NCBI RefSeq assembly: GCF_001586275.1
Contig: NZ_CP014545.1
Location: 956,501-1,020,500, forward strand
From: Sphingorhabdus sp. M41
Lineage (GTDB): Bacteria > Pseudomonadota > Alphaproteobacteria > Sphingomonadales > Sphingomonadaceae
Reading direction: 5' to 3'
Length of the DNA: 64,000 bases
How positions within the stretch are numbered: position 1 is the stretch's first letter; every line of letters starts with the position of its first letter. Below the pieces are notes generated by a model that was not told the origin of the DNA, did no database searches, and saw only the letters and a list, made by a program, of their open reading frames with translations. The translations under genes were made by a program, and so were the position numbers. Positions 1-64,000 of this stretch are shown here, piece by piece.

Positions 1-398
1 GCGATGGTGTCGCCGATCCGGAAGACGTCAGCGTGACAGAGCTTCGGATCCTTTTGGCATTGGGCGGAGAGGGGGCGCTAGCAGGAATAGATCTCGCCGA
101 ATTGATGGCAATGCAACCGATGAATGTCAGCAGGGCGCTGAACAGTCTCGAAGCCCTGGGTCTGGTTGAACTGACCGACAATGAAAATAACCGGCGCCGC
201 AAGCCTTATCAGCTGAGCAAGGCTGGGCGCACCAAATTCAAGAAAATGAATGAAAGAATGTCGGAAGTGGCAACATTTGTTTTTGGTAAGCTGAACCAGT
301 CGGAGCTTCGCCAGGTCGACAAAATATTGCGCAAAATTGAAGGCCGTCTGAACGAATGGGAATCGCCCCCCGAATTGCAGCATGTGCCGCGTGCCTGA
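1..398 (+). CDS. MarR-family transcriptional regulator, 5' end missing
   Basis: The reading frame is open to the window edge, so this is the C-terminal part of a longer protein; the GTG at 33 is probably internal. Residues coded from about 60 to 280 form a winged helix-turn-helix: a helix pair (LAELMAMQPMNVSRALNSLE) followed by a beta-wing rich in Arg/Lys (NENNRRRKPYQLSKAGR), then a C-terminal dimerisation helix. This is the MarR layout, in which the protein usually represses a neighbouring catabolic operon until an aromatic ligand binds. It runs toward the amidohydrolase operon with only 58 bp between the stop codons. It is one of two candidate readers of the 19-bp operator found seven times downstream. 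Ligand and target are inferred only. Confidence 0.85.
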   Translation, partial: DGVADPEDVSVTELRILLALGGEGALAGIDLAELMAMQPMNVSRALNSLEALGLVELTDNENNRRRKPYQLSKAGRTKFKKMNERMSEVATFVFGKLNQSELRQVDKILRKIEGRLNEWESPPELQHVPRA

Positions 399-456
399 AT
401 TTGCAATTCGCGATGTGGCCGTTCAGCTTCCGCGCATGATTCGGCTTTGTCGATAA

Positions 457-1593
457 TCAGACACTCTTCGGCAGACGAAAAACATTTTCAGCATTTGTCT
501 GCATCAGCATTTTCTTATGTTCTGCCGATATGCCGATATTGTCATAGACTGCGAGTTCATCTGACGATTGCTGATAGGGATAGTCCATCGCGTAAAGAAC
601 GCGCTCCGGTCCCATAACATCCATGCAGAATTTGATTGCCGGTTCCCACCCGACACCGCTCGTCGTGATCCAGATGTTATTGCGGAAATAGTGACTGACA
701 GGATATTTTAGCGTCACCGCTGGCTGACCACCCCGAAAACCCGGGATGCCATCTGCATTGCTTTGCATCCAGTCAAAACGGTAAAGGTGCAGCGGCAGGC
801 ATTCACCCATGTGACCAATTACCAGCCGCAGTTTCGGATATTTGTCAAAGGCACCGGAAAAGATCAGACCCATAGTATGCAGCCAGACATCGTGCGGGAA
901 GCCGCCGAGCGCTCCGAATAGTCCGCGATCCTTATAATGCTGCCCATTATAAGGGGCCGTAGGATGAATATAGAGCGCGGCGTCGAGTGCTTCCAATGCT
1001 TCCAATATCGGTTCGTAGGCCGGCTCGTCGAGATAGCGTCCCTGAAAATGGGAATTGAGCACCGCGCCGTTGAGGCCGAGCGTGGTATTCGCCCGTTCCA
1101 GTTCCTGCACCGATCCTTTCACATCGCGCGGATCAAAGGCGGCTAGGGCTGAAAATCTGTCGGGCCATCTGTTGCAGCTTTCTGCTGCCAGATCATTGGC
1201 TTGCCGAGCCAGGGCCGTGCCTTCACTCTCCCGCACGACTTGGACGCCGGGCGACGTCAGCAGCAGCAATTGCCGGTCAATGCCATATTCGTCCATATGG
1301 GCGATCCGGCCTTCCCCTATATCCTGCAACATACCTTGCAGTTTCGGCATGGAGGCGAACATGCCCGCCATCCCGAGAGAAGCGTCGTCCGGTCCTTCGC
1401 CGCTCTCCAGATAGTCCAGCTGTGCTTTTACCAGATCCGGAAAGGTCCACGCTTCCTCGGTGGCGATGCGTTTATATGGTGCATTGCGATCAACTTCACC
1501 GGCTGGCGGAGCCATGCCGATACGGGTGCGTATGCCGCGTTCTTCTGCATGGCCGCGCAGGCCTTTCTCGCTGCCGTCGGGTAGAAGCGTCAT
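457..1593 (-). CDS. Metal-dependent amidohydrolase, LigW / gamma-resorcylate decarboxylase-like
   Basis: 378 aa, amidohydrolase_2 (ACMSD-type TIM barrel) family. Metal-site motifs are visible in order: TEEAW near residue 46, YIHPTAP in the middle, VIGHMGE, and YAMDYPYQ near the end, matching the Glu/His/His/Asp set of non-oxidative aromatic decarboxylases such as 5-carboxyvanillate decarboxylase. Known relatives remove a ring carboxylate or hydrolyse C-C bonds; the true substrate here is not shown. The start overlaps the stop of the upstream NTF2-like gene (ATGA), so the two are translationally coupled; an internal Met at residue 27 is an alternative start. The same NTF2 plus amidohydrolase pair recurs at 21.2-24.4 kb, suggesting the two proteins act in consecutive steps. 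Confidence 0.85.
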   Translation of the reverse strand: MTLLPDGSEKGLRGHAEERGIRTRIGMAPPAGEVDRNAPYKRIATEEAWTFPDLVKAQLDYLESGEGPDDASLGMAGMFASMPKLQGMLQDIGEGRIAHMDEYGIDRQLLLLTSPGVQVVRESEGTALARQANDLAAESCNRWPDRFSALAAFDPRDVKGSVQELERANTTLGLNGAVLNSHFQGRYLDEPAYEPILEALEALDAALYIHPTAPYNGQHYKDRGLFGALGGFPHDVWLHTMGLIFSGAFDKYPKLRLVIGHMGECLPLHLYRFDWMQSNADGIPGFRGGQPAVTLKYPVSHYFRNNIWITTSGVGWEPAIKFCMDVMGPERVLYAMDYPYQQSSDELAVYDNIGISAEHKKMLMQTNAENVFRLPKSV

Positions 1594-2291
1594 TGTTTGA
1601 GCTCCTGTCCCAACAGAAGAGCACCGAATTTGGGGTGAGCAAAATGCATCGGAACGTCCTGCCGACTCGGCCAGGTCTTGCGGATATCTTTTTCATCCAG
1701 CAGATAGTCGGGACCGATCGGATTGTCGGGATAGCATTCGGTCAGCGGCTGCAAATGGCTGACGGTCTTCGACCAGCCGGCTTCATAGTCGCCCTGCCAT
1801 TGCATCATATAGTCGAGGCGTTTGATCTTCCAGACATCCCCTTCACGGACATAGTCATTTTCGTAAATGCCGGCTTCCATGAACTGCAGCGGCAGGCCTT
1901 CCGGTTTCCATTCGCGCGACTCGTGGCTACCGCCGAACAGCATGCCGCGGAAACGGCCCTTGGCGGTTTGCCGGTCAGGAGCAACGGTGATGATGTCCTG
2001 CATCTGGAAATGGTCGAGCAGAAATCCGTCGACTGGGCCTTCGCCGCCATTTTCGAGGAAAAGATTCTGGAACCAGGTGCCATAAAGCCGGAAAATACCT
2101 TCATGCCCTTTGAACACGCCGGAGAGAAAGGTGACTTCGCCATCTTCAGCAAATAATTGCGCGACATCGGCGGCCTTGTTGAAGTCAATATAATAGCCAT
2201 AGGCCCAGTGAAGCCGGCGGATCGCATTGATATCCTCCAGTTCGCCAACACGGTTTTCCAGTTTCTCCAGACGCCCTTCAACATCAGACAT
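1590..2291 (-). CDS. NTF2/SnoaL-like protein, candidate LdpA-type gamma-formaldehyde lyase
   Basis: 233 aa. The N-terminal ~25 residues form a short coiled coil (EGRLEKLENRVGELEDINAIRRL), followed by a SnoaL_4-type cone fold with the usual AxLFAEDGEV and KGHEGIFRLY segments. In Novosphingobium, LdpA of this superfamily removes the gamma carbon of a 1,2-diarylpropane-1,3-diol as formaldehyde and leaves lignostilbene. The lignostilbene dioxygenase at 26.1 kb and the formaldehyde dehydrogenase at 34.0 kb would take over both products, which supports that reading. It is a paralogue of the 247-aa protein at 21.2 kb (shared DGFLLDH, LxQDx, GIYEN/GLYEN and ADYE/GDYEAGW motifs). First gene of a leftward operon behind the operator at 2314-2332. 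Superfamily is firm; the specific reaction is inferred. Confidence 0.75.
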   Translation of the reverse strand: MSDVEGRLEKLENRVGELEDINAIRRLHWAYGYYIDFNKAADVAQLFAEDGEVTFLSGVFKGHEGIFRLYGTWFQNLFLENGGEGPVDGFLLDHFQMQDIITVAPDRQTAKGRFRGMLFGGSHESREWKPEGLPLQFMEAGIYENDYVREGDVWKIKRLDYMMQWQGDYEAGWSKTVSHLQPLTECYPDNPIGPDYLLDEKDIRKTWPSRQDVPMHFAHPKFGALLLGQELKQ

Positions 2292-2313
2292 TATCGACTC
2301 TCCTTGTTTTTAT

Positions 2314-2332
2314 TTGTATGCAACACTAACAA
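2314..2332 (+). promoter_or_regulatory. 19-bp operator copy A
   Basis: TTGTATGCAACACTAACAA lies between the divergent NTF2-like and SDR genes. Half-sites TTGTAT and TAACAA form an imperfect inverted repeat. Six further copies of the same pattern lie in other intergenic gaps of this window. Its position 22 bp upstream of the leftward start and 29 bp upstream of the rightward one would let one repressor control both. Confidence 0.7.
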
Positions 2333-2361
2333 ATGATAGCGCAAAAGCGAGAGGAAATTTC

Positions 2362-3264
2362 ATGGAATGGCGAGGTAAGACCGCATTCATTACGGGCGGG
2401 GTGTCGGGAATCGGCTTCGGCATTGCCCGGGCCTTCAGCAATGCCGGGATCAAGCTCGTTCTCTCCTATCGCAACGAAGATTATCGCGAGCAGGCCGAGC
2501 GCTGGTTCATTGATCAGGGGCGCGTAGCACCCCGATTTGTGAAGCTGGATGTCACCGACCGCCAGCGCTTTGCCGAGGTTGCCGAAGAAATTGGCGACAT
2601 TCATATATTGGTGAACAATGCGGGGGTCAGCGTATTCGGTCCGACCGACGAAGCCAGCTATGCCGATTATGACTGGATCATGGGCGTCAATTTTGGCGGC
2701 ACGGTCAATGGACTGGTCTCCTTGCTGCCGGGGATGAAGGCGCATGGCGAGGGTGGCCATGTCGTCAATGTCGCGAGCATGGCAGCGTTTTGCGCAGGAC
2801 CGCAGGCAGGCATATATACGGCCAGCAAATTCGCGATACGTGGCTTGACCGAGAGCCTGCGATACAATCTGGCGCCTTATGATATCGGCGTCTCGCTAAT
2901 GTGTCCGGGGCTTACCAATACCAATGCCTGGGATAGTGCGCTCAAGCGGCCGGCCGGATTCGCCGAAAGCGGCTTCGCTCCTCCTGACCGGGATGAGCTG
3001 GAGAATTTCGGCAAGGCCTTCGATCTGGGCATGGAGCCGCTGGAAGTGGGTGAAAAGACGTTGCGCGGAATCGTAGAAAATCGCAGTTTGATATTGACCC
3101 ACCCGGATCATCGCGAGGATTTCGACGAAATATATCGCTGGATGGTTGATGCCCTGCCGGATGAACCGGTGCCCGAAGGCCGTGCCGAAATCGAGCGTCT
3201 GCGCCGGGAAGCCAATCGCGATGCCGAAGCGGGCATGCGTATTGGCCTGGATGATTTGACATGA
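2362..3264 (+). CDS. SDR dehydrogenase, LigD/LigL/LigN-like C-alpha-dehydrogenase
   Basis: 300 aa from the ATG at 2362, preceded by GAGAGGA; an upstream in-frame extension to 2227 would run into the divergent gene and was rejected. NAD-binding TGGVSGIG at residues 11-18, NNAG at 85-88, catalytic Ser139 and YTASK (Tyr152, Lys156) define a classical short-chain dehydrogenase. The stretch YADYDWIMGVNFGGTVNGLV and the long C-terminal tail (~300 aa rather than 250) are shared with LigD/L/N/O, which oxidise the alpha-hydroxyl of beta-aryl ether dimers to the ketone before glutathione attack. The downstream GST genes fit that role. Stereopreference cannot be read from sequence. Confidence 0.8.
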   Translation: MEWRGKTAFITGGVSGIGFGIARAFSNAGIKLVLSYRNEDYREQAERWFIDQGRVAPRFVKLDVTDRQRFAEVAEEIGDIHILVNNAGVSVFGPTDEASYADYDWIMGVNFGGTVNGLVSLLPGMKAHGEGGHVVNVASMAAFCAGPQAGIYTASKFAIRGLTESLRYNLAPYDIGVSLMCPGLTNTNAWDSALKRPAGFAESGFAPPDRDELENFGKAFDLGMEPLEVGEKTLRGIVENRSLILTHPDHREDFDEIYRWMVDALPDEPVPEGRAEIERLRREANRDAEAGMRIGLDDLT

Positions 3265-3283
3265 ACGAGAAGGAAATGACAGC

Positions 3284-4759
3284 ATGACACCCGAAGGCGT
3301 TCTTATCAAAAATACCGACAAAATATGGATTGGCGGCGAATGGGTCCATGCTCATTCGAAACGCGAGATCGAGCTGGTGTCACCCAATAGTGAAGAAGTG
3401 ATCGGTTCCGTCGCCGAGGCCGACGAAGCGGATATGGATGCAGCGGTCGCGGCGGCGCGCTTTGCTTTTGATGAAGGCCCCTGGAGCCGAATGCAGCCGC
3501 AAGAACGCATTGCGCTGCTCAAGAAAATGGCAGTACATCTGCACGGACGAACCGAGGAAATTGCGAAAGCGTGGACTTTGCAAATGGGCGGACTCGCCAG
3601 TTTCGCCGGACCAATGACCGGCGGTTCTACGATGAATTTCGACCAGATCATTGCCATGGCGGAGAAATTTGAATTTGTGGAGCAGCGGCCATCCCCGGTT
3701 GTTCACACCGCCTTGATTGCACATGAACCGGTCGGAGTCGTTGCCGCCATCGCTCCCTGGAACGGGCCCTATGGTATCATGCTCAACAAGGTCGCCTATG
3801 CGCTTGCCGCCGGCTGCACGTTGATCATGAAGCCGTCGCCGGAAACGCCGCTGGAGGCCTATATTATCGCCGAAGCCGCCGAAGCGGCAGGCCTTCCTGC
3901 CGGTGTTGTCAATCTCGTCTGCGGTCACCGCGATGCGAGCGATCATCTGGTTTGCAATCCGGGAGTCGACAAGGTCAGCTTTACCGGATCGACCATCGCC
4001 GGCAAGCGCATCGCCAGCGTCTGCGGTGAGAGAATTGCGCGCTGTACGCTGGAACTGGGCGGCAAGTCTGCCGCGATCATTGCCGATGACTTCGATATCG
4101 ATGCAGCCGCGCAGATGCTGACCGGCACCATCACGATGATGAGCGGCCAGGTCTGCGCCATGCTCAGCCGCGTGCTCGTGCCAAAGGCTCGCCATGACCA
4201 ACTGGCCGAGGCAATTGCCGGCGAAATGAAAAAGGTCGTGATCGGTCCATCGGACGATCCCGCAACACAGCTCGGCCCACTTGCCATGAAACGGCAGCTG
4301 GAGCGCGTCGAAATGTATATCGGGGAAGGCAGGAAAACCGCCGATCTTGTCACTGGAGGCGGACGGCCAAGCCATCTTAATCGCGGCTATTTCATCGAAC
4401 CGACGCTTTTCGCCAATGTCGACAACGCATCGCGGATTGCACAGGAAGAGATTTTTGGTCCGGTGCTTTGCCTCATCCCCTTCGAGGATGAAGAGGATGC
4501 GATCCGCATAGCCAATGATTCCAGCTATGGATTGAACGGGTCGGTGCTGACCAATGATGTGGACACGGCCTACCGGATAGCGCGCCGGATCCGGACCGGT
4601 GCAGTCGGACAAAATGGTATGAGGATGGACTTTGGCCTTCCCTTTGGTGGCTTCAAACAGTCGGGCATCGGCCGCGAAGGCGGGATCGAAGGCTTGCTCG
4701 GCTATCTAGAAACCAAGACCATATTGCTCGATGGCACACCATCCAGCTTTTCGCCTTGA
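3284..4759 (+). CDS. NAD(P)-dependent aldehyde dehydrogenase
   Basis: 491 aa, full-length ALDH superfamily. Visible are the Rossmann segment FTGSTIAGKRI, the general-base motif LELGGKSAA, the nucleophile motif SGQVCAML (Cys in place, flanking residues unusual: Met-Leu instead of Ala-Gly) and the C-terminal EEIFGPVLC. It should oxidise an aldehyde, possibly an aryl or phenylpropanoid aldehyde formed in the dimer pathway, to the acid in the cytoplasm. It follows the LigD-like SDR by 19 bp with a clear GAGAAGGAAA ribosome site, so the two form an operon. The substrate is inferred from context only. Confidence 0.9.
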   Translation: MTPEGVLIKNTDKIWIGGEWVHAHSKREIELVSPNSEEVIGSVAEADEADMDAAVAAARFAFDEGPWSRMQPQERIALLKKMAVHLHGRTEEIAKAWTLQMGGLASFAGPMTGGSTMNFDQIIAMAEKFEFVEQRPSPVVHTALIAHEPVGVVAAIAPWNGPYGIMLNKVAYALAAGCTLIMKPSPETPLEAYIIAEAAEAAGLPAGVVNLVCGHRDASDHLVCNPGVDKVSFTGSTIAGKRIASVCGERIARCTLELGGKSAAIIADDFDIDAAAQMLTGTITMMSGQVCAMLSRVLVPKARHDQLAEAIAGEMKKVVIGPSDDPATQLGPLAMKRQLERVEMYIGEGRKTADLVTGGGRPSHLNRGYFIEPTLFANVDNASRIAQEEIFGPVLCLIPFEDEEDAIRIANDSSYGLNGSVLTNDVDTAYRIARRIRTGAVGQNGMRMDFGLPFGGFKQSGIGREGGIEGLLGYLETKTILLDGTPSSFSP

Positions 4760-4774
4760 CGGGTGGCTCGAGTA

Positions 4775-4793
4775 TAGTAAGTAAAGCATACAA
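4775..4793 (-). promoter_or_regulatory. 19-bp operator copy B
   Basis: Read on the minus strand: TTGTATGCTTTACTTACTA. It keeps the invariant TTGTATG half-site and the AC-N-A end; the second half-site is weaker than in other copies. It sits 27 bp upstream of the first GST gene, so the beta-etherase genes probably have their own promoter although the ALDH gene ends just before. Confidence 0.6.
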
Positions 4794-4820
4794 ATAAACA
4801 GCCTTGGGAGAGGCCCCTAT

Positions 4821-5594
4821 ATGAACGATGTTACCCTTTACCATTGGGAACCCAATGCCAATTCGGGAAAACCGATGCTCGCATTGATGGAAAAAGACGT
4901 GGCCTTTGACAGCCACTATCTCGACCTCCTGAATTTTGATCAGCATGATCCGAAATATCTCGCGATAAATCCGCAGGGCACGATTCCGGCGATGACCCAT
5001 GGCAAACTGGTGCTCACCGAATCGACCGCGATCATGGAATATGTCGACGAGGCTTTTGACGGCCCCCGCCTGATGCCAGAAGACGCGAAAGAACAATGGC
5101 GCATTCGTTGGTGGATGAAGTTCATGGACCAGTGGCTGGCACCCAGCTTCTCGATGTTCGGCTGGAAATTTTTCGTCGGGCCCAATGCGCGCGAACAGCG
5201 TGGTGAAGAAGAGCTGGAAGCCGCAATCAACCGCATTCCGCTACCCGAGCGTCAGGTGGCTTGGCGCAAGGCAGTCTACGGACTGTTCAGCGATGAGGAA
5301 ATGGCCGAATCAGGGCGCCGCATTGGCGTGGGTATTCGCATGCTTGAGGACGAGCTGGGCAAAAGAGAATGGCTCGCCAGCGACAATTATAGCCTCGCCG
5401 ATGTGAACGGCTTCAACCTGGCTTATGCGTTGCCCCTGTCGCAGCCGGAGCTTTCCAATGATGAACTGACGCCCAATATCATGCGCTGGTTGCGCGCAAT
5501 CTATGCGCGCCCGGCAACGAAAGCCTGCTGGGCGATGGGCAAGACCGACATGGTGAAGCGTGTCGACATATTAGAGCAGGATTATATCGCATGA
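4821..5594 (+). CDS. Glutathione S-transferase, LigF-like beta-etherase family
   Basis: 257 aa, the length of SYK-6 LigF. N-terminal thioredoxin fold with HWEPNANSGKPMLAL, the DxLNFDQHDPKYLAINPQG segment, the cis-Pro motif TIPAM and the glutathione-binding TESTAIMEYVDE; the C-terminal helical domain contains SLADVN. LigF-type enzymes attack the beta carbon of an alpha-keto beta-aryl ether with glutathione and release the phenol. Conserved FDQHDPKYL...NPQG matches the FEQHSDWF...NPxG region of LigF. Its stop overlaps the next GST start by 4 bp, suggesting the two products are made together and may form a heterodimer. Family assignment is confident; substrate inferred. Confidence 0.82.
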   Translation: MNDVTLYHWEPNANSGKPMLALMEKDVAFDSHYLDLLNFDQHDPKYLAINPQGTIPAMTHGKLVLTESTAIMEYVDEAFDGPRLMPEDAKEQWRIRWWMKFMDQWLAPSFSMFGWKFFVGPNAREQRGEEELEAAINRIPLPERQVAWRKAVYGLFSDEEMAESGRRIGVGIRMLEDELGKREWLASDNYSLADVNGFNLAYALPLSQPELSNDELTPNIMRWLRAIYARPATKACWAMGKTDMVKRVDILEQDYIA

Positions 5595-6349
5595 GCATGA
5601 CCCTATATCACGGCCAGCCCAATGGTCCGTCGCTTACCGTATTGGCGGCATTGTTCGAAAAAGGCTTGGATGCCGACCTGCAATTTATTGATCTCGCGGC
5701 TGGTGAACGCCACGCCCAGCCTTGGGCCGGACAGACGGAAGTTGCGATGAGCATCGAAGGCGAAGGCCCGGTATTGCTGGTCGATGGCGAGGCAATGGCC
5801 GACAGCGTGTTTGTCGGCTGCTACCTTGATGACATCGGCAGCGGGCCGTTGCTGCGCCCGACTGACCCTTATGCTCGCTGGCAGGTAATGATGTGGTGCC
5901 GCCAGATGATCGAACGGCTGGCACCGGCTGCGGGTTATCTCGGTATCCATGAAGCGTCGGCACCGGACATCAGCGATGACGTGCTGGCCGCGATCCAAAG
6001 CGAAGACTTGCGCGCGCGCTGGGCGGATTGGCGCAGCGGCAAGTTCGAGGACGAAAAGCTTGAGGATTCGCGGGTCAAGGTGGCTCAGGCGGTCGAGAAA
6101 TGCGAAGCCCAACTCGATGGCCGGGACTGGCTGTTCGGCGATTTTTCGCTGGCCGATCTGGAAACCTATGCCTGGCTTGCTGCTATGGCGGATATCGTGC
6201 CGGATGCCTTTGTCGACGCGCCTCGGACAGCGGACTGGCTGGCAAGGATGAAAGCACGGCCATCAATCGCGAAAGCGCTCGATCTGGCGACTACGGATAA
6301 GCCGGAAAAAGCCTGGGCCCCCGGCCCTGAAATAAATCGCTGGGGATAG
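5591..6349 (+). CDS. Divergent glutathione S-transferase-like protein, possible partner subunit
   Basis: 252 aa. It starts like a GST (MTLYHGQPNGPSLTVLAALFEKG) and keeps a C-terminal SLADLETYAWL helix, but the loop that normally reads NPxGxVP is replaced by a longer segment (WAGQTEVAMSIEGEGPVLLV) and the usual ES/TS glutathione contact reads ADSVFVG. The glutathione site is therefore altered. It overlaps the preceding LigF-like gene (ATGA). Novosphingobium has a heterodimeric beta-etherase (BaeA/BaeB) made from two adjacent GST genes; this pair could be the same arrangement. Alternatives are a GST with a different substrate or a non-catalytic subunit. Confidence 0.7.
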   Translation: MSMTLYHGQPNGPSLTVLAALFEKGLDADLQFIDLAAGERHAQPWAGQTEVAMSIEGEGPVLLVDGEAMADSVFVGCYLDDIGSGPLLRPTDPYARWQVMMWCRQMIERLAPAAGYLGIHEASAPDISDDVLAAIQSEDLRARWADWRSGKFEDEKLEDSRVKVAQAVEKCEAQLDGRDWLFGDFSLADLETYAWLAAMADIVPDAFVDAPRTADWLARMKARPSIAKALDLATTDKPEKAWAPGPEINRWG

Positions 6350-6372
6350 AGCCGCGATCTTGGGAGAGACAT

Positions 6373-8475
6373 ATGCGAACGCCATTATTGTTGATATCTG
6401 CCGCGCTGGCACTGGCCGGTTGCGAGAAGGGCATGGATCTGGATGCGCCGGCTGCTATCACTGCGGAGAAGCTTGAGCAGGCTGCGACCAATGATCAGGA
6501 CTGGTTGAGCTACGGCCGGACCTATGACGAGCAACGCCACTCTCCGCTGGCCAGGATCAACACCTCCAATGTCAAGGATCTGGGCCTCGCATGGTTCGCC
6601 GACATGGACACCGCGCGCGGACAGGAAGCGACGCCGATCGTTATTGACGGCAAGATTTATATCACCACCGCATGGTCGAAAGTGAAGGCTTATGATGCCG
6701 TAACCGGGAAGCCTCTATGGGAATATGATCCTGAAGTGCCCGGAGAAACGGCCGCGAATGCCTGTTGCGATGTCGTCAATCGCGGACTTGCGGCCTGGGG
6801 TGACCGGCTATATTTCGGTACTTTGGATGGCCGGCTTATCGCACTGGACCGGGCTACCGGCAAGCAAGTCTGGTCGAAGCTGACCGTTCCGGCAGGAGAA
6901 CCTTATACGATCACCGGTGCGCCGCGGATCATCGACGGCAAGGTGATTATCGGAAATGGCGGCGCGGAAATGGGCGTGCGCGGTTATATCACCGCTTATG
7001 ATGCGGAAGACGGCGAAGAGCTCTGGCGCTTCTATACTGTACCTGATCAGCCCGGCAAGAATACAGCAGCACATCTGAAAGCCGCCGAAGCGACCTGGAA
7101 AGGCAGGTGGTGGGAGCTTGGCGGCGGCGGAACCGTCTGGGATGCCATGGCTTATGATCCCGAGCTTGATCTGCTTTATATTGGTGTCGGCAATGGCTCT
7201 CCGTGGAACCAGTCTTATCGCTCACCCGGTGGCGGCGATAATCTCTATATCAGTTCCATCGTGGCCTTGCGTCCATCGACCGGTGAATATGTCTGGCATT
7301 ATCAGACCACGCCGGGAGAAACCTGGGACTTTACTGCGACCCAGCATATCATGCTGGCCGATCTTGAGATCGACGGCAAGGCCCGCAAGATACTTATGCA
7401 GGCGCCGAAAAACGGCTTCTTCTATGTTCTCGACCGGGCGACCGGTGAATTGCTGTCGGCGAATAATTATGTCGCGACCAACTGGGCGACCGGCATCGAT
7501 ATGAAGACCGGTCGGCCAATCGAAAATCCGGAAGCGCGGATCGACCAGACGGGCAAGCCGTTTGTGGTGACGCCTGGCCCGGGTGGTGGGCATAATTGGC
7601 AACCCATGGCCTATAATCCAGAAGCCGGACTGGTCTATATCCCGGTACAGGAAGCAGCCTTTCCCTATATCCCGGAAGCGAACTGGAAAAGTGCTACCAT
7701 CGGCTTCAACACCGGCATGGATTTTGCGGCTGGCGCCATGCCTGCTGACGCGAATATTCGCGCAGCCTCTCTGGCGGCAACCAAGGGGGCCTTGGTCGCC
7801 TGGGATCCGGTTGCACAAAAGGAGCGCTGGCGGGTGAAGTTTCAGGGACCGTGGAACGGTGGCCTCTTGTCGACAGCTGGCGGTCTGGTCTTTCAGGGCA
7901 ATTCGGCTTCGAGATTTGCGGCCTATAATGCGGTAAGCGGCGAAATGCTGTGGGATACGCCGGTTCAGACCGGTATCATGGCACCGCCGGTCACCTATAG
8001 CGTGAATGGCGAACAATATGTCGCGGTGCTTGCAGGCTGGGGCGGTTCCTGGGCTTTGTCTCCTGGAATTTTCTCCGAGGTTGGCGGCCCGGTTCGCAAT
8101 ATCTCGCGGTTGCTGGTCTATAAATTGGGTGGCACAGCGAAGCTTCCTCCCGAGACTCCATTGTCGCGGCTCCCGATTGATCCGCCGGCTGAAAAAGGTA
8201 CTGCCGATCAGATCTCTGCAGGTGGGCGTCTGTTTGGTCGCTTCTGCGGTGTTTGCCATGGCGATGCCGCATACGGCAGTACGCTGCTACCCGACCTGCG
8301 TCGCAGCGGATTATTGCACGACCCTGACAGCTGGAAAGCGGTCGTTTTCGACGGGATTCTCAAGGACAACGGCATGGTCAGTTTCAAGGAAGTAATATCT
8401 GCAGACCAGGCCGAAGCGATCAGGCATTATATCATCAGACGCGCCCACGAAGACAAAGCTCTGGGCGATAAATAG
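6373..8475 (+). CDS. PQQ-dependent dehydrogenase with C-terminal cytochrome c (quinohemoprotein), lipoprotein
   Basis: 700 aa. The N-terminus has a lipobox (LAGC, Cys17), so the mature protein is a membrane-anchored periplasmic lipoprotein rather than a soluble one. The eight-bladed propeller has the adjacent cysteines NACCDV (about residue 130) that stack on PQQ, several W-motif blades, and [10 protein letters not shown] carrying the catalytic Asp. A cytochrome c domain follows with CGVCH near residue 625 and a likely Met ligand in DNGMVSF. Such enzymes oxidise primary alcohols and feed electrons to the respiratory chain. Sitting inside the GST operon, it may oxidise the gamma-alcohol of a lignin dimer or a benzylic alcohol; that is inference. 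No PQQ synthesis gene is in the window. Confidence 0.9.
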
Positions 8476-8489
8476 GACAGGAAAAGCAC

Positions 8490-9152
8490 ATGGGAATTAC
8501 TCTATATACCGCCGCAACGCCAAATGGCTGGAAGGCATCTATCACGCTTGAAGAATTGGCATTGCCCTACGAACTCAAGACTATTTCCTTCGACGAGAAT
8601 GAGCAGAAATCCGACTGGTATTTAAAGATCAATCCCAACGGCCGGATCCCGGCTCTGGTTGATGACGGCTTCCCCATTTTTGAATCGGGAGCGATCATGA
8701 CTTATCTGGCGGAAAAAACCGGCAAGCTCATGCCGACAGACCTGAAGGGAAAGACCAAGGTCATGCAATGGCTGATGTTTCAGATGGGCGGTGTTGGGCC
8801 GATGATGGGTCAGGCCAATGTATTCTTCCGCTATTTCCCGGAGAAGATTCAACCGGCTATTGATCGCTACCAGCGTGAAACCCGGCGATTGCTGGAGGTG
8901 CTCGATGGTCATCTGGCCAATAATGAATATCTCGCGGACGACTATTCGATCGCCGATATTGCCAACTGGTCCTGGGTGCATTCCTATCAATGGTCCGGCG
9001 TAAACATCGAAGGTCTCGATCATCTGGCGCGCTGGATTGATCTCGTGGGTGCTCGTCCAGCAGTCCAGCGTGGCCGTGACATTCCGACACCGCGTGACCG
9101 GGCCGCCGAAGAGGCTGCTGCCGCAAAGACCGGCCCCCAAATGCTGTCATAA
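8490..9152 (+). CDS. Nu-class glutathione S-transferase, candidate glutathione lyase of the beta-ether pathway
   Basis: 220 aa. [43 protein letters not shown] and the helical-domain [10 protein letters not shown] are characteristic of the YfcG/YghU (Nu) class. In Novosphingobium aromaticivorans a Nu-class GST strips glutathione from GS-beta-ketones after the LigF/LigE step, replacing LigG of Sphingobium. Finding a Nu-class enzyme in the same operon as a LigF-like GST, and no LigG-like gene nearby, fits that route well. It is the last gene of the 4821-9152 operon, 14 bp after the PQQ dehydrogenase. Confidence 0.85.
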
Positions 9153-9173
9153 CCAGATCATCGCAAGCTTTTA

Positions 9174-9192
9174 TTGTATGCAAGGCAAACAA
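9174..9192 (+). promoter_or_regulatory. 19-bp operator copy C
   Basis: TTGTATGCAAGGCAAACAA, 59 bp before the chosen ALDH start. Half-sites TTGTAT and AAACAA. It marks a new promoter for the ALDH-amidohydrolase-SDR-GST-hydrolase run. Confidence 0.65.
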
Positions 9193-9250
9193 TATTTGAT
9201 AGCTATGCAGCATAATAATTACAGGCATGATCGCAGGAAAGGATGCTCTT

Positions 9251-10762
9251 ATGAATGAGATGTCGACGATATCGCTGGCGCAACACGATTATTCGGATGC
9301 CGCAAAAAAGGCATTATCACGCAAGCCTTCGCTATTTATCAACAACGAGTGGGTGAGTTCGTCAGCGGACAAGAATCTGGCGGTTATCGATCCGTCTTCC
9401 GGCAAGGAAATTAGCCGGATTGTCGATGCGACCGACTCCGATGTCGACAAGGCGGTTGCTGCGGCGCGTGCCGCTTTCGATGATGGTCGCTGGACCGGTC
9501 TGCCTCCCATTGCACGGGAACAGATGATCCATGCTCTTGCGGATCTGGTCGAGAAACATGCCGGCGAACTGGCAGAGCTGGAATCGATCGACAATGGCAA
9601 GCCGGTCGGCATGTCTTCGACGGTCGATATTCCTGCTGCGGTCGGAATGTTGCATTATATGGCAGGCTGGGCGACGAAGCTTGGTGCCGATTCCATATCG
9701 CCGATGTCGACGCCAAATGGTGCGTTCCACAGCTATGTGCGGCGTGAACCTGTTGGCGTCGCCGGCCTGATCGTTCCATGGAATTTTCCGCTGTTGATGG
9801 CCGTTCTCAAGGTGGCTCCAGCGATGGCGGCCGGCTGTACGGTGGTTTTGAAGCCGGCGGAACAGACTTCGCTAACAGCACTGCGTCTTGCGGATCTGAT
9901 CGCCGAGGCCGGTTTTCCGGCAGGTGTTATCAATGTCATTACCGGCAATGGTCATACGGCGGGTGATCGTCTGGTGCGTCACCGGGATGTCGACAAGATT
10001 GCATTCACCGGTTCGACCGAAGTGGGCAAGATCATCAACCGCACCGCAACCGACACGCTGAAGCGCGTCACGCTGGAACTGGGAGGGAAGTCTCCCGTCA
10101 TCGTTCTGCCGGATGTGGATGTGGCGCAAGTTGCTCCCGGTGCTGCCGGAGCGATTTTCTTCAACGCAGGACAGGTCTGCGTCGCGGGTTCCCGCCTATA
10201 TGCCCACAGCTCGATCTTCGACAAGGTGGTCGAGGGTATTGCCGAGACAGCAGCATTCTGGGCCCCGCGTCCTTCACTTGATCCTGCGGCCCATATGGGA
10301 CCGCTGGTTTCGGAAGAACAATATACGCGGGTCATGGACTATATCGACCAGGGCAAGAAAGCCGGGGCATCGGTTGCCATGGGCGGCGATTGTCCGACTT
10401 CGGATGGCTATTATGTCAATCCGACGGTGCTGGTCGACGTGAAGCCGGACATGAGCGTTGTACGCGAGGAAATTTTCGGGCCGGTCGTCTGTGCACAGCG
10501 TTTTGACGATCTCGATGAAGTTGCAAAGCAGGCCAATGACAGTTGCTTTGGCCTAGCCGCCAGCGTCTGGACGAAGGACGTTTCCGCCATGCATCAAATG
10601 TGCGCGAAGCTGAAAGCGGGCACGGTCTGGGGCAATTGCCACGGCGTGATCGACCCGGCCCTGCCATTTGGCGGCTACAAGGAATCGGGCCTCGGACGGG
10701 AGCAAGGACGCCAGGGTGTCGAAGCCTATACCGAACTCAAGTCCGTTATCATCCAGCTCTGA
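9251..10762 (+). CDS. NAD-dependent aldehyde dehydrogenase
   Basis: 503 aa from the ATG at 9251, which has GGAAAGGA at a good distance; a start at 9227 would put that ribosome site inside the gene. Motifs: PWNFPLLMAVLKVAPAMAAG, FTGSTEVGK, the Glu motif LELGGKSPV, the nucleophile NAGQVCVAGSR, and EEIFGPVVC. It is a canonical class I/II-type ALDH, closer to the betaine or aryl aldehyde group than to semialdehyde dehydrogenases. Context suggests oxidation of a C3 side-chain aldehyde produced after beta-ether cleavage or of vanillin; neither can be chosen from sequence. First gene after operator C. Confidence 0.9.
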   Translation: MNEMSTISLAQHDYSDAAKKALSRKPSLFINNEWVSSSADKNLAVIDPSSGKEISRIVDATDSDVDKAVAAARAAFDDGRWTGLPPIAREQMIHALADLVEKHAGELAELESIDNGKPVGMSSTVDIPAAVGMLHYMAGWATKLGADSISPMSTPNGAFHSYVRREPVGVAGLIVPWNFPLLMAVLKVAPAMAAGCTVVLKPAEQTSLTALRLADLIAEAGFPAGVINVITGNGHTAGDRLVRHRDVDKIAFTGSTEVGKIINRTATDTLKRVTLELGGKSPVIVLPDVDVAQVAPGAAGAIFFNAGQVCVAGSRLYAHSSIFDKVVEGIAETAAFWAPRPSLDPAAHMGPLVSEEQYTRVMDYIDQGKKAGASVAMGGDCPTSDGYYVNPTVLVDVKPDMSVVREEIFGPVVCAQRFDDLDEVAKQANDSCFGLAASVWTKDVSAMHQMCAKLKAGTVWGNCHGVIDPALPFGGYKESGLGREQGRQGVEAYTELKSVIIQL

Positions 10763-10779
10763 TAACAGATATCGGGGGA

Positions 10780-10817
10780 GGGGAAGCGGGCCTGATCTTT
10801 GGTCAGACTGCTTCCCC
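10780..10817 (+). other. Intercistronic hairpin
   Basis: GGGGAAGC at 10780-10787 pairs with GCTTCCCC at 10810-10817, with an inner CTGA/TCAG pairing in the loop. No T-run follows, so it is not a simple intrinsic terminator; a role in mRNA stability or partial attenuation between the ALDH and amidohydrolase genes is possible. Confidence 0.55.
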
Positions 10818-10844
10818 CATTATCCGAACCAGGAGACGATTTAG

Positions 10845-11717
10845 ATGCCGATCGATTTAAGCAAGATCAAAGCCATTGATGTACACGTTCACGCGGAAGT
10901 GTCATGCCACGACCCTGAAGATCCGGTGATGGGCAAGTTTTTCGATGCCGCCAGCGCTTATTTCAAAGCCCCGCGCGAGCGTCCGAAAATCCCGGAAATC
11001 ATCGAGATATATCGCGAGCAGCAAATTGCCTTCTGCCTGTTCACCGTCGATTGCGAAAGCGGGATAGGTGCGAAGCGGGTGTCCAATTACGAGATCGCCG
11101 AATATGCCGCCAAGAATGACGACATATGCATGGCCTTTGCCTCGATCGATCCGCACAAGGGAAAAATGGGCGCACGCGAAGCCCGTGACCTGATTGAAAA
11201 TTACGGGGTCAAGGGCTTCAAGTTCCACGGCATCATGCAGGATGCCCATCCCGCCGACCGCGTTGCCTATCCGATTTACGAAGTGATCGCCGAATATAAA
11301 TTGCCGGCGATTTTCCACACCGGCCATTCGGGCATGGGCACCGGAATGCCGGGCGGTGGCGGTGTCCGCCTGAAATGGGGTCAGCCGATGCTGATCGATG
11401 ATGTCGCGGTGGACTTTCCGGATATGAACATCATTCTCGCCCATCCGAGTTGGCCCTGGGTCGACGAAAGCCTTTCGATGGCTTTGCACAAGGACAATGT
11501 CTTCATCGATCTGTCCGGCTGGAGCCCGAAATATTTTCAGCCGCAGATCATTCAATATGCCAACGGACAGTTGCGCAAGAAGATGATGTTCGGTTCCGAT
11601 TTTCCGCTCATCCATCCGCAAAAATGGATTGATGCGGCAAAGACTGTCGGTTTCAAGGACGAAGTGATGCCGGGGATCATGAAAGATAATGCTGCAAAAT
11701 TGCTGGGGCTGACGTGA
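10845..11717 (+). CDS. Amidohydrolase family protein, CouO-like (beta-keto acyl-CoA hydrolase candidate)
   Basis: 290 aa. Metal motifs IDVHVHAEV (HxH, residues about 10-12), FHTGHSGMG, LAHPSWPW and FGSDFPL show a complete mononuclear or binuclear amidohydrolase_2 site. This compact type, with a HxH rather than the EEA start of the LigW group, is commonly annotated as 4-hydroxyphenyl-beta-ketoacyl-CoA hydrolase after CouO of Rhodococcus, which performs a retro-Claisen cleavage. Its neighbours are an ALDH and an SDR; a role in shortening a beta-keto side chain is plausible but inferred. The stop overlaps the next start (GTGA). Confidence 0.75.
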   Translation: MPIDLSKIKAIDVHVHAEVSCHDPEDPVMGKFFDAASAYFKAPRERPKIPEIIEIYREQQIAFCLFTVDCESGIGAKRVSNYEIAEYAAKNDDICMAFASIDPHKGKMGAREARDLIENYGVKGFKFHGIMQDAHPADRVAYPIYEVIAEYKLPAIFHTGHSGMGTGMPGGGGVRLKWGQPMLIDDVAVDFPDMNIILAHPSWPWVDESLSMALHKDNVFIDLSGWSPKYFQPQIIQYANGQLRKKMMFGSDFPLIHPQKWIDAAKTVGFKDEVMPGIMKDNAAKLLGLT

Positions 11718-12490
11718 CAGGTATATCCGGTCGCCATTTCATCATAACCGGCGCATCCACCGGCATCGGTTTTGCGACCAGCCAGATGCTGAGCCGCCGC
11801 GGTGCATCTGTGTCCATGTTCGCACGGACCGAAAGCAAGCTTGCCGATGCCGCAGCAAAGATCAATCGCGATGGCGGAAGTACATTTTGCGTGCCGGTCG
11901 ATGTGTCCGATAAAGACGCCTTGATGGCGGCGTTCACCAAGGCGGAAAGTGAATTCGGACCGGCGGATGGCCTATTTGCCAATGCCGGTTCCGGTGGCAA
12001 GTTTTCGATTTTGGCGGACTATGCGGATGACGATTTCGATGATGTCATTCGGACAAATCTGACCAGCGTCTACTGGGCGATCAAGCGGGTTTTGCCTTCT
12101 ATGATCAAGCGTCGGCGCGGATCGATCGTGGTCACTGGCAGCCTCGCAAGCGAGCGAGGCATGCCGGGAAATATTGCCTATGTTGCATCAAAGCACGGGG
12201 TGTTGGGCGTAGCGCGCGCTGCAGCGATTGAAGCCGCGCCGCACAATGTTCGCGTCAATTGCGTCATTCCCGGCCTGATCGAAACACCGATGCTGATGGG
12301 GCTCGATCCCGATGCGTCGGCAGAAGCTATTCGCGACAAGCTGGGCAAGGCTGTGCCGCAGGGACGGGTCGGTTCGGCCGCCGAAGTGGCCGAAATGGTC
12401 TGTTTCCTGCTGTCCGACGCTGCAAGCCACGTCACCGCGCAATCAATAGCCGTCGATGGCGGCATTCTTGGAACCCAAACTCCTATCTGA
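11714..12490 (+). CDS. Short-chain dehydrogenase/reductase (FabG-like)
   Basis: 258 aa with a GTG start overlapping the previous stop. TGASTGIG near residue 12, ANAG, a Ser in GSLASERG, and YVASK mark a classical SDR, ending in the typical FLLSDAASHVTAQSIAVDGG tail. This is the short FabG/BDH type and differs from the three 300-aa LigD-like paralogues here, so it probably acts on another intermediate such as a beta-hydroxy or beta-keto side chain. Translationally coupled to the amidohydrolase, suggesting a joint pathway step. Confidence 0.88.
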   Translation: MTGISGRHFIITGASTGIGFATSQMLSRRGASVSMFARTESKLADAAAKINRDGGSTFCVPVDVSDKDALMAAFTKAESEFGPADGLFANAGSGGKFSILADYADDDFDDVIRTNLTSVYWAIKRVLPSMIKRRRGSIVVTGSLASERGMPGNIAYVASKHGVLGVARAAAIEAAPHNVRVNCVIPGLIETPMLMGLDPDASAEAIRDKLGKAVPQGRVGSAAEVAEMVCFLLSDAASHVTAQSIAVDGGILGTQTPI

Positions 12491-12498
12491 GGTATATT

Positions 12499-13260
12499 AT
12501 GACGCTCAAATATTATCATGCGGAACCCGCCGCAAACTCGCTGAAATCGATGATTCCGCTCAAGGAAAAAGGGCTGGAATTCGAAAGCATCTATGTCGAT
12601 CTGCACAAGTTCGAACAGCATAGCGACTGGTTCATTGCGATCAATCCAGAAGGGCAGGTCCCGGTCCTCGATCATAATGGCGCGATCATCACCCACACGA
12701 CCGTGATCAACGAATATCTGGAAGATGTGTTTCCGGAAATCCCGCTTCGTCCGCGCGATCCGGTCGGTGCGGCGCGGATGCGTTACTGGAATAAATTTGT
12801 CGACGAGCATGTAACCAACCAGGTGTCGATGCACGGCTGGCACCGGATGGTGGGTGTGATTGCGCGCAATATCGAAAGCGGTGAATTTGAAAAATTGCTC
12901 GAGAAAATTCCGCTTCCGCACCAGCGCGAGAAATGGAAGACCGCACGGTCCGGATTCAGCGAGGCGGATCTGGCGGAATCGACGCGCAAGATCATCTTCG
13001 CCTGTGACAAGGTTGAAGAACAACTGGCGGATGGCCCCTGGCTGGTCGGCGACATGTACACGACCGCCGATATCAATTTTTACAGCCATTGCGGCATGAT
13101 GGTCAATCGCATGTTCCCGGAACTGGAAGTGGACGATAATTACCCGCGTCTTGCCAACTGGCGGGAACGGATGGAGGCGCGCCCGGGTGTCAAAGCGGCA
13201 CTGGAAATGCCCGACCACACCAATCCAGAATTGAGAACCTTCACGGGTCATGCGAAATAG
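12499..13260 (+). CDS. Glutathione S-transferase, LigF-type beta-etherase
   Basis: 253 aa from the ATG at 12499; the longer frame starting at 12259 lies inside the SDR gene and was rejected. The N-terminal half tracks SYK-6 LigF closely: ANSLKSMIPLKEKGLEFESI, then DLHKFEQHSDWF, INPEGQVPVL, THTTVINEYLEDVFPE and LRPRDP. LigF has serine-threonine (ESTVICEYLEDVFPE) where this protein has THTTVINEY, so one glutathione contact differs. The helical domain carries LPHQREKWKTARSGF. Expected reaction: glutathione-dependent, stereospecific cleavage of a beta-aryl ether ketone. It is nearer to LigF than the GST at 4821. Eight bases after the SDR stop. Confidence 0.85.
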   Translation: MTLKYYHAEPAANSLKSMIPLKEKGLEFESIYVDLHKFEQHSDWFIAINPEGQVPVLDHNGAIITHTTVINEYLEDVFPEIPLRPRDPVGAARMRYWNKFVDEHVTNQVSMHGWHRMVGVIARNIESGEFEKLLEKIPLPHQREKWKTARSGFSEADLAESTRKIIFACDKVEEQLADGPWLVGDMYTTADINFYSHCGMMVNRMFPELEVDDNYPRLANWRERMEARPGVKAALEMPDHTNPELRTFTGHAK

Positions 13261-13308
13261 CGACAATCCGATCGGCCTTCGGGCAATCCGCGCAATGAGC
13301 AATATCTG

Positions 13309-14046
13309 ATGGCCAGTTTTATCCTGATTCACGGTTCGTGGCATGGCGGCTGGTGTTTCGATGGCATCAAGGCCTTGCTGGAAAAGCAGGGGCATGAAGT
13401 GATTGCGCCTGATCTTCCCGGCATGGGCGGGGATGAAGAGGAATTGCGGGCGGTCACCCTGCAGGGCTGGGCTGATTTTGCAGCCGGACTGTGCAGGAAG
13501 GCTACGCAAAAGCCTGTGATATTGGCGGGCCATAGTCGCGGCGGACTGGTTGTCAGCCAGGCGGCGGAAACCGCTCCGGATGCGATTGACGCACTCGTCT
13601 ATATTTGCGCCATGATGTTGCCCGACGGGATGTCGCGAGCGCAGTTCAAGAAGCTGGAAGGGCCGAACCCGGGCTTTGATGCGATTATCACTTCGGTCGC
13701 GAAAGGAGCGGGCACAGCGGTTGACGGGGAAGGGGGGCGAGACATATTCGCGCAGCTTTCACCGGAAGATCTGGTCGACAATGCCATGGAACGACTGGTC
13801 GTTGAACCGCATGGCCCGCGATCCGAGCCGCTGAGACTGACCGCCGACGGCTTTGGTTCCTTGCCCAGAACCTATGTCGAATGCACGGAAGATCGAACCA
13901 TCCCGATCGACAGCCAGCGCAGGATGCAGAAATTGGTACCGGGTGCCACTATCGTCACGCTCGATGCAGACCATTCGCCATTTCTGTCACGACCGGAAGA
14001 GCTGGCGGCGGCATTGATCGCCGCCGCCGAGCAGGTCAGTTCTTGA
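13309..14046 (+). CDS. Alpha/beta-fold hydrolase (methylesterase / hydroxynitrile-lyase-like)
   Basis: 245 aa. [10 protein letters not shown] (oxyanion region, residues 6-15), the nucleophile elbow GHSRGG, an acid in CTEDRTIP and the His in DADHSPF give a full Ser-Asp-His triad in a cap-containing small hydrolase. Plant methylesterases and bacterial pyrethroid-like hydrolases share this layout; an ester or C-C bond in a lignin fragment could be the target, but nothing fixes the substrate. Last gene of the rightward run; it overlaps the 3' end of purU on the other strand by 11 bp. Confidence 0.85.
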
Positions 14047-14896
14047 AAACAACCGTCTTGTTCCCGTTCAGGAACACACGATCCGACAAATGATAATGTA
14101 CCGCTTGCGCTAAAACCCGGCGTTCGATGTCGCGTCCCTTGCTGACCAGAGCTTCCGGTGTATCGGCATGGCTGATCGCTTCCACATCCTGATGAATGAT
14201 CGGACCTTCATCCAGATCAGCGGTCACATAATGAGCGGTGGCGCCGATCATCTTGACGCCGCGCGCGTGCGCCTGGTGATAAGGCTTGGCGCCCTTGAAG
14301 CCGGGCAGGAAGCTGTGATGGATATTGATGCAGCGGCCGGACAGAAAGCTGGCAAGATCATCCGACAATATCTGCATATAGCGGGCGAGGACAACGAGAT
14401 CAGCTCCGCTTTCGGTGACCAGCGCCTTGATCTGTGCTTCTTGCTGCGGCTTGGTGTCCTTGGTGATCGGAAGATGGTGGAAAGGGACGTCTCCGATCAG
14501 CGATATTTTCAGGGCGTCGCGCGGATGGTTGCAGATGATGCCAACCACATCCATCGGCATTTCTCCGATCCGGTGACGATATAGAAGATCGCCCAGACAA
14601 TGGTCGAATTTGGATACCATCAGCATGACCTTCGGCCGTTCGTCGCTGCCACGAAGCTTCCATTCCATCGGCTTTTCTGTGGCGAAAACGCCCAGCTCGT
14701 CGGAAATGGCTGTGACATTGGAGCCTTCCGACAAGTCGAAGACAACGCGCATGAAGAAGTGTCTGGTTTCGCTATCGTTAAACTGTCGCGAGTCGACAAT
14801 ATTGCCGCCATTGTCGGCCAATATTTTTGCAACGCGTGCGACCAGTCCCGGTTGATCGGCACAGGACAATGTTAGAATTTGTCGGTTTGCTGACAT
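14036..14896 (-). CDS. purU: Formyltetrahydrofolate deformylase
   Basis: 286 aa from the ATG at 14896, the family's usual length, with a GGGAGAGAT ribosome site; longer frames would cover the operator. N-terminal ACT domain ([15 protein letters not shown]), then the formyltransferase core with SNHP-like [17 protein letters not shown], and the active-site stretch [20 protein letters not shown] with the downstream Asp in DEGPIIHQ. It hydrolyses 10-formyl-THF to THF and formate. Divergent from ligM across a shared operator, it can regenerate the free THF that LigM needs; SYK-6 uses LigH (formyl-THF synthetase) at the comparable place, which is not seen here. Confidence 0.93.
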
Positions 14897-14919
14897 GAAT
14901 ATCTCTCCCACCCTAATTT

Positions 14920-14938
14920 TCGTTTGTGTTACATACAA
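14920..14938 (-). promoter_or_regulatory. 19-bp operator copy D
   Basis: Minus-strand reading TTGTATGTAACACAAACGA. It is 24 bp upstream of purU and 46 bp upstream of ligM, so it could control both divergent transcripts. Confidence 0.68.
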
Positions 14939-14975
14939 ATATTGATATGGTCCAGCCAGCAAATTAAAAAAATAG

Positions 14976-16385
<1,410 letters not shown>

Positions 16386-16417
16386 TCGTCGCCAAAAAAC
16401 GAGCTCCAGGAGTATCA

Positions 16418-17293
16418 ATGTCCAAGCATCCCATCCATCCCAATTGGGAACGCGCCCCTGTCGGTGTCACCGAAGGCTATTCGCTGGAGATTACCGCAAA
16501 GGACATTGACTCCTTGCGCGATGCGGCTCCGCTGATTGCCGCTGACACACCGGTCGCGGTCACGTTTCTGCCAGGTGAAGAACAGGCAGCGCGCGTGGCC
16601 GCAGCGGTGGCTGTGCGGGCGCTTGGCTTTGAACCGATGCCGCATTTTTCGGCGCGACGGATATCTTCCAGTGACGAGTTCGAGGATTATTTGCAGGCTG
16701 TGGTTCGCAATGCGGGTGTGCAGCGCTGTTTCCTTGTCGCCGGCGATCCACCGGAGCCGGAGGGGCCGTATTTCGACAGCTCGGCGCTGATCGAAAGCGG
16801 TGCGTTCGAACGCGCCGGCATCAAGGCCATTGGCATTGGCGGCCATCCCGAAGGCCACCCGGTCATGAGCAAAGAGCAATGCTGGGAGGTGATCGACAAG
16901 AAAATTGCCGCAATTGAGAGCAGGGGCATGGCACCCCTGATCGTGACCCAGTTCGGCTTTGACCCTGATATTGTTCTTGCCTGGCTGGAGGAACTGCGTT
17001 CGCGCGGCGTTGAAGCTCCGGTGCGCATTGGTATTCCCGGACCAGCCGGCATCAAGCGACTATTGCGTTACGCCAAATATTGCGGCGTCGGTGCCTCCGC
17101 CAGCGTGCTGGCGAAATATGGCATTTCATTGACCAGATTGATGGGCAGCGCGGGACCGGACAAGCTGGTTGACCGCTTTTCTGCCGAATTGGGTAGCGAA
17201 CATGGACGTGTCCGGCTGCATTTCTATCCCTTTGGCGGAATCGACAAGACGGTTGAATGGATCGCCGATTATAACAGGCGACATGATATTTGA
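16418..17293 (+). CDS. metF: 5,10-methylenetetrahydrofolate reductase (LigM-associated MetF)
   Basis: 291 aa. FAD/THF-barrel features: EITAKDIDSL near the N-terminus, VAVTFLPG, FLVAGDPPEPEGPY, IGIGGHPEGHP, PLIVTQFGFDP and RIGIPGPAGIKRLLRYAKYCGV. This divergent MetF type accompanies ligM in sphingomonads, where it probably runs in reverse, oxidising 5-methyl-THF from O-demethylation to methylene-THF. It follows ligM by 32 bp with CAGGAG upstream, making a two-gene operon. The carbon then leaves via 10-formyl-THF and PurU. Confidence 0.9.
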   Translation: MSKHPIHPNWERAPVGVTEGYSLEITAKDIDSLRDAAPLIAADTPVAVTFLPGEEQAARVAAAVAVRALGFEPMPHFSARRISSSDEFEDYLQAVVRNAGVQRCFLVAGDPPEPEGPYFDSSALIESGAFERAGIKAIGIGGHPEGHPVMSKEQCWEVIDKKIAAIESRGMAPLIVTQFGFDPDIVLAWLEELRSRGVEAPVRIGIPGPAGIKRLLRYAKYCGVGASASVLAKYGISLTRLMGSAGPDKLVDRFSAELGSEHGRVRLHFYPFGGIDKTVEWIADYNRRHDI

Positions 17294-17323
17294 TGGGATG
17301 CAGCGGCGTTTGAGCCGGTCGGT

Positions 17324-17722
17324 CTAGTCTCCGAAAAAATTGAGCTCCAGCAAGATGCCGTTGGGATCCTGCGTGAATATCTGTTTGAGGCTGACGGCCT
17401 CTATTATATTGATCTGATATTCTGTTTTGCGCTCGTCCAGCCGAGCGATCATTTCATCAAATCCTTCACATTTCAGCGCCACATGATGGATGGACCCTGT
17501 CGGACCTTCCGTCACTTCGCGGTCAAAAGCACGCGGACAGTCAAGGCTGTTGATATGAAATATCGCGCGGTCGCAACTGTCGAACATCCACTGCGCATTG
17601 TCCGGTGTCAGCGGCGGCGGGGCATTGCGCCGTTCAAGTTCGAACATGTCTGCATAATATTCGGCCGTGCGATCCAGGTCGCCAGTGATGATGTTGACGT
17701 GATCTAGCGCCTGGACCTGCAT
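17324..17722 (-). CDS. VOC-superfamily (glyoxalase/dioxygenase-fold) protein
   Basis: 132 aa single VOC module pair. LDHVNIITGDLDRTAEYY at the start, SIHHVALKCEGFDEMIARL in the middle and DPNGILLELNFFG at the end supply the His, His and Glu metal ligands expected of this fold. It could be a lyase, an isomerase, an epimerase or a small dioxygenase; no substrate clue is present. It lies 33 bp downstream of the SDR pair on the same strand and is probably the last gene of that leftward operon, in the midst of dimer-catabolism genes, so a small step on a dimer intermediate is likely. Confidence 0.85.
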   Translation of the reverse strand: MQVQALDHVNIITGDLDRTAEYYADMFELERRNAPPPLTPDNAQWMFDSCDRAIFHINSLDCPRAFDREVTEGPTGSIHHVALKCEGFDEMIARLDERKTEYQINIIEAVSLKQIFTQDPNGILLELNFFGD

Positions 17723-17755
17723 TGTCGGATTCTCCTGAGAAAGGACCTGTTTGCT

Positions 17756-18658
17756 CTATATGGCGTGCTTGGCAGCTTCCCTTGCATCATCATAGCTTTT
17801 GCGCCGGAATTTCTCAAACTCGACACGCTTTTCATAGCCGGGGTCGTTCGGATAATCTTTGAAGTCACTCATATAAGTATCGAACAATGCAGCCAGTTCT
17901 TCCTTGTGCTCAGGATGCGAGAAAATATACATGCGGTTATCGCGCATGCCATCCAAGACGCGCTCGCCAATCACGTCGGGTTCCATTCCGAAATCATGAA
18001 ACTCCGCCAGCCGCTTGACATTTTCATGGTCCACCGGCTTGGCACCGTCCATCAATTCCGTGGGACGAATGTCGTCACTGGCATAGATATAGGATTTCAC
18101 CAGTGCCGGGCAAAGAACCGAAACGCCGATGCGGTGCTTGGCGAGGCTGCAGCGCAGGGATTCGCTCAATCCGCGGACCGCAAATTTTGAAGTATTATAG
18201 ATGCCGGGCGATCCGCTGGCCTGCCATCCTGCCATTGACGAAGTATTGACAATATAGCCACCATTGCCCGCCTCGATCATCCGCGGGACAAAGGTCATGA
18301 CGCCGTTAATAGGGCCATTCAGATTGACGCCCATCACCCAGTCCCAGTCAGAATAGCTCGAATCCTCAATGGTTTGGAACAGGTTTACGCCAGCATTGTT
18401 GAAGAGCAAAGAAACCGGACCAAATTGGGCTTCGACCTTGTCGGCCGCTTCGGCCATGGCTTCGCGGCTGGCAACGTCGACCTGCACGCCCATGACCTCA
18501 TTATTGTCGAGCGTCGCCAGCGCCTTGTCGATCGCATCCTGCCTGATGTCCGCAATCGCAACCTTGCAACCTTGGGCGAGCAGCGCCCGGACGATACCGA
18601 TACCGACACCATTGGCACCGCCGGTGACAAAGGCGGTTCTACCTGCAAAATCGATCAT
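17756..18658 (-). CDS. SDR dehydrogenase, LigD/LigL/LigN-like C-alpha-dehydrogenase
   Basis: 300 aa. TGGANGVG near residue 12, NNAG, and YNTSK define the SDR; YSDWDWVMGVNLNGPINGVMTFVPRMI is very close to the LigD segment DFDWIIGVNLNGVINGMVTFVPRMI, closer than in the paralogue at 2362. The C-terminus is extended to ~300 aa as in LigD. It should oxidise one stereoisomer of the alpha-carbinol of a beta-aryl ether. Its start overlaps the stop of the next paralogue by 4 bp. Having two adjacent, non-identical copies fits the SYK-6 situation, where LigD/LigO and LigL/LigN split the stereoisomers. Confidence 0.85.
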   Translation of the reverse strand: MIDFAGRTAFVTGGANGVGIGIVRALLAQGCKVAIADIRQDAIDKALATLDNNEVMGVQVDVASREAMAEAADKVEAQFGPVSLLFNNAGVNLFQTIEDSSYSDWDWVMGVNLNGPINGVMTFVPRMIEAGNGGYIVNTSSMAGWQASGSPGIYNTSKFAVRGLSESLRCSLAKHRIGVSVLCPALVKSYIYASDDIRPTELMDGAKPVDHENVKRLAEFHDFGMEPDVIGERVLDGMRDNRMYIFSHPEHKEELAALFDTYMSDFKDYPNDPGYEKRVEFEKFRRKSYDDAREAAKHAI

Positions 18659-19563
18659 GCTTTCAACTCCTTCTGGCGGGCAATTTCATCGGCCCAGATC
18701 GGGCTGTTGAACAGCATCGCAAATGTCTTCTTATATTCCTCATTCTCCGGCAGGTTAGCCGGAACGGAGGCAATCATGGCATTGGCGCGGTCGGTGACGC
18801 CTTCCAGAAATTCGCTGTGCGTCAGAATATAGAGCTCATCGTCCAATATGCCGCGCAGCACCCGTTCGCCGACTTCCTCCTTGGTCTGATATAGGTGGAA
18901 GAGATTACCGCCGTCCTGCCGTCTTTTGTCCGCTTCGGCATAGCCGGTTTCCGACAGTTCTTCCGGTCGCGTCTCGCCGGCATCGGCAATATTCGATTGC
19001 ACCGCTCCCGGACAGAAGGCGGAACAAATCACGCCGCGGCTTTCCAGTTCCGGACGCATACACTCCATCATCGTGACCAGCGCTGCTTTTCCGGTCGAAT
19101 AGATTGTGGTCCCGCCGACCGGAACAATGCCGGACATCGAGCAGGTGTTGATGATATGGCCACCTTCGCCATGCGAAAGAATGCGCGGCAATAAGGTTGT
19201 GACACCATTGATCGCGCCGCCGACATTGACGTTCATCACCCAGTCCCAATCGGCAAAGGTCGCCAGTTCGGTCGGGCCAACCACAGCCACGCCGGCATTG
19301 TTGCAGAGAATATGGATTTTCCCGAACCTGTCTTCTGCAGCATCGGCCGCCTTGGTGAAATCGTCGCGATTGGTTACGTCGAGCTTGATCGCCAATATCT
19401 TGTCGGGCGATCCGAGTTCCTCTTTTGCTTCTGCAAGATGATCATCGCGAATGTCGGCGACGACAACATTCATGCCTGCGCCAAGAAGTGCCTTGGCAAT
19501 GCCAAGCCCTATGCCGCTCGCGCCGCCGGTAACAAAGGCAGTTTTGCCTTGCAGATTCTGCAT
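18655..19563 (-). CDS. SDR dehydrogenase, LigD/LigL/LigN-like C-alpha-dehydrogenase
   Basis: 302 aa from the ATG at 19563, with GAGAGGGAAA upstream; the longer frame to 19665 would enter the operator and was trimmed. TGGASGIG, NNAG, a Ser in NTCSMSG and YSTGK are present. The segment FADWDWVMNVNVGGAINGVTTLLPRIL groups it with the other two LigD-type proteins of this window. First gene of the leftward operon SDR-SDR-VOC behind operator E. Probably acts on a different stereoisomer from its downstream neighbour. Confidence 0.85.
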   Translation of the reverse strand: MQNLQGKTAFVTGGASGIGLGIAKALLGAGMNVVVADIRDDHLAEAKEELGSPDKILAIKLDVTNRDDFTKAADAAEDRFGKIHILCNNAGVAVVGPTELATFADWDWVMNVNVGGAINGVTTLLPRILSHGEGGHIINTCSMSGIVPVGGTTIYSTGKAALVTMMECMRPELESRGVICSAFCPGAVQSNIADAGETRPEELSETGYAEADKRRQDGGNLFHLYQTKEEVGERVLRGILDDELYILTHSEFLEGVTDRANAMIASVPANLPENEEYKKTFAMLFNSPIWADEIARQKELKA

Positions 19564-19646
19564 ATTGGAATTTCCCTCTCTCAAATCTGACTGGTTGTTT
19601 CTGTTCCATTTCTTACAAAAGACTGGACAACCATGTCGAAACAATA

Positions 19647-19665
19647 TTGTATCTAACACATACAA
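19647..19665 (-). promoter_or_regulatory. 19-bp operator copy E
   Basis: The plus strand reads TTGTATCTAACACATACAA, the most symmetric outer arms of the set: TTGTAT and ATACAA, perfect six-base inverted repeats seven bases apart. Lies between the divergent SDR operon and the MFS gene. Confidence 0.75.
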
Positions 19666-19721
19666 AAAAGGCTAGGTAAAAAAACAAAGCCGCTAAAAGT
19701 TTTGGGAAGAGGGATTAACGA

Positions 19722-21140
19722 ATGGCAGGCGCATCAACGCCGACGACAGTCGGCATGGAACAACTATCAACAGCGCCGACATCCAAGCTTTGGCCTTCTC
19801 AGCCCGCCGCCTACTGGGCTTTGTTTGTCATTGTATTGGCGACTTTTCTTACATTTTTCGACTCAGTCGTTTTCGGCATGCTGGCTGAGCGGATAAAGGC
19901 GGATTTCGGACTGTCGGATTCGCAGCTGGGATTTCTCGCCGGACCTGCGAGCATTATCTGCTATTTGTTTGTCGGCATTCCTCTGGCGAGGCTGGCCGAC
20001 ATATTTCCGCGTAAATATGTGCTGGCTGGCGGCGTGACCGTCATCGGGATAGTAACTTGTCTCGGAGGGCTGGCACAGACATTTACCCAGTTCGTCGGTA
20101 CCCGTGTATTTCTGGCAGCGGGCGGTTCCGCTCATGCTCCGTCGGCCTACTCGCTGCTTGCCGATGCCTTCCCTCCAAAGATCCTTACGCGAGCCTTCGC
20201 TTTGCTCCAGTTCGGTTTCATTGGCGGGTCCACTCTGGGGCCGTTTGTCGGCGGGTTGTTGATCGGCATTACCGCTGACTGGGGCCCATCGCATATCGGT
20301 AGCCTGACAATATTCGGCTGGCAGTGGATATTGATATGGACCGGCTTGCCCGCCTTCCTCGTCGCGCTGTTATTCTTCACGATAAAGGAGCCGCAGCGCA
20401 TGCCTCCAGTCGAGGGCGCGCCGCTGCCACCGGAAAATGCATCGACCGGCCGGAATATCATCACCTTCATGGGCTGGGATGCGGCCAAGGCCATTCATGC
20501 CAATCGCCGGGTCTATTATCCGATGTTTGGTGCTCTGGCGCTCAGCGCGATCGAGACTTTCGGGCTCGCCTTCTGGCGGGTTCCCTTCATGATCCGGACC
20601 TTCGGCTGGAACGAAGTGGAAATTGGCGCCGCGCTGGGCATGACGATTCTCGTCGCCTCGCTTCTCGGCCTTTTCCTTGGCGGTATCTTTGTCGAATGGC
20701 TGGCCAAGCGTCATAAGGACGCCAATGTAAGGGCGGCTTTCATATTGTTCTGCGGTACCACCATCAGTTCGATCACCGCCGTCCTGATGCCGACCGGCTG
20801 GGGATCAATGATCGCATTCGGATTTGCCGGGATGTTTGGAATCGCCGGCGCGGTGCCGCAAAATGCTGCCATCCAGAGGGTCGCGCCCAATGCGATGCGC
20901 GGTCAGGTCACCGCTTTCTACCTCTTCATGTTCACCTTTTTCGGTGCAATGGGCAGCTTCGTAATCGGACTGGTTGCCCAATATGTCATCGGTGATCCGG
21001 CCAAGCTCTGGCAAGCGCTGTTGATCACGGCTGGCACGCTGCTGCCGCTGGCCACGTTCCTGATGTTCCGCGCGATCAAGCCATATGGTGAAGAGGTCGT
21101 AAGGCTGGAAGCCCTTGAACGGGTTGCAGCAACATCCTGA
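19722..21140 (+). CDS. MFS transporter (12 predicted membrane segments)
   Basis: 472 aa, with GGAAGAGGGA before the ATG. Hydrophobic segments occur along the whole length. The loop-2 signature appears as GIPLARLADIFPRKYV, and SDSQLGFLAGPASIICYLFVG is typical of the Spinster-like group. A long polar linker around residues 225-250 separates the two halves. It is divergent from the LigD-like SDR operon and leads the NTF2-ALDH-amidohydrolase operon, so it probably imports a lignin-derived dimer or exports an intermediate. The substrate is unknown. Confidence 0.88.
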   Translation: MAGASTPTTVGMEQLSTAPTSKLWPSQPAAYWALFVIVLATFLTFFDSVVFGMLAERIKADFGLSDSQLGFLAGPASIICYLFVGIPLARLADIFPRKYVLAGGVTVIGIVTCLGGLAQTFTQFVGTRVFLAAGGSAHAPSAYSLLADAFPPKILTRAFALLQFGFIGGSTLGPFVGGLLIGITADWGPSHIGSLTIFGWQWILIWTGLPAFLVALLFFTIKEPQRMPPVEGAPLPPENASTGRNIITFMGWDAAKAIHANRRVYYPMFGALALSAIETFGLAFWRVPFMIRTFGWNEVEIGAALGMTILVASLLGLFLGGIFVEWLAKRHKDANVRAAFILFCGTTISSITAVLMPTGWGSMIAFGFAGMFGIAGAVPQNAAIQRVAPNAMRGQVTAFYLFMFTFFGAMGSFVIGLVAQYVIGDPAKLWQALLITAGTLLPLATFLMFRAIKPYGEEVVRLEALERVAATS

Positions 21141-21176
21141 CATCAATCACATCAAATATGTAAATGGAGATACCAA

Positions 21177-21920
21177 ATGTCTGAACGAGAAATTGCAGCG
21201 CTGCAGGCGCAGGTCGCAGAACTGATGAAGCGTGTGACGATCTGCGAGGATGAGCAATCCGTGCGCAAGCTGCACCATCTTTATGGCTATATGATCGACA
21301 AATGCCTCTATAATGAAGTGGTGGATCTGTTCACCGACGATTGCGAAGTGCATTTCTTCGGCGGCATCTATCGCGGTAAAGCAGGCGCCGCGCGTCTCTA
21401 TATCGACCGGTTTCAGGCCAATTTCACCCATGGCAATAATGGTCCGATCGACGGCTTTCTGCTCGATCATCCGCAGCATCAGGATGTGGTCGATATTCAG
21501 GACGACGGCATCACTGCATTCGGGCGTTTCCGCTGTACCATGCAGGCCGGCCGGCACAAGGATTATGCCGGGGAGGGCCCGATGGAGCAGGCGCGCCAAT
21601 GGTGGGAAGGCGGTCTCTACGAGAATATCTACAAGAAAGTGGATGGCGTCTGGCGTATCCATGTGCTGAACTATGTACCGCAATGGCATGCCGACTATGA
21701 AACCGGCTGGGCGAATACACGCGAGCAATATGTGCCCTTTCTCGACACCGCTTTTCCGGAAGACCCGACCGGTCCGGATGAAATCAAGCCGCGCGAAGAT
21801 CTGTGGCTCTGGCCGACGCACAAGGTCGTGCCGTTTCACAACACGCATCCGGTGACCGGCAAACCGATTCAACCAGAACGCTGGCAAGGCGATATTGACC
21901 GGGAGAAAGCAGCGAAATGA
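21177..21920 (+). CDS. NTF2/SnoaL-like protein, candidate LdpA-type gamma-formaldehyde lyase (paralogue 2)
   Basis: 247 aa. An N-terminal coiled coil of ~25 residues (EREIAALQAQVAELMKR) precedes a SnoaL_4-type domain with VDLFTDDCEVHFFGG, DGFLLDHPQHQD, GRFRCTMQAG and ADYETGW. It shares this architecture with the protein at 1590-2291, but His replaces several positions (HFFGG, HPQHQD), so its substrate probably differs. Known LdpA chemistry releases formaldehyde from a diarylpropane-diol. Its stop overlaps the start of the ALDH by 4 bp. Fold is clear, activity inferred. Confidence 0.75.
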   Translation: MSEREIAALQAQVAELMKRVTICEDEQSVRKLHHLYGYMIDKCLYNEVVDLFTDDCEVHFFGGIYRGKAGAARLYIDRFQANFTHGNNGPIDGFLLDHPQHQDVVDIQDDGITAFGRFRCTMQAGRHKDYAGEGPMEQARQWWEGGLYENIYKKVDGVWRIHVLNYVPQWHADYETGWANTREQYVPFLDTAFPEDPTGPDEIKPREDLWLWPTHKVVPFHNTHPVTGKPIQPERWQGDIDREKAAK

Positions 21921-23347
21921 CTAATTATCCAGAACTGCACATGATCATCGACGGTGAAAAAATTCCGGTTGGCGACCGGCGGGTGCACAAGGTCGTCAAC
22001 CCGGCGACCGAAGAGGTTATCGGCGAACTGCCCTTGGCCGATGCAGCCGATCTGGACCGCGCGCTTGAGGTTGCGGAACGCGGCTTCAAGATCTGGCGCA
22101 ACAGTTCGGCGCAGGAACGCGCTGCCGTGTTGCAAGGCGCTGCGCGGCTGATGCTGGAGCGTCAGGAAGACATCGCCCGCATCGCGACCATGGAGCAGGG
22201 CAAGACACTGGCCGAAACGCGTATCGAAGTGCTGATGAATGTCGGCCTGTTCAATTTCTACGCCGGAGAAACCCAGCGTATATATGGCCGGCAACTGGTG
22301 CGTCCTGCCGGCATGCGCTCGTCGGTTACCTATGAACCGGTGGGACCTGTGGCGGCTTTTGCGCCGTGGAATTTCCCGATCGGCAATCCCGGCCGCAAGC
22401 TCGGCGCGCCGGTCGCTGCCGGTTGTTCGGTGATTATGAAAGCGGCAGAAGAAGCGCCAGCGTCGGCGCTCGCCATATTGCAATGTCTGCTCGATGCCGG
22501 TCTGCCCAAGGAAGCCGGGCAAGCGGTCTTCGGCGTGCCCGATGAGGTGTCGCGCCATTTGCTGGCATCACCGATCATCCGCAAACTTAGCTTCACCGGG
22601 TCGACGGTGGTCGGCAAGCATCTGGCCAAGCTCGCTGCAGAAGATATGAAACGCACCACCATGGAACTCGGCGGTCACGGACCGGTTCTGGTTTTTGACG
22701 ATGTCGATGTTGACGGCGTGCTCGATGTCATGGTGCCGGGCAAATATCGCAACGCCGGACAGGTATGCGTTTCGCCGACCCGGTTCATTGTCCAGGATGG
22801 CGTTTTTGATCGCTTCCGCGACGGCTTTATCGAACGGGCGAAGGCGATCAAGGTCGGCAATGGCATGGACGAAGGCGTGCAAATGGGGCCGATGGCCAAT
22901 CCCCGCCGTCCCGATGCGATGCAGCGGATGATCGGCGATGCCGTGACCCGCGGTGCGAAGCTGGGAACCGGCGGCGAACGGATCGGCAATCAGGGCTATT
23001 TCTTTGCCCCCACCGTCCTCTCCGATGTGCCGCTCGATGCCGAAATCATGAATGAAGAGCCATTTGGTCCGGTCGCGCTGATCAACCGGTTCTCCAGCGA
23101 AGACGATATGATCGCGGAAGCAAACCGGCTGCCCTACGGGCTGGCCGCCTATAGCTGGACCAAGGATGCCGCTCGGCAGAAGCGACTGGCACGCGAAATC
23201 GAAACCGGCATGTTCTGCGTCAACACGACAATGCTCGGCGGACCGGACACGCCTTTTGGCGGCGTGAAATGGTCAGGCCACGGGCATGAGGATGGCCCCG
23301 AAGGGCTGATGGCCTGTATGGTCCTTAAAACAGTGCATGAAGGATAA
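21917..23347 (+). CDS. Aldehyde dehydrogenase, succinate-semialdehyde-dehydrogenase-like
   Basis: 476 aa, coupled to the preceding gene. APWNFPIGNPGRKLGAPVAAG, FTGSTVVGK, the general base in MELGGHGPV, the nucleophile in NAGQVCVSPTR and EEPFGPVALI are intact. The MELGGHGPV and CVSPTRF variants place it with the GabD-like and alpha-ketoglutarate semialdehyde group. Between an NTF2-like lyase and a decarboxylase-like amidohydrolase, it could oxidise a gamma-aldehyde of a dimer to the acid that is then decarboxylated; this is a context inference. Separate in motif detail from the two other ALDHs of the window. Confidence 0.9.
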   Translation: MTNYPELHMIIDGEKIPVGDRRVHKVVNPATEEVIGELPLADAADLDRALEVAERGFKIWRNSSAQERAAVLQGAARLMLERQEDIARIATMEQGKTLAETRIEVLMNVGLFNFYAGETQRIYGRQLVRPAGMRSSVTYEPVGPVAAFAPWNFPIGNPGRKLGAPVAAGCSVIMKAAEEAPASALAILQCLLDAGLPKEAGQAVFGVPDEVSRHLLASPIIRKLSFTGSTVVGKHLAKLAAEDMKRTTMELGGHGPVLVFDDVDVDGVLDVMVPGKYRNAGQVCVSPTRFIVQDGVFDRFRDGFIERAKAIKVGNGMDEGVQMGPMANPRRPDAMQRMIGDAVTRGAKLGTGGERIGNQGYFFAPTVLSDVPLDAEIMNEEPFGPVALINRFSSEDDMIAEANRLPYGLAAYSWTKDAARQKRLAREIETGMFCVNTTMLGGPDTPFGGVKWSGHGHEDGPEGLMACMVLKTVHEG

Positions 23348-23350
23348 GCG

Positions 23351-24406
23351 ATGACGCATGAATTGAAAACCGGCGGCGACAGGGGTTATTTGCGCATCGC
23401 CACCGAAGAGGCTTTTGCCACACGCGAGCTGATCGACGTATATCTGCGGATGGTCGCCGACGGAACCGCTGACAAGGGGATGGTCTCCTTGTGGGGCTTT
23501 TACGCGCAGAGCCCGTCCGAGCGGGCCACGCAGATCATCGATCGCCTGCTTGATCTGGATGAGCAGCGTATCGCGCATATGGACGAGACCGGCATCGACA
23601 AGGCCATTCTCGCTCTGACATCGCCGGGCGTCCAGCCCCTGCTGGATGTCGATGAGGCAAAGGGCATTGCGACACGGGCCAATGACTATCTGGCAGATGC
23701 GGTGCAGAAATATCCGGATCGCTTCATCGGGATGACGGCGGTTGTCCCGCAGGACCCCGAATGGTCTGCGGCCGAAATCAGGCGCGGTGCCAATGAACTG
23801 GGTTTCAAGGGTGTGCAGATCAACAGCCACACCCAGGGCCATTATCTGGATGAACCGCAATTCGACCCGATATTCCGGGCGCTTTCGGACACCGGCCAGC
23901 CGCTCTATGTCCACCCGGCGACGCTGCCCGATGACATGATGGGCGGGATGGTCGATGCCGGCCTGGATGGTGCGATTTTCGGCTTCGCGGTCGAAACCAG
24001 CTATCATTTGCTGCGGCTGGTGACTTCGGGGCTGTTTGACCGCTATCCTGATCTGCAGGTCATGGCAGGCCATGGCTGCGAAGCTTTGCCTTATTGGCTG
24101 TACCGGACCAATTACATGCATCAGGCAGGGGTGCGTTCAAACCGCTATGAATCGATCAAGCCGCTGAAACATGATCTGTTTTACTATATGAAGAACAATT
24201 TTCTTGGCACCTGCAGCGGGCTGCCCTTTGAACCGGCAATAAAATTGATGATTGAGGTGATGGGAGAGGACAGGGTGATGTATGCGATGGATTATCCCTA
24301 TGAATATGTCGCCGAGGAGGTACGGATGATGGATGATCTGGCAATCAGTCACGCACAGAAGAAGAAATTTTTCCAGAGCAACGCGGAACGCTGGTTCAAA
24401 TTGTGA
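23351..24406 (+). CDS. Metal-dependent amidohydrolase, LigW / gamma-resorcylate decarboxylase-like (paralogue 2)
   Basis: 351 aa. RIATEEAF near residue 15, LYVHPATLP, MAGHGCEALPYWLYR and MYAMDYPYEY give the Glu, His, His and Asp metal ligands of the decarboxylase group. It aligns along its length with the 378-aa protein at 457-1593 (shared DEQRIAHMDETGIDKAILALTSPGVQ region, YPDRF, GxYLDEP). Expected to catalyse non-oxidative loss of a carboxyl group from an aromatic or vinylogous acid. Three bases after the ALDH stop; its own stop overlaps the MFS start (GTGA). Confidence 0.85.
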   Translation: MTHELKTGGDRGYLRIATEEAFATRELIDVYLRMVADGTADKGMVSLWGFYAQSPSERATQIIDRLLDLDEQRIAHMDETGIDKAILALTSPGVQPLLDVDEAKGIATRANDYLADAVQKYPDRFIGMTAVVPQDPEWSAAEIRRGANELGFKGVQINSHTQGHYLDEPQFDPIFRALSDTGQPLYVHPATLPDDMMGGMVDAGLDGAIFGFAVETSYHLLRLVTSGLFDRYPDLQVMAGHGCEALPYWLYRTNYMHQAGVRSNRYESIKPLKHDLFYYMKNNFLGTCSGLPFEPAIKLMIEVMGEDRVMYAMDYPYEYVAEEVRMMDDLAISHAQKKKFFQSNAERWFKL

Positions 24407-26034
24407 GTGAAGGCGCGCAGACGGACGCAAGCAGTCCGGTCATCATCCCGACCAAGATACCCAAGGGCGCTCATTATGCATTGACGCTGGTCGCTCTGAC
24501 CGGTGCGGTCAGTCTGCTCGATCGTCAAATTCTGGCTATTCTTGCTCCGGCGATCAAGGCGGATCTGAATATCGGCGATGCCGAGATGGGCATGTTGTTC
24601 GGGACGGTATTCGCCTTATTTTATGCCGTTTTCTCGCTTCCGCTTGGCCGGCTTGCCGACGGCTGGGTAAGGACGCGGCTGCTGGCCATTTGCCTGACCT
24701 TCTGGTCAGGGGCCACGGCTTTGGGAGGGTTCGCAAACAGCTTCGGCCTTCTCGCCGTATCGCGTCTGGGAGTCGGTATTGGTGAGGCAGCCACTCAACC
24801 AGCGGGAACCAGCCTGGTCTATGATTATTGGCCCAAACATCGGCGCGGTTTCGTTATGGCGGTGCTGGCATCGGCCATAGCATTGGGTATCGGTGGCTCG
24901 CTGGCTCTGGGCGGGCTGGCTGCCGATTGGTGGGATCAGCTTGCCGCTGCAGGCAATGCGCCCGTTGCCCTGAAAGGCTGGCAATTTGCCTTTTTCGTGG
25001 CGTCCTTGCCCGGCTTCATTCTCGCGCTGTTCATGTGGCGACTGCGGGAGCCCGAGCGCGGCGTGATGGATGGAATAAAGACACCCCGTGATCCGCATCC
25101 GTTTCGCGCCAGCGCCGCGGTATTTGGCGCAATATTGCCAGGCTTCAACTGGTTCAATTTGCGCAGACAAAATGCCGGTCGTCGCGTGTGGAAATTTAAC
25201 CTTGGCGCGCTGATCATCATCATCGGCCTGATGATGGGTCTCACCTATTTGTCAAACTGGATGTCGCCACGCCCGCCGCTTGAATTGGCTGGTCTGACGC
25301 TCAGTGCGCACGCGCTGCAATGGTGCGTTATCGGCTTTGGCCTGTTTGTCATCGTCAATCTTTTGCAGGGCATGAAGCTTTCCGACCGGCAGGCGTTTAA
25401 CGTGATCAGCAAGTCGCCGACGCTGATCATGGCGATGGCCGTTGGTACACTGCAATCGGTGCTCAATTACGGCATGATGGCATTCAACCCCAGCTTCCTG
25501 ATTGAAAGCTACGCTATTTCGATGAAGGAAGTCGCCTGGCAATTCGGTCTGGTGGCTGCTGGCATGGGCATTATCGGCCCGCTGATTTGGGGTCCGCTTT
25601 CGGATAAATTGCAGCAGACTTTCCCTGGCGCTGGTCGCGCCTATGTCGCGCTCTTTGCGATGGGCATATCACCCTTCCTGTCTCTCTGGGTCTATACCTC
25701 GCCGGATTCGGGCAGCTTCTATCTGCGCTTTGTCGTGTACAGCGTCGTTCTGACCGGCTGGATGCCGCCACTATACGCGATCATCTATGATCAGGTGCTG
25801 CCGCGCATGCGCGGCATTACCGCCAGTGTCTATTTGCTGGTCATGACGATTTTGGGAATGGGTATCGGACCCTATGCAGTCGGCCTAATATCGGATGCGA
25901 CCGGCAATCTGCAAATGTCGATGATCAGCATCAACATCGTCGGGATCCCGATCATCATTTTGATGCTGATCATTGCCCGCAGAGCCCAGCGGGATGAGGA
26001 CGATTTGCTGAAACGGGCGAATGAGGCGTCATAG
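24403..26034 (+). CDS. MFS transporter, Spinster-like
   Basis: 543 aa, GTG start overlapping the upstream stop. Multiple hydrophobic helices; SLLDRQILAILAPAIKADLNIGDAEMGMLFG near the N-terminus and FSLPLGRLADGWVRTRLLA are hallmark Spinster-type sequences. A central cytoplasmic insertion (about residues 215-265) and extra hydrophobic segments make it longer than the 472-aa transporter at 19722. Last gene of the MFS-NTF2-ALDH-amidohydrolase-MFS operon, so this operon is bracketed by two transporters, perhaps one for uptake and one for efflux. Confidence 0.88.
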   Translation: MSEGAQTDASSPVIIPTKIPKGAHYALTLVALTGAVSLLDRQILAILAPAIKADLNIGDAEMGMLFGTVFALFYAVFSLPLGRLADGWVRTRLLAICLTFWSGATALGGFANSFGLLAVSRLGVGIGEAATQPAGTSLVYDYWPKHRRGFVMAVLASAIALGIGGSLALGGLAADWWDQLAAAGNAPVALKGWQFAFFVASLPGFILALFMWRLREPERGVMDGIKTPRDPHPFRASAAVFGAILPGFNWFNLRRQNAGRRVWKFNLGALIIIIGLMMGLTYLSNWMSPRPPLELAGLTLSAHALQWCVIGFGLFVIVNLLQGMKLSDRQAFNVISKSPTLIMAMAVGTLQSVLNYGMMAFNPSFLIESYAISMKEVAWQFGLVAAGMGIIGPLIWGPLSDKLQQTFPGAGRAYVALFAMGISPFLSLWVYTSPDSGSFYLRFVVYSVVLTGWMPPLYAIIYDQVLPRMRGITASVYLLVMTILGMGIGPYAVGLISDATGNLQMSMISINIVGIPIIILMLIIARRAQRDEDDLLKRANEAS

Positions 26035-26058
26035 CAGACGCGCATTGGCTGGGGTCGA

Positions 26059-27528
26059 TTAAGCCGCGAGCCCGATGTCTTCGGCATTGGCCCAGTTGCC
26101 ATGCAGTCCGAAGCGCATGCGGATCGGGAGCTTGATGGTCGCGATCGGGCCCTTGTCCACTTGCTGCGCATCAAAGAGCAGCAAGTCGCTGCGCTGTTCT
26201 TCCAGCCGGTTACAGATCATGACGATCCAGCCGTCGCCTTCGGGCGCGCTTTTGCTGCGCGGAATGAAACAGGGTTCCTGCAAGGATGACACCGGCCCGC
26301 ACCACCAATGCTGTTCGGCGCCGGTTTCCAGATCCTTGTGGAAAAGACAGTTCATCAGCAATCCACCGGCACTGCCACCTTTCAGCTCCACCGGACGCTT
26401 CATGTCCATTTCCAGCATCCAGCCGTGGCGATGTTTCAGTCCGGCAACGCGATCATCGATGCGCGGAAATTCGCCAGCCGTGTCGGTTAGCCGGGTGATG
26501 CTGTCAAATTCATCTCCGTTGGACGCCATATCAACCGTCCAGCGGGTGAGATAGCTCATCGCTTCCATGCCGTTAAACGGTTCGCCATGCACATCGGGGA
26601 AGAAGGGGAACATATTGTTCTTGGCTTCGGGCGTGTCGAAATGGATTTTCGTGCCTTCCTGATAGGCATTGAGGACATGGCTGGCGAAGCAATTGTCACG
26701 CTTGAACCAGCGGATATCGTCTGCTGTTGCGCCTTCGCGGCGCGGCAACACGCCGAGATAGACCGGCATCGTCGTGTCAAAGCCGAAATGCGGCAGGCCT
26801 TTTTCAAGCCTGTCCCAGCTGCCGATCGACGGCACGATATGAAACAGCGCATAATCTTCGGTGATCGCGAAGTCGTGCATCATGCAGTAATAAGGCGCCT
26901 TGAACCAGATTTCCCGAATCAGTTCGCCTTCCGGCGTCACTTCGTAAAAGGTGCAATCATCGGTGCACAGTCCGGAAGCCGCATAACCAAAGGCGATCAT
27001 ATTGCCGGTGGCCGGATCGATTTTCGGGTGCGCGGTAAAGGTCTGGCCGGTCATCTTGTCATTGAACCAGGTATAGCCATCGGTTTCCATCGTGGCCGGG
27101 TCCATGACAAGGGCAGGGGAATCTTCCTTCAGTGCATAAAGCTTTCCGCCGTGAATCCAGGCATTGGTGTTGGCGGTGCCACGAATTTCGCCTTTCACCT
27201 CTTCGTCATCGGTGAGCGGATTGCGGTAGGCTCCGAACATCGCCTTTCCGGCCTCATTCTCGATCTTCCATTTGTCCGTTTTCGCCCAGCGCTGACGAAA
27301 ATCGCACTGACCGTCGTGGATATGGAAACGCGTGATCATTCCGTCGCCATTGAAGGAAATATCATCATCGAGTCGCGGCGGAAATTGGGGGTCTGGCTGA
27401 ACCCGGAAAAAAGCGCCATTGAGTTCGGGGGGGATAACGCCTTCATGAACCAAATCGACTATGTCGGCCTCAATTCTTGACGGACTGTTGAATCCTGTGA
27501 AGTTTAGCGTGTCAGGGAAATTGGCCAT
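26059..27528 (-). CDS. lsdD: Lignostilbene alpha,beta-dioxygenase (NOV1/LsdD-type carotenoid cleavage oxygenase)
   Basis: 489 aa from the ATG at 27528 (MANFPD, as in NOV1 MAHFPD); the upstream TTG at 27546 is rejected. The four iron-binding histidines fall at residues 167 (TAHPKID), 218 (CMMHDF), 284 (CFASHVL) and 476 (GLHGNW), and the residues that bind the 4-hydroxyl of the stilbene, Tyr101 and Lys134, are both present at the NOV1 numbering. Sequence agreement with NOV1 as I recall it is very high along the whole length. The enzyme splits a hydroxystilbene into two vanillin-type aldehydes with O2. Divergent from a MarR gene across operator F. Confidence 0.95.
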   Translation of the reverse strand: MANFPDTLNFTGFNSPSRIEADIVDLVHEGVIPPELNGAFFRVQPDPQFPPRLDDDISFNGDGMITRFHIHDGQCDFRQRWAKTDKWKIENEAGKAMFGAYRNPLTDDEEVKGEIRGTANTNAWIHGGKLYALKEDSPALVMDPATMETDGYTWFNDKMTGQTFTAHPKIDPATGNMIAFGYAASGLCTDDCTFYEVTPEGELIREIWFKAPYYCMMHDFAITEDYALFHIVPSIGSWDRLEKGLPHFGFDTTMPVYLGVLPRREGATADDIRWFKRDNCFASHVLNAYQEGTKIHFDTPEAKNNMFPFFPDVHGEPFNGMEAMSYLTRWTVDMASNGDEFDSITRLTDTAGEFPRIDDRVAGLKHRHGWMLEMDMKRPVELKGGSAGGLLMNCLFHKDLETGAEQHWWCGPVSSLQEPCFIPRSKSAPEGDGWIVMICNRLEEQRSDLLLFDAQQVDKGPIATIKLPIRMRFGLHGNWANAEDIGLAA

Positions 27529-27549
27529 CAGTGATTCTCTCGACAATTA

Positions 27550-27568
27550 TTGTATGTTAGACTAACTA
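27550..27568 (+). promoter_or_regulatory. 19-bp operator copy F
   Basis: TTGTATGTTAGACTAACTA, 22 bp from the lsdD start and 19 bp before the MarR start. The centre TTAGACTAA is a perfect palindrome. Its place between a MarR gene and a target gene is the classic setting for an autoregulated operator. Confidence 0.72.
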
Positions 27569-27586
27569 TCTACAAAAGGGGCAGAT

Positions 27587-28060
27587 ATGACAAGACCGAA
27601 AGAAATATTGGTGCCAACCACGCCGCATGTCGAAGGCGATGAAGATATTGGTGAAATCAAAAATATTGTCGGCTTCCACATTCGCTTGGCGCACGGCGCT
27701 GTCTATCGTCACTTTACCGAAACATTTTCCGATCTCGACCTGACCCAGAAACAGGTTTCGGTGCTCTGGCTGGTGGATGATCATCCCGATATTGCCCAGA
27801 CTGGCCTGGCGAAACGGATGCGGATGGACCGGGCAACCACGATGGCGATCATCAACCGTTTGCAGAAGCGCGGATATCTGGTTCGCGGCAAATCGAAAAC
27901 CGATGGTCGCAAGCAAACATTGAATTTGACCGACGAAGGCAGGACGGCTCTGGCTTCCGCGAAAGTGGCGATCCAGGAACATGAAAACTGGCTGAAATCG
28001 AGGTTCAAGCAAAAGGAAGTGGATTTGCTGATCGAATTGCTCAGCAAAATTCACGAATAA
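27587..28060 (+). CDS. MarR-family transcriptional regulator
   Basis: 157 aa. An N-terminal dimerisation helix (residues ~20-45, FHIRLAHGAVYRHFTETF) leads into a winged helix: LTQKQVSVLWLVDDHPDIAQTGLAKRMRMDRATTMAIINRLQKRG, then the wing VRGKSKTDGRKQTLNLTDEG with its conserved Asp-Gly-Arg. MarR proteins repress by binding palindromes of 16-20 bp and let go on binding aromatic acids or aldehydes. An operator copy sits directly upstream, so this is the best candidate for control of the seven-site regulon; DesR, which governs ligM/desA in SYK-6, is also a MarR protein. Followed 26 bp later by an MFS gene. Confidence 0.9.
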   Translation: MTRPKEILVPTTPHVEGDEDIGEIKNIVGFHIRLAHGAVYRHFTETFSDLDLTQKQVSVLWLVDDHPDIAQTGLAKRMRMDRATTMAIINRLQKRGYLVRGKSKTDGRKQTLNLTDEGRTALASAKVAIQEHENWLKSRFKQKEVDLLIELLSKIHE

Positions 28061-28086
28061 CGAATAATATTGGGGGGGAGAATTTT

Positions 28087-29391
28087 GTGACGGGCACAGA
28101 TCCGATAAAGACCATGGACGAAGGTCGCATGCAGACCTGGCAGTGGCTGGCTGTTGGTATGACCATCGCGCTCAATGCACTGGACGGTTTTGATGTCCTG
28201 TCGATCAGTTTCGCATCCCCGGGCATTGCCAAGGAATGGGGCGTCGATCAGGGCACTTTGGGATGGGTGCTGTCGATGGAATTGCTGGGGATGGCAATCG
28301 GGTCTGTCTTGCTCGGCGGCGTCGCCGACAAATATGGCCGCCGCCCCACCATATTGGGCTGTCTGGTCGCGATGACCCTCGGCATGTGGTTTGCCGGTCA
28401 TGCGGATAGCGTCACCGAGCTGCTGATCTGGCGGCTCATTACCGGTCTGGGTATCGGCGGGATGCTGGCCGCTATCAACGCCACGGCAGCCGAATTTTCC
28501 AACGCGCGCTGGCGCAGCGTCGCCATGTCGCTGATGGTCATTGGCTATCCGATCGGCGGCGTAACTGGCGGCCTCGTTGTGCAGCAATTGCTCGCCGATG
28601 GCAGTTGGCGCGATATATTTGCATTCGGGGCCTATGCCACCGCGGCCTGTATTCCGCTGACCTGGTTCCTGATCCCCGAAACCCCTGCTTTTCTCGACCG
28701 CAAACGGCCTCCGGGCGCGCTTGAAAAGATCAACAAGACCTTCCGCCGCTTTGGTCATGCAGCTGTCAGCGGGTTTTCCCCGGAAACCGAGGAAACGGCA
28801 AAGCAGTCGGTCGCGGATATTTTCAAACCGGCAATGCTCGCGACTACGGTCTTGATAACCTTTGCCTATTTTGCGCATATCACCAGCTTTTATTTCATCA
28901 TCAAATGGATCCCGCAAATCGTTGTCGACATGGGATATGAACCGCGCGCCGCTGCCGGTATCCTGACCTGGGCCAATGTTGGCGGAGCCGTTGGCGGAGC
29001 CGCATTCGGGTTTATCGCGATGCGGGTCGGATTGAAGCTGCTCACCATGATCACGCTGGTGGGTACTTCGATCCTTATCGTCTGGTTCGGGCAGGGAGCG
29101 GATGATTTGACCAGATTGGCTATCACCGTTGCCGTCGTCGGGTTCTTCACCAATTCCGCCATTGTCGGATTATACACGCTCTTCGCAAAGGTGTTTCCGA
29201 CCCATGTCCGGGCAACCGGGACCGGTTTCGCAATCGGTGTCGGCCGTGGCGGCGCCGCGCTGGCGCCGGTATTGGCGGGCTATCTGTTCCTGGCCGGCTA
29301 TGGATTGCAGACCGTTGCCATATTCATGGGAATGGGCTCGCTGCTCGGGGCGGTGGCGCTGTTGCTCCTCAAGGTGAGGGAAACCGACTAG
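28087..29391 (+). CDS. MFS transporter, aromatic acid:H+ symporter type
   Basis: 434 aa, GTG start after a GGGGGGGAGAA ribosome site. LNALDGFDVLSISFASPGI in the first helix (Asp-Gly-Phe-Asp, needed for transport in PcaK) and GGVADKYGRRPT in the loop between helices 2 and 3 are the signatures of the AAHS family. Twelve membrane segments can be traced. It probably imports a monomeric aromatic acid such as vanillate, ferulate or protocatechuate. Likely co-transcribed with marR, and convergent with the CoA ligase operon. Confidence 0.9.
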   Translation: MTGTDPIKTMDEGRMQTWQWLAVGMTIALNALDGFDVLSISFASPGIAKEWGVDQGTLGWVLSMELLGMAIGSVLLGGVADKYGRRPTILGCLVAMTLGMWFAGHADSVTELLIWRLITGLGIGGMLAAINATAAEFSNARWRSVAMSLMVIGYPIGGVTGGLVVQQLLADGSWRDIFAFGAYATAACIPLTWFLIPETPAFLDRKRPPGALEKINKTFRRFGHAAVSGFSPETEETAKQSVADIFKPAMLATTVLITFAYFAHITSFYFIIKWIPQIVVDMGYEPRAAAGILTWANVGGAVGGAAFGFIAMRVGLKLLTMITLVGTSILIVWFGQGADDLTRLAITVAVVGFFTNSAIVGLYTLFAKVFPTHVRATGTGFAIGVGRGGAALAPVLAGYLFLAGYGLQTVAIFMGMGSLLGAVALLLLKVRETD

Positions 29392-29399
29392 CTCCCAAC

Positions 29400-30899
29400 C
29401 TAGCTCGACTTTAATTCCTCGATCGCCTGCGCCTTGAGCAGATGCTTCTGGACCTTGCCCGAAGCCGTGCGCGGAATTGCGTCGGTTACCACGGCCGTTT
29501 TGGGCACCTTGAATTTGGCGAGCTTGGTCAGGCAGTGCTCGATCACCTGGTCGCCGGTGACAGATTGTCCCGGTACCGGGATAATATAGACCCGTCCGAC
29601 TTCGCCCCAGCGCTCATCCGGTACGCCAACGACCGCGCATTCGCCAACTTCGGTCATTTCGGCAATCGCCGCTTCTACTTCCGCCGGATAGACATTTTCA
29701 CCGCCGGAAATATACATGTCCTTCTTCCGATCGACGATATAATAGAATCCATCCTCGTCGCAGGTGGCGGCATCGCCGGTCACGAACCAGCCGTCGGGGA
29801 AGGCTTTTGCGGTCAACTCCGGCTGATGCCAATATCCGCTCGCGATGCTCGGGCCGCGCAGCCATAATTCTCCGCGCTCTCCGGTTGGCACTTCTTGGCC
29901 GTCATCCCCGACAATTTTTGCCTCGATCATCATCAGGGGAAGGCCACAGCTGCCGGCCTTGCTGAGCAGCATGTCCAGATCATGCGGTGGCATGGCGAAA
30001 TTGGATCCGGTTTCCGACATGCCGAAACCTTCCGATATCCGGACGCCAGCACTGACAAAACGCTCGCTTTGCGCCTTTGGATTGGGCGCGCCGCCAATCG
30101 CCCAGGCAACGATATTGTGAAGTTTCGTGGCATCAAATTCGGGCTGATTCCACAAGGTCGCCGCCATTTGCGGAACCGAGAAATAATGCGAGACTTTCCA
30201 TTCGGGATCGGACAGTCGTGCAAGGGTTTTTTGCGGATCAAAGCCGTGCGAGATAAGCACGGTGCCACCGGCCTGAATCGGCGTTCTGGCTGCTGCGAAA
30301 AGCCCGGCGGTATGAAAGAGCGGCATATCGCAAAGGAAGACGCTGCGGCTCGAAACATCATTGCCGTAGATCAGGTTGGAGCAGCCCCAGAAACTGTTGC
30401 ATTCCGACAGCATGACACCTTTGGGCCGTCCGCTTGTTCCGGATGTATAGAGCAAGGTGGAGACAGATTCGAACGGGCGACGGGCGCTTGCTGGCGGTTT
30501 TGCGCCTTGGTTACCCAGTTCCAGCATCTCCTCGATCAGGATAGGCCTTGCGCCGGTTGGCGGTACCATGTCCGGATCATGAAAGACGATTTTTGGTTCT
30601 GCATCGGCGGACAGGGCTTCGATTTCCGCGTGGGCCAGCCGCCAGTTGAACGGCACGAAAATCGTTCCGGCACGCGCACAGGCCAGTTGCAGTACCAGCA
30701 TCTCCGCACAGTTTTTGGCAAGGGTGGCAACGCGCGTTTCGCTCTGTTCGCCAAATTGGTCGACGATCCAGCTGCCCAGCCGGTCAATAACGACATTGAG
30801 CTCGGCATAGGTCCACTGGCGGCCGCTCTCGATATCGACAATCGCGAGCGATTCGGGTCGAGAATGCGCATAGGTGCGAACCGGATCAAATAACGTCAT
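29400..30899 (-). CDS. AMP-dependent acyl-CoA ligase (feruloyl/4-coumaroyl-CoA synthetase candidate)
   Basis: 499 aa from the ATG at 30899, with GGAGA upstream and a 4-bp overlap with the acyl-CoA dehydrogenase. The AMP-binding P-loop appears as LLYTSGTSGRPKGVM; EGFGMSETGS, GELWLRGPSIASGYW, FVTGDAA and DRKKDMYISGGENVYPAEVE complete the ANL set, with the catalytic Lys in PRTASGKVQKH near the end. It is of the Fcs/HcaC kind and unlike the two-domain FerA of SYK-6. Together with the hydratase-lyase upstream it should activate ferulate, coumarate or their dihydro forms in the cytoplasm. Confidence 0.88.
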   Translation of the reverse strand: MTLFDPVRTYAHSRPESLAIVDIESGRQWTYAELNVVIDRLGSWIVDQFGEQSETRVATLAKNCAEMLVLQLACARAGTIFVPFNWRLAHAEIEALSADAEPKIVFHDPDMVPPTGARPILIEEMLELGNQGAKPPASARRPFESVSTLLYTSGTSGRPKGVMLSECNSFWGCSNLIYGNDVSSRSVFLCDMPLFHTAGLFAAARTPIQAGGTVLISHGFDPQKTLARLSDPEWKVSHYFSVPQMAATLWNQPEFDATKLHNIVAWAIGGAPNPKAQSERFVSAGVRISEGFGMSETGSNFAMPPHDLDMLLSKAGSCGLPLMMIEAKIVGDDGQEVPTGERGELWLRGPSIASGYWHQPELTAKAFPDGWFVTGDAATCDEDGFYYIVDRKKDMYISGGENVYPAEVEAAIAEMTEVGECAVVGVPDERWGEVGRVYIIPVPGQSVTGDQVIEHCLTKLAKFKVPKTAVVTDAIPRTASGKVQKHLLKAQAIEELKSS

Positions 30900-32569
30900 A
30901 TTAGGTCTCCAAAACGTGAAATTGATGATGCGCCGCAAAGCGCTGAATGCGATTGATAGAGCAGGCCATGGTCCATTTCCTGCAAGGCTGATTGTCCGGC
31001 CGCCGCGAGATGGCTCGCAATCGGGTCGATAGTTTTTTGACTCTCCAGCCGCGCTCCAATCCAGCCGCAGGCCACATCCGATGCCAGTGCCAGAAAGGCT
31101 GTTGCTCCGGCTTCCTGATCGCGCCGTGTCACGCCCGGCGCGCTGAGTGCCAAGGCCACTTCCTCCAACCTGTCCAAAGCCGTTTCCAGCCGGTCGCAGC
31201 CGACGGCGTCTTTTCGGGCCGTGGCAATGAAGGCTCGGAAAGCCGCGCCATTTCCCCCGAGCAGGCGGCGGAACAGAAGATCCTGCGCCTGCATGCCCGT
31301 TGTCCCCTCGAACAGCGTCAGCACTCTGGCATCACGCAGACATTGTTCCACCGGCCATTCCTTCGTGTAACCGGCGCCGCCGAGGATCTGAATGGCGTCG
31401 CTGGCGCAGCTGAAAGCCACTTCTCCGCCCAGTGTCTTGACGATCGGCAGCAGCCATGATGCGAGCGCAGCATGATGATCGCGTGCAACTTGGTCAGGGG
31501 ATTTTTCCGTCAGATCGAGGGCATTGGCGGTCGCGTGGATCAGCCCTCTCAATGTTTCGATCCGGCCTGCCATTTGCAGCAGCAATCGCTGGATATCGGC
31601 ATGGTCTTCGATGACGACAGCGATGGTGCCGCTGCCACCTTGCCGCCGTTCGGCCGCATATTGGCGGGCAACGGCATAGGCTCTGGCAGCAATACCGGCC
31701 CCTTGGACGGCCGTCGCCAGTCGCATCTGGGCGATCATCACGAACAGCTGCTGCAATCCCCGGCCCGGTTCGCCGAGCAGGAAACCCGTCGCTTCCTCAA
31801 AACCGAGCGCGCAGGTTGGCGACAGATGCAGGCCCAGTTTTTCCTCGACCCGGCGGACAGTGATATTGTTCCTGCTGTCGCCAAAACGATCCGGAACCAG
31901 AAACAGGCTGATCGCATCGGGATTGCCGTCGACTTCGGTTTTTGCCAGCAGGCAATGACCAATCCGGTCGGTGATGTCCTGATCGCCAAAGCTGATCCAG
32001 CATTTTTCTCCGGTCACCAGCCAGTTTCCGTCATCATCCTGTGTGGCGCGCGTGCGGATGCGGCGCACATCGGATCCGGCATCCGGCTCGGAAATGCAGA
32101 TCGTCGTGGACCACAGGCCCTGCGTCAGCGGATCGACCCATTCCTTCTGGATCGCCGGATCGCCAAACGCCTTGATCAGTCTCAGAGCCGCTCGAATAGG
32201 AACGGGCATCATCCCGAAGGCGGGGCAAGCGCTGTCCAGCATTTCCTGCACTGCGCTGGCCAGCGACGAGGGGAGGCCCATACCGCCATCTTCCGGTCTT
32301 GCATCGAGCAGCAGCCAGCCGCCTTCGCGGAAAGCGGCCCAGGCCTGCTTGTGTCCGGCAGGCGTCTTGACGCGGCCCTGCTCGAGCCGGCTGCCGACAC
32401 GGTCCCCGACATGATTGAGGGCGACCAGATGATCGTCGGCAAAGCGGCTGACCGAATGCAATATGTCCGCGACCATCGCTTGATCATGCGCAGCGTCACT
32501 GGCCGCTTCAAGCTCGGGCGCGCCATATGCAATGGCGATATGCCTTGCCAATATTTCAGGATTGCTCAT
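30896..32569 (-). CDS. Acyl-CoA dehydrogenase, large (DmdC/AidB-like) type, candidate dihydrohydroxycinnamoyl-CoA dehydrogenase
   Basis: 557 aa, clearly longer than ordinary 380-aa members because of N- and C-terminal additions. FAD-contact motifs ICISEPDAGSDV and GEKCWISFGD, ILGGAGYTKEWPVEQCLRDARV, and the likely catalytic Glu in LFEGTTGMQAQDL are present. The size and the EGTTGxQ motif place it with the DmdC group. In Acinetobacter the hydroxycinnamate operon contains an acyl-CoA dehydrogenase (HcaD) that turns saturated phenylpropanoyl-CoA into the hydroxycinnamoyl-CoA; this gene, set between the ligase and hydratase-lyase genes, may do the same. Confidence 0.85.
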   Translation of the reverse strand: MSNPEILARHIAIAYGAPELEAASDAAHDQAMVADILHSVSRFADDHLVALNHVGDRVGSRLEQGRVKTPAGHKQAWAAFREGGWLLLDARPEDGGMGLPSSLASAVQEMLDSACPAFGMMPVPIRAALRLIKAFGDPAIQKEWVDPLTQGLWSTTICISEPDAGSDVRRIRTRATQDDDGNWLVTGEKCWISFGDQDITDRIGHCLLAKTEVDGNPDAISLFLVPDRFGDSRNNITVRRVEEKLGLHLSPTCALGFEEATGFLLGEPGRGLQQLFVMIAQMRLATAVQGAGIAARAYAVARQYAAERRQGGSGTIAVVIEDHADIQRLLLQMAGRIETLRGLIHATANALDLTEKSPDQVARDHHAALASWLLPIVKTLGGEVAFSCASDAIQILGGAGYTKEWPVEQCLRDARVLTLFEGTTGMQAQDLLFRRLLGGNGAAFRAFIATARKDAVGCDRLETALDRLEEVALALSAPGVTRRDQEAGATAFLALASDVACGWIGARLESQKTIDPIASHLAAAGQSALQEMDHGLLYQSHSALCGASSISRFGDLI

Positions 32570-32586
32570 GACTTGTCCGTCAAATG

Positions 32587-33429
32587 TCAGCCCGCTTCGG
32601 TCTTCGTCTTGTCATATTCACCAAGGCCCGGCTTGAAGCTCTTGTCATCGAGAAATTGCTTCATGCCTTCATGCCGGCCGTCGGTCTTGTCATGGAAGTT
32701 CAACGCTTCCTGCGCGCGGATCAGATAATCTTCGGCATTGTCGAAGGTCATTTCGATGACGCGCTTGACCGCATCCTTCGAAGCCTTGAGCGTATCGAGA
32801 TTTTTCTTGAGCAGCTTGTTCGCAACTTCGGTAACCCGCGCTTCCAACTGGTCAAGCGGCATGGATTCGTTGACCAGCCCGGCTTCCGCCGCTTCCTGCC
32901 CACTCAGATTCTCGCCCATCAACGTATGATACATGGCCTTGCGCAGGGGCATCAGATTGGTAGCCACCTTGGTCGCGCCGCCGCCCGGCAAAATGCCCCA
33001 GTTGATTTCGGACAGGCCAAATTGCGCTTCATCCGCACAAAAGGCGAGGTCGCACGCATATAAAGGTCCGTAACCGCCGCCGAAGCACCAGCCATTGACC
33101 ATGGCAATCGTGGTTTTCTGATACCAGCGCAAACGCTCCCACCATGTATAGGCCTCGCGCTGGCTCTGCCGGATACCGGGAAGGCCTTTTTCCTCGGTTT
33201 CGCGGAAATATTCTTTCAGATCCATGCCCGCCGACCAGCTGCTGCCTTCTCCGGTCAGGACGAGGACACCGACATCATCATTGAATTCCAGCTCATCCAG
33301 CACCCGCAGCATCTGCCGGTTCAGCTTGGGGCTCATGCAGTTGCGCTTTTCCGGGCGGTTGAATTTCACCCAGGCAATGCCATCCCTGATTTCATAAGCC
33401 ACGGTATCTTCTTCTTTGCGGTCGGACAT
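32587..33429 (-). CDS. ferB: Hydroxycinnamoyl-CoA (feruloyl-CoA) hydratase-lyase
   Basis: 280 aa, crotonase fold. It follows Pseudomonas HCHL closely: NRPEKRN, AGMDLKEYFRE, AMVNGWCFGGG, CDLAFCADEAQFGLSEINWGI, and EGMKQFLDDKSFKPGL at the C-terminus. The catalytic Glu143 of HCHL is Glu141 here. Two other reported active-site residues differ: Ser123 is Gly121, and Tyr239, which touches the phenolic hydroxyl, is Ile237. Reaction: feruloyl-CoA to vanillin plus acetyl-CoA. First gene of the leftward operon, facing a MarR gene across two palindromic operators, as in ferB/ferC of SYK-6. Confidence 0.92.
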   Translation of the reverse strand: MSDRKEEDTVAYEIRDGIAWVKFNRPEKRNCMSPKLNRQMLRVLDELEFNDDVGVLVLTGEGSSWSAGMDLKEYFRETEEKGLPGIRQSQREAYTWWERLRWYQKTTIAMVNGWCFGGGYGPLYACDLAFCADEAQFGLSEINWGILPGGGATKVATNLMPLRKAMYHTLMGENLSGQEAAEAGLVNESMPLDQLEARVTEVANKLLKKNLDTLKASKDAVKRVIEMTFDNAEDYLIRAQEALNFHDKTDGRHEGMKQFLDDKSFKPGLGEYDKTKTEAG

Positions 33430-33454
33430 GACGACTCCCTGTTGCTGTTTAATT

Positions 33455-33469
33455 GCTATGATGCATAGC
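33455..33469. promoter_or_regulatory. Perfect 15-bp palindromic operator, ferB side
   Basis: GCTATGATGCATAGC: six-base arms GCTATG and CATAGC around ATG, 26 bp upstream of ferB. The arm sequence is unlike the TTGTATG operator but like the second palindrome eleven bases further on, so one MarR protein, FerC-like, probably binds both. Confidence 0.75.
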
Positions 33470-33479
33470 GTTTCACATT

Positions 33480-33494
33480 GCTATTGCCAATAGC
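33480..33494. promoter_or_regulatory. Perfect 15-bp palindromic operator, marR side
   Basis: GCTATTGCCAATAGC: seven-base arms GCTATTG and CAATAGC around a single C. Its centre is 25 bp from that of the first palindrome, between two and three helical turns, which suits cooperative binding of two dimers. Confidence 0.75.
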
Positions 33495-33512
33495 ATTTCT
33501 TATAGTCGCAAA

Positions 33513-33944
33513 ATGCTGGACCCACTTTCATCATTGCCGGGATATGTCTTGAGCCGAGCTGCCGCTGCTTCTCTTGGCGAATTGAACCGGGGGCTCGCGA
33601 AAATAGGCTTGCGACACAGCGATGTCTCGCTGCTGATATTGGTCCAGGCCAATCCCCGGATCACGCAAAGCGATGCCGGCAAATTGCTCGACATACAGCG
33701 CGCCAATATGGTGCCGCTGGTCTCCAGGCTGCTGGAGCTTTCCCTGATATCGAAGGAACCTGTCGACGGTCGTTCGCAGGGTCTGCTGCTCACCAGCAAA
33801 GGGAAAAAAATATTGAAAGAGGCGCAGGCCGTCGTCGATCATCACGAGGTTAAATTGCTGCTATCGATTCCCGAACGTTTACGGCCTCATCTATTGCCGA
33901 TATTACACGCACTCTGGGATTCCGGCAGGTCCAAAACCGGCTAA
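33513..33944 (+). CDS. ferC: MarR-family regulator, FerC-like
   Basis: 143 aa. Winged-helix domain with LLILVQANPRITQSDAGKLLDIQRANMVPLVSRLLELSL, wing EPVDGRSQGLLLTSKGK, and flanking dimerisation helices. Position and divergence from ferB copy the SYK-6 ferC-ferBA layout, where FerC represses and hydroxycinnamoyl-CoA thioesters release it. The symbol rests on family plus synteny. No strong ribosome site precedes the ATG, in keeping with low expression of a repressor. Confidence 0.82.
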   Translation: MLDPLSSLPGYVLSRAAAASLGELNRGLAKIGLRHSDVSLLILVQANPRITQSDAGKLLDIQRANMVPLVSRLLELSLISKEPVDGRSQGLLLTSKGKKILKEAQAVVDHHEVKLLLSIPERLRPHLLPILHALWDSGRSKTG

Positions 33945-33993
33945 GCCTGTTTTTGGTGGTTGCTTGCAACTAAGCTGTTTATCTTACGGATTA

Positions 33994-34012
33994 TCGTATG
34001 TATAACATACAA
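33994..34012 (-). promoter_or_regulatory. 19-bp operator copy G
   Basis: Plus strand TCGTATGTATAACATACAA; the inner GTATGT and ACATAC are perfect inverted repeats around ATA. It is 37 bp upstream of frmA, linking formaldehyde oxidation to the same control as the dimer-degrading genes. Confidence 0.75.
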
Positions 34013-34048
34013 ATATGATCGACTGGTCAGAAGAAGGAAATTAGCAAT

Positions 34049-35158
34049 ATGAAGACCCGCGCAGCCGTAGCATTTGAAGCCAAAAAGCCACTCGAGATCG
34101 TCGAGCTTGATCTGGAGGGGCCGAAGGCAGGCGAAGTGCTGGTTGAGATCATGGCAACCGGCATTTGTCACACCGACGCCTACACGCTCGATGGTCTCGA
34201 TAGCGAAGGCAAGTTCCCGAGCGTCCTCGGCCATGAAGGTGCCGGTATCGTCCGCGAAGTGGGTGCCGGTGTGACCTCGGTGGCGCCCGACGATCATGTG
34301 ATTCCGCTTTACACGCCGGAATGCCGCCAGTGCAAAAGCTGCCTGTCCGGCAAGACCAACCTGTGCACCGCGATCCGCGCGACCCAGGGGCAGGGGCTGA
34401 TGCCAGACGGCACCAGCCGCATGTCCTACAAAGGCGAAGCAATTTATCATTATATGGGCTGCTCGACCTTCTCCAATTTCATCGTCCTGCCGGAAATTGC
34501 GGTTGCGAAAATCCGCACCGACGCGCCCTTCAATACCAGCTGCTACATCGGCTGCGGCGTCACCACCGGTGTCGGCGCAGTGGTCAACACGGCAAAGGTG
34601 GAGCCCGGCGCCAATGTCATCGTCTTCGGACTCGGCGGCATTGGTCTGAACGTGCTGCAGGGCGCGCGGATGGTTGGTGCTGACAAGATTATCGGCGTCG
34701 ACATCAACGACGACCGCGAAGAATGGGGCAAGAAATTTGGCATGACCCACTTCGTCAACCCGACCAAGATCAAGGGCGATATTGTCGAGCATCTGGTGGC
34801 GCTGACCGACGGCGGCGCGGACTATACGTTTGATTGCACCGGCAATACCGATGTCATGCGTCAGGCGCTGGAAGCCTGCCATCGCGGCTGGGGTGAAAGC
34901 ATCATCATCGGTGTGGCCGAAGCCGGCAAGGAAATCTCGACGCGACCATTTCAGCTGGTTACCGGACGGGTCTGGAAGGGCACGGCCTTCGGCGGTGCCC
35001 GCGGCCGGACCGATGTGCCGAAAATTGTCGACTGGTATGTGAATGGCAAGATCGAGATTGATCCGATGATCACCCACACGCTGTCGCTGGAAGAGATTAA
35101 CAAAGGCTTTGACCTGATGCACGCCGGCGAAAGCATCCGCAGCGTCGTGGTCTTCTGA
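34049..35158 (+). CDS. frmA: S-(hydroxymethyl)glutathione dehydrogenase / class III alcohol dehydrogenase
   Basis: 369 aa. [12 protein letters not shown] (catalytic zinc Cys), GHEGAGIV, the structural-zinc cluster [28 protein letters not shown] and the NAD fold [14 protein letters not shown] are complete. It oxidises the spontaneous adduct of formaldehyde and glutathione to S-formylglutathione in the cytoplasm. Formaldehyde would come from LdpA-like lyases and perhaps other demethylations in this island. The ribosome site AGAAGGAAAT is good. The stop overlaps frmB (TGATG). First gene of a seven-gene formaldehyde-to-CO2 operon. Confidence 0.96.
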
Positions 35159-35985
35159 TGGACACCGTTTCCGCCAACAGAAGTTTTGCCGGAACGCAGG
35201 GGGTCTATTCCCATGCGTCCGTCGAAACGGGCACCGAGATGACCTTCGCGGTCTATGTTCCCGATCATGAGCAAGGCGCAAAGTTGCCGGTGGTCTGGTA
35301 TCTGTCCGGCCTGACCTGCACCCATGCCAATGTCATGGAAAAGGGCGAATATCGGAGAGCCGCCAGCGAACTGGGCCTGATCATCGTCGCACCCGATACG
35401 TCGCCGCGCGGCGAAGGCGTGCCCGATGTCGATTCCTATGACATGGGGCAGGGCGCCGGCTTTTATGTCGACGCCACCGAAGAGCCATGGGCCAAGCATT
35501 TTCGCATGCGCAGCTATATCGAGAAGGAACTGCCCGCCTTGATCGCCAGGGAATTTCCGGTCGATATGAGCAGGCAGGCGATATTCGGGCACAGCATGGG
35601 CGGCCATGGCGCGCTGACCATCGCGCTGCGCAATCCCGACCGCTATAAAAGTGTTTCCGCTTTCTCACCGATCGTCTCGCCGCTCAACTGCCCCTGGGGT
35701 GAAAAGGCGCTGGGCGGCTATATCGGCAGCGATCGGACGGCGTGGCAGGAATATGACGCCTGCGCGCTGATCGAGGATGGGGCGCGCGTCGCCGACATAT
35801 TGGTCGATCAGGGAACCGCCGACAATTTCCTCGAGGAACAGCTGAAACCGGAATTGCTGGCGGATGCCTGCGACAAGGCCGGAATAAAGCTCAGCCTGAA
35901 TATGCGCGAAGGCTATGATCACAGCTATTATTTCATCTCCACATATATGGCCGACCATTTGCGCTGGCATGCCGAACGGCTGTGA
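35158..35985 (+). CDS. frmB: S-formylglutathione hydrolase
   Basis: 275 aa, esterase D family. LPVVWYLSGLTCTHANVMEKG, the nucleophile elbow FGHSMGGHGAL, and the C-terminal REGYDHSYYFISTYMADHLRWH with the triad His are diagnostic. It hydrolyses S-formylglutathione to formate and glutathione. Start overlaps frmA by one base and its stop overlaps the start of fdsG, so formate is delivered next to its dehydrogenase. Confidence 0.95.
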   Translation: MDTVSANRSFAGTQGVYSHASVETGTEMTFAVYVPDHEQGAKLPVVWYLSGLTCTHANVMEKGEYRRAASELGLIIVAPDTSPRGEGVPDVDSYDMGQGAGFYVDATEEPWAKHFRMRSYIEKELPALIAREFPVDMSRQAIFGHSMGGHGALTIALRNPDRYKSVSAFSPIVSPLNCPWGEKALGGYIGSDRTAWQEYDACALIEDGARVADILVDQGTADNFLEEQLKPELLADACDKAGIKLSLNMREGYDHSYYFISTYMADHLRWHAERL

Positions 35986-36410
35986 TGGACAAAACGGCAC
36001 GCCTTGATGAAATTGTCGCGGCCCATGCCGGACGCGATGGGCCGTTGCTGCCGATATTGAATGACATTCAGGCAGAATTTGGCTGCGTTGATGAAGCCGC
36101 AAAACGGCATCTCGCTGCCGCGCTGAATTTGAGCCGGGCAGAAGTCCACGGCGTCGTCAGCTTCTATCATGACTTTAAATCTGTGCCTTCGAAACTGCCG
36201 GTTCTGAAACTATGCCGCGCCGAAGCCTGTCAGGCGCGCGGCGGCGAAGCTTTGGCTGCAGATATTGCCGCTGCAGCGAAAGAAAAATGCGAAATCGAGG
36301 CCGTTTACTGTCTTGGCCTGTGCAGCGTTGGCCCCAATGCGATGATCGGACAGGATGTGCACGCAAGACTCGATGTCCAAAAACTCACGCGCCTGATTGA
36401 AAGCCTGTGA
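35985..36410 (+). CDS. fdsG: NAD-dependent formate dehydrogenase, gamma subunit
   Basis: 141 aa from the ATG at 35985 (a GTG three bases earlier is possible). NuoE-like thioredoxin fold with a [2Fe-2S] cluster bound by the pairs CRAEAC and CLGLC. In FdsGBA complexes it passes electrons between the molybdenum subunit and the flavin subunit. Overlap with frmB and with fdsB on both sides. Confidence 0.92.
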   Translation: MDKTARLDEIVAAHAGRDGPLLPILNDIQAEFGCVDEAAKRHLAAALNLSRAEVHGVVSFYHDFKSVPSKLPVLKLCRAEACQARGGEALAADIAAAAKEKCEIEAVYCLGLCSVGPNAMIGQDVHARLDVQKLTRLIESL

Positions 36411-37957
36411 CTTTGCGCATTGCCATATCCGACGATGCGCTGGCACTGGCCTGTGGCGCTGATGCGGTGGCTGAAGCGATTGCGAAGGCCGCGCCCGATG
36501 CAGAGATTATGCGCGTTTCGAGCTGGGGCATGTCCTGGCTAGAGCCGCTGGTTGAAGTCGACGGTATTGGCTATGGACCGGCGACAGTGAGCGATGTTGC
36601 AGCGATATTGGACGGATCATCCAGTCTCAATATCGGCAAGATTGCGGACTATCCCTTCATCGCCAGACAGCAGCGCCTGACCTTCGCGCGGGCCGGCATA
36701 ACGCAGCCGCTTGATCTGGAAGATTATCAGGCGACAGGCGGCTGGCTCGGTCTGGCACAAGCGCGCGAAATTGGTCCGGATGCCATCATCGAAACCGTCA
36801 CCGGGTCCGGCCTTCGCGGTCGCGGCGGTGCTGGCTTCCCGGCCGGGATCAAGTGGAAGACCGTCGCCGGCGCTGATGGGCCTCAAAAATATATCGTCTG
36901 CAATGCGGACGAAGGCGACAGCGGAACGTTTGCCGACCGGATGCTGATGGAAGGCGATCCCTATTGCCTGATCGAAGGCATGGCGATTGCCGGCCTCGCC
37001 GTCGGCGCCGACAAGGGCTTTATCTATGCCCGCAGCGAATATCCGCATGCGATTGCCAAGCTGAACGCCGCGATTCTGGTCAGCGCGCATATCGTCGCGC
37101 CCTTTGAGATCGAGGTCCGGGTGGGCGCGGGCGCCTATGTCTGCGGCGAGGAAACATCCTTGCTCGAGAGTCTCGAGGGCAAGCGTGGCGAGGTGAGGGC
37201 AAAGCCGCCACTACCGGCTCTGGAAGGGCTGTTCGGCATGCCGACGGTCGTCAACAATGTTCTGACCCTCGCGGCCGTGCCCTATATACTGGCCAATGGT
37301 GCCAAGGCCTATGCCGATTACGGCATGGGCCGTTCGCGCGGCACCATGCCGATCCAGCTGGCGGGGAACATCAAACATGGCGGCCTGTTCGAGACCGCCT
37401 TCGGGATTACGCTCGGCGAACTGGTCAATGACATTGGCTGCGGCACCGAAAGCGGCCGGCCGGTCAAAGCCGTGCAGGTGGGCGGTCCGCTCGGCGCCTA
37501 TCACCCGGCCAGCGATTTTCATCTGCCCTTTGACTATGAAGCCTTCACGGCAGCGGACGGACTGATTGGCCATGGCGGCATTGTCGTTTTTGACGAGAGT
37601 GTCGACATGTTGTCCCAGGCCCGTTTCGCAATGGAATTTTGCGCCGTCGAAAGCTGCGGCAAATGTACGCCCTGCCGACTGGGGTCGGTGCGCGGGATGG
37701 AAGTGCTGGACCGGATCAAGGCGGGCGGACGCGCGACGGCGGACCCGATCGAGAGCCTGCCGCAAATGCACAATGCTCCGAAACAGGGACGCAGCGTGGA
37801 CGAGGAACTGTCGCTCGTTACCGATCTTTGCGAGACGATGAAATTCGGATCCCTGTGCGCGCTCGGCGGTTTCACGCCCTATCCGGTGATGAGCGCCATA
37901 AAACATTGGCCCGAGGATTTCGGAAAAGCCGCAGATATGGTAAAGGACAAGTCATGA
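36407..37957 (+). CDS. fdsB: NAD-dependent formate dehydrogenase, beta (flavin) subunit
   Basis: 516 aa, GTG start in a GTGA overlap. The first ~120 residues form a second, cysteine-poor thioredoxin-like domain as in other FdsB proteins; then NuoF: SGLRGRGGAGFPAGIKW (FMN), CNADEGDSGTFADRMLMEGDP, AGAYVCGEETSLLESLEG (NADH) and the [4Fe-4S] site ESCGKCTPCRLG with a distal Cys in FGSLCALGG. It reduces NAD+ with electrons from formate. Confidence 0.95.
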   Translation: MTLRIAISDDALALACGADAVAEAIAKAAPDAEIMRVSSWGMSWLEPLVEVDGIGYGPATVSDVAAILDGSSSLNIGKIADYPFIARQQRLTFARAGITQPLDLEDYQATGGWLGLAQAREIGPDAIIETVTGSGLRGRGGAGFPAGIKWKTVAGADGPQKYIVCNADEGDSGTFADRMLMEGDPYCLIEGMAIAGLAVGADKGFIYARSEYPHAIAKLNAAILVSAHIVAPFEIEVRVGAGAYVCGEETSLLESLEGKRGEVRAKPPLPALEGLFGMPTVVNNVLTLAAVPYILANGAKAYADYGMGRSRGTMPIQLAGNIKHGGLFETAFGITLGELVNDIGCGTESGRPVKAVQVGGPLGAYHPASDFHLPFDYEAFTAADGLIGHGGIVVFDESVDMLSQARFAMEFCAVESCGKCTPCRLGSVRGMEVLDRIKAGGRATADPIESLPQMHNAPKQGRSVDEELSLVTDLCETMKFGSLCALGGFTPYPVMSAIKHWPEDFGKAADMVKDKS

Positions 37958-40815
37958 CCTATCAGCCGCAAAAGGATTTTGGCACACCCGCCTCTAAGGC
38001 CAGCGATATGGTAACGCTATCAATCGATGGCCGCGACGTCAGCGTTCCCGCCGGCACCAGCGTGATGCGCGCGGCAGCGGAAATCGACAATAATATCCCC
38101 AAGCTCTGCGCCACCGACAATGTCAAAAGTTTCGGCTCCTGCCGCCTCTGCCTGATCGAGATCGAAGGCCGCAGGGGCACCCCGGCAAGCTGCACCACGC
38201 CAGCCGAAGACGGCATGGTCGTCAGGACCCAGACGCCGCATCTGCAGAAATTGCGCAAGGGCGTGATGGAGCTTTATATTTCCGATCACCCGCTCGATTG
38301 TCTGACCTGCAGTGCCAATAATGATTGCGAGTTGCAGGATCAGGCCGCCAATGTCGGCCTCCGCGATGTCCGCTATGGCTATGAAGGCGCCAGCCATCTC
38401 GGCGAGGCGAAAGACACGTCCAACCCCTATTTCGACTTTGATCCATCCAAATGCATCGCCTGTTCGCGCTGCGTGCGGGCCTGCGATGAAGTGCAGGGGA
38501 CATTTGCGCTGACCATGGACGGTCGAGGCTTTGCGTCAAAAATCTCGGCTGGTCTGCCCACCGACGATTTCCTGTCGAGCGAGTGCGTCTCCTGCGGTGC
38601 CTGTGTCGAAGCCTGCCCGACGGCAACGCTGCAGGAAAAGACGATGACCGAAATCGGCAAGCCCGACCGGACCGAGATCACCACCTGTGCCTATTGCGGC
38701 GTCGGTTGCACCTTCCGCGCCGAAATGCGCGGCGAACAGCTGGTCCGCATGGTGCCGTGGAAAGACGGCAAGGCCAATCGCGGCCACAGCTGCGTCAAGG
38801 GACGCTTCGCCTGGGGCTATGCCAATCATCAGGACCGGATCACCAGGCCGATGATCCGCGAAAGCATCGATCAGCCCTGGCGGGAAGTCAGCTGGGAAGA
38901 AGCTGTGGGTCATGCCGCCAGCGAGATCAAACGTATCCAGAAAAAATATGGCCGGCTCAGCGTCGGCGGGATTACTTCGTCGCGCTGCACCAACGAAGAA
39001 ACATTTTTGGTGCAAAAGCTGATCCGCGCCGGTTTCGGCAATAACAATGTCGATACCTGCGCCCGCGTCTGTCACTCGCCAACCGGCTACGGGCTGAAAA
39101 CCACATTCGGCACCAGCGCCGGCACCCAGGATTTCGACAGCGTCGAGCATAGCGATGTCATCCTGGTAATCGGCGCCAATCCGACCGATGCCCACCCGGT
39201 CTTTGGCAGCCGGATGAAGCAACGCTTGCGCGGCATTGACGGCAGACCGCCGGCGCAACTGATCGTCATTGATCCACGCCGGATCGATCTGGTCAAATCC
39301 CCGCATATCGAGGCGGCGCACCATCTGCCGCTGCAGCCCGGCACCAATGTCGCCGTATTGACCGCAATGGCCCATGTCATCGTCACCGAAGGTCTGGCTG
39401 ACGAGGCCTTCATTCGCGAGCGCTGCGACTGGGACGAATATGCCGAATGGGCCGCCTTTGTTTCCGATGAGCGCCACGCGCCGGAAGTGTTGGAGCCGGT
39501 AACCCGCGTGCCGTCCGAAGAACTTCGCGCCGCCGCGCGGCTGTTCGCAACCGGCGGCAATGGCGCAATCTATTACGGGCTGGGCGTGACCGAGCACAGC
39601 CAGGGCAGTTCCACCGTGATGGCGATCGCCAATCTGGCGATGGCGACCGGCAATATCGGCCGGCCCGGCGTCGGCGTAAATCCCTTGCGCGGCCAAAATA
39701 ATGTCCAGGGCGCCTGCGACATGGGCAGCTTCCCGCACGAATTATCCGGCTATCGCCATGTTTCTGATGCGGCCACCCGCGCCTTGTTCGAAGCCGATTG
39801 GGGCGTGCCGATCGATTCAGAACCCGGTCTGCGCATTCCCAATATGCTCGATGCCGCCGTCGATGGCGAATTCAAGGCGCTATATGTCCAGGGCGAGGAT
39901 ATCTTGCAATCCGATCCCAATACCAAACATGTCTCCGCTGGTCTGGCGGCGATGGAATGCGTGATCGTCCACGACCTGTTCCTCAACGAAACCGCGAATT
40001 ACGCGCATGTCTTCCTGCCCGGCTCGACCTTTCTCGAGAAAAACGGCACGTTCACCAATGCCGAGCGCCGGATCCAGCTGGTCAACAAGGTGATGACGCC
40101 GGTCAATGGCATGGAGGACTGGGAAGTCACCCAGGCTCTGGCCAATGCGATGGGGCTGGACTGGAACTATTCCCACCCGTCCGAGATCATGGACGAGATC
40201 GCGCGCCTGACCCCGACTTTTGCCGGTGTGAATTTCGATCGTCTGAAAGCAGAAGGCTCGCTGCAATGGCCGGTCAATGAAGCCGCGCCCGACGGCTCGC
40301 CGATCATGCATGTCGACGGCTTTGTCCGCGGCAAGGGGCAATTTGTGGTTACGGACTATGTGCCGACCGACGAGAAGACCGGTCCGCGCTTTCCGCTGCT
40401 GCTGACGACGGGCCGGATATTGTCGCACTATAATGTCGGCGCGCAGACAAGGCGCACCGCCAATGACGCCTGGCATCCGGAAGACCTGCTGGAAATGCAC
40501 CCGACCGACGCGGAAAATCGCGGGCTGAAAAGCGGCGACTGGACCAGATTGTCGAGCCGCTCCGGAGAGACCACCTTGCGCCTGGCCGTGACCGAGCGGG
40601 TCGCCCCGGGCGTCGTCTATACAACCTTCCACCACCCCGCGACCCAGGCCAATGTCGTGACCACCGACTATAGCGACTGGGCGACAAACTGCCCGGAATA
40701 TAAAGTCACCGCCGTGCAGGTAGGCGCTTCCAACGGGCCGACCGACTGGCAGGAAGATTATGAAGAGCTGTCGGAACAGTCGCGGCGCATAGAAACAGTC
40801 GTGGCAGCGGAATGA
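37954..40815 (+). CDS. fdsA: NAD-dependent formate dehydrogenase, alpha (molybdenum) subunit
   Basis: 953 aa from the ATG at 37954 (ATGA overlap with fdsB; the frame is open further upstream inside fdsB). Domain order: NuoG-like [2Fe-2S] domain (CATDNVKSFGSCRLC), a His-Cys cluster (HPLDCLTCSANNDCELQD), two [4Fe-4S] motifs (CIACSRCVRACDE and CVSCGACVEACP), a further cluster CAYCGVGCTF, then the bis-MGD catalytic domain. The molybdenum ligand is Cys in ARVCHSPTGYG at about residue 373, so the enzyme uses cysteine and not selenocysteine. Formate is oxidised to CO2 in a soluble cytoplasmic complex. Confidence 0.96.
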   Translation: MTYQPQKDFGTPASKASDMVTLSIDGRDVSVPAGTSVMRAAAEIDNNIPKLCATDNVKSFGSCRLCLIEIEGRRGTPASCTTPAEDGMVVRTQTPHLQKLRKGVMELYISDHPLDCLTCSANNDCELQDQAANVGLRDVRYGYEGASHLGEAKDTSNPYFDFDPSKCIACSRCVRACDEVQGTFALTMDGRGFASKISAGLPTDDFLSSECVSCGACVEACPTATLQEKTMTEIGKPDRTEITTCAYCGVGCTFRAEMRGEQLVRMVPWKDGKANRGHSCVKGRFAWGYANHQDRITRPMIRESIDQPWREVSWEEAVGHAASEIKRIQKKYGRLSVGGITSSRCTNEETFLVQKLIRAGFGNNNVDTCARVCHSPTGYGLKTTFGTSAGTQDFDSVEHSDVILVIGANPTDAHPVFGSRMKQRLRGIDGRPPAQLIVIDPRRIDLVKSPHIEAAHHLPLQPGTNVAVLTAMAHVIVTEGLADEAFIRERCDWDEYAEWAAFVSDERHAPEVLEPVTRVPSEELRAAARLFATGGNGAIYYGLGVTEHSQGSSTVMAIANLAMATGNIGRPGVGVNPLRGQNNVQGACDMGSFPHELSGYRHVSDAATRALFEADWGVPIDSEPGLRIPNMLDAAVDGEFKALYVQGEDILQSDPNTKHVSAGLAAMECVIVHDLFLNETANYAHVFLPGSTFLEKNGTFTNAERRIQLVNKVMTPVNGMEDWEVTQALANAMGLDWNYSHPSEIMDEIARLTPTFAGVNFDRLKAEGSLQWPVNEAAPDGSPIMHVDGFVRGKGQFVVTDYVPTDEKTGPRFPLLLTTGRILSHYNVGAQTRRTANDAWHPEDLLEMHPTDAENRGLKSGDWTRLSSRSGETTLRLAVTERVAPGVVYTTFHHPATQANVVTTDYSDWATNCPEYKVTAVQVGASNGPTDWQEDYEELSEQSRRIETVVAAE

Positions 40816-41069
40816 ACACACTCGATCATCTGGTCTATATGGCCAACCAGATTGCCCGCAATTTCGGCACATTGGACCGCGATGCCGCTGCTGAAGCGAC
40901 AGCCGAGCATATCCTGCTCTTTTGGGCCCCGCGGATGAAGAACCGGATCATTGCCCATGTTGCCGAAGGGGCAGCAAATGACCTGTCCGAAGTCGCCGCT
41001 CTTGCTGTCGGCATGGTGACCAAGAAGGCGCAGCCGGTTGCCGCTGATCCCGTCGCCACCGGGGCCTAG
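40812..41069 (+). CDS. fdsD: Formate dehydrogenase delta subunit
   Basis: 85 aa. DHLVYMANQIARNFGTLDRDAA at the start and HILLFWAPRMKNRII in the middle are the FdsD signature. This small subunit is found with FdsGBA operons and assists assembly or stability; its exact role is unsettled. Overlaps fdsA by 4 bp. Confidence 0.92.
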   Translation: MNTLDHLVYMANQIARNFGTLDRDAAAEATAEHILLFWAPRMKNRIIAHVAEGAANDLSEVAALAVGMVTKKAQPVAADPVATGA

Positions 41070-41846
41070 ATGGACAGCTATCAGGCCACGGTCATTCGCC
41101 CCGGCAATGCCGCCCCGGAAAAAGAGTCCCGACAGGTCGCCATCGAAGCACCGGTCTCGATCGAGTTTAACGGTATCGGCTATGCTGTAATGATGGCGAC
41201 GCCCTCAGATCTGGAAGATTTTGCCACCGGATTTGCCATATCCGAAAGGCTGGTCGAGCGGGCCGATCAACTGGGCGTGATCGACGTGCATCGCCATGAA
41301 AACGGCTGGATCATCCGGGCCAATGTCGCGTCGGAAAAGGCCGATACGATCTTCGAACGGGCGCGCACCCGCGTTGCCGAAAGCAGCTGCGGGCTCTGCG
41401 GTCTGGAAAATCTGGAACTGGTCGCCCAGCCGCTGCCAAAGGTCAGCGCGCACCAACCGGTCCACAAAGACCATATCTTTGCCGCGCTAGCCGCCTTGCA
41501 TGACCATCAGCCCCTGAACAAGGCCACCGGCGGAGTCCATGCGGCGGCATGGGTCGACGAGACGGGCGCCATTGCCAGCGTCCGCGAAGATGTCGGTCGC
41601 CACAACGCGCTCGACAAGCTGATCGGTGCAATGGCCAGGGAAAACAGACCGCTAGCAACCGGTTTCGTCCTGACAACATCCCGCTGCAGCTACGAGATTG
41701 TCGAGAAATCGGTGATCGCAGGAGCCACAACGTTGGTCACGATCTCGGTACCCACCAGCATCGCAATCGAACGCGCGCGATCCTGCGGCCTGACGCTGAT
41801 ATCGCTGGCCCGCGATGACAGTTATCTCGACTATAGTGGTGGCTGA
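41070..41846 (+). CDS. fdhD: Formate dehydrogenase accessory sulfurtransferase FdhD/FdsC
   Basis: 258 aa, ATG directly after the fdsD stop. AVMMATPSDLEDFATGFAISE, ESSCGLCGLENL (the conserved Cys pair that carries sulfur), THKA-type loop AATGGVHAAAW-like, and DVGRHNALDKLIGAM are family hallmarks. It transfers sulfur to the molybdenum cofactor before insertion into FdsA. Last gene of the operon. Confidence 0.94.
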   Translation: MDSYQATVIRPGNAAPEKESRQVAIEAPVSIEFNGIGYAVMMATPSDLEDFATGFAISERLVERADQLGVIDVHRHENGWIIRANVASEKADTIFERARTRVAESSCGLCGLENLELVAQPLPKVSAHQPVHKDHIFAALAALHDHQPLNKATGGVHAAAWVDETGAIASVREDVGRHNALDKLIGAMARENRPLATGFVLTTSRCSYEIVEKSVIAGATTLVTISVPTSIAIERARSCGLTLISLARDDSYLDYSGG

Positions 41847-41931
41847 GGTTTAACTGGCATTGGCTTGGAATTGCGTCATCACACGGCAATCCTAGGGGTC
41901 ATTGCACCCGTCACTTCATTATCAATCAACA

Positions 41932-41959
41932 TTTTTAGATAGATATTATCTATCAAAAA
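41932..41959. promoter_or_regulatory. AT-rich palindrome
   Basis: The 17-bp core GATAGATATTATCTATC is perfectly symmetric around one T (41938-41954) and is extended by TTTTT and AAAAA on either side. It lies in the 185-bp gap between fdhD and the YdcH-like gene. Likely a protein-binding operator or a cruciform-prone site; a weak terminator for the fds operon is the other reading. Confidence 0.55.
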
Positions 41960-42031
41960 TTCCATAGTCATTCGATTTGATCAATGTCTCTAGCCAGTGC
42001 ATATCGGCTTGGCAACAAAAGGAGGCAAGCG

Positions 42032-42205
42032 ATGAAAAATTACCTGAATGAACTCGTCAGACGCCATCGAAGGCTGAACCGCCAGATCGACAACCGCAAA
42101 GCGGCCGGTTGGCAAGTTGACATGAAGCAACTCAAACGCCTGCGGTTGCGGATCAAGGATGAAATCCAGGTCATTCGCAAGCGTCTGCGACAATCACCCT
42201 CATAA
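42032..42205 (+). CDS. Small YdcH/DUF465-like protein
   Basis: 57 aa, with a perfect AAAAGGAGG ribosome site seven bases before the ATG. The peptide is one long basic amphipathic helical hairpin (LNELVRRHRRLNRQID...MKQLKRLRLRIKDEIQVIRKRL), matching the YdcH/DUF465 family, whose function is unknown. The strong ribosome site predicts high expression. Stands alone behind the palindrome at 41932. Confidence 0.75.
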   Translation: MKNYLNELVRRHRRLNRQIDNRKAAGWQVDMKQLKRLRLRIKDEIQVIRKRLRQSPS

Positions 42206-42322
42206 AGCCGACAAAATTGAACCGGACGGCGCGCACCTCCCCCGAGCCATATGCGCCGTCCAAATCGCCTTGAAATGGCCCGATATCCAGGCCAGCTGGC
42301 TTTAATCAAAGGAATGAATGCA

Positions 42323-42607
42323 ATGCATATCGCACCAACTATGAACTGCCCGCTTTGCTCGGTTGCATTGGTCATCAGTGAACGCCAGAGCATCGAGATT
42401 GATTATTGCCCGCAGTGCCGCGGCGTTTGGCTTGATCGCGGCGAACTCGACAAGTTGATTGAACGCTCCGCCCCGCCGGTACCGCAATTCGAGGAGCGAC
42501 GGCCTGCTGGCAAGGACTATGGCGACAATCGAGGCCATGTTGATGACCATGATCGCGGATATAAAAAGAAACGCCGGAAATCCTTCCTGGAGGAGCTGTT
42601 CGACTAG
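42323..42607 (+). CDS. Zinc-ribbon (zf-TFIIB) domain protein
   Basis: 94 aa from the ATG at 42323, placed nine bases after AAAGGA; a start at 42314 is too close to it. MNCPLC...DYCPQCRGVWLDRGELDKLIE is the four-cysteine zf-TFIIB motif followed by its usual helix. The C-terminus is charged and ends in KKKRRKSFLEELFD. Function unknown; proteins of this family are often found near stress or membrane-protein genes. Confidence 0.85.
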   Translation: MHIAPTMNCPLCSVALVISERQSIEIDYCPQCRGVWLDRGELDKLIERSAPPVPQFEERRPAGKDYGDNRGHVDDHDRGYKKKRRKSFLEELFD

Positions 42608-42686
42608 GGACTATATTGTCTTCCCCGGTTTCTCGAGAGAATGAGATGACGACGATGTTTCGCGTTCGTACTTCCAGGAAAAATAT

Positions 42687-43718
42687 ATGATTGAATCTAT
42701 AATCTATCTGACGCTGGGCCTGGTGGCGCTGCTGGTGGGCGGCGAGGTGCTTGTGCGCGGCGCTGTCCGGTTGGCTTCGCGCGCCGGAGTGACGCCGCTT
42801 ATCGTCGGTCTTGTGATCGTCGGTTTCGGGACATCCATGCCGGAATTGGTCACCAGTGTCGAAGCGGCGTTGCTGGATGCTCCGGGAATCGCATGGGGCA
42901 ATATCGTCGGTTCCAATATTGCCAACGGCTTGCTGATATTGGGCGTCGCCGCGCTTGCTTCACCCATCATCATCACCAATGCCAATTATTTGCGCGACCC
43001 GGTGATCATGATCGCTGCCTCATTCGGCCTGATTGCGGTTGCCATGACCGGGCTCGGTCATGGACTCGTCGGCATAGCCATGGCCGGATTGCTTGCCGCC
43101 TATATCACCTATTGCTACCGGCAGGAGAAAGTTGCTGTCCTTCAAATCGCTGCTGATCATGATCCGACATTCCACAATGCGCCGCATGACAAGGCGGCGG
43201 CGCTGGAACTGGCTGATCCCTTGCTGCCTCATCCGCTATCGCAGGGCGCCGTCAATGGCTGGCTCAAACCGATCGTCCTGACACTCGCAGGGCTTGCCAT
43301 TCTCATCATCGGCGGACGGATGCTGGTGTCAGGGGCGATAGACCTGGCACGCATGGCGAATCTGTCGGAAACACTGATTGGGCTGACGATCGTCGCCGTC
43401 GGTACGTCGCTGCCGGAACTGGTGACTTCCGTGATCGCAGCTATCCGAAAACAGTCGGAAATCGCCTTTGGCAATGTGATCGGTTCAAACATCTATAATA
43501 TTCTCGGGATCGGCGGTGTCACAATGATGTTTGCACCAAGCGGCGTTCCGAATGACCTGATCAGCCGCGACTTGCCGATCATGCTGGCAAGCAGCATTTT
43601 GATCATTCTTATCTTGATGAAATGGCGCAGATTTGGACGGATCAGCGGCGCATTGCTGGTTAGCGGCTACTTTTTCTATCTCGGTTTTCTGATATATGGA
43701 AGCTTGGACGTTGCATAA
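42687..43718 (+). CDS. Calcium/sodium antiporter, CaCA family (YrbG-like)
   Basis: 343 aa, ten or so membrane helices. The two alpha repeats are plain: GFGTSMPELVTSVEAA...GNIVGSNIANGLLILG near residues 45-90 and VAVGTSLPELVTSVIAA...GNVIGSNIYNILGIGG near 225-270, each with the Glu and Asn that bind cations. It exchanges Ca2+ for Na+ or H+ across the inner membrane. A polar loop of ~40 residues separates the halves. Free-standing gene. Confidence 0.93.
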   Translation: MIESIIYLTLGLVALLVGGEVLVRGAVRLASRAGVTPLIVGLVIVGFGTSMPELVTSVEAALLDAPGIAWGNIVGSNIANGLLILGVAALASPIIITNANYLRDPVIMIAASFGLIAVAMTGLGHGLVGIAMAGLLAAYITYCYRQEKVAVLQIAADHDPTFHNAPHDKAAALELADPLLPHPLSQGAVNGWLKPIVLTLAGLAILIIGGRMLVSGAIDLARMANLSETLIGLTIVAVGTSLPELVTSVIAAIRKQSEIAFGNVIGSNIYNILGIGGVTMMFAPSGVPNDLISRDLPIMLASSILIILILMKWRRFGRISGALLVSGYFFYLGFLIYGSLDVA

Positions 43719-43785
43719 GCGGAAATCGACGGTGCGGTCTTCCCAGCGATTATCCCACTCGGACGGCAAGGGACAGTGACCAACA

Positions 43786-44052
43786 ATGACTTTTGCAGAT
43801 ATTCTGGTCCGGCTTCTCGATTTTTCGATAATCGGTTTTGCTCTGGCATCGGGCTGGCTTTGGCTGGCCGCCAGCCGCCGCCGACTGCGGCGCGTGAGCA
43901 AGCATGAAACGCTCGATGCCGCCGATTATAACCGGATTATAACGGCGCTCAATCGCACCCAAATCCTCAATTCCCGTGCAGCGCTGGCTACGGCATTGGC
44001 CGCGTTTATGGCTGCGCTGCGCATCATTTGCTACGAGATTTTCGGGACCTGA
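43786..44052 (+). CDS. Small membrane protein, unknown
   Basis: 88 aa. A hydrophobic segment at residues 12-30 is followed by a basic stretch (ASRRRLRRVSK) and a second hydrophobic segment at 63-80, so it likely spans the membrane twice with the basic loop in the cytoplasm. I do not recognise a family. Similar codon use to its neighbours supports a real gene. Confidence 0.55.
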   Translation: MTFADILVRLLDFSIIGFALASGWLWLAASRRRLRRVSKHETLDAADYNRIITALNRTQILNSRAALATALAAFMAALRIICYEIFGT

Positions 44053-44148
44053 ATTGCCGTAAAGCGAGATGAAATTGACAACCAGTGCGCTGTCACCGAA
44101 ATTCGCGTAATGGCTCAAAGGCGCACAGCCCCTTCTGGAGATTTGATC

Positions 44149-45309
44149 ATGACCACAGCATCGCGACCGCCTTCAATCGGCAAAGCCGAACGCGAACAGC
44201 GGCTGGACCAGCTGCGCAAAGCGATGTCGGCAAGCGGCGTTGATGCGATCATCATCACGCCGGGCAGCAATATGCGCTATTTTTTCGCCGAGGCTTTTTA
44301 TGAAAGCGAACGCTTCGTTGGCGTGCTGATCACGGCAGACAGCAATATCTTCATTTGCCCGAAATTCGAGGAATCCGCGATCCGTGCCAAATTCCCGATG
44401 GCCGCGGAAATGGCCTTCTGGGAGGAGCATGAAAGCCCCTTTGCGTTGATTGCTTCTCTATTGGCGGATCACGACTGCCAGCGATGCGCGCTTGACCCGG
44501 AATGTTCCTATGGCCTGGCCGCGCGCCTGATCGAAGCGCTGGCACAGCTCGAAAAGCCGGTGCTCCACGGCTCCGCCGCCCCGATCATCGCGCCATTGCG
44601 CGCGAGAAAATCACAGGCTGAAATCGATCTGATGATCGCAGCCATGCAGCTAACGCTCTCTGTCCATCAAACGGTGTTCGAATGGATCAAGCCGGGCATG
44701 AAGGCCAGCGCCGTGATCGCCGAAATCGACCGTCTGCACCGCGCCGGTGGCGCCGATGGCGGCAACAGCTTTTGCGCCGTCCAGTTCGGCGAAGCGACCT
44801 CCCATCCGCACGGCGTCCCGGGCGACCCGGCGCTGAAGGAGGGCGAGCTGATCCTGATCGACACCGGCTGCACCATCGACGGCTATAATAGCGACATCAC
44901 CCGCACCTATGCCCTGTCGAAACTGGACAGCGAGATCGAGAGATTGTGGCGGGTCGAAAAACAGGCCCAGCAAGCCGCTTTCGACCGCGCCGCCATCGGC
45001 ACAGCCTGCGAAGACGTCGACAAGGCCGCTCGCGATGTACTGATCAGCCACGGCCTCGGCCCCGACTATGACCTGCCAGGCCTTCCCCACCGCACCGGCC
45101 ACGGCATCGGGCTCGACATCCATGAAGGCCCCTATCTGGTCAAGGGTGACCAGACGCCGCTGGCGGCCGGCATGTGTTTCTCCAACGAACCGATGATCGT
45201 GGTGCCCGGCGCATATGGCATCCGGCTGGAAGACCATTTCTATATGACGGCGTCGAGGGCGGAGTGGTTTACTGAGCCGCAAGCAGATCTTTACCGGCCG
45301 TTTGGGTAG
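44149..45309 (+). CDS. M24-family metallopeptidase (Xaa-Pro dipeptidase-like)
   Basis: 386 aa from the ATG at 44149 with TGGAGA upstream. An N-terminal creatinase domain (to residue ~145) precedes the pita-bread catalytic domain. All five metal ligands are visible: LIDTGCTIDGYNSDITRTYAL (two Asp), HRTGHGIGLDIHEGP (His), FSNEPMIVVPG (Glu) and GIRLEDHFYM (Glu). It should release an N-terminal residue before proline or cleave Xaa-Pro dipeptides. Stands alone. Confidence 0.92.
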   Translation: MTTASRPPSIGKAEREQRLDQLRKAMSASGVDAIIITPGSNMRYFFAEAFYESERFVGVLITADSNIFICPKFEESAIRAKFPMAAEMAFWEEHESPFALIASLLADHDCQRCALDPECSYGLAARLIEALAQLEKPVLHGSAAPIIAPLRARKSQAEIDLMIAAMQLTLSVHQTVFEWIKPGMKASAVIAEIDRLHRAGGADGGNSFCAVQFGEATSHPHGVPGDPALKEGELILIDTGCTIDGYNSDITRTYALSKLDSEIERLWRVEKQAQQAAFDRAAIGTACEDVDKAARDVLISHGLGPDYDLPGLPHRTGHGIGLDIHEGPYLVKGDQTPLAAGMCFSNEPMIVVPGAYGIRLEDHFYMTASRAEWFTEPQADLYRPFG

Positions 45310-45333
45310 AGTCGAATGGGAATGACCCGCGCT

Positions 45334-45372
45334 TTTTTAAGTCGCGGTAGCTGCGACCAAATTACTTAAAAA
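45334..45372. other. Nested inverted repeat downstream of the peptidase gene
   Basis: TTTTTAAGT (45334-45342) pairs with ACTTAAAAA (45364-45372); inside it GTCGC (45341-45345) pairs with GCGAC (45353-45357). The two pairings exclude one another in part. It may end transcription or act in the leader of the gene starting at 45390. Confidence 0.45.
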
Positions 45373-45389
45373 TATCGGAACTCTCAACG

Positions 45390-45836
45390 ATGCGCTATTT
45401 TCTTGATACGGAATTCAACGGCTTTTGCGGAGACCTGATCTCGATCGCCCTGGTTCCCGAAGATGACGGCCACGCGCCCTTTTACGCGGCAATCACATGC
45501 CAGGACCCTACGCCATGGGTTGCCGAGCATATCATTCCGGTACTGGATGTGGAGCCAGAGACGCGCAGCCACGTTGCTGGCCAGTACGCCGAATATCTGA
45601 ACGACGATCCCGAACCTGTGCTGGTTGCAGACTGGCCGGAAGACATTGCCCACGCGGCGCGCATGCTGGTCATTGGCCCGGGCCTTATGAAACCGGTGCG
45701 CAATATTCGGTTTGATCTGGTCGATGCCGCGCTCGTAAGCTCGGGTGCGGGCAGTGCCGTTCCGCATAATGCCTATCATGATGCACTCCGGCTTCGCGCC
45801 GACGTGCTTGCCTATGAAAAACGATTGGCAACGTAG
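45390..45836 (+). CDS. 3'-5' exoribonuclease-like protein (Rv2179c/DEDD type)
   Basis: 148 aa. It opens with MRYFLDTEFNG, the Asp-x-Glu of DEDD exonucleases, followed by DLISIALVPEDD, a middle ADWPEDIAHA, and HNAYHDALRLRAD with the late His and Asp. This matches the small Rv2179c-like group that trims RNA. Acts in the cytoplasm. A convincing but short member; the partner genes give no clue to its target. Confidence 0.75.
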   Translation: MRYFLDTEFNGFCGDLISIALVPEDDGHAPFYAAITCQDPTPWVAEHIIPVLDVEPETRSHVAGQYAEYLNDDPEPVLVADWPEDIAHAARMLVIGPGLMKPVRNIRFDLVDAALVSSGAGSAVPHNAYHDALRLRADVLAYEKRLAT

Positions 45837-46393
45837 ACATCGCGAGAAACCCTGTCCTACTCCCCACTTAATCGTTTATTGTATGGCCCGCTCCCGCGAA
45901 GGGCGCGGGGCAGGTTCTTTGACAATCTGGATATAATCACGGCACCGCCTGCTGTCCGGATGCTTCTACTGGACCGTTTGGAGTTGCAATCTCAAAGATT
46001 ACACTAGACGCCAGACTCGCGGCACATAAAGACAGGAAATCTGCGGCTTCGGAGCAAAGGTCACAGAAAACAAAACCGAGCTTCTGTGTCTAGTTCGCCG
46101 GGAGTTGCAGCAATGGCCGGGTTCGCACGTTGGCGCAAAGCCACACAAGCTTGAAGAGAGCGCGCAATCGCTTTGCGTCTTCGAGGCTTCGCGCGAGTCA
46201 GATCGGTCTGATCGCTAAAAACGGGAACGCGATAACCGCTCATTGGCCCGAACTTTGACGAACTTTGACGAACTTTGAGATCGACAGAGCCGGTCATTTA
46301 GGGAGCTTTGCTGCGGATATCGGCAATCCCGGCATGTGCGCTCGGGCGTTTCTCGGTCGCTCGTCCATCAGGCGCTACATGAGCCTGAAAAAC
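45837..46393. other. Non-coding gap before tRNA-Pro
   Basis: 557 bp with no convincing gene; short frames here lack ribosome sites and family features. It contains the tandem repeat at 46251-46280 and otherwise nothing I can interpret. Such a gap next to a tRNA gene can be a remnant of an integrated element, but no integrase or second tRNA end was seen. Confidence 0.5.
46251..46280 (+). repeat. Three tandem 10-bp repeats
   Basis: AACTTTGACG is repeated head to tail at 46251 and 46261 and followed by AACTTTGAGA. It lies 114 bp from the 3' end of the tRNA-Pro gene. Confidence 0.8.
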
Positions 46394-46470
46394 TGGTCGG
46401 GACGAGAGGATTCGAACCTCCGACCCCCACACCCCCAGTGTGATGCGCTACCAGGCTGCGCTACGTCCCG
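46394..46470 (-). tRNA. tRNA-Pro (anticodon GGG)
   Basis: 77 nt on the minus strand. The acceptor stem CGGGACG pairs with CGTCCCG, the D-arm AGCGCAGCCTGGTAGCGC, an anticodon loop CTGGGGG giving GGG, and the T-arm GGTTCGAATCC are all present, with CCA encoded. It reads CCC and CCU codons. Confidence 0.95.
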
Positions 46471-46671
46471 ACCGAGGCTGCGCATATATGGAGGTCGGTG
46501 GGGCTTGGCAAGTCGTTTGCGTCATGCTTGCAACCTTTCCCCAATACGGATTTCGTTGCACCTGTGACAAGCGCGTGATAGGCGCGCGCATCATCTGGGT
46601 TGGCTGTTTGAGGGCTTGAAACACGGACCCGGGCACCACACATAAAAAATTGCAATAATCGGGACGATTTC

Positions 46672-47004
46672 ATGACAACAATTTCTATTTTATCTTCAGC
46701 AGCTGGCGCTGGTGGCGCCGGGGGCTTTCTGATCTCGGTCATGCCACTGGTGCTGATCTTCGCGGTTTTCTATTTCCTACTCATTCGTCCTCAGCAAAAG
46801 AAGATGAAGGAACATCAGGCAAAGGTCGGTTCGGTCAAGAAGAATGACGAAGTCGTGACCGGCGGCGGACTGGTGGGCAAAGCGGTCAAGGTTGACGACG
46901 AATATGTAGAAATCGAGATTGCCAACGGTGTCCGCGTCAAAGCGGTCAAGGCAACCCTGACCGATGTCATGCCGCGCGGCGGAGCCAAACCAGCGAACGA
47001 CTGA
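46672..47004 (+). CDS. yajC: Preprotein translocase subunit YajC
   Basis: 110 aa. One membrane helix (LISVMPLVLIFAVFYFLLIRP) followed by QQKKMKEHQAKVGSVKKNDEVVTGGGLVGK and a small beta domain. It associates with SecDF in the inner membrane. Directly upstream of secD, as in most proteobacteria. Confidence 0.95.
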   Translation: MTTISILSSAAGAGGAGGFLISVMPLVLIFAVFYFLLIRPQQKKMKEHQAKVGSVKKNDEVVTGGGLVGKAVKVDDEYVEIEIANGVRVKAVKATLTDVMPRGGAKPAND

Positions 47005-47031
47005 ACGCGGTGATATAGAAAGTTAGTTTCA

Positions 47032-48636
47032 ATGCTCGATTTCCCGCGCTGGAAAGTCATTTCCATCTCTCTGTTGCTGGCCTTTGGCGTGCTGATGTCC
47101 ATACCCAGCCTGATTGGCGAGAGCGGTCAAAAATATTGGCCGAGCTTTTTACCGAATGAAACCATCAATCTGGGGCTCGATCTGCAGGGCGGCAGTCATA
47201 TCCTGCTCGAGGCGGATCCGGCTGATGTCGCGACCATGCGGCTCGAAACGATGGAAGAATCGGTGCGCGCGGAAATGCGCCGCGCCAATCCGCGGATCGG
47301 CATTGGCGATATTTCCCGCAAAAACGGCGTGTTGAGCTTCATGGTGCGCGACAGCACCCAGGTTGATGCCGCGCGCGAAGTAATCCTGCCGCTTACCAGC
47401 GGCGCCGGCCTTACCGGCCAGCGCGACTGGGATATCGAAGTGCGCGACGATACGCGCTTTGTTTTGACTCCGACCGCAGCGGGCCTGGAAAATGCCGTCG
47501 AAAATGCCATGGAAACGGCAACCGATGTTATCCGCCGCCGTATCGATGAAATGGGTACGCGCGAGCCGACTATTTTGCGGCAGGGCGACAACCGGATCGT
47601 GGTGCAGGTTCCTGGTCTGGATGACCCCGAAGCGCTGAAGGCTTTGCTCGGGCAGACCGCGAAGCTGGAATTCAAACTGGTCGATTTCGAAGCCGATCCC
47701 AATGCCGTAGCCGCAGGCCGGGCACCGGTCGGCAGCCAGATTTTCCCTTATCCCGACAATCCGGCCGGATTGCCGAATATTGCGGTCAAGCGCCTCGGCG
47801 GGATCAGCGGTGACAAGCTGACCGATGCCGGGCAGGGCTTTGACCAGCAAACCAACGCAGCAGTGGTCAATATCACCTTCGACAGCGAAGGTGGTTCGAA
47901 ATTTGCCCGTCTGACCCAGAACAACGTCGGTCGGCCATTCGCGATCATTCTTGATGGGCAGGTGCTTTCGGCTCCCAATATCAATGAGCCGATCCTCGGT
48001 GGCTCGGCTCAGATTTCCGGTAATTTCTCGGTAGAAAGCGCCAACCAGCTGGCGATCGCCTTGCGCTCCGGTGCATTGCCGGTGGAACTGAAAATCGTCG
48101 AGGAACGCACCGTCGGTCCCGATCTTGGCAAGGATTCGATCGACAAGGGCATGATTGCCGCGATCATCGCTACCGTTGCCGTGCTGACTTTCATGGTTGT
48201 CACATACGGACGCTTCGGCATGTACGCCAATATTGCGCTGGCCCTGAACCTGTTCATCATTGTCGGGGTCATGGCGATGTTTAACGCCACGCTGACGCTG
48301 CCAGGGATCGCGGGCTTTGTTCTGACTGTCGGCTCTGCCGTCGATGCCAATGTGCTGATCAACGAGCGAATACGCGAAGAGCGCAGGCGAGGGCGAAGGG
48401 TCATTCAGGCGATTGAGGTCGGTTACAAGGAAGCATCAAGGGCGATCATGGACGCCAATGTAACCAATATCATCGCCGGTGTGCTGCTGTTCATGTTCGG
48501 CTCCGGACCGGTCAAAGGCTTCGCGGTCGTGCTGATGATCGGCATCGCATCATCCGTCTTTACCGCCGTGGTCGTAACCCGGATGTTTGTAGCGCTCTGG
48601 GCAAGAAGAGCCCGTCCGCAGGAGTTGGTGATATGA
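47032..48636 (+). CDS. secD: Protein translocase subunit SecD
   Basis: 534 aa. An N-terminal membrane segment, the D1 motif LGLDLQGGSHILLEAD near residue 50, a large periplasmic domain, and five C-terminal helices with TVGSAVDANVLINERIREERRRG and VTNIIAGVLLFMFGSGPVKGFA. It uses proton motive force to pull exported proteins from the Sec channel. Its stop overlaps secF by 4 bp. Confidence 0.97.
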   Translation: MLDFPRWKVISISLLLAFGVLMSIPSLIGESGQKYWPSFLPNETINLGLDLQGGSHILLEADPADVATMRLETMEESVRAEMRRANPRIGIGDISRKNGVLSFMVRDSTQVDAAREVILPLTSGAGLTGQRDWDIEVRDDTRFVLTPTAAGLENAVENAMETATDVIRRRIDEMGTREPTILRQGDNRIVVQVPGLDDPEALKALLGQTAKLEFKLVDFEADPNAVAAGRAPVGSQIFPYPDNPAGLPNIAVKRLGGISGDKLTDAGQGFDQQTNAAVVNITFDSEGGSKFARLTQNNVGRPFAIILDGQVLSAPNINEPILGGSAQISGNFSVESANQLAIALRSGALPVELKIVEERTVGPDLGKDSIDKGMIAAIIATVAVLTFMVVTYGRFGMYANIALALNLFIIVGVMAMFNATLTLPGIAGFVLTVGSAVDANVLINERIREERRRGRRVIQAIEVGYKEASRAIMDANVTNIIAGVLLFMFGSGPVKGFAVVLMIGIASSVFTAVVVTRMFVALWARRARPQELVI

Positions 48637-49616
48637 GACTGATCAAACTTGTTCCCGACGATACCAACATCAGCTTTCTGAAATGGCGCAATATTGCCAT
48701 GGCTTTCAGCATATTGACGATCATCGCGTCAATCGGGCTGGTTGCTGCCAAGGGTCTGAATTTTGGTGTTGATTTTATCGGTGGCCAGATGATTCAGGCG
48801 ACCTTTACCGAAACCGAAACGGCGCCGATTTCCGAGTTGCGCGACAGTATTGGCGGGCTCGGCTATGGCGAAGCAACGATCCAGCGATTTGGCGATGCCA
48901 ACGAAGTGTCGATCCGGATGCGGCTGCCGACCGAAGCGGAGTCGCGACCCGAAGCGGCCAATGAAATGACCGAAAAGATCGTTTCAACGATCAGGACCGA
49001 TCATCCCGATGTCCGCATCGACGGTGTGGAGTCGGTGTCCGGCAAGGTCTCGTCGGAACTGTTCGAAACCGGTGCCTATTCGCTGCTGTTCGCGATGATC
49101 GCGATTTCCATCTATATCTGGATCCGTTTCGAGTGGCAGTTCGGTGTCGGTGCCCTGTTCGCGCTGGTGCACGACGTCGCGCTGACATTCGGGCTGTTCG
49201 CGCTGACCCAGATGGAGTTCAATCTCAATATCGTCGCGGCTTTGCTGACCATCATCGGCTATTCACTCAATGACACGATCGTCGTGTTCGACCGTATTCG
49301 CGAGAATCTGAAGAAATATCGCAAGATGGATATCATCGCCTTGCTCGACCTCTCGGTGAACGAGACTCTGGCGCGGACGGTGATGACCAGCTTGACCATG
49401 TTGATCGCGCTGGGTGCCCTGATCCTCTGGGGTCCGGATGTGATTTTCGGTTTCTCCGTAGCGATGTTCTTCGGCGTATTTGTCGGAACCTATAGTTCGG
49501 TCTACATGGCGGCTCCGATCCTGATCTGGCTCAAGGTCGGCCCGGACACATTTGTCCCCGCCGAATCCGACAACCAGAGTGCGGAGAAGGTCGGCGGGCC
49601 GGAGCAGATTGGCTGA
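48633..49616 (+). CDS. secF: Protein translocase subunit SecF
   Basis: 327 aa. GLNFGVDFIGGQMIQ near the start, a periplasmic domain, then helices with IIGYSLNDTIVVFDRIREN and SVNETLARTVMTSLTMLIAL. Works as a complex with SecD. Coupled to secD and followed three bases later by a small Mth938-like gene. Confidence 0.97.
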   Translation: MRLIKLVPDDTNISFLKWRNIAMAFSILTIIASIGLVAAKGLNFGVDFIGGQMIQATFTETETAPISELRDSIGGLGYGEATIQRFGDANEVSIRMRLPTEAESRPEAANEMTEKIVSTIRTDHPDVRIDGVESVSGKVSSELFETGAYSLLFAMIAISIYIWIRFEWQFGVGALFALVHDVALTFGLFALTQMEFNLNIVAALLTIIGYSLNDTIVVFDRIRENLKKYRKMDIIALLDLSVNETLARTVMTSLTMLIALGALILWGPDVIFGFSVAMFFGVFVGTYSSVYMAAPILIWLKVGPDTFVPAESDNQSAEKVGGPEQIG

Positions 49617-49619
49617 CCC

Positions 49620-50000
49620 TTGGTAGAATTACGCAAGGATGTCGAGTTTGCGGGTCCGGTCATTACCGGCTTCACCGCCAGTGGCTTCAAGAGCGGCGAC
49701 CAGCGGTTCGAACAGGGCCTGCTGATTTCGCCTGAACAGGTAATTGCCTGGGACGGATTGGCTGTCGACAGCCTCGATCTTGGTGCGATATTGTCGGGCC
49801 TGAACCTGTCTCCCAGGCCGGAATTCCTTCTGCTCGGCAGCGGGCCTTCGATGCAGCAGCCACCAGCGGCTTTCCGGCGGGAAGTGGAAGCGGCCGGCAT
49901 GGGTCTGGAAGTCATGGACAGCCGCGCTGCGGCGCGGACATGGGGCGTGCTAAGGGCAGAAGAACGCTGGATTATCGGCGCCTTTCTGCCGCTAGCCTAA
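49620..50000 (+). CDS. Mth938-like domain protein (NDUFAF3/DUF498 family)
   Basis: 126 aa with a TTG start. A GFKSGDQRFEQGLLISPEQVIAW-like core, PEFLLLGSGPSMQQPP, the Gly-Ser-Gly turn and DSRAAARTWGVLRAEER are typical. The mitochondrial relative NDUFAF3 helps assemble complex I. It is often found after secDF in alphaproteobacteria. Its last 4 bp overlap the convergent glycosyltransferase. Confidence 0.85.
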   Translation: MVELRKDVEFAGPVITGFTASGFKSGDQRFEQGLLISPEQVIAWDGLAVDSLDLGAILSGLNLSPRPEFLLLGSGPSMQQPPAAFRREVEAAGMGLEVMDSRAAARTWGVLRAEERWIIGAFLPLA

Positions 50001-51175
50001 CGCTTTTTGGCGGCCTGCTGCAATATTGCCAGCAGCTGATCGCCATTATTCTGCCAGCTGAACTTGCTGACCGATGATCGCACCGTTTCCTGTGTTGGTG
50101 GTTCTGAGAGGATGGCCTGCGCTGCCTCAACTATCGCTTCGACAGTCGAGTCAACGATCCGCCCTGCATCTGTGCTGCTCACCAATTCCCGTGCGCCACC
50201 AGCCCCGCTGATAATCACCGGCGTGCCACAGGAGAGGGCCTCGACCCAGGCATTGGCCAGGCCTTCGGATTTCGACACGAGAATGGCGATATCGGCCGCG
50301 GCAGTCAGCTGTGGAAGTTGATGATGCGGTACGCTGCCGAGAAAACGGACGCGACCGGCCACGCCAAGTTGATCAGCGAGAGCACGGTAAGTCTGTTCTT
50401 CCTCACCCGATCCGGCGATCAGCAACTCGGCGTCAGGTATATGGGCCAGGGCGCGGATCACCAGATCCTGGTTCTTGCGCTTGATCAGCGCGCCGGTGGT
50501 GATGAACAGCGGTCCGCTGACACCCAGTGCCTGCTTTGCCGCTGTCCGATCGACAGGTACAAACTTCTCCTGATCCAGCCCGGTATAATGAACCGAAATC
50601 TTGCTTCCATCCATTCCAAGCTCGAGCATGTCCTGCTTCAGCGCTTCGGACACCGCCAGCAAGGCGCTGGCCTTCTCCGCTGCCATAAGGATCTGGGAGA
50701 GGCATTTCGGATCAACGCCCCAATGATGGATGTCCGCGCCACGCGCCTTGATCGTGAAGGGGATACCGAGCGCAGCGGCCAGCGCCATCGCAGCCGGCCC
50801 ATCGGGATAGAAAAACTCGGCGTCGATGACGTCGAACGGCGATGCTTCGTGCAGTTCTTTCACCAGGGGCAGGATTGCATCAGCGATCCGGCGCGGATTG
50901 CCGGCACCACCGATCTTCGGGATCAGCCTGAACCGGGGCCGGTGCACATCGAGGTCGCGCCACTCTTCATGTTCGGCCAGCGTTTTCAGCTCCCGATATT
51001 GCGCCAGCTTGCTCAATGGCCATGGCGGTATCCCGACGGGACTAATGACCGTTACGCTGGTTTCGGGGCGGCTTGCCAGTTGGCCGGTCTGCCGCTCGAC
51101 GAATATGCCGAAATTGGGCGCTGAAGCATTGGGGAATAATGTCGACAAGGTCAGGATGTGCAGCGGCTTGGTCAT
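49997..51175 (-). CDS. Glycosyltransferase, GT4 family
   Basis: 392 aa, GT-B fold. LFPNASAPNFGIFVERQ near the start, the acceptor region FYPDGPAAMALA, then the nucleotide-sugar half: TTGALIKRKNQDLVIRAL, LIAGSGEEEQTYR, FLGSVPHHQLPQLTAAADIAILVSKSEGLANAWVEALSCGTPVI with the Glu-x7-Glu-like pair. It should transfer a sugar from a nucleotide donor onto a cell-surface glycan or lipid. No other polysaccharide gene is adjacent. Confidence 0.9.
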   Translation of the reverse strand: MTKPLHILTLSTLFPNASAPNFGIFVERQTGQLASRPETSVTVISPVGIPPWPLSKLAQYRELKTLAEHEEWRDLDVHRPRFRLIPKIGGAGNPRRIADAILPLVKELHEASPFDVIDAEFFYPDGPAAMALAAALGIPFTIKARGADIHHWGVDPKCLSQILMAAEKASALLAVSEALKQDMLELGMDGSKISVHYTGLDQEKFVPVDRTAAKQALGVSGPLFITTGALIKRKNQDLVIRALAHIPDAELLIAGSGEEEQTYRALADQLGVAGRVRFLGSVPHHQLPQLTAAADIAILVSKSEGLANAWVEALSCGTPVIISGAGGARELVSSTDAGRIVDSTVEAIVEAAQAILSEPPTQETVRSSVSKFSWQNNGDQLLAILQQAAKKR

Positions 51176-51199
51176 GGCAGTTGTCCTGGCATCGGGTCC

Positions 51200-51763
51200 C
51201 TAAAGCTCCCTTACCAGTCGCACCGCGACGCCGATCCACTCGGGGTCGCTGACAATCTTTTGCCGCGCGCCGCTGCCGAGCGGGAGTATCTGCAGCTTGT
51301 TGTCATCGCGCCCGATCAGGCGACCAAATAGATAGCGTCCGGCGGGGCGAGGGACCAGCACGTCACGGTTGAGCGCGCCGCTAAATTGGTCTGCAGTACG
51401 CCGTGACAGCCAGACATCGTCTCCCGCGCGATAGTCGCCGATGCTGCTTTTGACTCGCAGCGCAACCATGGCGGGTTCGATGGCGGGTTGATAAATATGC
51501 TCGACCTTGGCCAGCGCATGAGCGCCCTTGTGGTCGAGTATCGCGGCCACCGGCAGTTCTTCCCGATCGGGCAAAGACAACAGCGCGGCGCTGTCCACGC
51601 CCAGAGCGTCGGCAATCCGGTTCAGCCAGTCCAGCGACAAGGTCCGCGTGCCGGTCTCAAGCCGCCCGATGGTTTGCGCGGTTGTCGGCGGTTCGCACCG
51701 CCCGGCAACATCGTCCAGCGTCAATCCCTTGGCCTTGCGTACCTCTCTGATGCGGCTGATCAT
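51200..51763 (-). CDS. XRE-family regulator with C-terminal sensor domain
   Basis: 187 aa. An HTH_XRE domain fills residues 1-60 (IREVRKAKGLTLDDVAGRC...QTIGRLETGTRTLSLDWLNRIADALGV). The C-terminal half (MVALRVKSSIGDYRAGDDVWLS...GRYLFGRLIG) resembles the S24/LexA-like beta domain of phage-type repressors, without an evident Ser-Lys dyad. It diverges from the DUF6456 gene with an 87-bp gap and may control it. Confidence 0.8.
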   Translation of the reverse strand: MISRIREVRKAKGLTLDDVAGRCEPPTTAQTIGRLETGTRTLSLDWLNRIADALGVDSAALLSLPDREELPVAAILDHKGAHALAKVEHIYQPAIEPAMVALRVKSSIGDYRAGDDVWLSRRTADQFSGALNRDVLVPRPAGRYLFGRLIGRDDNKLQILPLGSGARQKIVSDPEWIGVAVRLVREL

Positions 51764-51850
51764 TTACTATCTCCAAACCTATATGGTTTTATTCTTTCCT
51801 ACATCATTGCCAAAATGGCAAGAGTATACTCGTGCCAATACGGAGATAAG

Positions 51851-52381
51851 ATGTCGAACAATACAACCAAAGCAGATAATTCTCTACCCGACCCACGTTG
51901 GCTGGCCGAACGGGCATTGCCGCAGGACGGGGAAGAGCGCAGAGAAAGCGTACCAAAGCGCAGGCGAGCGCGGAGCGTTACAGTCAATCTGGCGGAATCG
52001 CCATTGGGCTGGCTCCACGCAAGAGGCCATTTGACCGACCGTCAATTTGACGCTGGAGAAAAGCTGCGGGCCGACTGGGAAAGAGCCAATCTGGCACCCA
52101 GCGTTACGATGCGCTGGGATGCAGCGTCGGTTGCTGGCGGAAAGCGTGCGGCACCGTTGATCTTGAACGAGACCGAAGCGCAACTTGCTGCCAGGCTGCG
52201 CTTCGATCAGGCCATCGACCATCTGGGCAGCGACCTGTCCGACATTGCCTGGCGGATTATCTGCGGCGGAGAGGGAGCGCCGGTCGCGGAGAAGAATCTT
52301 GGTTGGCCCGCGCGTTCGGGAAAGCTGGTGCTGAAGATTGCACTGGACCGGTTGGCGAATTTCTATCGTCTGCCGGGTTGA
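51851..52381 (+). CDS. DUF6456-like protein
   Basis: 176 aa from the ATG at 51851, with GGAGATAAG upstream; the frame extends further back but overlaps the divergent gene. The N-terminal 50 residues are basic and disordered-looking. The C-terminal 120 (ESPLGWLHARGHLTDRQFDAGEKLRADWE...GKLVLKIALDRLANFYRL) form the helical domain known only as DUF6456, common in alphaproteobacteria. It may bind DNA, given its mix of basic residues and helices. Stop abuts the ABC-F gene end to end. Confidence 0.75.
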   Translation: MSNNTTKADNSLPDPRWLAERALPQDGEERRESVPKRRRARSVTVNLAESPLGWLHARGHLTDRQFDAGEKLRADWERANLAPSVTMRWDAASVAGGKRAAPLILNETEAQLAARLRFDQAIDHLGSDLSDIAWRIICGGEGAPVAEKNLGWPARSGKLVLKIALDRLANFYRLPG

Positions 52382-54196
52382 TCAGTTGTCGGCCAGCCGC
52401 TCGACTTCTTCCGCCAGTTCCAGCCAGCGCATTTCGGCTTCGTCTTTCTCGTCGATCAAGGCGCTATTCTCTTTGCTCAGCGCATCAAAGCGCGGGAAAT
52501 CGCGCGTATAGAGATCGGGATCCGCGAGCGCCTGTTCGATCTCTCCCATACGCTGGTCGATCGCTTCGATCCGCTCCGGCAAAAGGTCATAATCGCGCTG
52601 GTCCTTGTAGCTCAATTTCTTGACCGGGCTTGCGGTTCGGGTGGGTGCCTTGTTGGCAGGCTGCGTCGATTTTGCTGGCACTTTCTGGCCCGGTTCGCCC
52701 TGTTTGCGCCTGGCTTCCCATTCGGCATAGCCACCGGCAACAATATCGACCGTGCCGCTGCCATCGAGCCCGAGAGTCACCGTCACCGTACGATCAAGAA
52801 AATCGCGATCATGGCTGACCAGCAGCACGGTGCCTTCATAGTCGGCGATCACTTCCTGCAGGAGATCAAGCGTCTCGAGGTCGAGATCGTTGGTAGGCTC
52901 ATCAAGCACCAGCAGATTGGACATCCGTGCAAATTCCCGCGCAAGCAGCAGCCGGGACTGTTCGCCGCCCGAAAGCGTGCCGACCTTGGCGTCGATCAGC
53001 GACGGCGCGAACAGGAATTCCTTCAGATAGCCCTGCACATGTTTCTTCTCGCCGCGTACATCAATCCAGTCGCTGCCATCGGCGAGCACATCGCGGACAG
53101 ATTTATTGCCTTCGAGCAGGCTTCGCTGCTGGTCGATGAACACACCGTTGAGCGTTTTGGCCAGAGTTACTTTGCCTGTATCCGGTTCCAACTCGCCGGT
53201 CAGCATCTTCAGCAACGTGGTTTTGCCAGCGCCATTGGCGCCAACAATGCCGATCCGGTCACCGCGCTGGATGCGCAGCGAAAAGTCGCGGATGATCTGG
53301 CGCTGATTCTCGCCTTCGCCAAAGGACTTGGAGATATGCTCGGCGGTGATTACCGATTTTGTCCGGCTGTCGTCATTCTGGATCTTGAGATTGGCGGTGC
53401 CCGCGGGGCCGATCATCGCCGCCCGCGCTGCCCGCATTTGCCACAATTTCTCAAGTCGGCCCTGATTCCGCTTGCGCCGGGCGGTGACACCGCGTTCCAG
53501 CCAGCGCGCTTCGAGCTTCAGCTTGGCGTCAATTTTGCTGGCAGCCTGTGCTTCGTCCGCATGGATTTTCTCCATCCAGGCGTCATAGCCGCCAAAACCG
53601 ACTTCCTGCCGCCGCAGCGCGCCACGATCCAGCCAGATCGTCTGTTTGGTAAGCCGGGTCAGGAAGGTTCTATCGTGCGATATGGTGATGAAGGCGCCTT
53701 TATAGCGGCCGAGCCAGTCTTCCAGCCAGTCAATCGCTCCAAGATCAAGATGGTTTGTCGGCTCGTCGAGCAGTAGAAGATCGGGGTCGGAGGCCAGCGC
53801 CCGGCAAATCGCCGCGCGGCGTTTCTCGCCACCGCTGGCTTTTGCCGCACTTTTGGAAAGGTCGGTGCCGAGTTGATCGGCAATGGCTTCTACCTCGTGG
53901 AGGGGAGGGCCTTGCTCGCCCGATATCGCAAAGTCGCGCAAGGTTTCAAACGGCGTAAAATCGGGCTCCTGTTCGAGATAGACGATATTGGTGCCAGGCT
54001 GGATCATCCGCTGGCCCTTGTCCGCTTCAATCTGGTCGGCAATCAGGCGCAGCAGCGTCGTTTTGCCGGCACCGTTACGGCCAATCAGGGCAAGCCGGTC
54101 GCGCGGCCCGACGTGCAGATCGAGATTTTCAAACAGCCAGCCTTCTCCTTGATGGAGCGACAGATTCTCATATGCGAAGATTGGGGGTTGAGCCAT
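52382..54196 (-). CDS. ABC-F family ATPase (Uup-like)
   Basis: 604 aa with two ATPase domains and no membrane segments. Walker A motifs GRNGAGKTTLLRLIA and GANGAGKTTLLKML; signatures SGGEKRRAAICRAL and LSGGEQSRLLLAREF; Walker B LLLLDEPTNHLD and LLVLDEPTNDLD. The linker is Arg-rich (RWLERGVTARRKRNQGRL), and a Lys/Pro-rich spacer leads into a C-terminal coiled coil (residues ~540-600), the Uup-type DNA or ribosome-binding tail. Acts on ribosomes or DNA. Confidence 0.94.
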   Translation of the reverse strand: MAQPPIFAYENLSLHQGEGWLFENLDLHVGPRDRLALIGRNGAGKTTLLRLIADQIEADKGQRMIQPGTNIVYLEQEPDFTPFETLRDFAISGEQGPPLHEVEAIADQLGTDLSKSAAKASGGEKRRAAICRALASDPDLLLLDEPTNHLDLGAIDWLEDWLGRYKGAFITISHDRTFLTRLTKQTIWLDRGALRRQEVGFGGYDAWMEKIHADEAQAASKIDAKLKLEARWLERGVTARRKRNQGRLEKLWQMRAARAAMIGPAGTANLKIQNDDSRTKSVITAEHISKSFGEGENQRQIIRDFSLRIQRGDRIGIVGANGAGKTTLLKMLTGELEPDTGKVTLAKTLNGVFIDQQRSLLEGNKSVRDVLADGSDWIDVRGEKKHVQGYLKEFLFAPSLIDAKVGTLSGGEQSRLLLAREFARMSNLLVLDEPTNDLDLETLDLLQEVIADYEGTVLLVSHDRDFLDRTVTVTLGLDGSGTVDIVAGGYAEWEARRKQGEPGQKVPAKSTQPANKAPTRTASPVKKLSYKDQRDYDLLPERIEAIDQRMGEIEQALADPDLYTRDFPRFDALSKENSALIDEKDEAEMRWLELAEEVERLADN

Positions 54197-54322
54197 GGTT
54201 CTCGCGCGTTAGGGCCAAGCGGCCTCCGGCTCAAGCCTTCTCTTTTAACAAAGGCCATTGACCTGCCGGGCCATATCGGATTGTTAGGGATGCACATGGC
54301 ATTCTGGGGATAGGTAAGCGAT

Positions 54323-55180
54323 TTGGAAACAGTCTATCTGAACGGGGCATATGTCCCCAAGTCCTCCGCCAAAATCTCTGTATTTGACCGGGGGTTGCTA
54401 TTTTCCGACGCGGTTTATGAAGTGATTTCGGTCATTGATGGCAGTTTGATTGATATGGAGCGCCATATCTCCCGTCTGGAGCGATCGCTCGGTGAACTTT
54501 CGATCAACGCTTTTGCCGATTGGTCCGCCATAGCGGCCAATCTGGTGGCTGAAAATGATTTGCACGAAGGGCTTATATATCTTCAGGTGTCGCGCGGCGT
54601 GATGGACGAGCGCGAATATCGCTGGCCGGCACCGGATACGGCCCCGACAATATTTGCCTTTGCGCAAGAGCGTGTGCTGATCGAAAATCCTTTGGCTGAT
54701 CGGGGCATGACGATCATCACCCGGCCGGATCTGCGCTGGCAGAGATGCGATATCAAGACCACGCAGCTGCTTTATGCTTCGCTGATGAAAATGGAGGCGG
54801 TCGCAGCCGGAGTCGACGATGTCTGGATGACGCAAGGCGAGATGATAACCGAAGGCACGTCCCAGAATGCGCATATCATCAGTCAGGACGGCGTCCTTAT
54901 TTCGCATCAGCTCGACCGCCGCATCTTGCCCGGCGTCACCCGGGTCGAAATGCTCGAACAGGCAAAATTCATGGAACTATCGGTCGAGGAACGCGCTTTC
55001 TCGATTGACGAAGCCAAAAACGCGGCTGAAGCCTTTGTGACATCGTCAACCTTGCTGATCATGCCGGTCATCGAGATTGACGGCCACAGGATTGGCGACG
55101 GACAGCCGGGTGAACGAACCAGAAAAATCCGGCAAAACTATTTAGCTGCCGTTCAGAGAGCATCGTCTATAAAGAATTGA
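54323..55180 (+). CDS. Class IV aminotransferase, D-amino acid transaminase-like
   Basis: 285 aa, TTG start. VYLNGAYVPKSSAKISVFDRGLLFSDAVYEV is the fold-type IV opening; the PLP lysine is in CDIKTTQLLYAS (about residue 149), and WMTQGEMITEGTSQNAH carries the Glu of the cofactor site. It fits D-alanine transaminase better than the branched-chain enzyme, and would make D-alanine or D-glutamate for peptidoglycan. Weak ribosome site. Confidence 0.88.
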   Translation: METVYLNGAYVPKSSAKISVFDRGLLFSDAVYEVISVIDGSLIDMERHISRLERSLGELSINAFADWSAIAANLVAENDLHEGLIYLQVSRGVMDEREYRWPAPDTAPTIFAFAQERVLIENPLADRGMTIITRPDLRWQRCDIKTTQLLYASLMKMEAVAAGVDDVWMTQGEMITEGTSQNAHIISQDGVLISHQLDRRILPGVTRVEMLEQAKFMELSVEERAFSIDEAKNAAEAFVTSSTLLIMPVIEIDGHRIGDGQPGERTRKIRQNYLAAVQRASSIKN

Positions 55181-55196
55181 ATTTATGGAGATTAAT

Positions 55197-55913
55197 ATGA
55201 AATATTCGATTTTACTGGCTGGAGCAGCCCTGATATTTACCCCGATGAACATCGCGCAAGCCGCGAATGTCGAGATCGTTGCCCAGAATCCGGTCATTGA
55301 ACTCAGCGTATCGGAACAGGTGGACAGCGCGCCGGACACGGCTACTTTCAGCACCGGCGTCGAAACCAGGGCAAAAACCGCCACGGAGGCGCTGCGCCAG
55401 AACTCGGTGCAGGCGCGCGCGGTGATCGACCGGCTCAAATCGCTCGGTATTGCCGAGAAGGATATCCAGACCACCGGCATCAATCTTCGGGCGGATTATG
55501 ACTATGATCAGGAAAGCCGCGAGAACCGTTTTGTCGGCTATGTTGTGTCCAATCAGGTTTCAGCGACGGTGAATGACATATCAAACCTCGGCAAGATTCT
55601 CGATGCGATCGTCAGCAGCGGTGCAACCAATTTGAACGGCCCGTCTTTCTCGATCAGCGACGACAGCAAGCTGAAGGATGTGGCGCGCGAGCGGGCGCTC
55701 GCCAATGGCAAGGCGCGGGCAATGAGCTATGCGCGCTCCGAAGGATATAGTGGCGTTCGGGTTCTGTCGATCAGCGAAGGCATGTCGCACCAGTCCGAGG
55801 CACCCATGATGCGGATGGAGGCTTCGGCTTCCTCGTCGGCGCCACCTCCGGTTGCTCCGGGACAGGTTGGCACGGTCGTTTCGCTCAACATTACCTATGA
55901 GATGACACGCTAG
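55197..55913 (+). CDS. SIMPL-domain (DUF541) periplasmic protein
   Basis: 238 aa from the ATG at 55197, with TGGAG six bases before it. A signal peptide ends at IAQA-AN. The SIMPL domain follows: SVSEQVDSAPDTATFSTGVETRAKTATEAL, IAEKDIQTTGINLRADYDY, VSNQVSATVNDISNLGKILDAIVSSGA. The tail is Met/Pro/Ala rich. Related proteins form periplasmic multimers of unclear function, some induced by oxidative stress. Confidence 0.9.
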   Translation: MKYSILLAGAALIFTPMNIAQAANVEIVAQNPVIELSVSEQVDSAPDTATFSTGVETRAKTATEALRQNSVQARAVIDRLKSLGIAEKDIQTTGINLRADYDYDQESRENRFVGYVVSNQVSATVNDISNLGKILDAIVSSGATNLNGPSFSISDDSKLKDVARERALANGKARAMSYARSEGYSGVRVLSISEGMSHQSEAPMMRMEASASSSAPPPVAPGQVGTVVSLNITYEMTR

Positions 55914-56001
55914 CTCGGGGACAGAGTCCAAAGCCTGACGGTCTGTAGCCTGAACCCGCCATTCACCTCTTGTTAAAACCGCCGAGCCTAGAAAGGGAAC
56001 C

Positions 56002-56310
56002 ATGTTGAAGAAATTCGCCTTTTTGCCCTTTCTAGCGCTCGGCTTGCCGATAGTTGCGCCGCAGATTGCTGCGGCCATGGATCGCCGTGGCGAGCAGAAT
56101 GAAGCGCGCTCTCAGATGATGGCGGGCAAGGTGAAGTCGATCCGCTCGATTGAAAACCGGGTTTTGCCAAGAATGTCGGACAGCGAATATATCGGCCCCG
56201 AATTTGATCCTGGCGCCCAGGTTTACAGGCTGAAATTCATCCGCGATGGCCGCGTGATATTTGTTGACGTCGATGGCCGGACCGGTGCGATCTTGCGTCA
56301 GACCCGCTAA
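56002..56310 (+). CDS. PepSY-like small secreted protein
   Basis: 102 aa. Signal peptide to about residue 25 (ends AAAM or IAAA), then a compact domain with GPEFDPGAQVYRLKFIRDGRVIFVDVDGRTGAILRQ, the PepSY pattern. It sits immediately before an OmpR-type regulator and a PhoQ-like kinase, and such proteins are frequently the periplasmic partner or first target of the two-component system. 116 bp separate it from the regulator. Confidence 0.8.
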   Translation: MLKKFAFLPFLALGLPIVAPQIAAAMDRRGEQNEARSQMMAGKVKSIRSIENRVLPRMSDSEYIGPEFDPGAQVYRLKFIRDGRVIFVDVDGRTGAILRQTR

Positions 56311-56426
56311 GCCGGATCCGCCATTTCCCGATTTTCTGAATCCCGCAATTTCTTATATCATTGTGCGTTCATGGGATGGTGATATAGGCTATCCCACAGA
56401 ATTAAGCATTATTTCGGAGGACAAGC

Positions 56427-57092
56427 ATGCGCGTCTTGATCGTTGAAGACGAACCCACGCTGGGGCAACAGCTCAAATCGACATTGGAGGCCAATGGCTA
56501 TGCCATCGACCTGTCGACGGACGGCGAGGACGGCCATTTCATGGGTTCGACCGAAGATTATGACGCGGTCATCCTTGATCTCGGATTGCCCGAAATTGAC
56601 GGTCTGACCGTGCTCGATCGCTGGCGCAAGGAAGAGCGCAACTTTCCCGTGCTGGTGCTGACCGCCCGCGACAGCTGGTCCGACAAGGTTGCCGGACTGG
56701 ATGCCGGTGCCGACGATTATCTGGCAAAGCCATTCCAGACCGAAGAGTTGATCGCCCGCCTGCGCGCGCTCATCCGCCGCGCTTCGGGCAATGCCTCGTC
56801 CGAACTCACCGCCGGTGCCGTGCGTCTCGATACCCGCTCGGGGAAGGTCACGCTCGACGGCAGCCCGGTCAAGCTGACGGCGCAGGAATATAAATTGCTC
56901 TCCTACCTGATGCACCACAAGGGCAAGGTGGTGTCCCGGACGGAATTGATCGAGCATATTTACGATCAGGATTTCGACCGCGATTCCAACACCATCGAAG
57001 TATTTGTGACCCGCATCCGCAAAAAACTGGGTGCGGAAGTTATCTCGACGATCCGGGGGCTTGGCTATAGTCTAGAGGATCCCGAAGCCTGA
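56427..57092 (+). CDS. OmpR-family response regulator
   Basis: 221 aa. Receiver domain with acidic pair VEDEP, phospho-acceptor Asp51 in VILDLGLPEIDG, and the Lys in DYLAKPFQ; a C-terminal winged helix with LTAQEYKLLSYLMHHKGKVVSRTELIEHIYD and EVFVTRIRKKLG. PhoP-like. A strong CGGAGGA ribosome site precedes it. Next to the kinase at 57188. Confidence 0.94.
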   Translation: MRVLIVEDEPTLGQQLKSTLEANGYAIDLSTDGEDGHFMGSTEDYDAVILDLGLPEIDGLTVLDRWRKEERNFPVLVLTARDSWSDKVAGLDAGADDYLAKPFQTEELIARLRALIRRASGNASSELTAGAVRLDTRSGKVTLDGSPVKLTAQEYKLLSYLMHHKGKVVSRTELIEHIYDQDFDRDSNTIEVFVTRIRKKLGAEVISTIRGLGYSLEDPEA

Positions 57093-57187
57093 ATGAACCA
57101 GTCCAGATAGACAATCCGGTCGATGAAAAGGCTCCGCCAACCCATGCTCGGCTAGGTACGCAGACCACCGGCTCTCTGGGCCGGCGG

Positions 57188-58507
57188 ATGATCGGGATTG
57201 CTGCGGCGTGGATTGTCATCCTGCTGTTCGTTGGCGGGTTTGCGCTGGATCGAGTGCTCAATGATGCGGTAACCCGCAATTTCGACAATCAACTGGAATA
57301 TGTACTGACGGCCATGATCGCCTCGGCCGAAATCGGCCCCGATGGCGAGGTTTTCCTGAACCGGCCGTTGGGAGACCAGCGCTTTCTCGAACCCAATAGC
57401 GGCCTCTACTGGCAGATCAGCGGCAAGGGGCATGATGATTTTCCGTCCCGTTCCTTATGGGATCGTACGCTGGAATCGAATATCAGCCATGATGATCGGG
57501 AAACCCATATCTACGACAGCAAGCAGTTTGTGGATGAGCCGCTGCGGGTGCTCGAACGCACGATAATATTGCCGGACTCCAACACAAAATGGCTGTTTCA
57601 AGTAGCGCAAAGCCGCGATGGCCTCGATGCGCAGATCGCCAATATCCGCTCGATACTGGTCAACAGTTTCCTGATTCTCGCGCTTGGCCTGATCGGCATG
57701 GCGGCGCTACAGACACTTTACGGCCTGTGGCCGCTTCGCAAGATCCGCATTGCCATCGCGGCCATGCGGACGGGCCAGCAGCGCAGAGTGGTCGAACCGA
57801 TGCCGAACGAAGTCACCCCGATGGTCGATGAATTGAACGCCCTGCTCGATCATAATGAGAAACAGGCAGAGGAAGCGCGGCGGCATGCCGGCAATCTGGC
57901 CCACGCGCTGAAAACGCCACTCACCGTGATCATGAACAGTGCCACCGCCAAGGCGGATGATCTTGCCGATACGGTGATTCGCGAAGCCGGTGTCATGCGG
58001 CGTCAGGTTGACCATCATCTTGCCCGCGCACGGGCGGTGGGCAGGCGCGGCCATGCCCATAGCCGGGCGAGGGTATGGCAGAGCCTGCAAGCGGTCGAAC
58101 GCGCGGTCGGGCGACTCTATCCGCACGTCCGGATCGACATTGATGGCGACAAGGATGCCGTTGCTTCGGTCGAGCGTCAGGATCTTGATGAAATGATCGG
58201 CAATCTGGTTGAAAATGCCGCCAAATATGGCGGTGGCAGCGTGTTTGTCACCGTCGAAAGCGATGATCAATTTGTCGAGCTACAGATTGAGGACGATGGC
58301 CGTGGTATTCCCGAAGAGGAACGTCAGCGGATATTCGATCGCGGCGTCCGTCTCGACAGCGGCAAGCCGGGCACCGGTCTTGGTCTCGCCATCGTCCGCG
58401 ATGTCGCGGAAATCTATGATGGCTCGGTAGCGCTGGAAGAGAGCGAGGATCTTGGCGGTCTGCTGGTGCGGTTGCGCTTGCCCCGGTCGGAAGGAACCGA
58501 TTCTTAG
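57188..58507 (+). CDS. Sensor histidine kinase (PhoQ-like)
   Basis: 439 aa if begun at the ATG at 57188. Membrane helix at residues 2-20, periplasmic domain to ~155, a second helix (FLILALGLIGMAAL), HAMP-like linker, His box NLAHALKTPLTVIMN, then N box MIGNLVENAAKYGG and GDGRGIPEEE/GTGLGLAI ATP-lid motifs. The start is doubtful: the frame stays open upstream to the end of the regulator gene with no ATG, GTG or TTG, while an ATG at 57123 is in another frame and stops after ten codons. The true N-terminus or a small sequencing indel is undecided. Confidence 0.88.
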   Translation: MIGIAAAWIVILLFVGGFALDRVLNDAVTRNFDNQLEYVLTAMIASAEIGPDGEVFLNRPLGDQRFLEPNSGLYWQISGKGHDDFPSRSLWDRTLESNISHDDRETHIYDSKQFVDEPLRVLERTIILPDSNTKWLFQVAQSRDGLDAQIANIRSILVNSFLILALGLIGMAALQTLYGLWPLRKIRIAIAAMRTGQQRRVVEPMPNEVTPMVDELNALLDHNEKQAEEARRHAGNLAHALKTPLTVIMNSATAKADDLADTVIREAGVMRRQVDHHLARARAVGRRGHAHSRARVWQSLQAVERAVGRLYPHVRIDIDGDKDAVASVERQDLDEMIGNLVENAAKYGGGSVFVTVESDDQFVELQIEDDGRGIPEEERQRIFDRGVRLDSGKPGTGLGLAIVRDVAEIYDGSVALEESEDLGGLLVRLRLPRSEGTDS

Positions 58508-58788
58508 TCGGTCTCTTCCCGAATCCGCTCGTGGTGCCGAATCACTTCATCAATGATGAAGCGCAGAAATTTTTCCGAAAATTCAGGATCGAGATTGGCA
58601 TCGCTGGCCAGTTGGCGCAGCCGCGCGATTTGTTCCCGTTCACGCGCGCCGTCGGCCGGTGGCAGGCTGTTCTTGGCCTTATATTCGCCAACCGCCTGGG
58701 TTACCTTGAATCGCTCGGCCAGCATGAAAACCAGCGCTGCATCGATATTGTTGATGCTTTCACGATATTGTTTCAGCTTTTCATCCAT
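58504..58788 (-). CDS. Chorismate mutase, AroQ type
   Basis: 94 aa, all helical. YRESINNIDAALVFMLAERFKVTQAVGEYKAKNSLPPADGAREREQI is the AroQ core with the Arg and Lys residues that grip chorismate, and IIDEVIRHHERI closes the third helix. It converts chorismate to prephenate for phenylalanine and tyrosine. Monofunctional, cytoplasmic; convergent with the kinase. Confidence 0.92.
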   Translation of the reverse strand: MDEKLKQYRESINNIDAALVFMLAERFKVTQAVGEYKAKNSLPPADGAREREQIARLRQLASDANLDPEFSEKFLRFIIDEVIRHHERIREETD

Positions 58789-58904
58789 AGTTCGCCGCCC
58801 GATTTTCGCCCGTCTGATATTTCATCCCACTTCTGCAGGACGCAACCCTATCAGGCCTTATTTCACTTGCCTTATCCCTAGTGACTTGCCACATCCGGTG
58901 CAAC

Positions 58905-59918
58905 ATGTCAGCAACGGTCCATCATCTCGGGCGGGACACCGCGCCTTCACTAGAACCCATCATGTCGCTGGTCGCCAGCGACATGAATCAGGTCAACAGC
59001 GTGATATTGGACCGGATGCAATCGGAAATCCCCCTCATTCCGGAGCTCGCGGGGCATCTTATTGCCGGTGGTGGCAAGCGGATGCGTCCGATGCTCACCC
59101 TGGCGGCGGCAAAGCTGATCGGCTATCCGGGTGATCGCCATTACAAGCTGGCAGCGGCGGTTGAATTTATCCATACCGCAACCCTGCTGCATGATGATGT
59201 TGTCGACGGTTCCGACATGCGACGCGGAAAAACCGCAGCGAATCTCATATTTGGCAATCCGGCGACCGTGCTCGTCGGAGACTTTCTGTTCAGCCGGTCA
59301 TTCGAGCTGATGGTCGAGGACGGCTCGCTGAAAGTATTGAAAATATTGTCCAATGCTTCTGCTGTGATAGCCGAAGGGGAAGTCAATCAATTGACCGCGC
59401 AGCGCAAGATCGAAACCAGTGAAGACCGTTATCTTGATATCATCGGCGCCAAAACAGCAGCCCTGTTCGCTGCGGCGAGCCGGATATCCGCCGTGGTGGC
59501 GGAATGCGATGATGAAATCGAACTGGCTCTGGACAGCTATGGTCGTAATCTCGGCATAGCCTTTCAGCTGGTTGATGACGCGATTGACTATTCATCCGAT
59601 CGCGAGACCATGGGCAAGGATGCCGGCGATGATTTCCGCGAGGGCAAAGTAACCCTGCCGGTGATTCTGGCCTATGCCCGCGGCAGCGAGGAAGACCGGA
59701 AATTCTGGAAAGATGCGATTATCGGGCATAAATCCTCGGATGAAGATCTGGCCCGGGCAACAGATTTGATTCGCTCGACCGGCGCGATGGATGATACGAT
59801 GTCGAGGGCTCGGCACTATGGCCAACGGTCAATCGATGCGCTGGGAATTTTTGCATCCGGAAAAGCGAAAGAAGCGATGACCGAAGCGGTTGAATTTGCT
59901 ATTTCCCGCGCTTATTGA
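58905..59918 (+). CDS. ispB: Polyprenyl diphosphate synthase (octaprenyl-type)
   Basis: 337 aa from the ATG at 58905. GGGKRMRPMLTLAAAKL, the first Asp-rich motif LLHDDVVDGSDMRRGKTAAN, and the second, AFQLVDDAIDYSSD. In alphaproteobacteria this makes the side chain of ubiquinone, usually C50; the chain length cannot be told from these motifs, so the symbol is by family. No clear ribosome site. Confidence 0.9.
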   Translation: MSATVHHLGRDTAPSLEPIMSLVASDMNQVNSVILDRMQSEIPLIPELAGHLIAGGGKRMRPMLTLAAAKLIGYPGDRHYKLAAAVEFIHTATLLHDDVVDGSDMRRGKTAANLIFGNPATVLVGDFLFSRSFELMVEDGSLKVLKILSNASAVIAEGEVNQLTAQRKIETSEDRYLDIIGAKTAALFAAASRISAVVAECDDEIELALDSYGRNLGIAFQLVDDAIDYSSDRETMGKDAGDDFREGKVTLPVILAYARGSEEDRKFWKDAIIGHKSSDEDLARATDLIRSTGAMDDTMSRARHYGQRSIDALGIFASGKAKEAMTEAVEFAISRAY

Positions 59919-59942
59919 GCCGGTTCAAGACAGGAACAGAAA

Positions 59943-60221
59943 ATGGCCGCACGAATTTATCAAATCCCCAGAAATGCCATGCAGTCGGGCAGGGCGCTGA
60001 CCGACAAATGGGTGCTCGAATTTGAACCGGCAGAGCCGCGCAAACCCGATCCCCTGACCGGTTGGGCCGGGTCCGGCGATACCCAGCGGCAGGTAGAGCT
60101 GACCTTTGATTCCTGCGAAGCGGCAAAAGCCTATGCTGACAAACATGCAATTGCCTACGCGGTGATTCCAACCCCGCACAAGACGCTGAAAATCCAGGCT
60201 TACGCGGACAATTTTCGCTAG
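59943..60221 (+). CDS. Complex I accessory protein, NDUFS4-like (ETC_C1)
   Basis: 92 aa. RIYQIPRNAMQSGRALTDKWVLEFE, then DPLTGWAGSGDTQRQVELTFDSCEAAKAYADKH match the mitochondrial 18-kDa subunit family, which exists in alphaproteobacteria as a supernumerary subunit of NADH dehydrogenase. 24 bp after ispB. Confidence 0.92.
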   Translation: MAARIYQIPRNAMQSGRALTDKWVLEFEPAEPRKPDPLTGWAGSGDTQRQVELTFDSCEAAKAYADKHAIAYAVIPTPHKTLKIQAYADNFR

Positions 60222-60260
60222 CTATATCACTGCTCTCGCAGCGGGACGATGAGGGCTCAT

Positions 60261-60773
60261 TCAAACCAGTTGCAGAAACATCAGCAGCTTGACGTCGATA
60301 CCGGTGCCTTGCTGACGCTTTTCTTCTAGAAAGTGGGTCATTTCGCTCAACGGAACGCGGTGAACGGTGATATTCTCTCCATCCACGCCCCCGCCTTCGC
60401 TGACTTTGGTCAGTCCACTGGCCTTGAACAGTGAAAAGCTCTCCGACACCATTCCCGGTGAGGAATAATATTCACCGAAGTCCTCCATGGTTTCCGCGCG
60501 ATAACCGGTTTCTTCTTCCAGTTCGCGGATAGCCGCGATGGCCCCATCCTCATCGGCATGGGCATCATGGTCTCCAACCAGCCCCGCCGGCAGCTCGATA
60601 CAATATTTTCCCAGTGGCACGCGATATTGCTCGACCAGAAGTACATGGCCTTCATCAACCGCGAGAATGACCGCAGCCTTGATGCCGCGGCTGCGCGAGA
60701 CATATTCCCACTTGCCTTCGCGCTTGGCCGTGATGAAATGACCTTCCCACATGATCTCGATATTTTCGGACAT
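60261..60773 (-). CDS. NUDIX hydrolase, ADP-ribose pyrophosphatase-like
   Basis: 170 aa from the ATG at 60773. VLLVEQYRVPLGKYCIELPAG precedes the Nudix box, whose core AIRELEEETGY is intact and whose first part is displaced by an insertion (GDHDAHADEDGAI). It should hydrolyse ADP-ribose or a similar nucleoside diphosphate. Expressed leftwards; a palindromic repeat lies just upstream. Confidence 0.9.
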   Translation of the reverse strand: MSENIEIMWEGHFITAKREGKWEYVSRSRGIKAAVILAVDEGHVLLVEQYRVPLGKYCIELPAGLVGDHDAHADEDGAIAAIRELEEETGYRAETMEDFGEYYSSPGMVSESFSLFKASGLTKVSEGGGVDGENITVHRVPLSEMTHFLEEKRQQGTGIDVKLLMFLQLV

Positions 60774-60779
60774 TCCTAC

Positions 60780-60854
60780 CCCGTTCGTGCTGAGCCTGTT
60801 GAAGCTCGACCTGCCGCAAAAATCATCCGCCGACAAGCTCAGGGCGTATGGGAT
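60780..60854. repeat. Inverted repeat of sphingomonad type
   Basis: CCGTTCGTGCTGAGCCTGTT (60781 on) and, inverted, GACAAGCTCAGGGCGTATGG further right are two halves of the repeat often met between genes in sphingomonads (consensus around TTCGTGCTGAGCCTGTCGAA). The right half is degenerate. Between two leftward genes, so it may stop or stabilise transcripts. Confidence 0.65.
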
Positions 60855-60855
60855 G

Positions 60856-61533
60856 TCACAGTTCGATCAGCCGGTCGGGCAGTTCGTTGGGATTCTGGTC
60901 GGTCTTGGGGAAATGTTCGGCCAGAACAATGCCCATCTGGCGGACGGCTTCGGCCATGCCTTCACCGGGAGTGCCAGCGCGCACCAGATCGATCATGCCG
61001 ACCATCGCTTCTCCCCAGACCGCAGGTTCAACTTTCGCCACAATGGCTTCGTCAGCCACAATTTCGGCCCGGTGTTCGCGCATAGACAGATAGAGCAAGA
61101 TACCGGTCCGGCCGACCGTGCGATGATCCGTGGACACCCGGAACAGGGATATCGCCCGTTTGCGCACCCGCGCTTTCTTGATGGGTGGCGGGATAAGCAG
61201 GAATAGCAAGGGCTTCCAGATCAGTATCAAGCGCGTGCCGAAAAATTTCAGCGCTGCGAATATGAAAAGAGTCCAGTAGGGCAGGGCAGTGATGCCGCTC
61301 CAGCCGCCGGCCAGCCAGTCAATGATGCCAAGATAGATTTCCGGGAACAGGCTGATGACCAACAACGCGGTCAGCGCCACCAGTCCCGATATTGCCCAGG
61401 CGACATCGCCATAATGATCGGATTCGCCGGTGACGATGGTGACAATTTCGCCGTCGGTCGATTGCTCGGCCTGCGAGACTGCGGACGTAACGATCTTGTG
61501 ATCGTTCGGGGTGAATTGATTGACCTTAGCCAT
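60856..61533 (-). CDS. TPM-domain membrane protein
   Basis: 225 aa. The N-terminus has the short TPM-type start (DHKIVTSAVSQAEQSTDGEIVTIVTGESD). Two or three membrane helices lie at residues 45-120, and a C-terminal part HRTVGRTGILLYLSMREHRAEIVADEAI is the conserved TPM section. One base overlap with the next gene. Companion to the TPM protein and LemA upstream; function of this trio is unclear. Confidence 0.85.
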   Translation of the reverse strand: MAKVNQFTPNDHKIVTSAVSQAEQSTDGEIVTIVTGESDHYGDVAWAISGLVALTALLVISLFPEIYLGIIDWLAGGWSGITALPYWTLFIFAALKFFGTRLILIWKPLLFLLIPPPIKKARVRKRAISLFRVSTDHRTVGRTGILLYLSMREHRAEIVADEAIVAKVEPAVWGEAMVGMIDLVRAGTPGEGMAEAVRQMGIVLAEHFPKTDQNPNELPDRLIEL

Positions 61534-62351
61534 TACCAGCCCCCCGATGCGCCGCCGCCGCCGAAGCTGCCGCCGCCCCCGCCAAAGCCGCCGCCACCAA
61601 ATCCGCCGCCAAAACCGGAGCTGCTGCCGCCGCCGAATCCGGATCCGCCACCCCAGATCACGACCGGACCGGCGCCATGACGATAGCGTTTGCCGCCGCG
61701 GTTCGAGAACATCGGGATGATGACAAAGAAGATCAGAACGAAGATCCAGAAGACCATCAGGCCGATATTTCCGCCATCGCCTTTGCTGGCTTGCTGGCTA
61801 GCCTGCTGCGCAACCTCAAGAGCTTCTTCCTCTGGCAGGGCCAGTTGGGTCGATATCCGGTCTACGCCTGCAATAATCCCTGCTGCCATATCGCCATTAC
61901 GGAACTGGGGAAGGATATCATTCTGGATGATGATGCTCGACAGAGCGTCGGTCATGATGCCCTCCAGGCCATAGCCGACTTCGACCCGAACCTTGCGTTC
62001 ATTCGGCGCGACCAGCAGGATCAGGCCATTGTCCTTTTCCGTCTCGCCTTCACCATCCTGTCCGATGCCCCATGTCCGGCCAAGCTGATAGCCATAGTCG
62101 GCGATATCATAGCCTTCGAGACTGTTGACCGTCGCAACAACCAGCTGGCGATTGGACTGGTTTTCCAGAGCCTCCAGCCGGGCTGTGAGTTCTGCTTCCT
62201 GCGCAGGATCAAGCAAATCCGCCTGATCGACGACGCGGCCCGTGAGTTCCGGAAAGCTTTGGGCCAAAGCCGGGCTGGCGATCGCCAAAAAGGCGACCGC
62301 CAAGCCTGAAAGGACCGTTTTCAACGGTATGAAGGATCGAAGTGCAATCAC
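61533..62351 (-). CDS. TPM-domain protein with Gly-rich tail (YgcG-like)
   Basis: 272 aa. Signal peptide (ends ALAQS), TPM domain with LTGRVVDQADLLDPAQEAELTARLEALE and GIGQDGEGETEKDNGLILLVAPNERKVRVEVGYGLEGIMTD, a membrane helix, then a tail of about 40 residues almost only Gly, Ser and Phe. Such tails anchor or space the domain at the outside of the membrane. Sits between lemA and the second TPM gene. Confidence 0.9.
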   Translation of the reverse strand: MIALRSFIPLKTVLSGLAVAFLAIASPALAQSFPELTGRVVDQADLLDPAQEAELTARLEALENQSNRQLVVATVNSLEGYDIADYGYQLGRTWGIGQDGEGETEKDNGLILLVAPNERKVRVEVGYGLEGIMTDALSSIIIQNDILPQFRNGDMAAGIIAGVDRISTQLALPEEEALEVAQQASQQASKGDGGNIGLMVFWIFVLIFFVIIPMFSNRGGKRYRHGAGPVVIWGGGSGFGGGSSSGFGGGFGGGGFGGGGGSFGGGGASGGW

Positions 62352-62353
62352 CC

Positions 62354-62944
62354 TTAAAAGCTGACTTCAGGTGCTTCGTCGGCGCCTTCGGTTGTGGCAG
62401 CAAATGGCTCCATCGGTTCGGCACCATGGATGATCTTGGCACCGATAATGTCCGGGAACGTCCGGATGGTGGTGTTATATTCGCGGACCGCCTCATTATA
62501 ATCGCGTCGCGCGACATTGATGCGGTTTTCCGTGCCTTCCAGCTGGCTTTGCAGAGCCAGGAAATTCTGATTGGATTTCAGATCGGGATAGGCTTCGACC
62601 GTTGCCATCAGGCGCCCGAGCCCTTGCGAGAGTGCACCTTGTGCCGCAGCAAATTCCTGAACCTTCGCGGCATCGCCGAGGTCATCAGCGCTCAGTTGGA
62701 TCGAGGTTGCTTTAGCCCGGGCTTCGACCACAGCGGTCAGCGTGTCCTGCTCCTGCGTAGCAAAGCCTTTGACGGTCTCGACGAGATTGGGAATCAGGTC
62801 GGCGCGGCGCTGATAGGTGCTTTCGACATCGGCCCATTTGGCTTTCGCATTTTCTTCTGCCGTCGGCACGCTGTTGATTCCGCAGGCGCTCAGCGACAAG
62901 GCCACGGCCGGAACCACCAGAAATTTGATCAATTTATTCAGCAT
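62354..62944 (-). CDS. lemA: LemA-family lipoprotein
   Basis: 196 aa from the ATG at 62944, with GGAGGG upstream. A lipobox (LSAC) gives a lipid-anchored mature protein. RRADLIPNLVETVKGFATQEQDTLTAVVEARAKA and AYPDLKSNQNFLALQSQLEGTENRINVARRDYNEAVREYN are the LemA signature of long antiparallel helices. Heads the leftward lemA-TPM-TPM operon, a common arrangement. Confidence 0.94.
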   Translation of the reverse strand: MLNKLIKFLVVPAVALSLSACGINSVPTAEENAKAKWADVESTYQRRADLIPNLVETVKGFATQEQDTLTAVVEARAKATSIQLSADDLGDAAKVQEFAAAQGALSQGLGRLMATVEAYPDLKSNQNFLALQSQLEGTENRINVARRDYNEAVREYNTTIRTFPDIIGAKIIHGAEPMEPFAATTEGADEAPEVSF

Positions 62945-63088
62945 GTTTGAAATCCCTCCATCCACACGGCAATAGGCCGTACCACTTTGTAAAAATAGGT
63001 ATCAATGGTCGCGTTTGCAACGACTTCCCTCGACAATTTCGGATTTTTCACACATTTACACGCCTTTAGAAATGGGAAGGGAATATAT

Positions 63089-63514
63089 ATGTTAAACGAG
63101 TTTAAGGCGTTCATCCTGAAGGGCAATGTGCTCGATCTGGCTGTTGCCGTCATTATCGGAGCCGCTTTTGCAACCATAACCACATCTTTGACCGAAGACG
63201 TGATCATGCCGATTGTTAGCGCCTTGATTGGCGCTCCCGATTTCTCGGGCATGTTCATCCTGCTCGGTTCGCCACCTGCCGACTATGCCGGTGCGATGAC
63301 CGATTATGCGGCGCTCAAGGAAGCCGGCGTGCCGATGCTCGGCTGGGGCCAGTTCCTGACCGTGGTGATCAATTTCATCATTCTGGCGTTCATCATCTTC
63401 ATGATCGTTCGCTATGCCAACAAGGTGATGAAGAAAGCCGAAGAGGAAGCGGCAGATCCGGGGCCAAGCGAAATTGACCTGCTGATCGAAATCCGGGACA
63501 GCCTGAAGAAGTAA
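63089..63514 (+). CDS. mscL: Large-conductance mechanosensitive channel
   Basis: 141 aa from the ATG at 63089, with GGGAAGGGAA upstream. FKAFILKGNVLDLAVAVIIGAAFATITTSLTEDVIMP is the first helix with its Gly-Asn gate; a periplasmic loop, then GQFLTVVINFIILAFIIFMIVRYANK and the cytoplasmic helix bundle. It opens under membrane tension to save the cell from osmotic shock. Confidence 0.97.
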   Translation: MLNEFKAFILKGNVLDLAVAVIIGAAFATITTSLTEDVIMPIVSALIGAPDFSGMFILLGSPPADYAGAMTDYAALKEAGVPMLGWGQFLTVVINFIILAFIIFMIVRYANKVMKKAEEEAADPGPSEIDLLIEIRDSLKK

Positions 63515-63531
63515 AATTCGGGATCGCCAAT

Positions 63532-63594
63532 ATCGCCCCTTTTGCCGCCCGGTTTATGGAATATAAAACAGGCACCGCGAAGGGGGCGATTTTT
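63532..63594 (+). terminator. Possible intrinsic terminator after mscL
   Basis: ATCGCCCCTT (63532-63541) can pair with AAGGGGGCGAT (63580-63590), followed by TTTTA. The loop of ~38 nt is long, so efficiency is uncertain. Confidence 0.5.
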
Positions 63595-63797
63595 ATGTCC
63601 AAACTCTGTTATTTTTTCGTAATTTTTTTCGTAAAACCGGTGCTATCATCCGCGAAAATGAATAATAAGAAAATTATAACAATAGCTTAGTAACAACCTT
63701 CATTTTTTGAGATACATTCGGATTTTTCGATCCTATAGGCTCGCTCGGCTGGATTGATTCTCAGCCGATTTGAACGACGATATGGGGACTAATTATT

Positions 63798-64000
63798 ATG
63801 CGTAAATTCGCTGTTTTGGCTGCATCCGCAGCTGTATTCGCTTTGTCTGCTTGCAATGCTCCAGCTGAAGATGCTGTTGTAACCGACGAAGTTGCTACCG
63901 AAGAAGTTGCACCTGCTGAAGACGCAATGGTTGCTGAAGAAGTTGCTCCTGCAACTGCTGAAGTTGCTCCTGCAGACGAAGCTGCTGTACCTGCTGAAGA
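63798..64000 (+). CDS. Small Ala/Glu-rich lipoprotein, 3' end missing
   Basis: The first 67 codons are in the window. A lipoprotein signal (AVFALSAC, Cys19) is followed by imperfect repeats of EVAPA / EEVAT / AEEVAP type, highly acidic, with no aromatic residues after the signal. Codon use is narrow (GCT, GTT, GAA), unlike the GCC/GTC-rich neighbours, which suggests strong expression. Probably an abundant envelope lipoprotein; function unknown. A TATGGGGAC stretch lies in front of the start. Confidence 0.8.
   Translation, partial: MRKFAVLAASAAVFALSACNAPAEDAVVTDEVATEEVAPAEDAMVAEEVAPATAEVAPADEAAVPAE

Follow-up and report, generated by a model that had tools for sequence, protein, structure and literature searches.

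The bond that BaeAB enzymes cleave, in one of its mirror-image forms, is very common in lignin. Two questions about these enzymes have been left open in print, namely why a non-catalytic subunit is needed and by what route an enzyme resembling LigF acquired the opposite stereospecificity. A pair of overlapping GST genes of Sphingorhabdus sp. M41 lies in the 64,000-nucleotide stretch analysed here (contig NZ_CP014545.1, positions 956,501 to 1,020,500 of the forward strand; hereafter the window). The second subunit of the pair offers two short, directly testable targets, a C-terminal tail and a glutathione site that appears to be re-specified. A first-pass annotation, made from the sequence alone, had proposed a heterodimeric beta-etherase; its main idea is correct and is already in print for relatives of the pair.

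BaeAB is a heterodimer in Novosphingobium aromaticivorans (Saro_2873/Saro_2872), PP1Y and Sphingobium xenophagum, and all three enzymes cleave beta(R)-MPHPV stereospecifically, the S. xenophagum enzyme taking beta(R) and not beta(S) (Kontur, PMC6369299). In N. aromaticivorans, BaeA or BaeB alone is inactive; the A:N14A substitution lowers kcat about 20-fold and raises Km 12.5-fold, and B:S14A has no effect (PMC6369299).

In the window, baeA (GST1; 4821–5594, forward strand, 257 aa) is predicted to encode the catalytic subunit of a BaeAB-type beta-etherase, and baeB (GST2; 5591–6349, forward strand, 252 aa) its non-catalytic partner. The two frames do overlap, as annotated, by the ATGA at 5591–5594 (forward strand), in which the start of baeB overlaps the stop of baeA, and translational coupling may be inferred from these four bases. 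The LigF-like nature assigned to GST1 is also borne out, LigF (4xt0) being the best solved relative in sequence searches of both GST1 (E 2.2e-44) and GST2 (E 2.4e-17). A scan of contigs with GST1 returned 141 relatives, of which the best 80, 66–98% identical, were used; these 80 did not include the N. aromaticivorans BaeAB, and the reference comparison was with S. xenophagum (locus L076), which is the species, and not necessarily the strain, of the enzyme tested by Kontur. Against this locus the window BaeA shows 76% identity (415 bits) and BaeB 61% (296 bits), and both subunits, measured against this pair, thus exceed the numbers that Kontur uses to define BaeAB (>50% identity, >200 bits; PMC6369299). 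Identity, gene order, overlap and active-site residues together mark the pair, at the level of sequence, as orthologues of BaeA and BaeB, which is more than the resemblance first suggested. Features shared with the known enzymes include gene order, overlap, subunit sizes, Asn14/Ser15 in BaeA and a Ser14 without Asn in BaeB, as well as a cluster that also contains a LigF-type GST. BaeA is also generally the better conserved subunit (Kontur, PMC6369299), and the same is true here, where BaeA is closer to the window than BaeB in 75/75 loci.

In 79 of the 80 loci the gene immediately downstream of the GST1 relative is a GST2 relative, so the pairing is not due to chance; the remaining locus (L056) stops at a contig end. 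Overlap is the rule (60/80 loci), the offset between the genes being -4, as in the window, in 34 loci, -1 in 25, -7 in 1 and 0 in 1. The remaining offsets are +1 (12 loci), +2 (1), +12 (2) and +19 (1), and the last three junctions belong to L109 (cut by the contig end and given as +26), L047 (one frame) and L056 (no data). The start codon taken was the one nearest to the aligned GST2 start, other choices shifting some of the +1 cases, and under these start codons at least 17/80 loci are without overlap. This is more than in the set of Kontur, in which "all but one" of the BaeAB gene pairs overlap (PMC6369299).

Four of the 79 paired loci are atypical. L055 and L109 are cut by the contig end, and in L070 (6554–7123, Novosphingobium sp. 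ST904) BaeB is shortened by a frameshift that may be real or a sequencing error. In L047, a metagenome contig, baeA and baeB form one frame of 537 aa (4562–6172), either a natural fusion or an assembly error; by eye, the single frame rests on one TA dinucleotide more than in L035. As one metagenome contig with an extra TA and a possible assembly error, it was set aside as evidence of dimerization. Another fusion candidate, L072, was rejected on finding a TAA stop between the genes. In the residue counts that follow, the BaeA rows (79 loci and the window) leave out the fused frame of L047, and the BaeB rows everywhere leave out L056, L055, L109 and L070; BaeB counts over 77 rows comprise 76 loci and the window, and those over 76 rows (75 loci and the window) also omit L047.

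BaeA Asn14-Ser15 (4860–4865, forward strand) are kept in 80/80 rows, and from the Kontur mutants are proposed to be the activator of the glutathione thiol and a substrate-binding Ser. In BaeB the equivalent pair is Pro13-Ser14 (5627–5632, forward strand), in which Pro replaces the catalytic Asn and Ser is kept (77/77 rows). The Asn column holds Pro in 61, Ala in 14, Phe in 1 and Asn in 0 of 76 BaeB rows; by contrast with the Pro13 of the window, the commoner residue here (61/76), Kontur reports Ala. The BaeB of L076 also carries Pro13, and this residue would therefore be compatible with an active pair if L076 encodes the protein tested by Kontur.

For LigF, the glutathione site comprises the active-site Ser, close to the thiol, and eight named contacts (PMC4777856, in which LigF residue numbers are one lower than those of Kontur). 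Five of these nine columns are kept in BaeB (Ser14 76/76, His41 73/76, Asp/Glu71 76/76, Ser72 69/76 and Trp144 76/76). Asp71-Ser72 (5801–5806, forward strand) stand at the gamma-glutamyl contact pair, which is Glu-Ser in LigF (PMC4777856); column 71 is Asp in 39 and Glu in 37 of 76 rows, and column 72 Ser in 69 and Ala in 7. The four replaced columns are near-fixed (Arg40 75/76, Glu58 75/76, Gly59 76/76, Leu140 74/76). The first-pass annotation was right that the NPxGxVP loop is missing from GST2, which at the aligned positions reads SIEGEGPVL from residue 54 (5750–5776, forward strand). This stretch is a signature of the BaeB family (G57 74/77, E58 75/76, G59 76/76, P60 74/76). Its claim that the usual Ser contact is lacking does not hold, Ser14 and Asp71-Ser72 both being present; what is missing is the catalytic Asn. 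In BaeA, too, three of the nine positions depart from LigF (Thr54, Ile55 and Arg144, each in 80/80 rows).

The nine BaeB columns have a mean entropy of 0.24 bits vs 1.31 bits for all columns, and none of 20,000 random nine-column sets was as low; when the seven N-terminal-domain columns were compared with draws from that domain only, 39/20,000 sets were. For BaeA the corresponding results were 6/20,000 in the free draw and 217/20,000 in the domain-restricted one, all these figures being descriptive, as the sequences compared are related. Decay of the BaeB site was rejected, because the replaced residues are near-invariant and the columns far more conserved than average. Judged from these alignments, the site is instead a distinct and conserved version, re-specified and under selection, that does without the catalytic Asn. 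The description of a "degenerate glutathione site" therefore stands for the loss of the thiol-activating Asn and of the loop's NP, and fails for the rest, with five of the nine residues kept and four replacements near-invariant; EGEGPVL is a signature loop and not decay, and the wording needs to be changed. The Kontur mutants, by analogy, fit a conserved BaeB site without the catalytic Asn. They also agree with the earlier suggestion that one subunit may be structural, although the enzyme measured was that of N. aromaticivorans.

Both proteins are predicted to adopt the GST fold. AlphaFold2 models of the single subunits reached pLDDT 95.6 and pTM 0.93 for BaeB (52 rows) and pLDDT 92.9 and pTM 0.90 for BaeA (36 rows, the LigF-type GST of the window among them). 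Of the solved structures, LigF is closest to both models (BaeB, Z 26.0, 227 residues at rmsd 2.1; BaeA, Z 29.5, 237 residues at rmsd 2.1). Identity to LigF is 39.5% for BaeA and 29.0% for BaeB over aligned columns, and 37% and 27% in the structure alignment. The LigF class cut-off quoted by Kontur is about 40% identity (PMC6369299), and BaeA, at 39.5%, falls just under it and BaeB, at 29.0%, below it. For BaeA, the 37–39.5% found here compares with "<36%" in Kontur, obtained by other methods (PMC6369299). Among the best 60 of 185 matches to BaeA and all 31 matches to BaeB, no chain other than LigF is named as a beta-etherase, and LigE is not among them. LigF of SYK-6 (PDB 4xt0) is a homodimeric beta(S)-etherase that shares the Asn-Ser pair with the window BaeA; unlike LigF, the window BaeB has neither the Asn nor the NPxGxVP loop. 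It also carries a C-terminal tail.

This tail, WAPGPEINRWG-COOH (6314–6346, forward strand), is near-invariant to its last residue. In GPEINRWG, the Gly, Glu, Arg, Trp and final Gly are present in 77/77 BaeB and the Pro, Ile and Asn in 76/77; three residues before this octapeptide stands Trp (71 BaeB) or Phe (6). Residues 245–252 have a mean entropy of 0.04, vs 1.32 for all columns (76 rows), the lowest of all 8-residue segments, and the next-lowest non-overlapping segments start at residues 56 (the EGEGPVL loop) and 5 (a strand and turn leading toward Ser14). There are 63 distinct 33-base tails among the 77 genes, and since the codons vary in this way the constraint acts on the protein. The ends of BaeA are not conserved, and the LigF-type neighbour (12499–13260) has no BaeB-type tail. 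When a DNA pattern for GPExxRWG followed by a stop was searched in 296 genomes of the order, to which the search was confined, it occurred at 15 sites in 14 genomes, and the reversed control pattern at one site. Twelve of the 15 sites are the ends of BaeB genes, in all 12 genomes with a match to the BaeB alignment below E 1e-100; the other three are two BaeB-like genes in divergent GST pairs (G189 contig 8 and G223 contig 8) and a baeAB remnant (G241). The motif thus picked out such pairs in the genomes searched.

Neither GPEINRWG nor EINRWG was found in the literature searched; the alignment in Fig. S4 of PMC6369299, which lies beyond that search, would contain the tail. The main text of that paper has a single instance each of "C-terminal" and "C terminus", which refer to the LigF domain and to a tag on NaLigE, and the word "tail" is absent. 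As far as literature searches reach, only the tail adds to what has been published.

The tail is a candidate reason why BaeB is needed. In the BaeB model, only the blocks at residues 241–250 (81) and 251–252 (44) fall under 90; chain ends often score low, and this confidence by itself proves nothing. Because the tail is conserved yet weakly placed in the monomer model, the model suggests a contact with something absent from it, most simply BaeA. Alternatively, the tail may have a role within BaeB itself, in stability or in plugging its own pocket. On a bolder proposal, which we hold tentatively and consider more doubtful than probable, the tail (W/F-x-P-G-P-E-I-N-R-W-G-COOH) would be the working part of the non-catalytic subunit, docking on BaeA at or near the active site and supplying a pocket wall or lid through which the LigF-like fold takes the beta(R) and not the beta(S) ether. 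If so, BaeB would be a dedicated stereo-selector chain, and its tail a simple marker for this whole class of GST heterodimers.

Taken as a whole, the pair is very probably a BaeAB orthologue for beta(R)-ether cleavage, with BaeA as the catalytic subunit and BaeB as a specialised non-catalytic partner. BaeA and BaeB are predicted to fold as LigF-like GSTs and, by orthology, would pair into one A:B heterodimer, in which Asn14 of BaeA would activate the glutathione thiol and Ser15 help to bind the substrate. Glutathione would then displace the aryl ether from the beta-carbon in keto-ethers of the beta(R)-MPHPV type, yielding guaiacol and beta-glutathionyl-HPV, a reaction demonstrated with the enzymes of N. 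aromaticivorans, PP1Y and S. xenophagum (PMC6369299) and expected for that of the window. BaeB, having Pro13 in place of the Asn, would take no part in the etherase chemistry, and is probably needed for the folding of BaeA and the presentation of the beta(R) isomer, as suggested by Kontur (PMC6369299). The strong conservation of its glutathione-site residues and tail argues that BaeB has specialised and not decayed.

The same conservation would also suit a heterodimer of the BaeAB type that in fact acts on a different ether or thioether derived from lignin, with BaeB showing GST activity in its own right on that substrate. Kontur left open such an activity on another substrate (PMC6369299), and the low entropy of the glutathione site, with Ser14, His41, Asp/Glu71, Ser72 and Trp144 kept, is what it would lead one to expect. 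However, the thiol-activating Asn is absent from 76/76 BaeB, the efficiency of BaeB on beta(R)-MPHPV is estimated at <0.3% of that of BaeA (PMC6369299), and B:S14A is without effect, so that own activity of BaeB seems unlikely. Quite improbable, too, is a plugged BaeB, in which the conserved pocket holds the C-terminal tail of the subunit and not free glutathione. Site and tail are both near-invariant, Arg40 (75/76) replaces the Gln that anchors the glycine of glutathione in LigF, and the neighbour of Trp144, Arg143, is conserved in 75/77; these arginines would suit the carboxylate of the C-terminal Gly. Against plugging stand the model confidence of only 44 at residues 251–252 and a divergent relative in G223, which keeps the tail with the loop IAPSGLVPVL.

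That the genes encode two independent GSTs merely sharing an operon, each an active homodimer, agrees with the prediction of both as complete GST folds. It is nevertheless highly improbable in view of their pairing in 79/80 loci, their orthology to a shown heterodimer and the missing catalytic Asn of BaeB; the divergence of BaeA and BaeB is also correlated (r 0.74 over 75 loci), as shared ancestry alone would make it.

For a BaeAB-type beta(R)-etherase the surroundings are apt, as they appear to form a lignin-dimer island. A third GST (12499–13260, forward strand) is of the LigF type (LigF 4xt0, E 1.4e-57; 45% identity to LigF over aligned columns) and a predicted beta(S)-etherase, which would take the beta(S) isomer. 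It lies about 6 kb downstream of the pair, with a PQQ dehydrogenase, a Nu-type GST, an aldehyde dehydrogenase, an amidohydrolase and an SDR between. The keto substrate would be made by C-alpha-dehydrogenase-like SDRs, of which one (18658–19560, reverse strand) has C alpha-dehydrogenase 4ya6 as best solved relative (E 1.7e-60); for the other (2362–3264, forward strand) 4ya6, 4yae and 4y98 rank second to fourth, after 3ioy, an SDR without a named function. A vanillate/3-O-methylgallate O-demethylase (14985–16385, forward strand; 5x1i, E 2.7e-214), which we take to be LigM-type, adjoins an MTHFR-family protein and a formyl-transferase/ACT protein. Aldehyde dehydrogenases and amidohydrolases also occur in the cluster, and a carotenoid-oxygenase family protein (26059–27528, reverse strand; PF03055) is, at a guess, a lignostilbene-type dioxygenase.

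The PQQ-dependent alcohol dehydrogenase with a cytochrome c domain (6373–8475, forward strand; TIGR03075 over the NCBIfam cut-off, PF13442) and the amidohydrolase (10845–11717, forward strand; PF04909) are the most widespread beside baeAB of the neighbours tested. Full flanks, which reach 6 kb and miss genes farther out, were available for 58 of the 80 loci; in these, relatives of at least 50% identity were found for the PQQ dehydrogenase in 43, the amidohydrolase in 35, the LigF-type GST in 10 and the Nu-type GST in 6. A term search of the available text of the pathway papers PMC11837543 and PMC12997858 returned neither "PQQ dehydrogenase" nor "amidohydrolase".

The Nu-type GST (8490–9152, forward strand) has 6tum, the PA1623 GST, as its best solved relative (E 1.8e-91). 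It was rejected as the best candidate for the NaGSTNu orthologue of the genome, because a Nu-class GST encoded elsewhere (L144) matches 5uun, which we take to be NaGSTNu, far better (E 2.2e-117 vs 9.6e-39), 5uun there ranking after E. coli YghU. A LigE was not noticed among 18 proteins of the genome checked by eye, a non-exhaustive set; one of 263 aa (L112) matches 4yam, named Beta-etherase and presumably LigE, with E 1.2e-8, behind many other GSTs. The LigE beta(R)-etherases, presumably of a GST class other than that of the window pair, cleave the stereoisomer predicted for this pair (PMC6369299).

Divergent BaeAB-like pairs were observed in three genomes (L147 in G189, contig 8; L148/L007 in G065, contig 159; L153 in G223, contig 8), and may form a second subfamily with another substrate. 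Their BaeA-like partners keep WEPNANSGKP and are, in G189 and G065, about 55% identical to the window BaeA. The BaeB-like partners are 33–35% identical to the window in G189 and G065, and all three, including that of G223, end in GPExxRWG. In a hand alignment the G189 protein (33%) has Ala at the Ser14 position and keeps the tail. The loop of the G223 relative is nearer the usual one, so loop and tail are not strictly linked. A short frame near position 89816 of G241, contig 7 (L155) runs from the beginning of BaeA straight into the end of BaeB and is apparently a remnant of baeAB left by an internal deletion.

BaeB of at least 50% identity was present in 6 of the 117 genomes searched, that of the window included, and in 2 of the 32 genomes of its genus (G000–G031), some of which are incomplete; the trait is patchy in the genus, by loss or transfer. 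Among the best 30 of 229 matching records in a search of 72,556 plasmid records, 28 reach at most 31% identity, and the two BaeB-like matches (60.5% and 52.9%) are both on large sphingomonad replicons.
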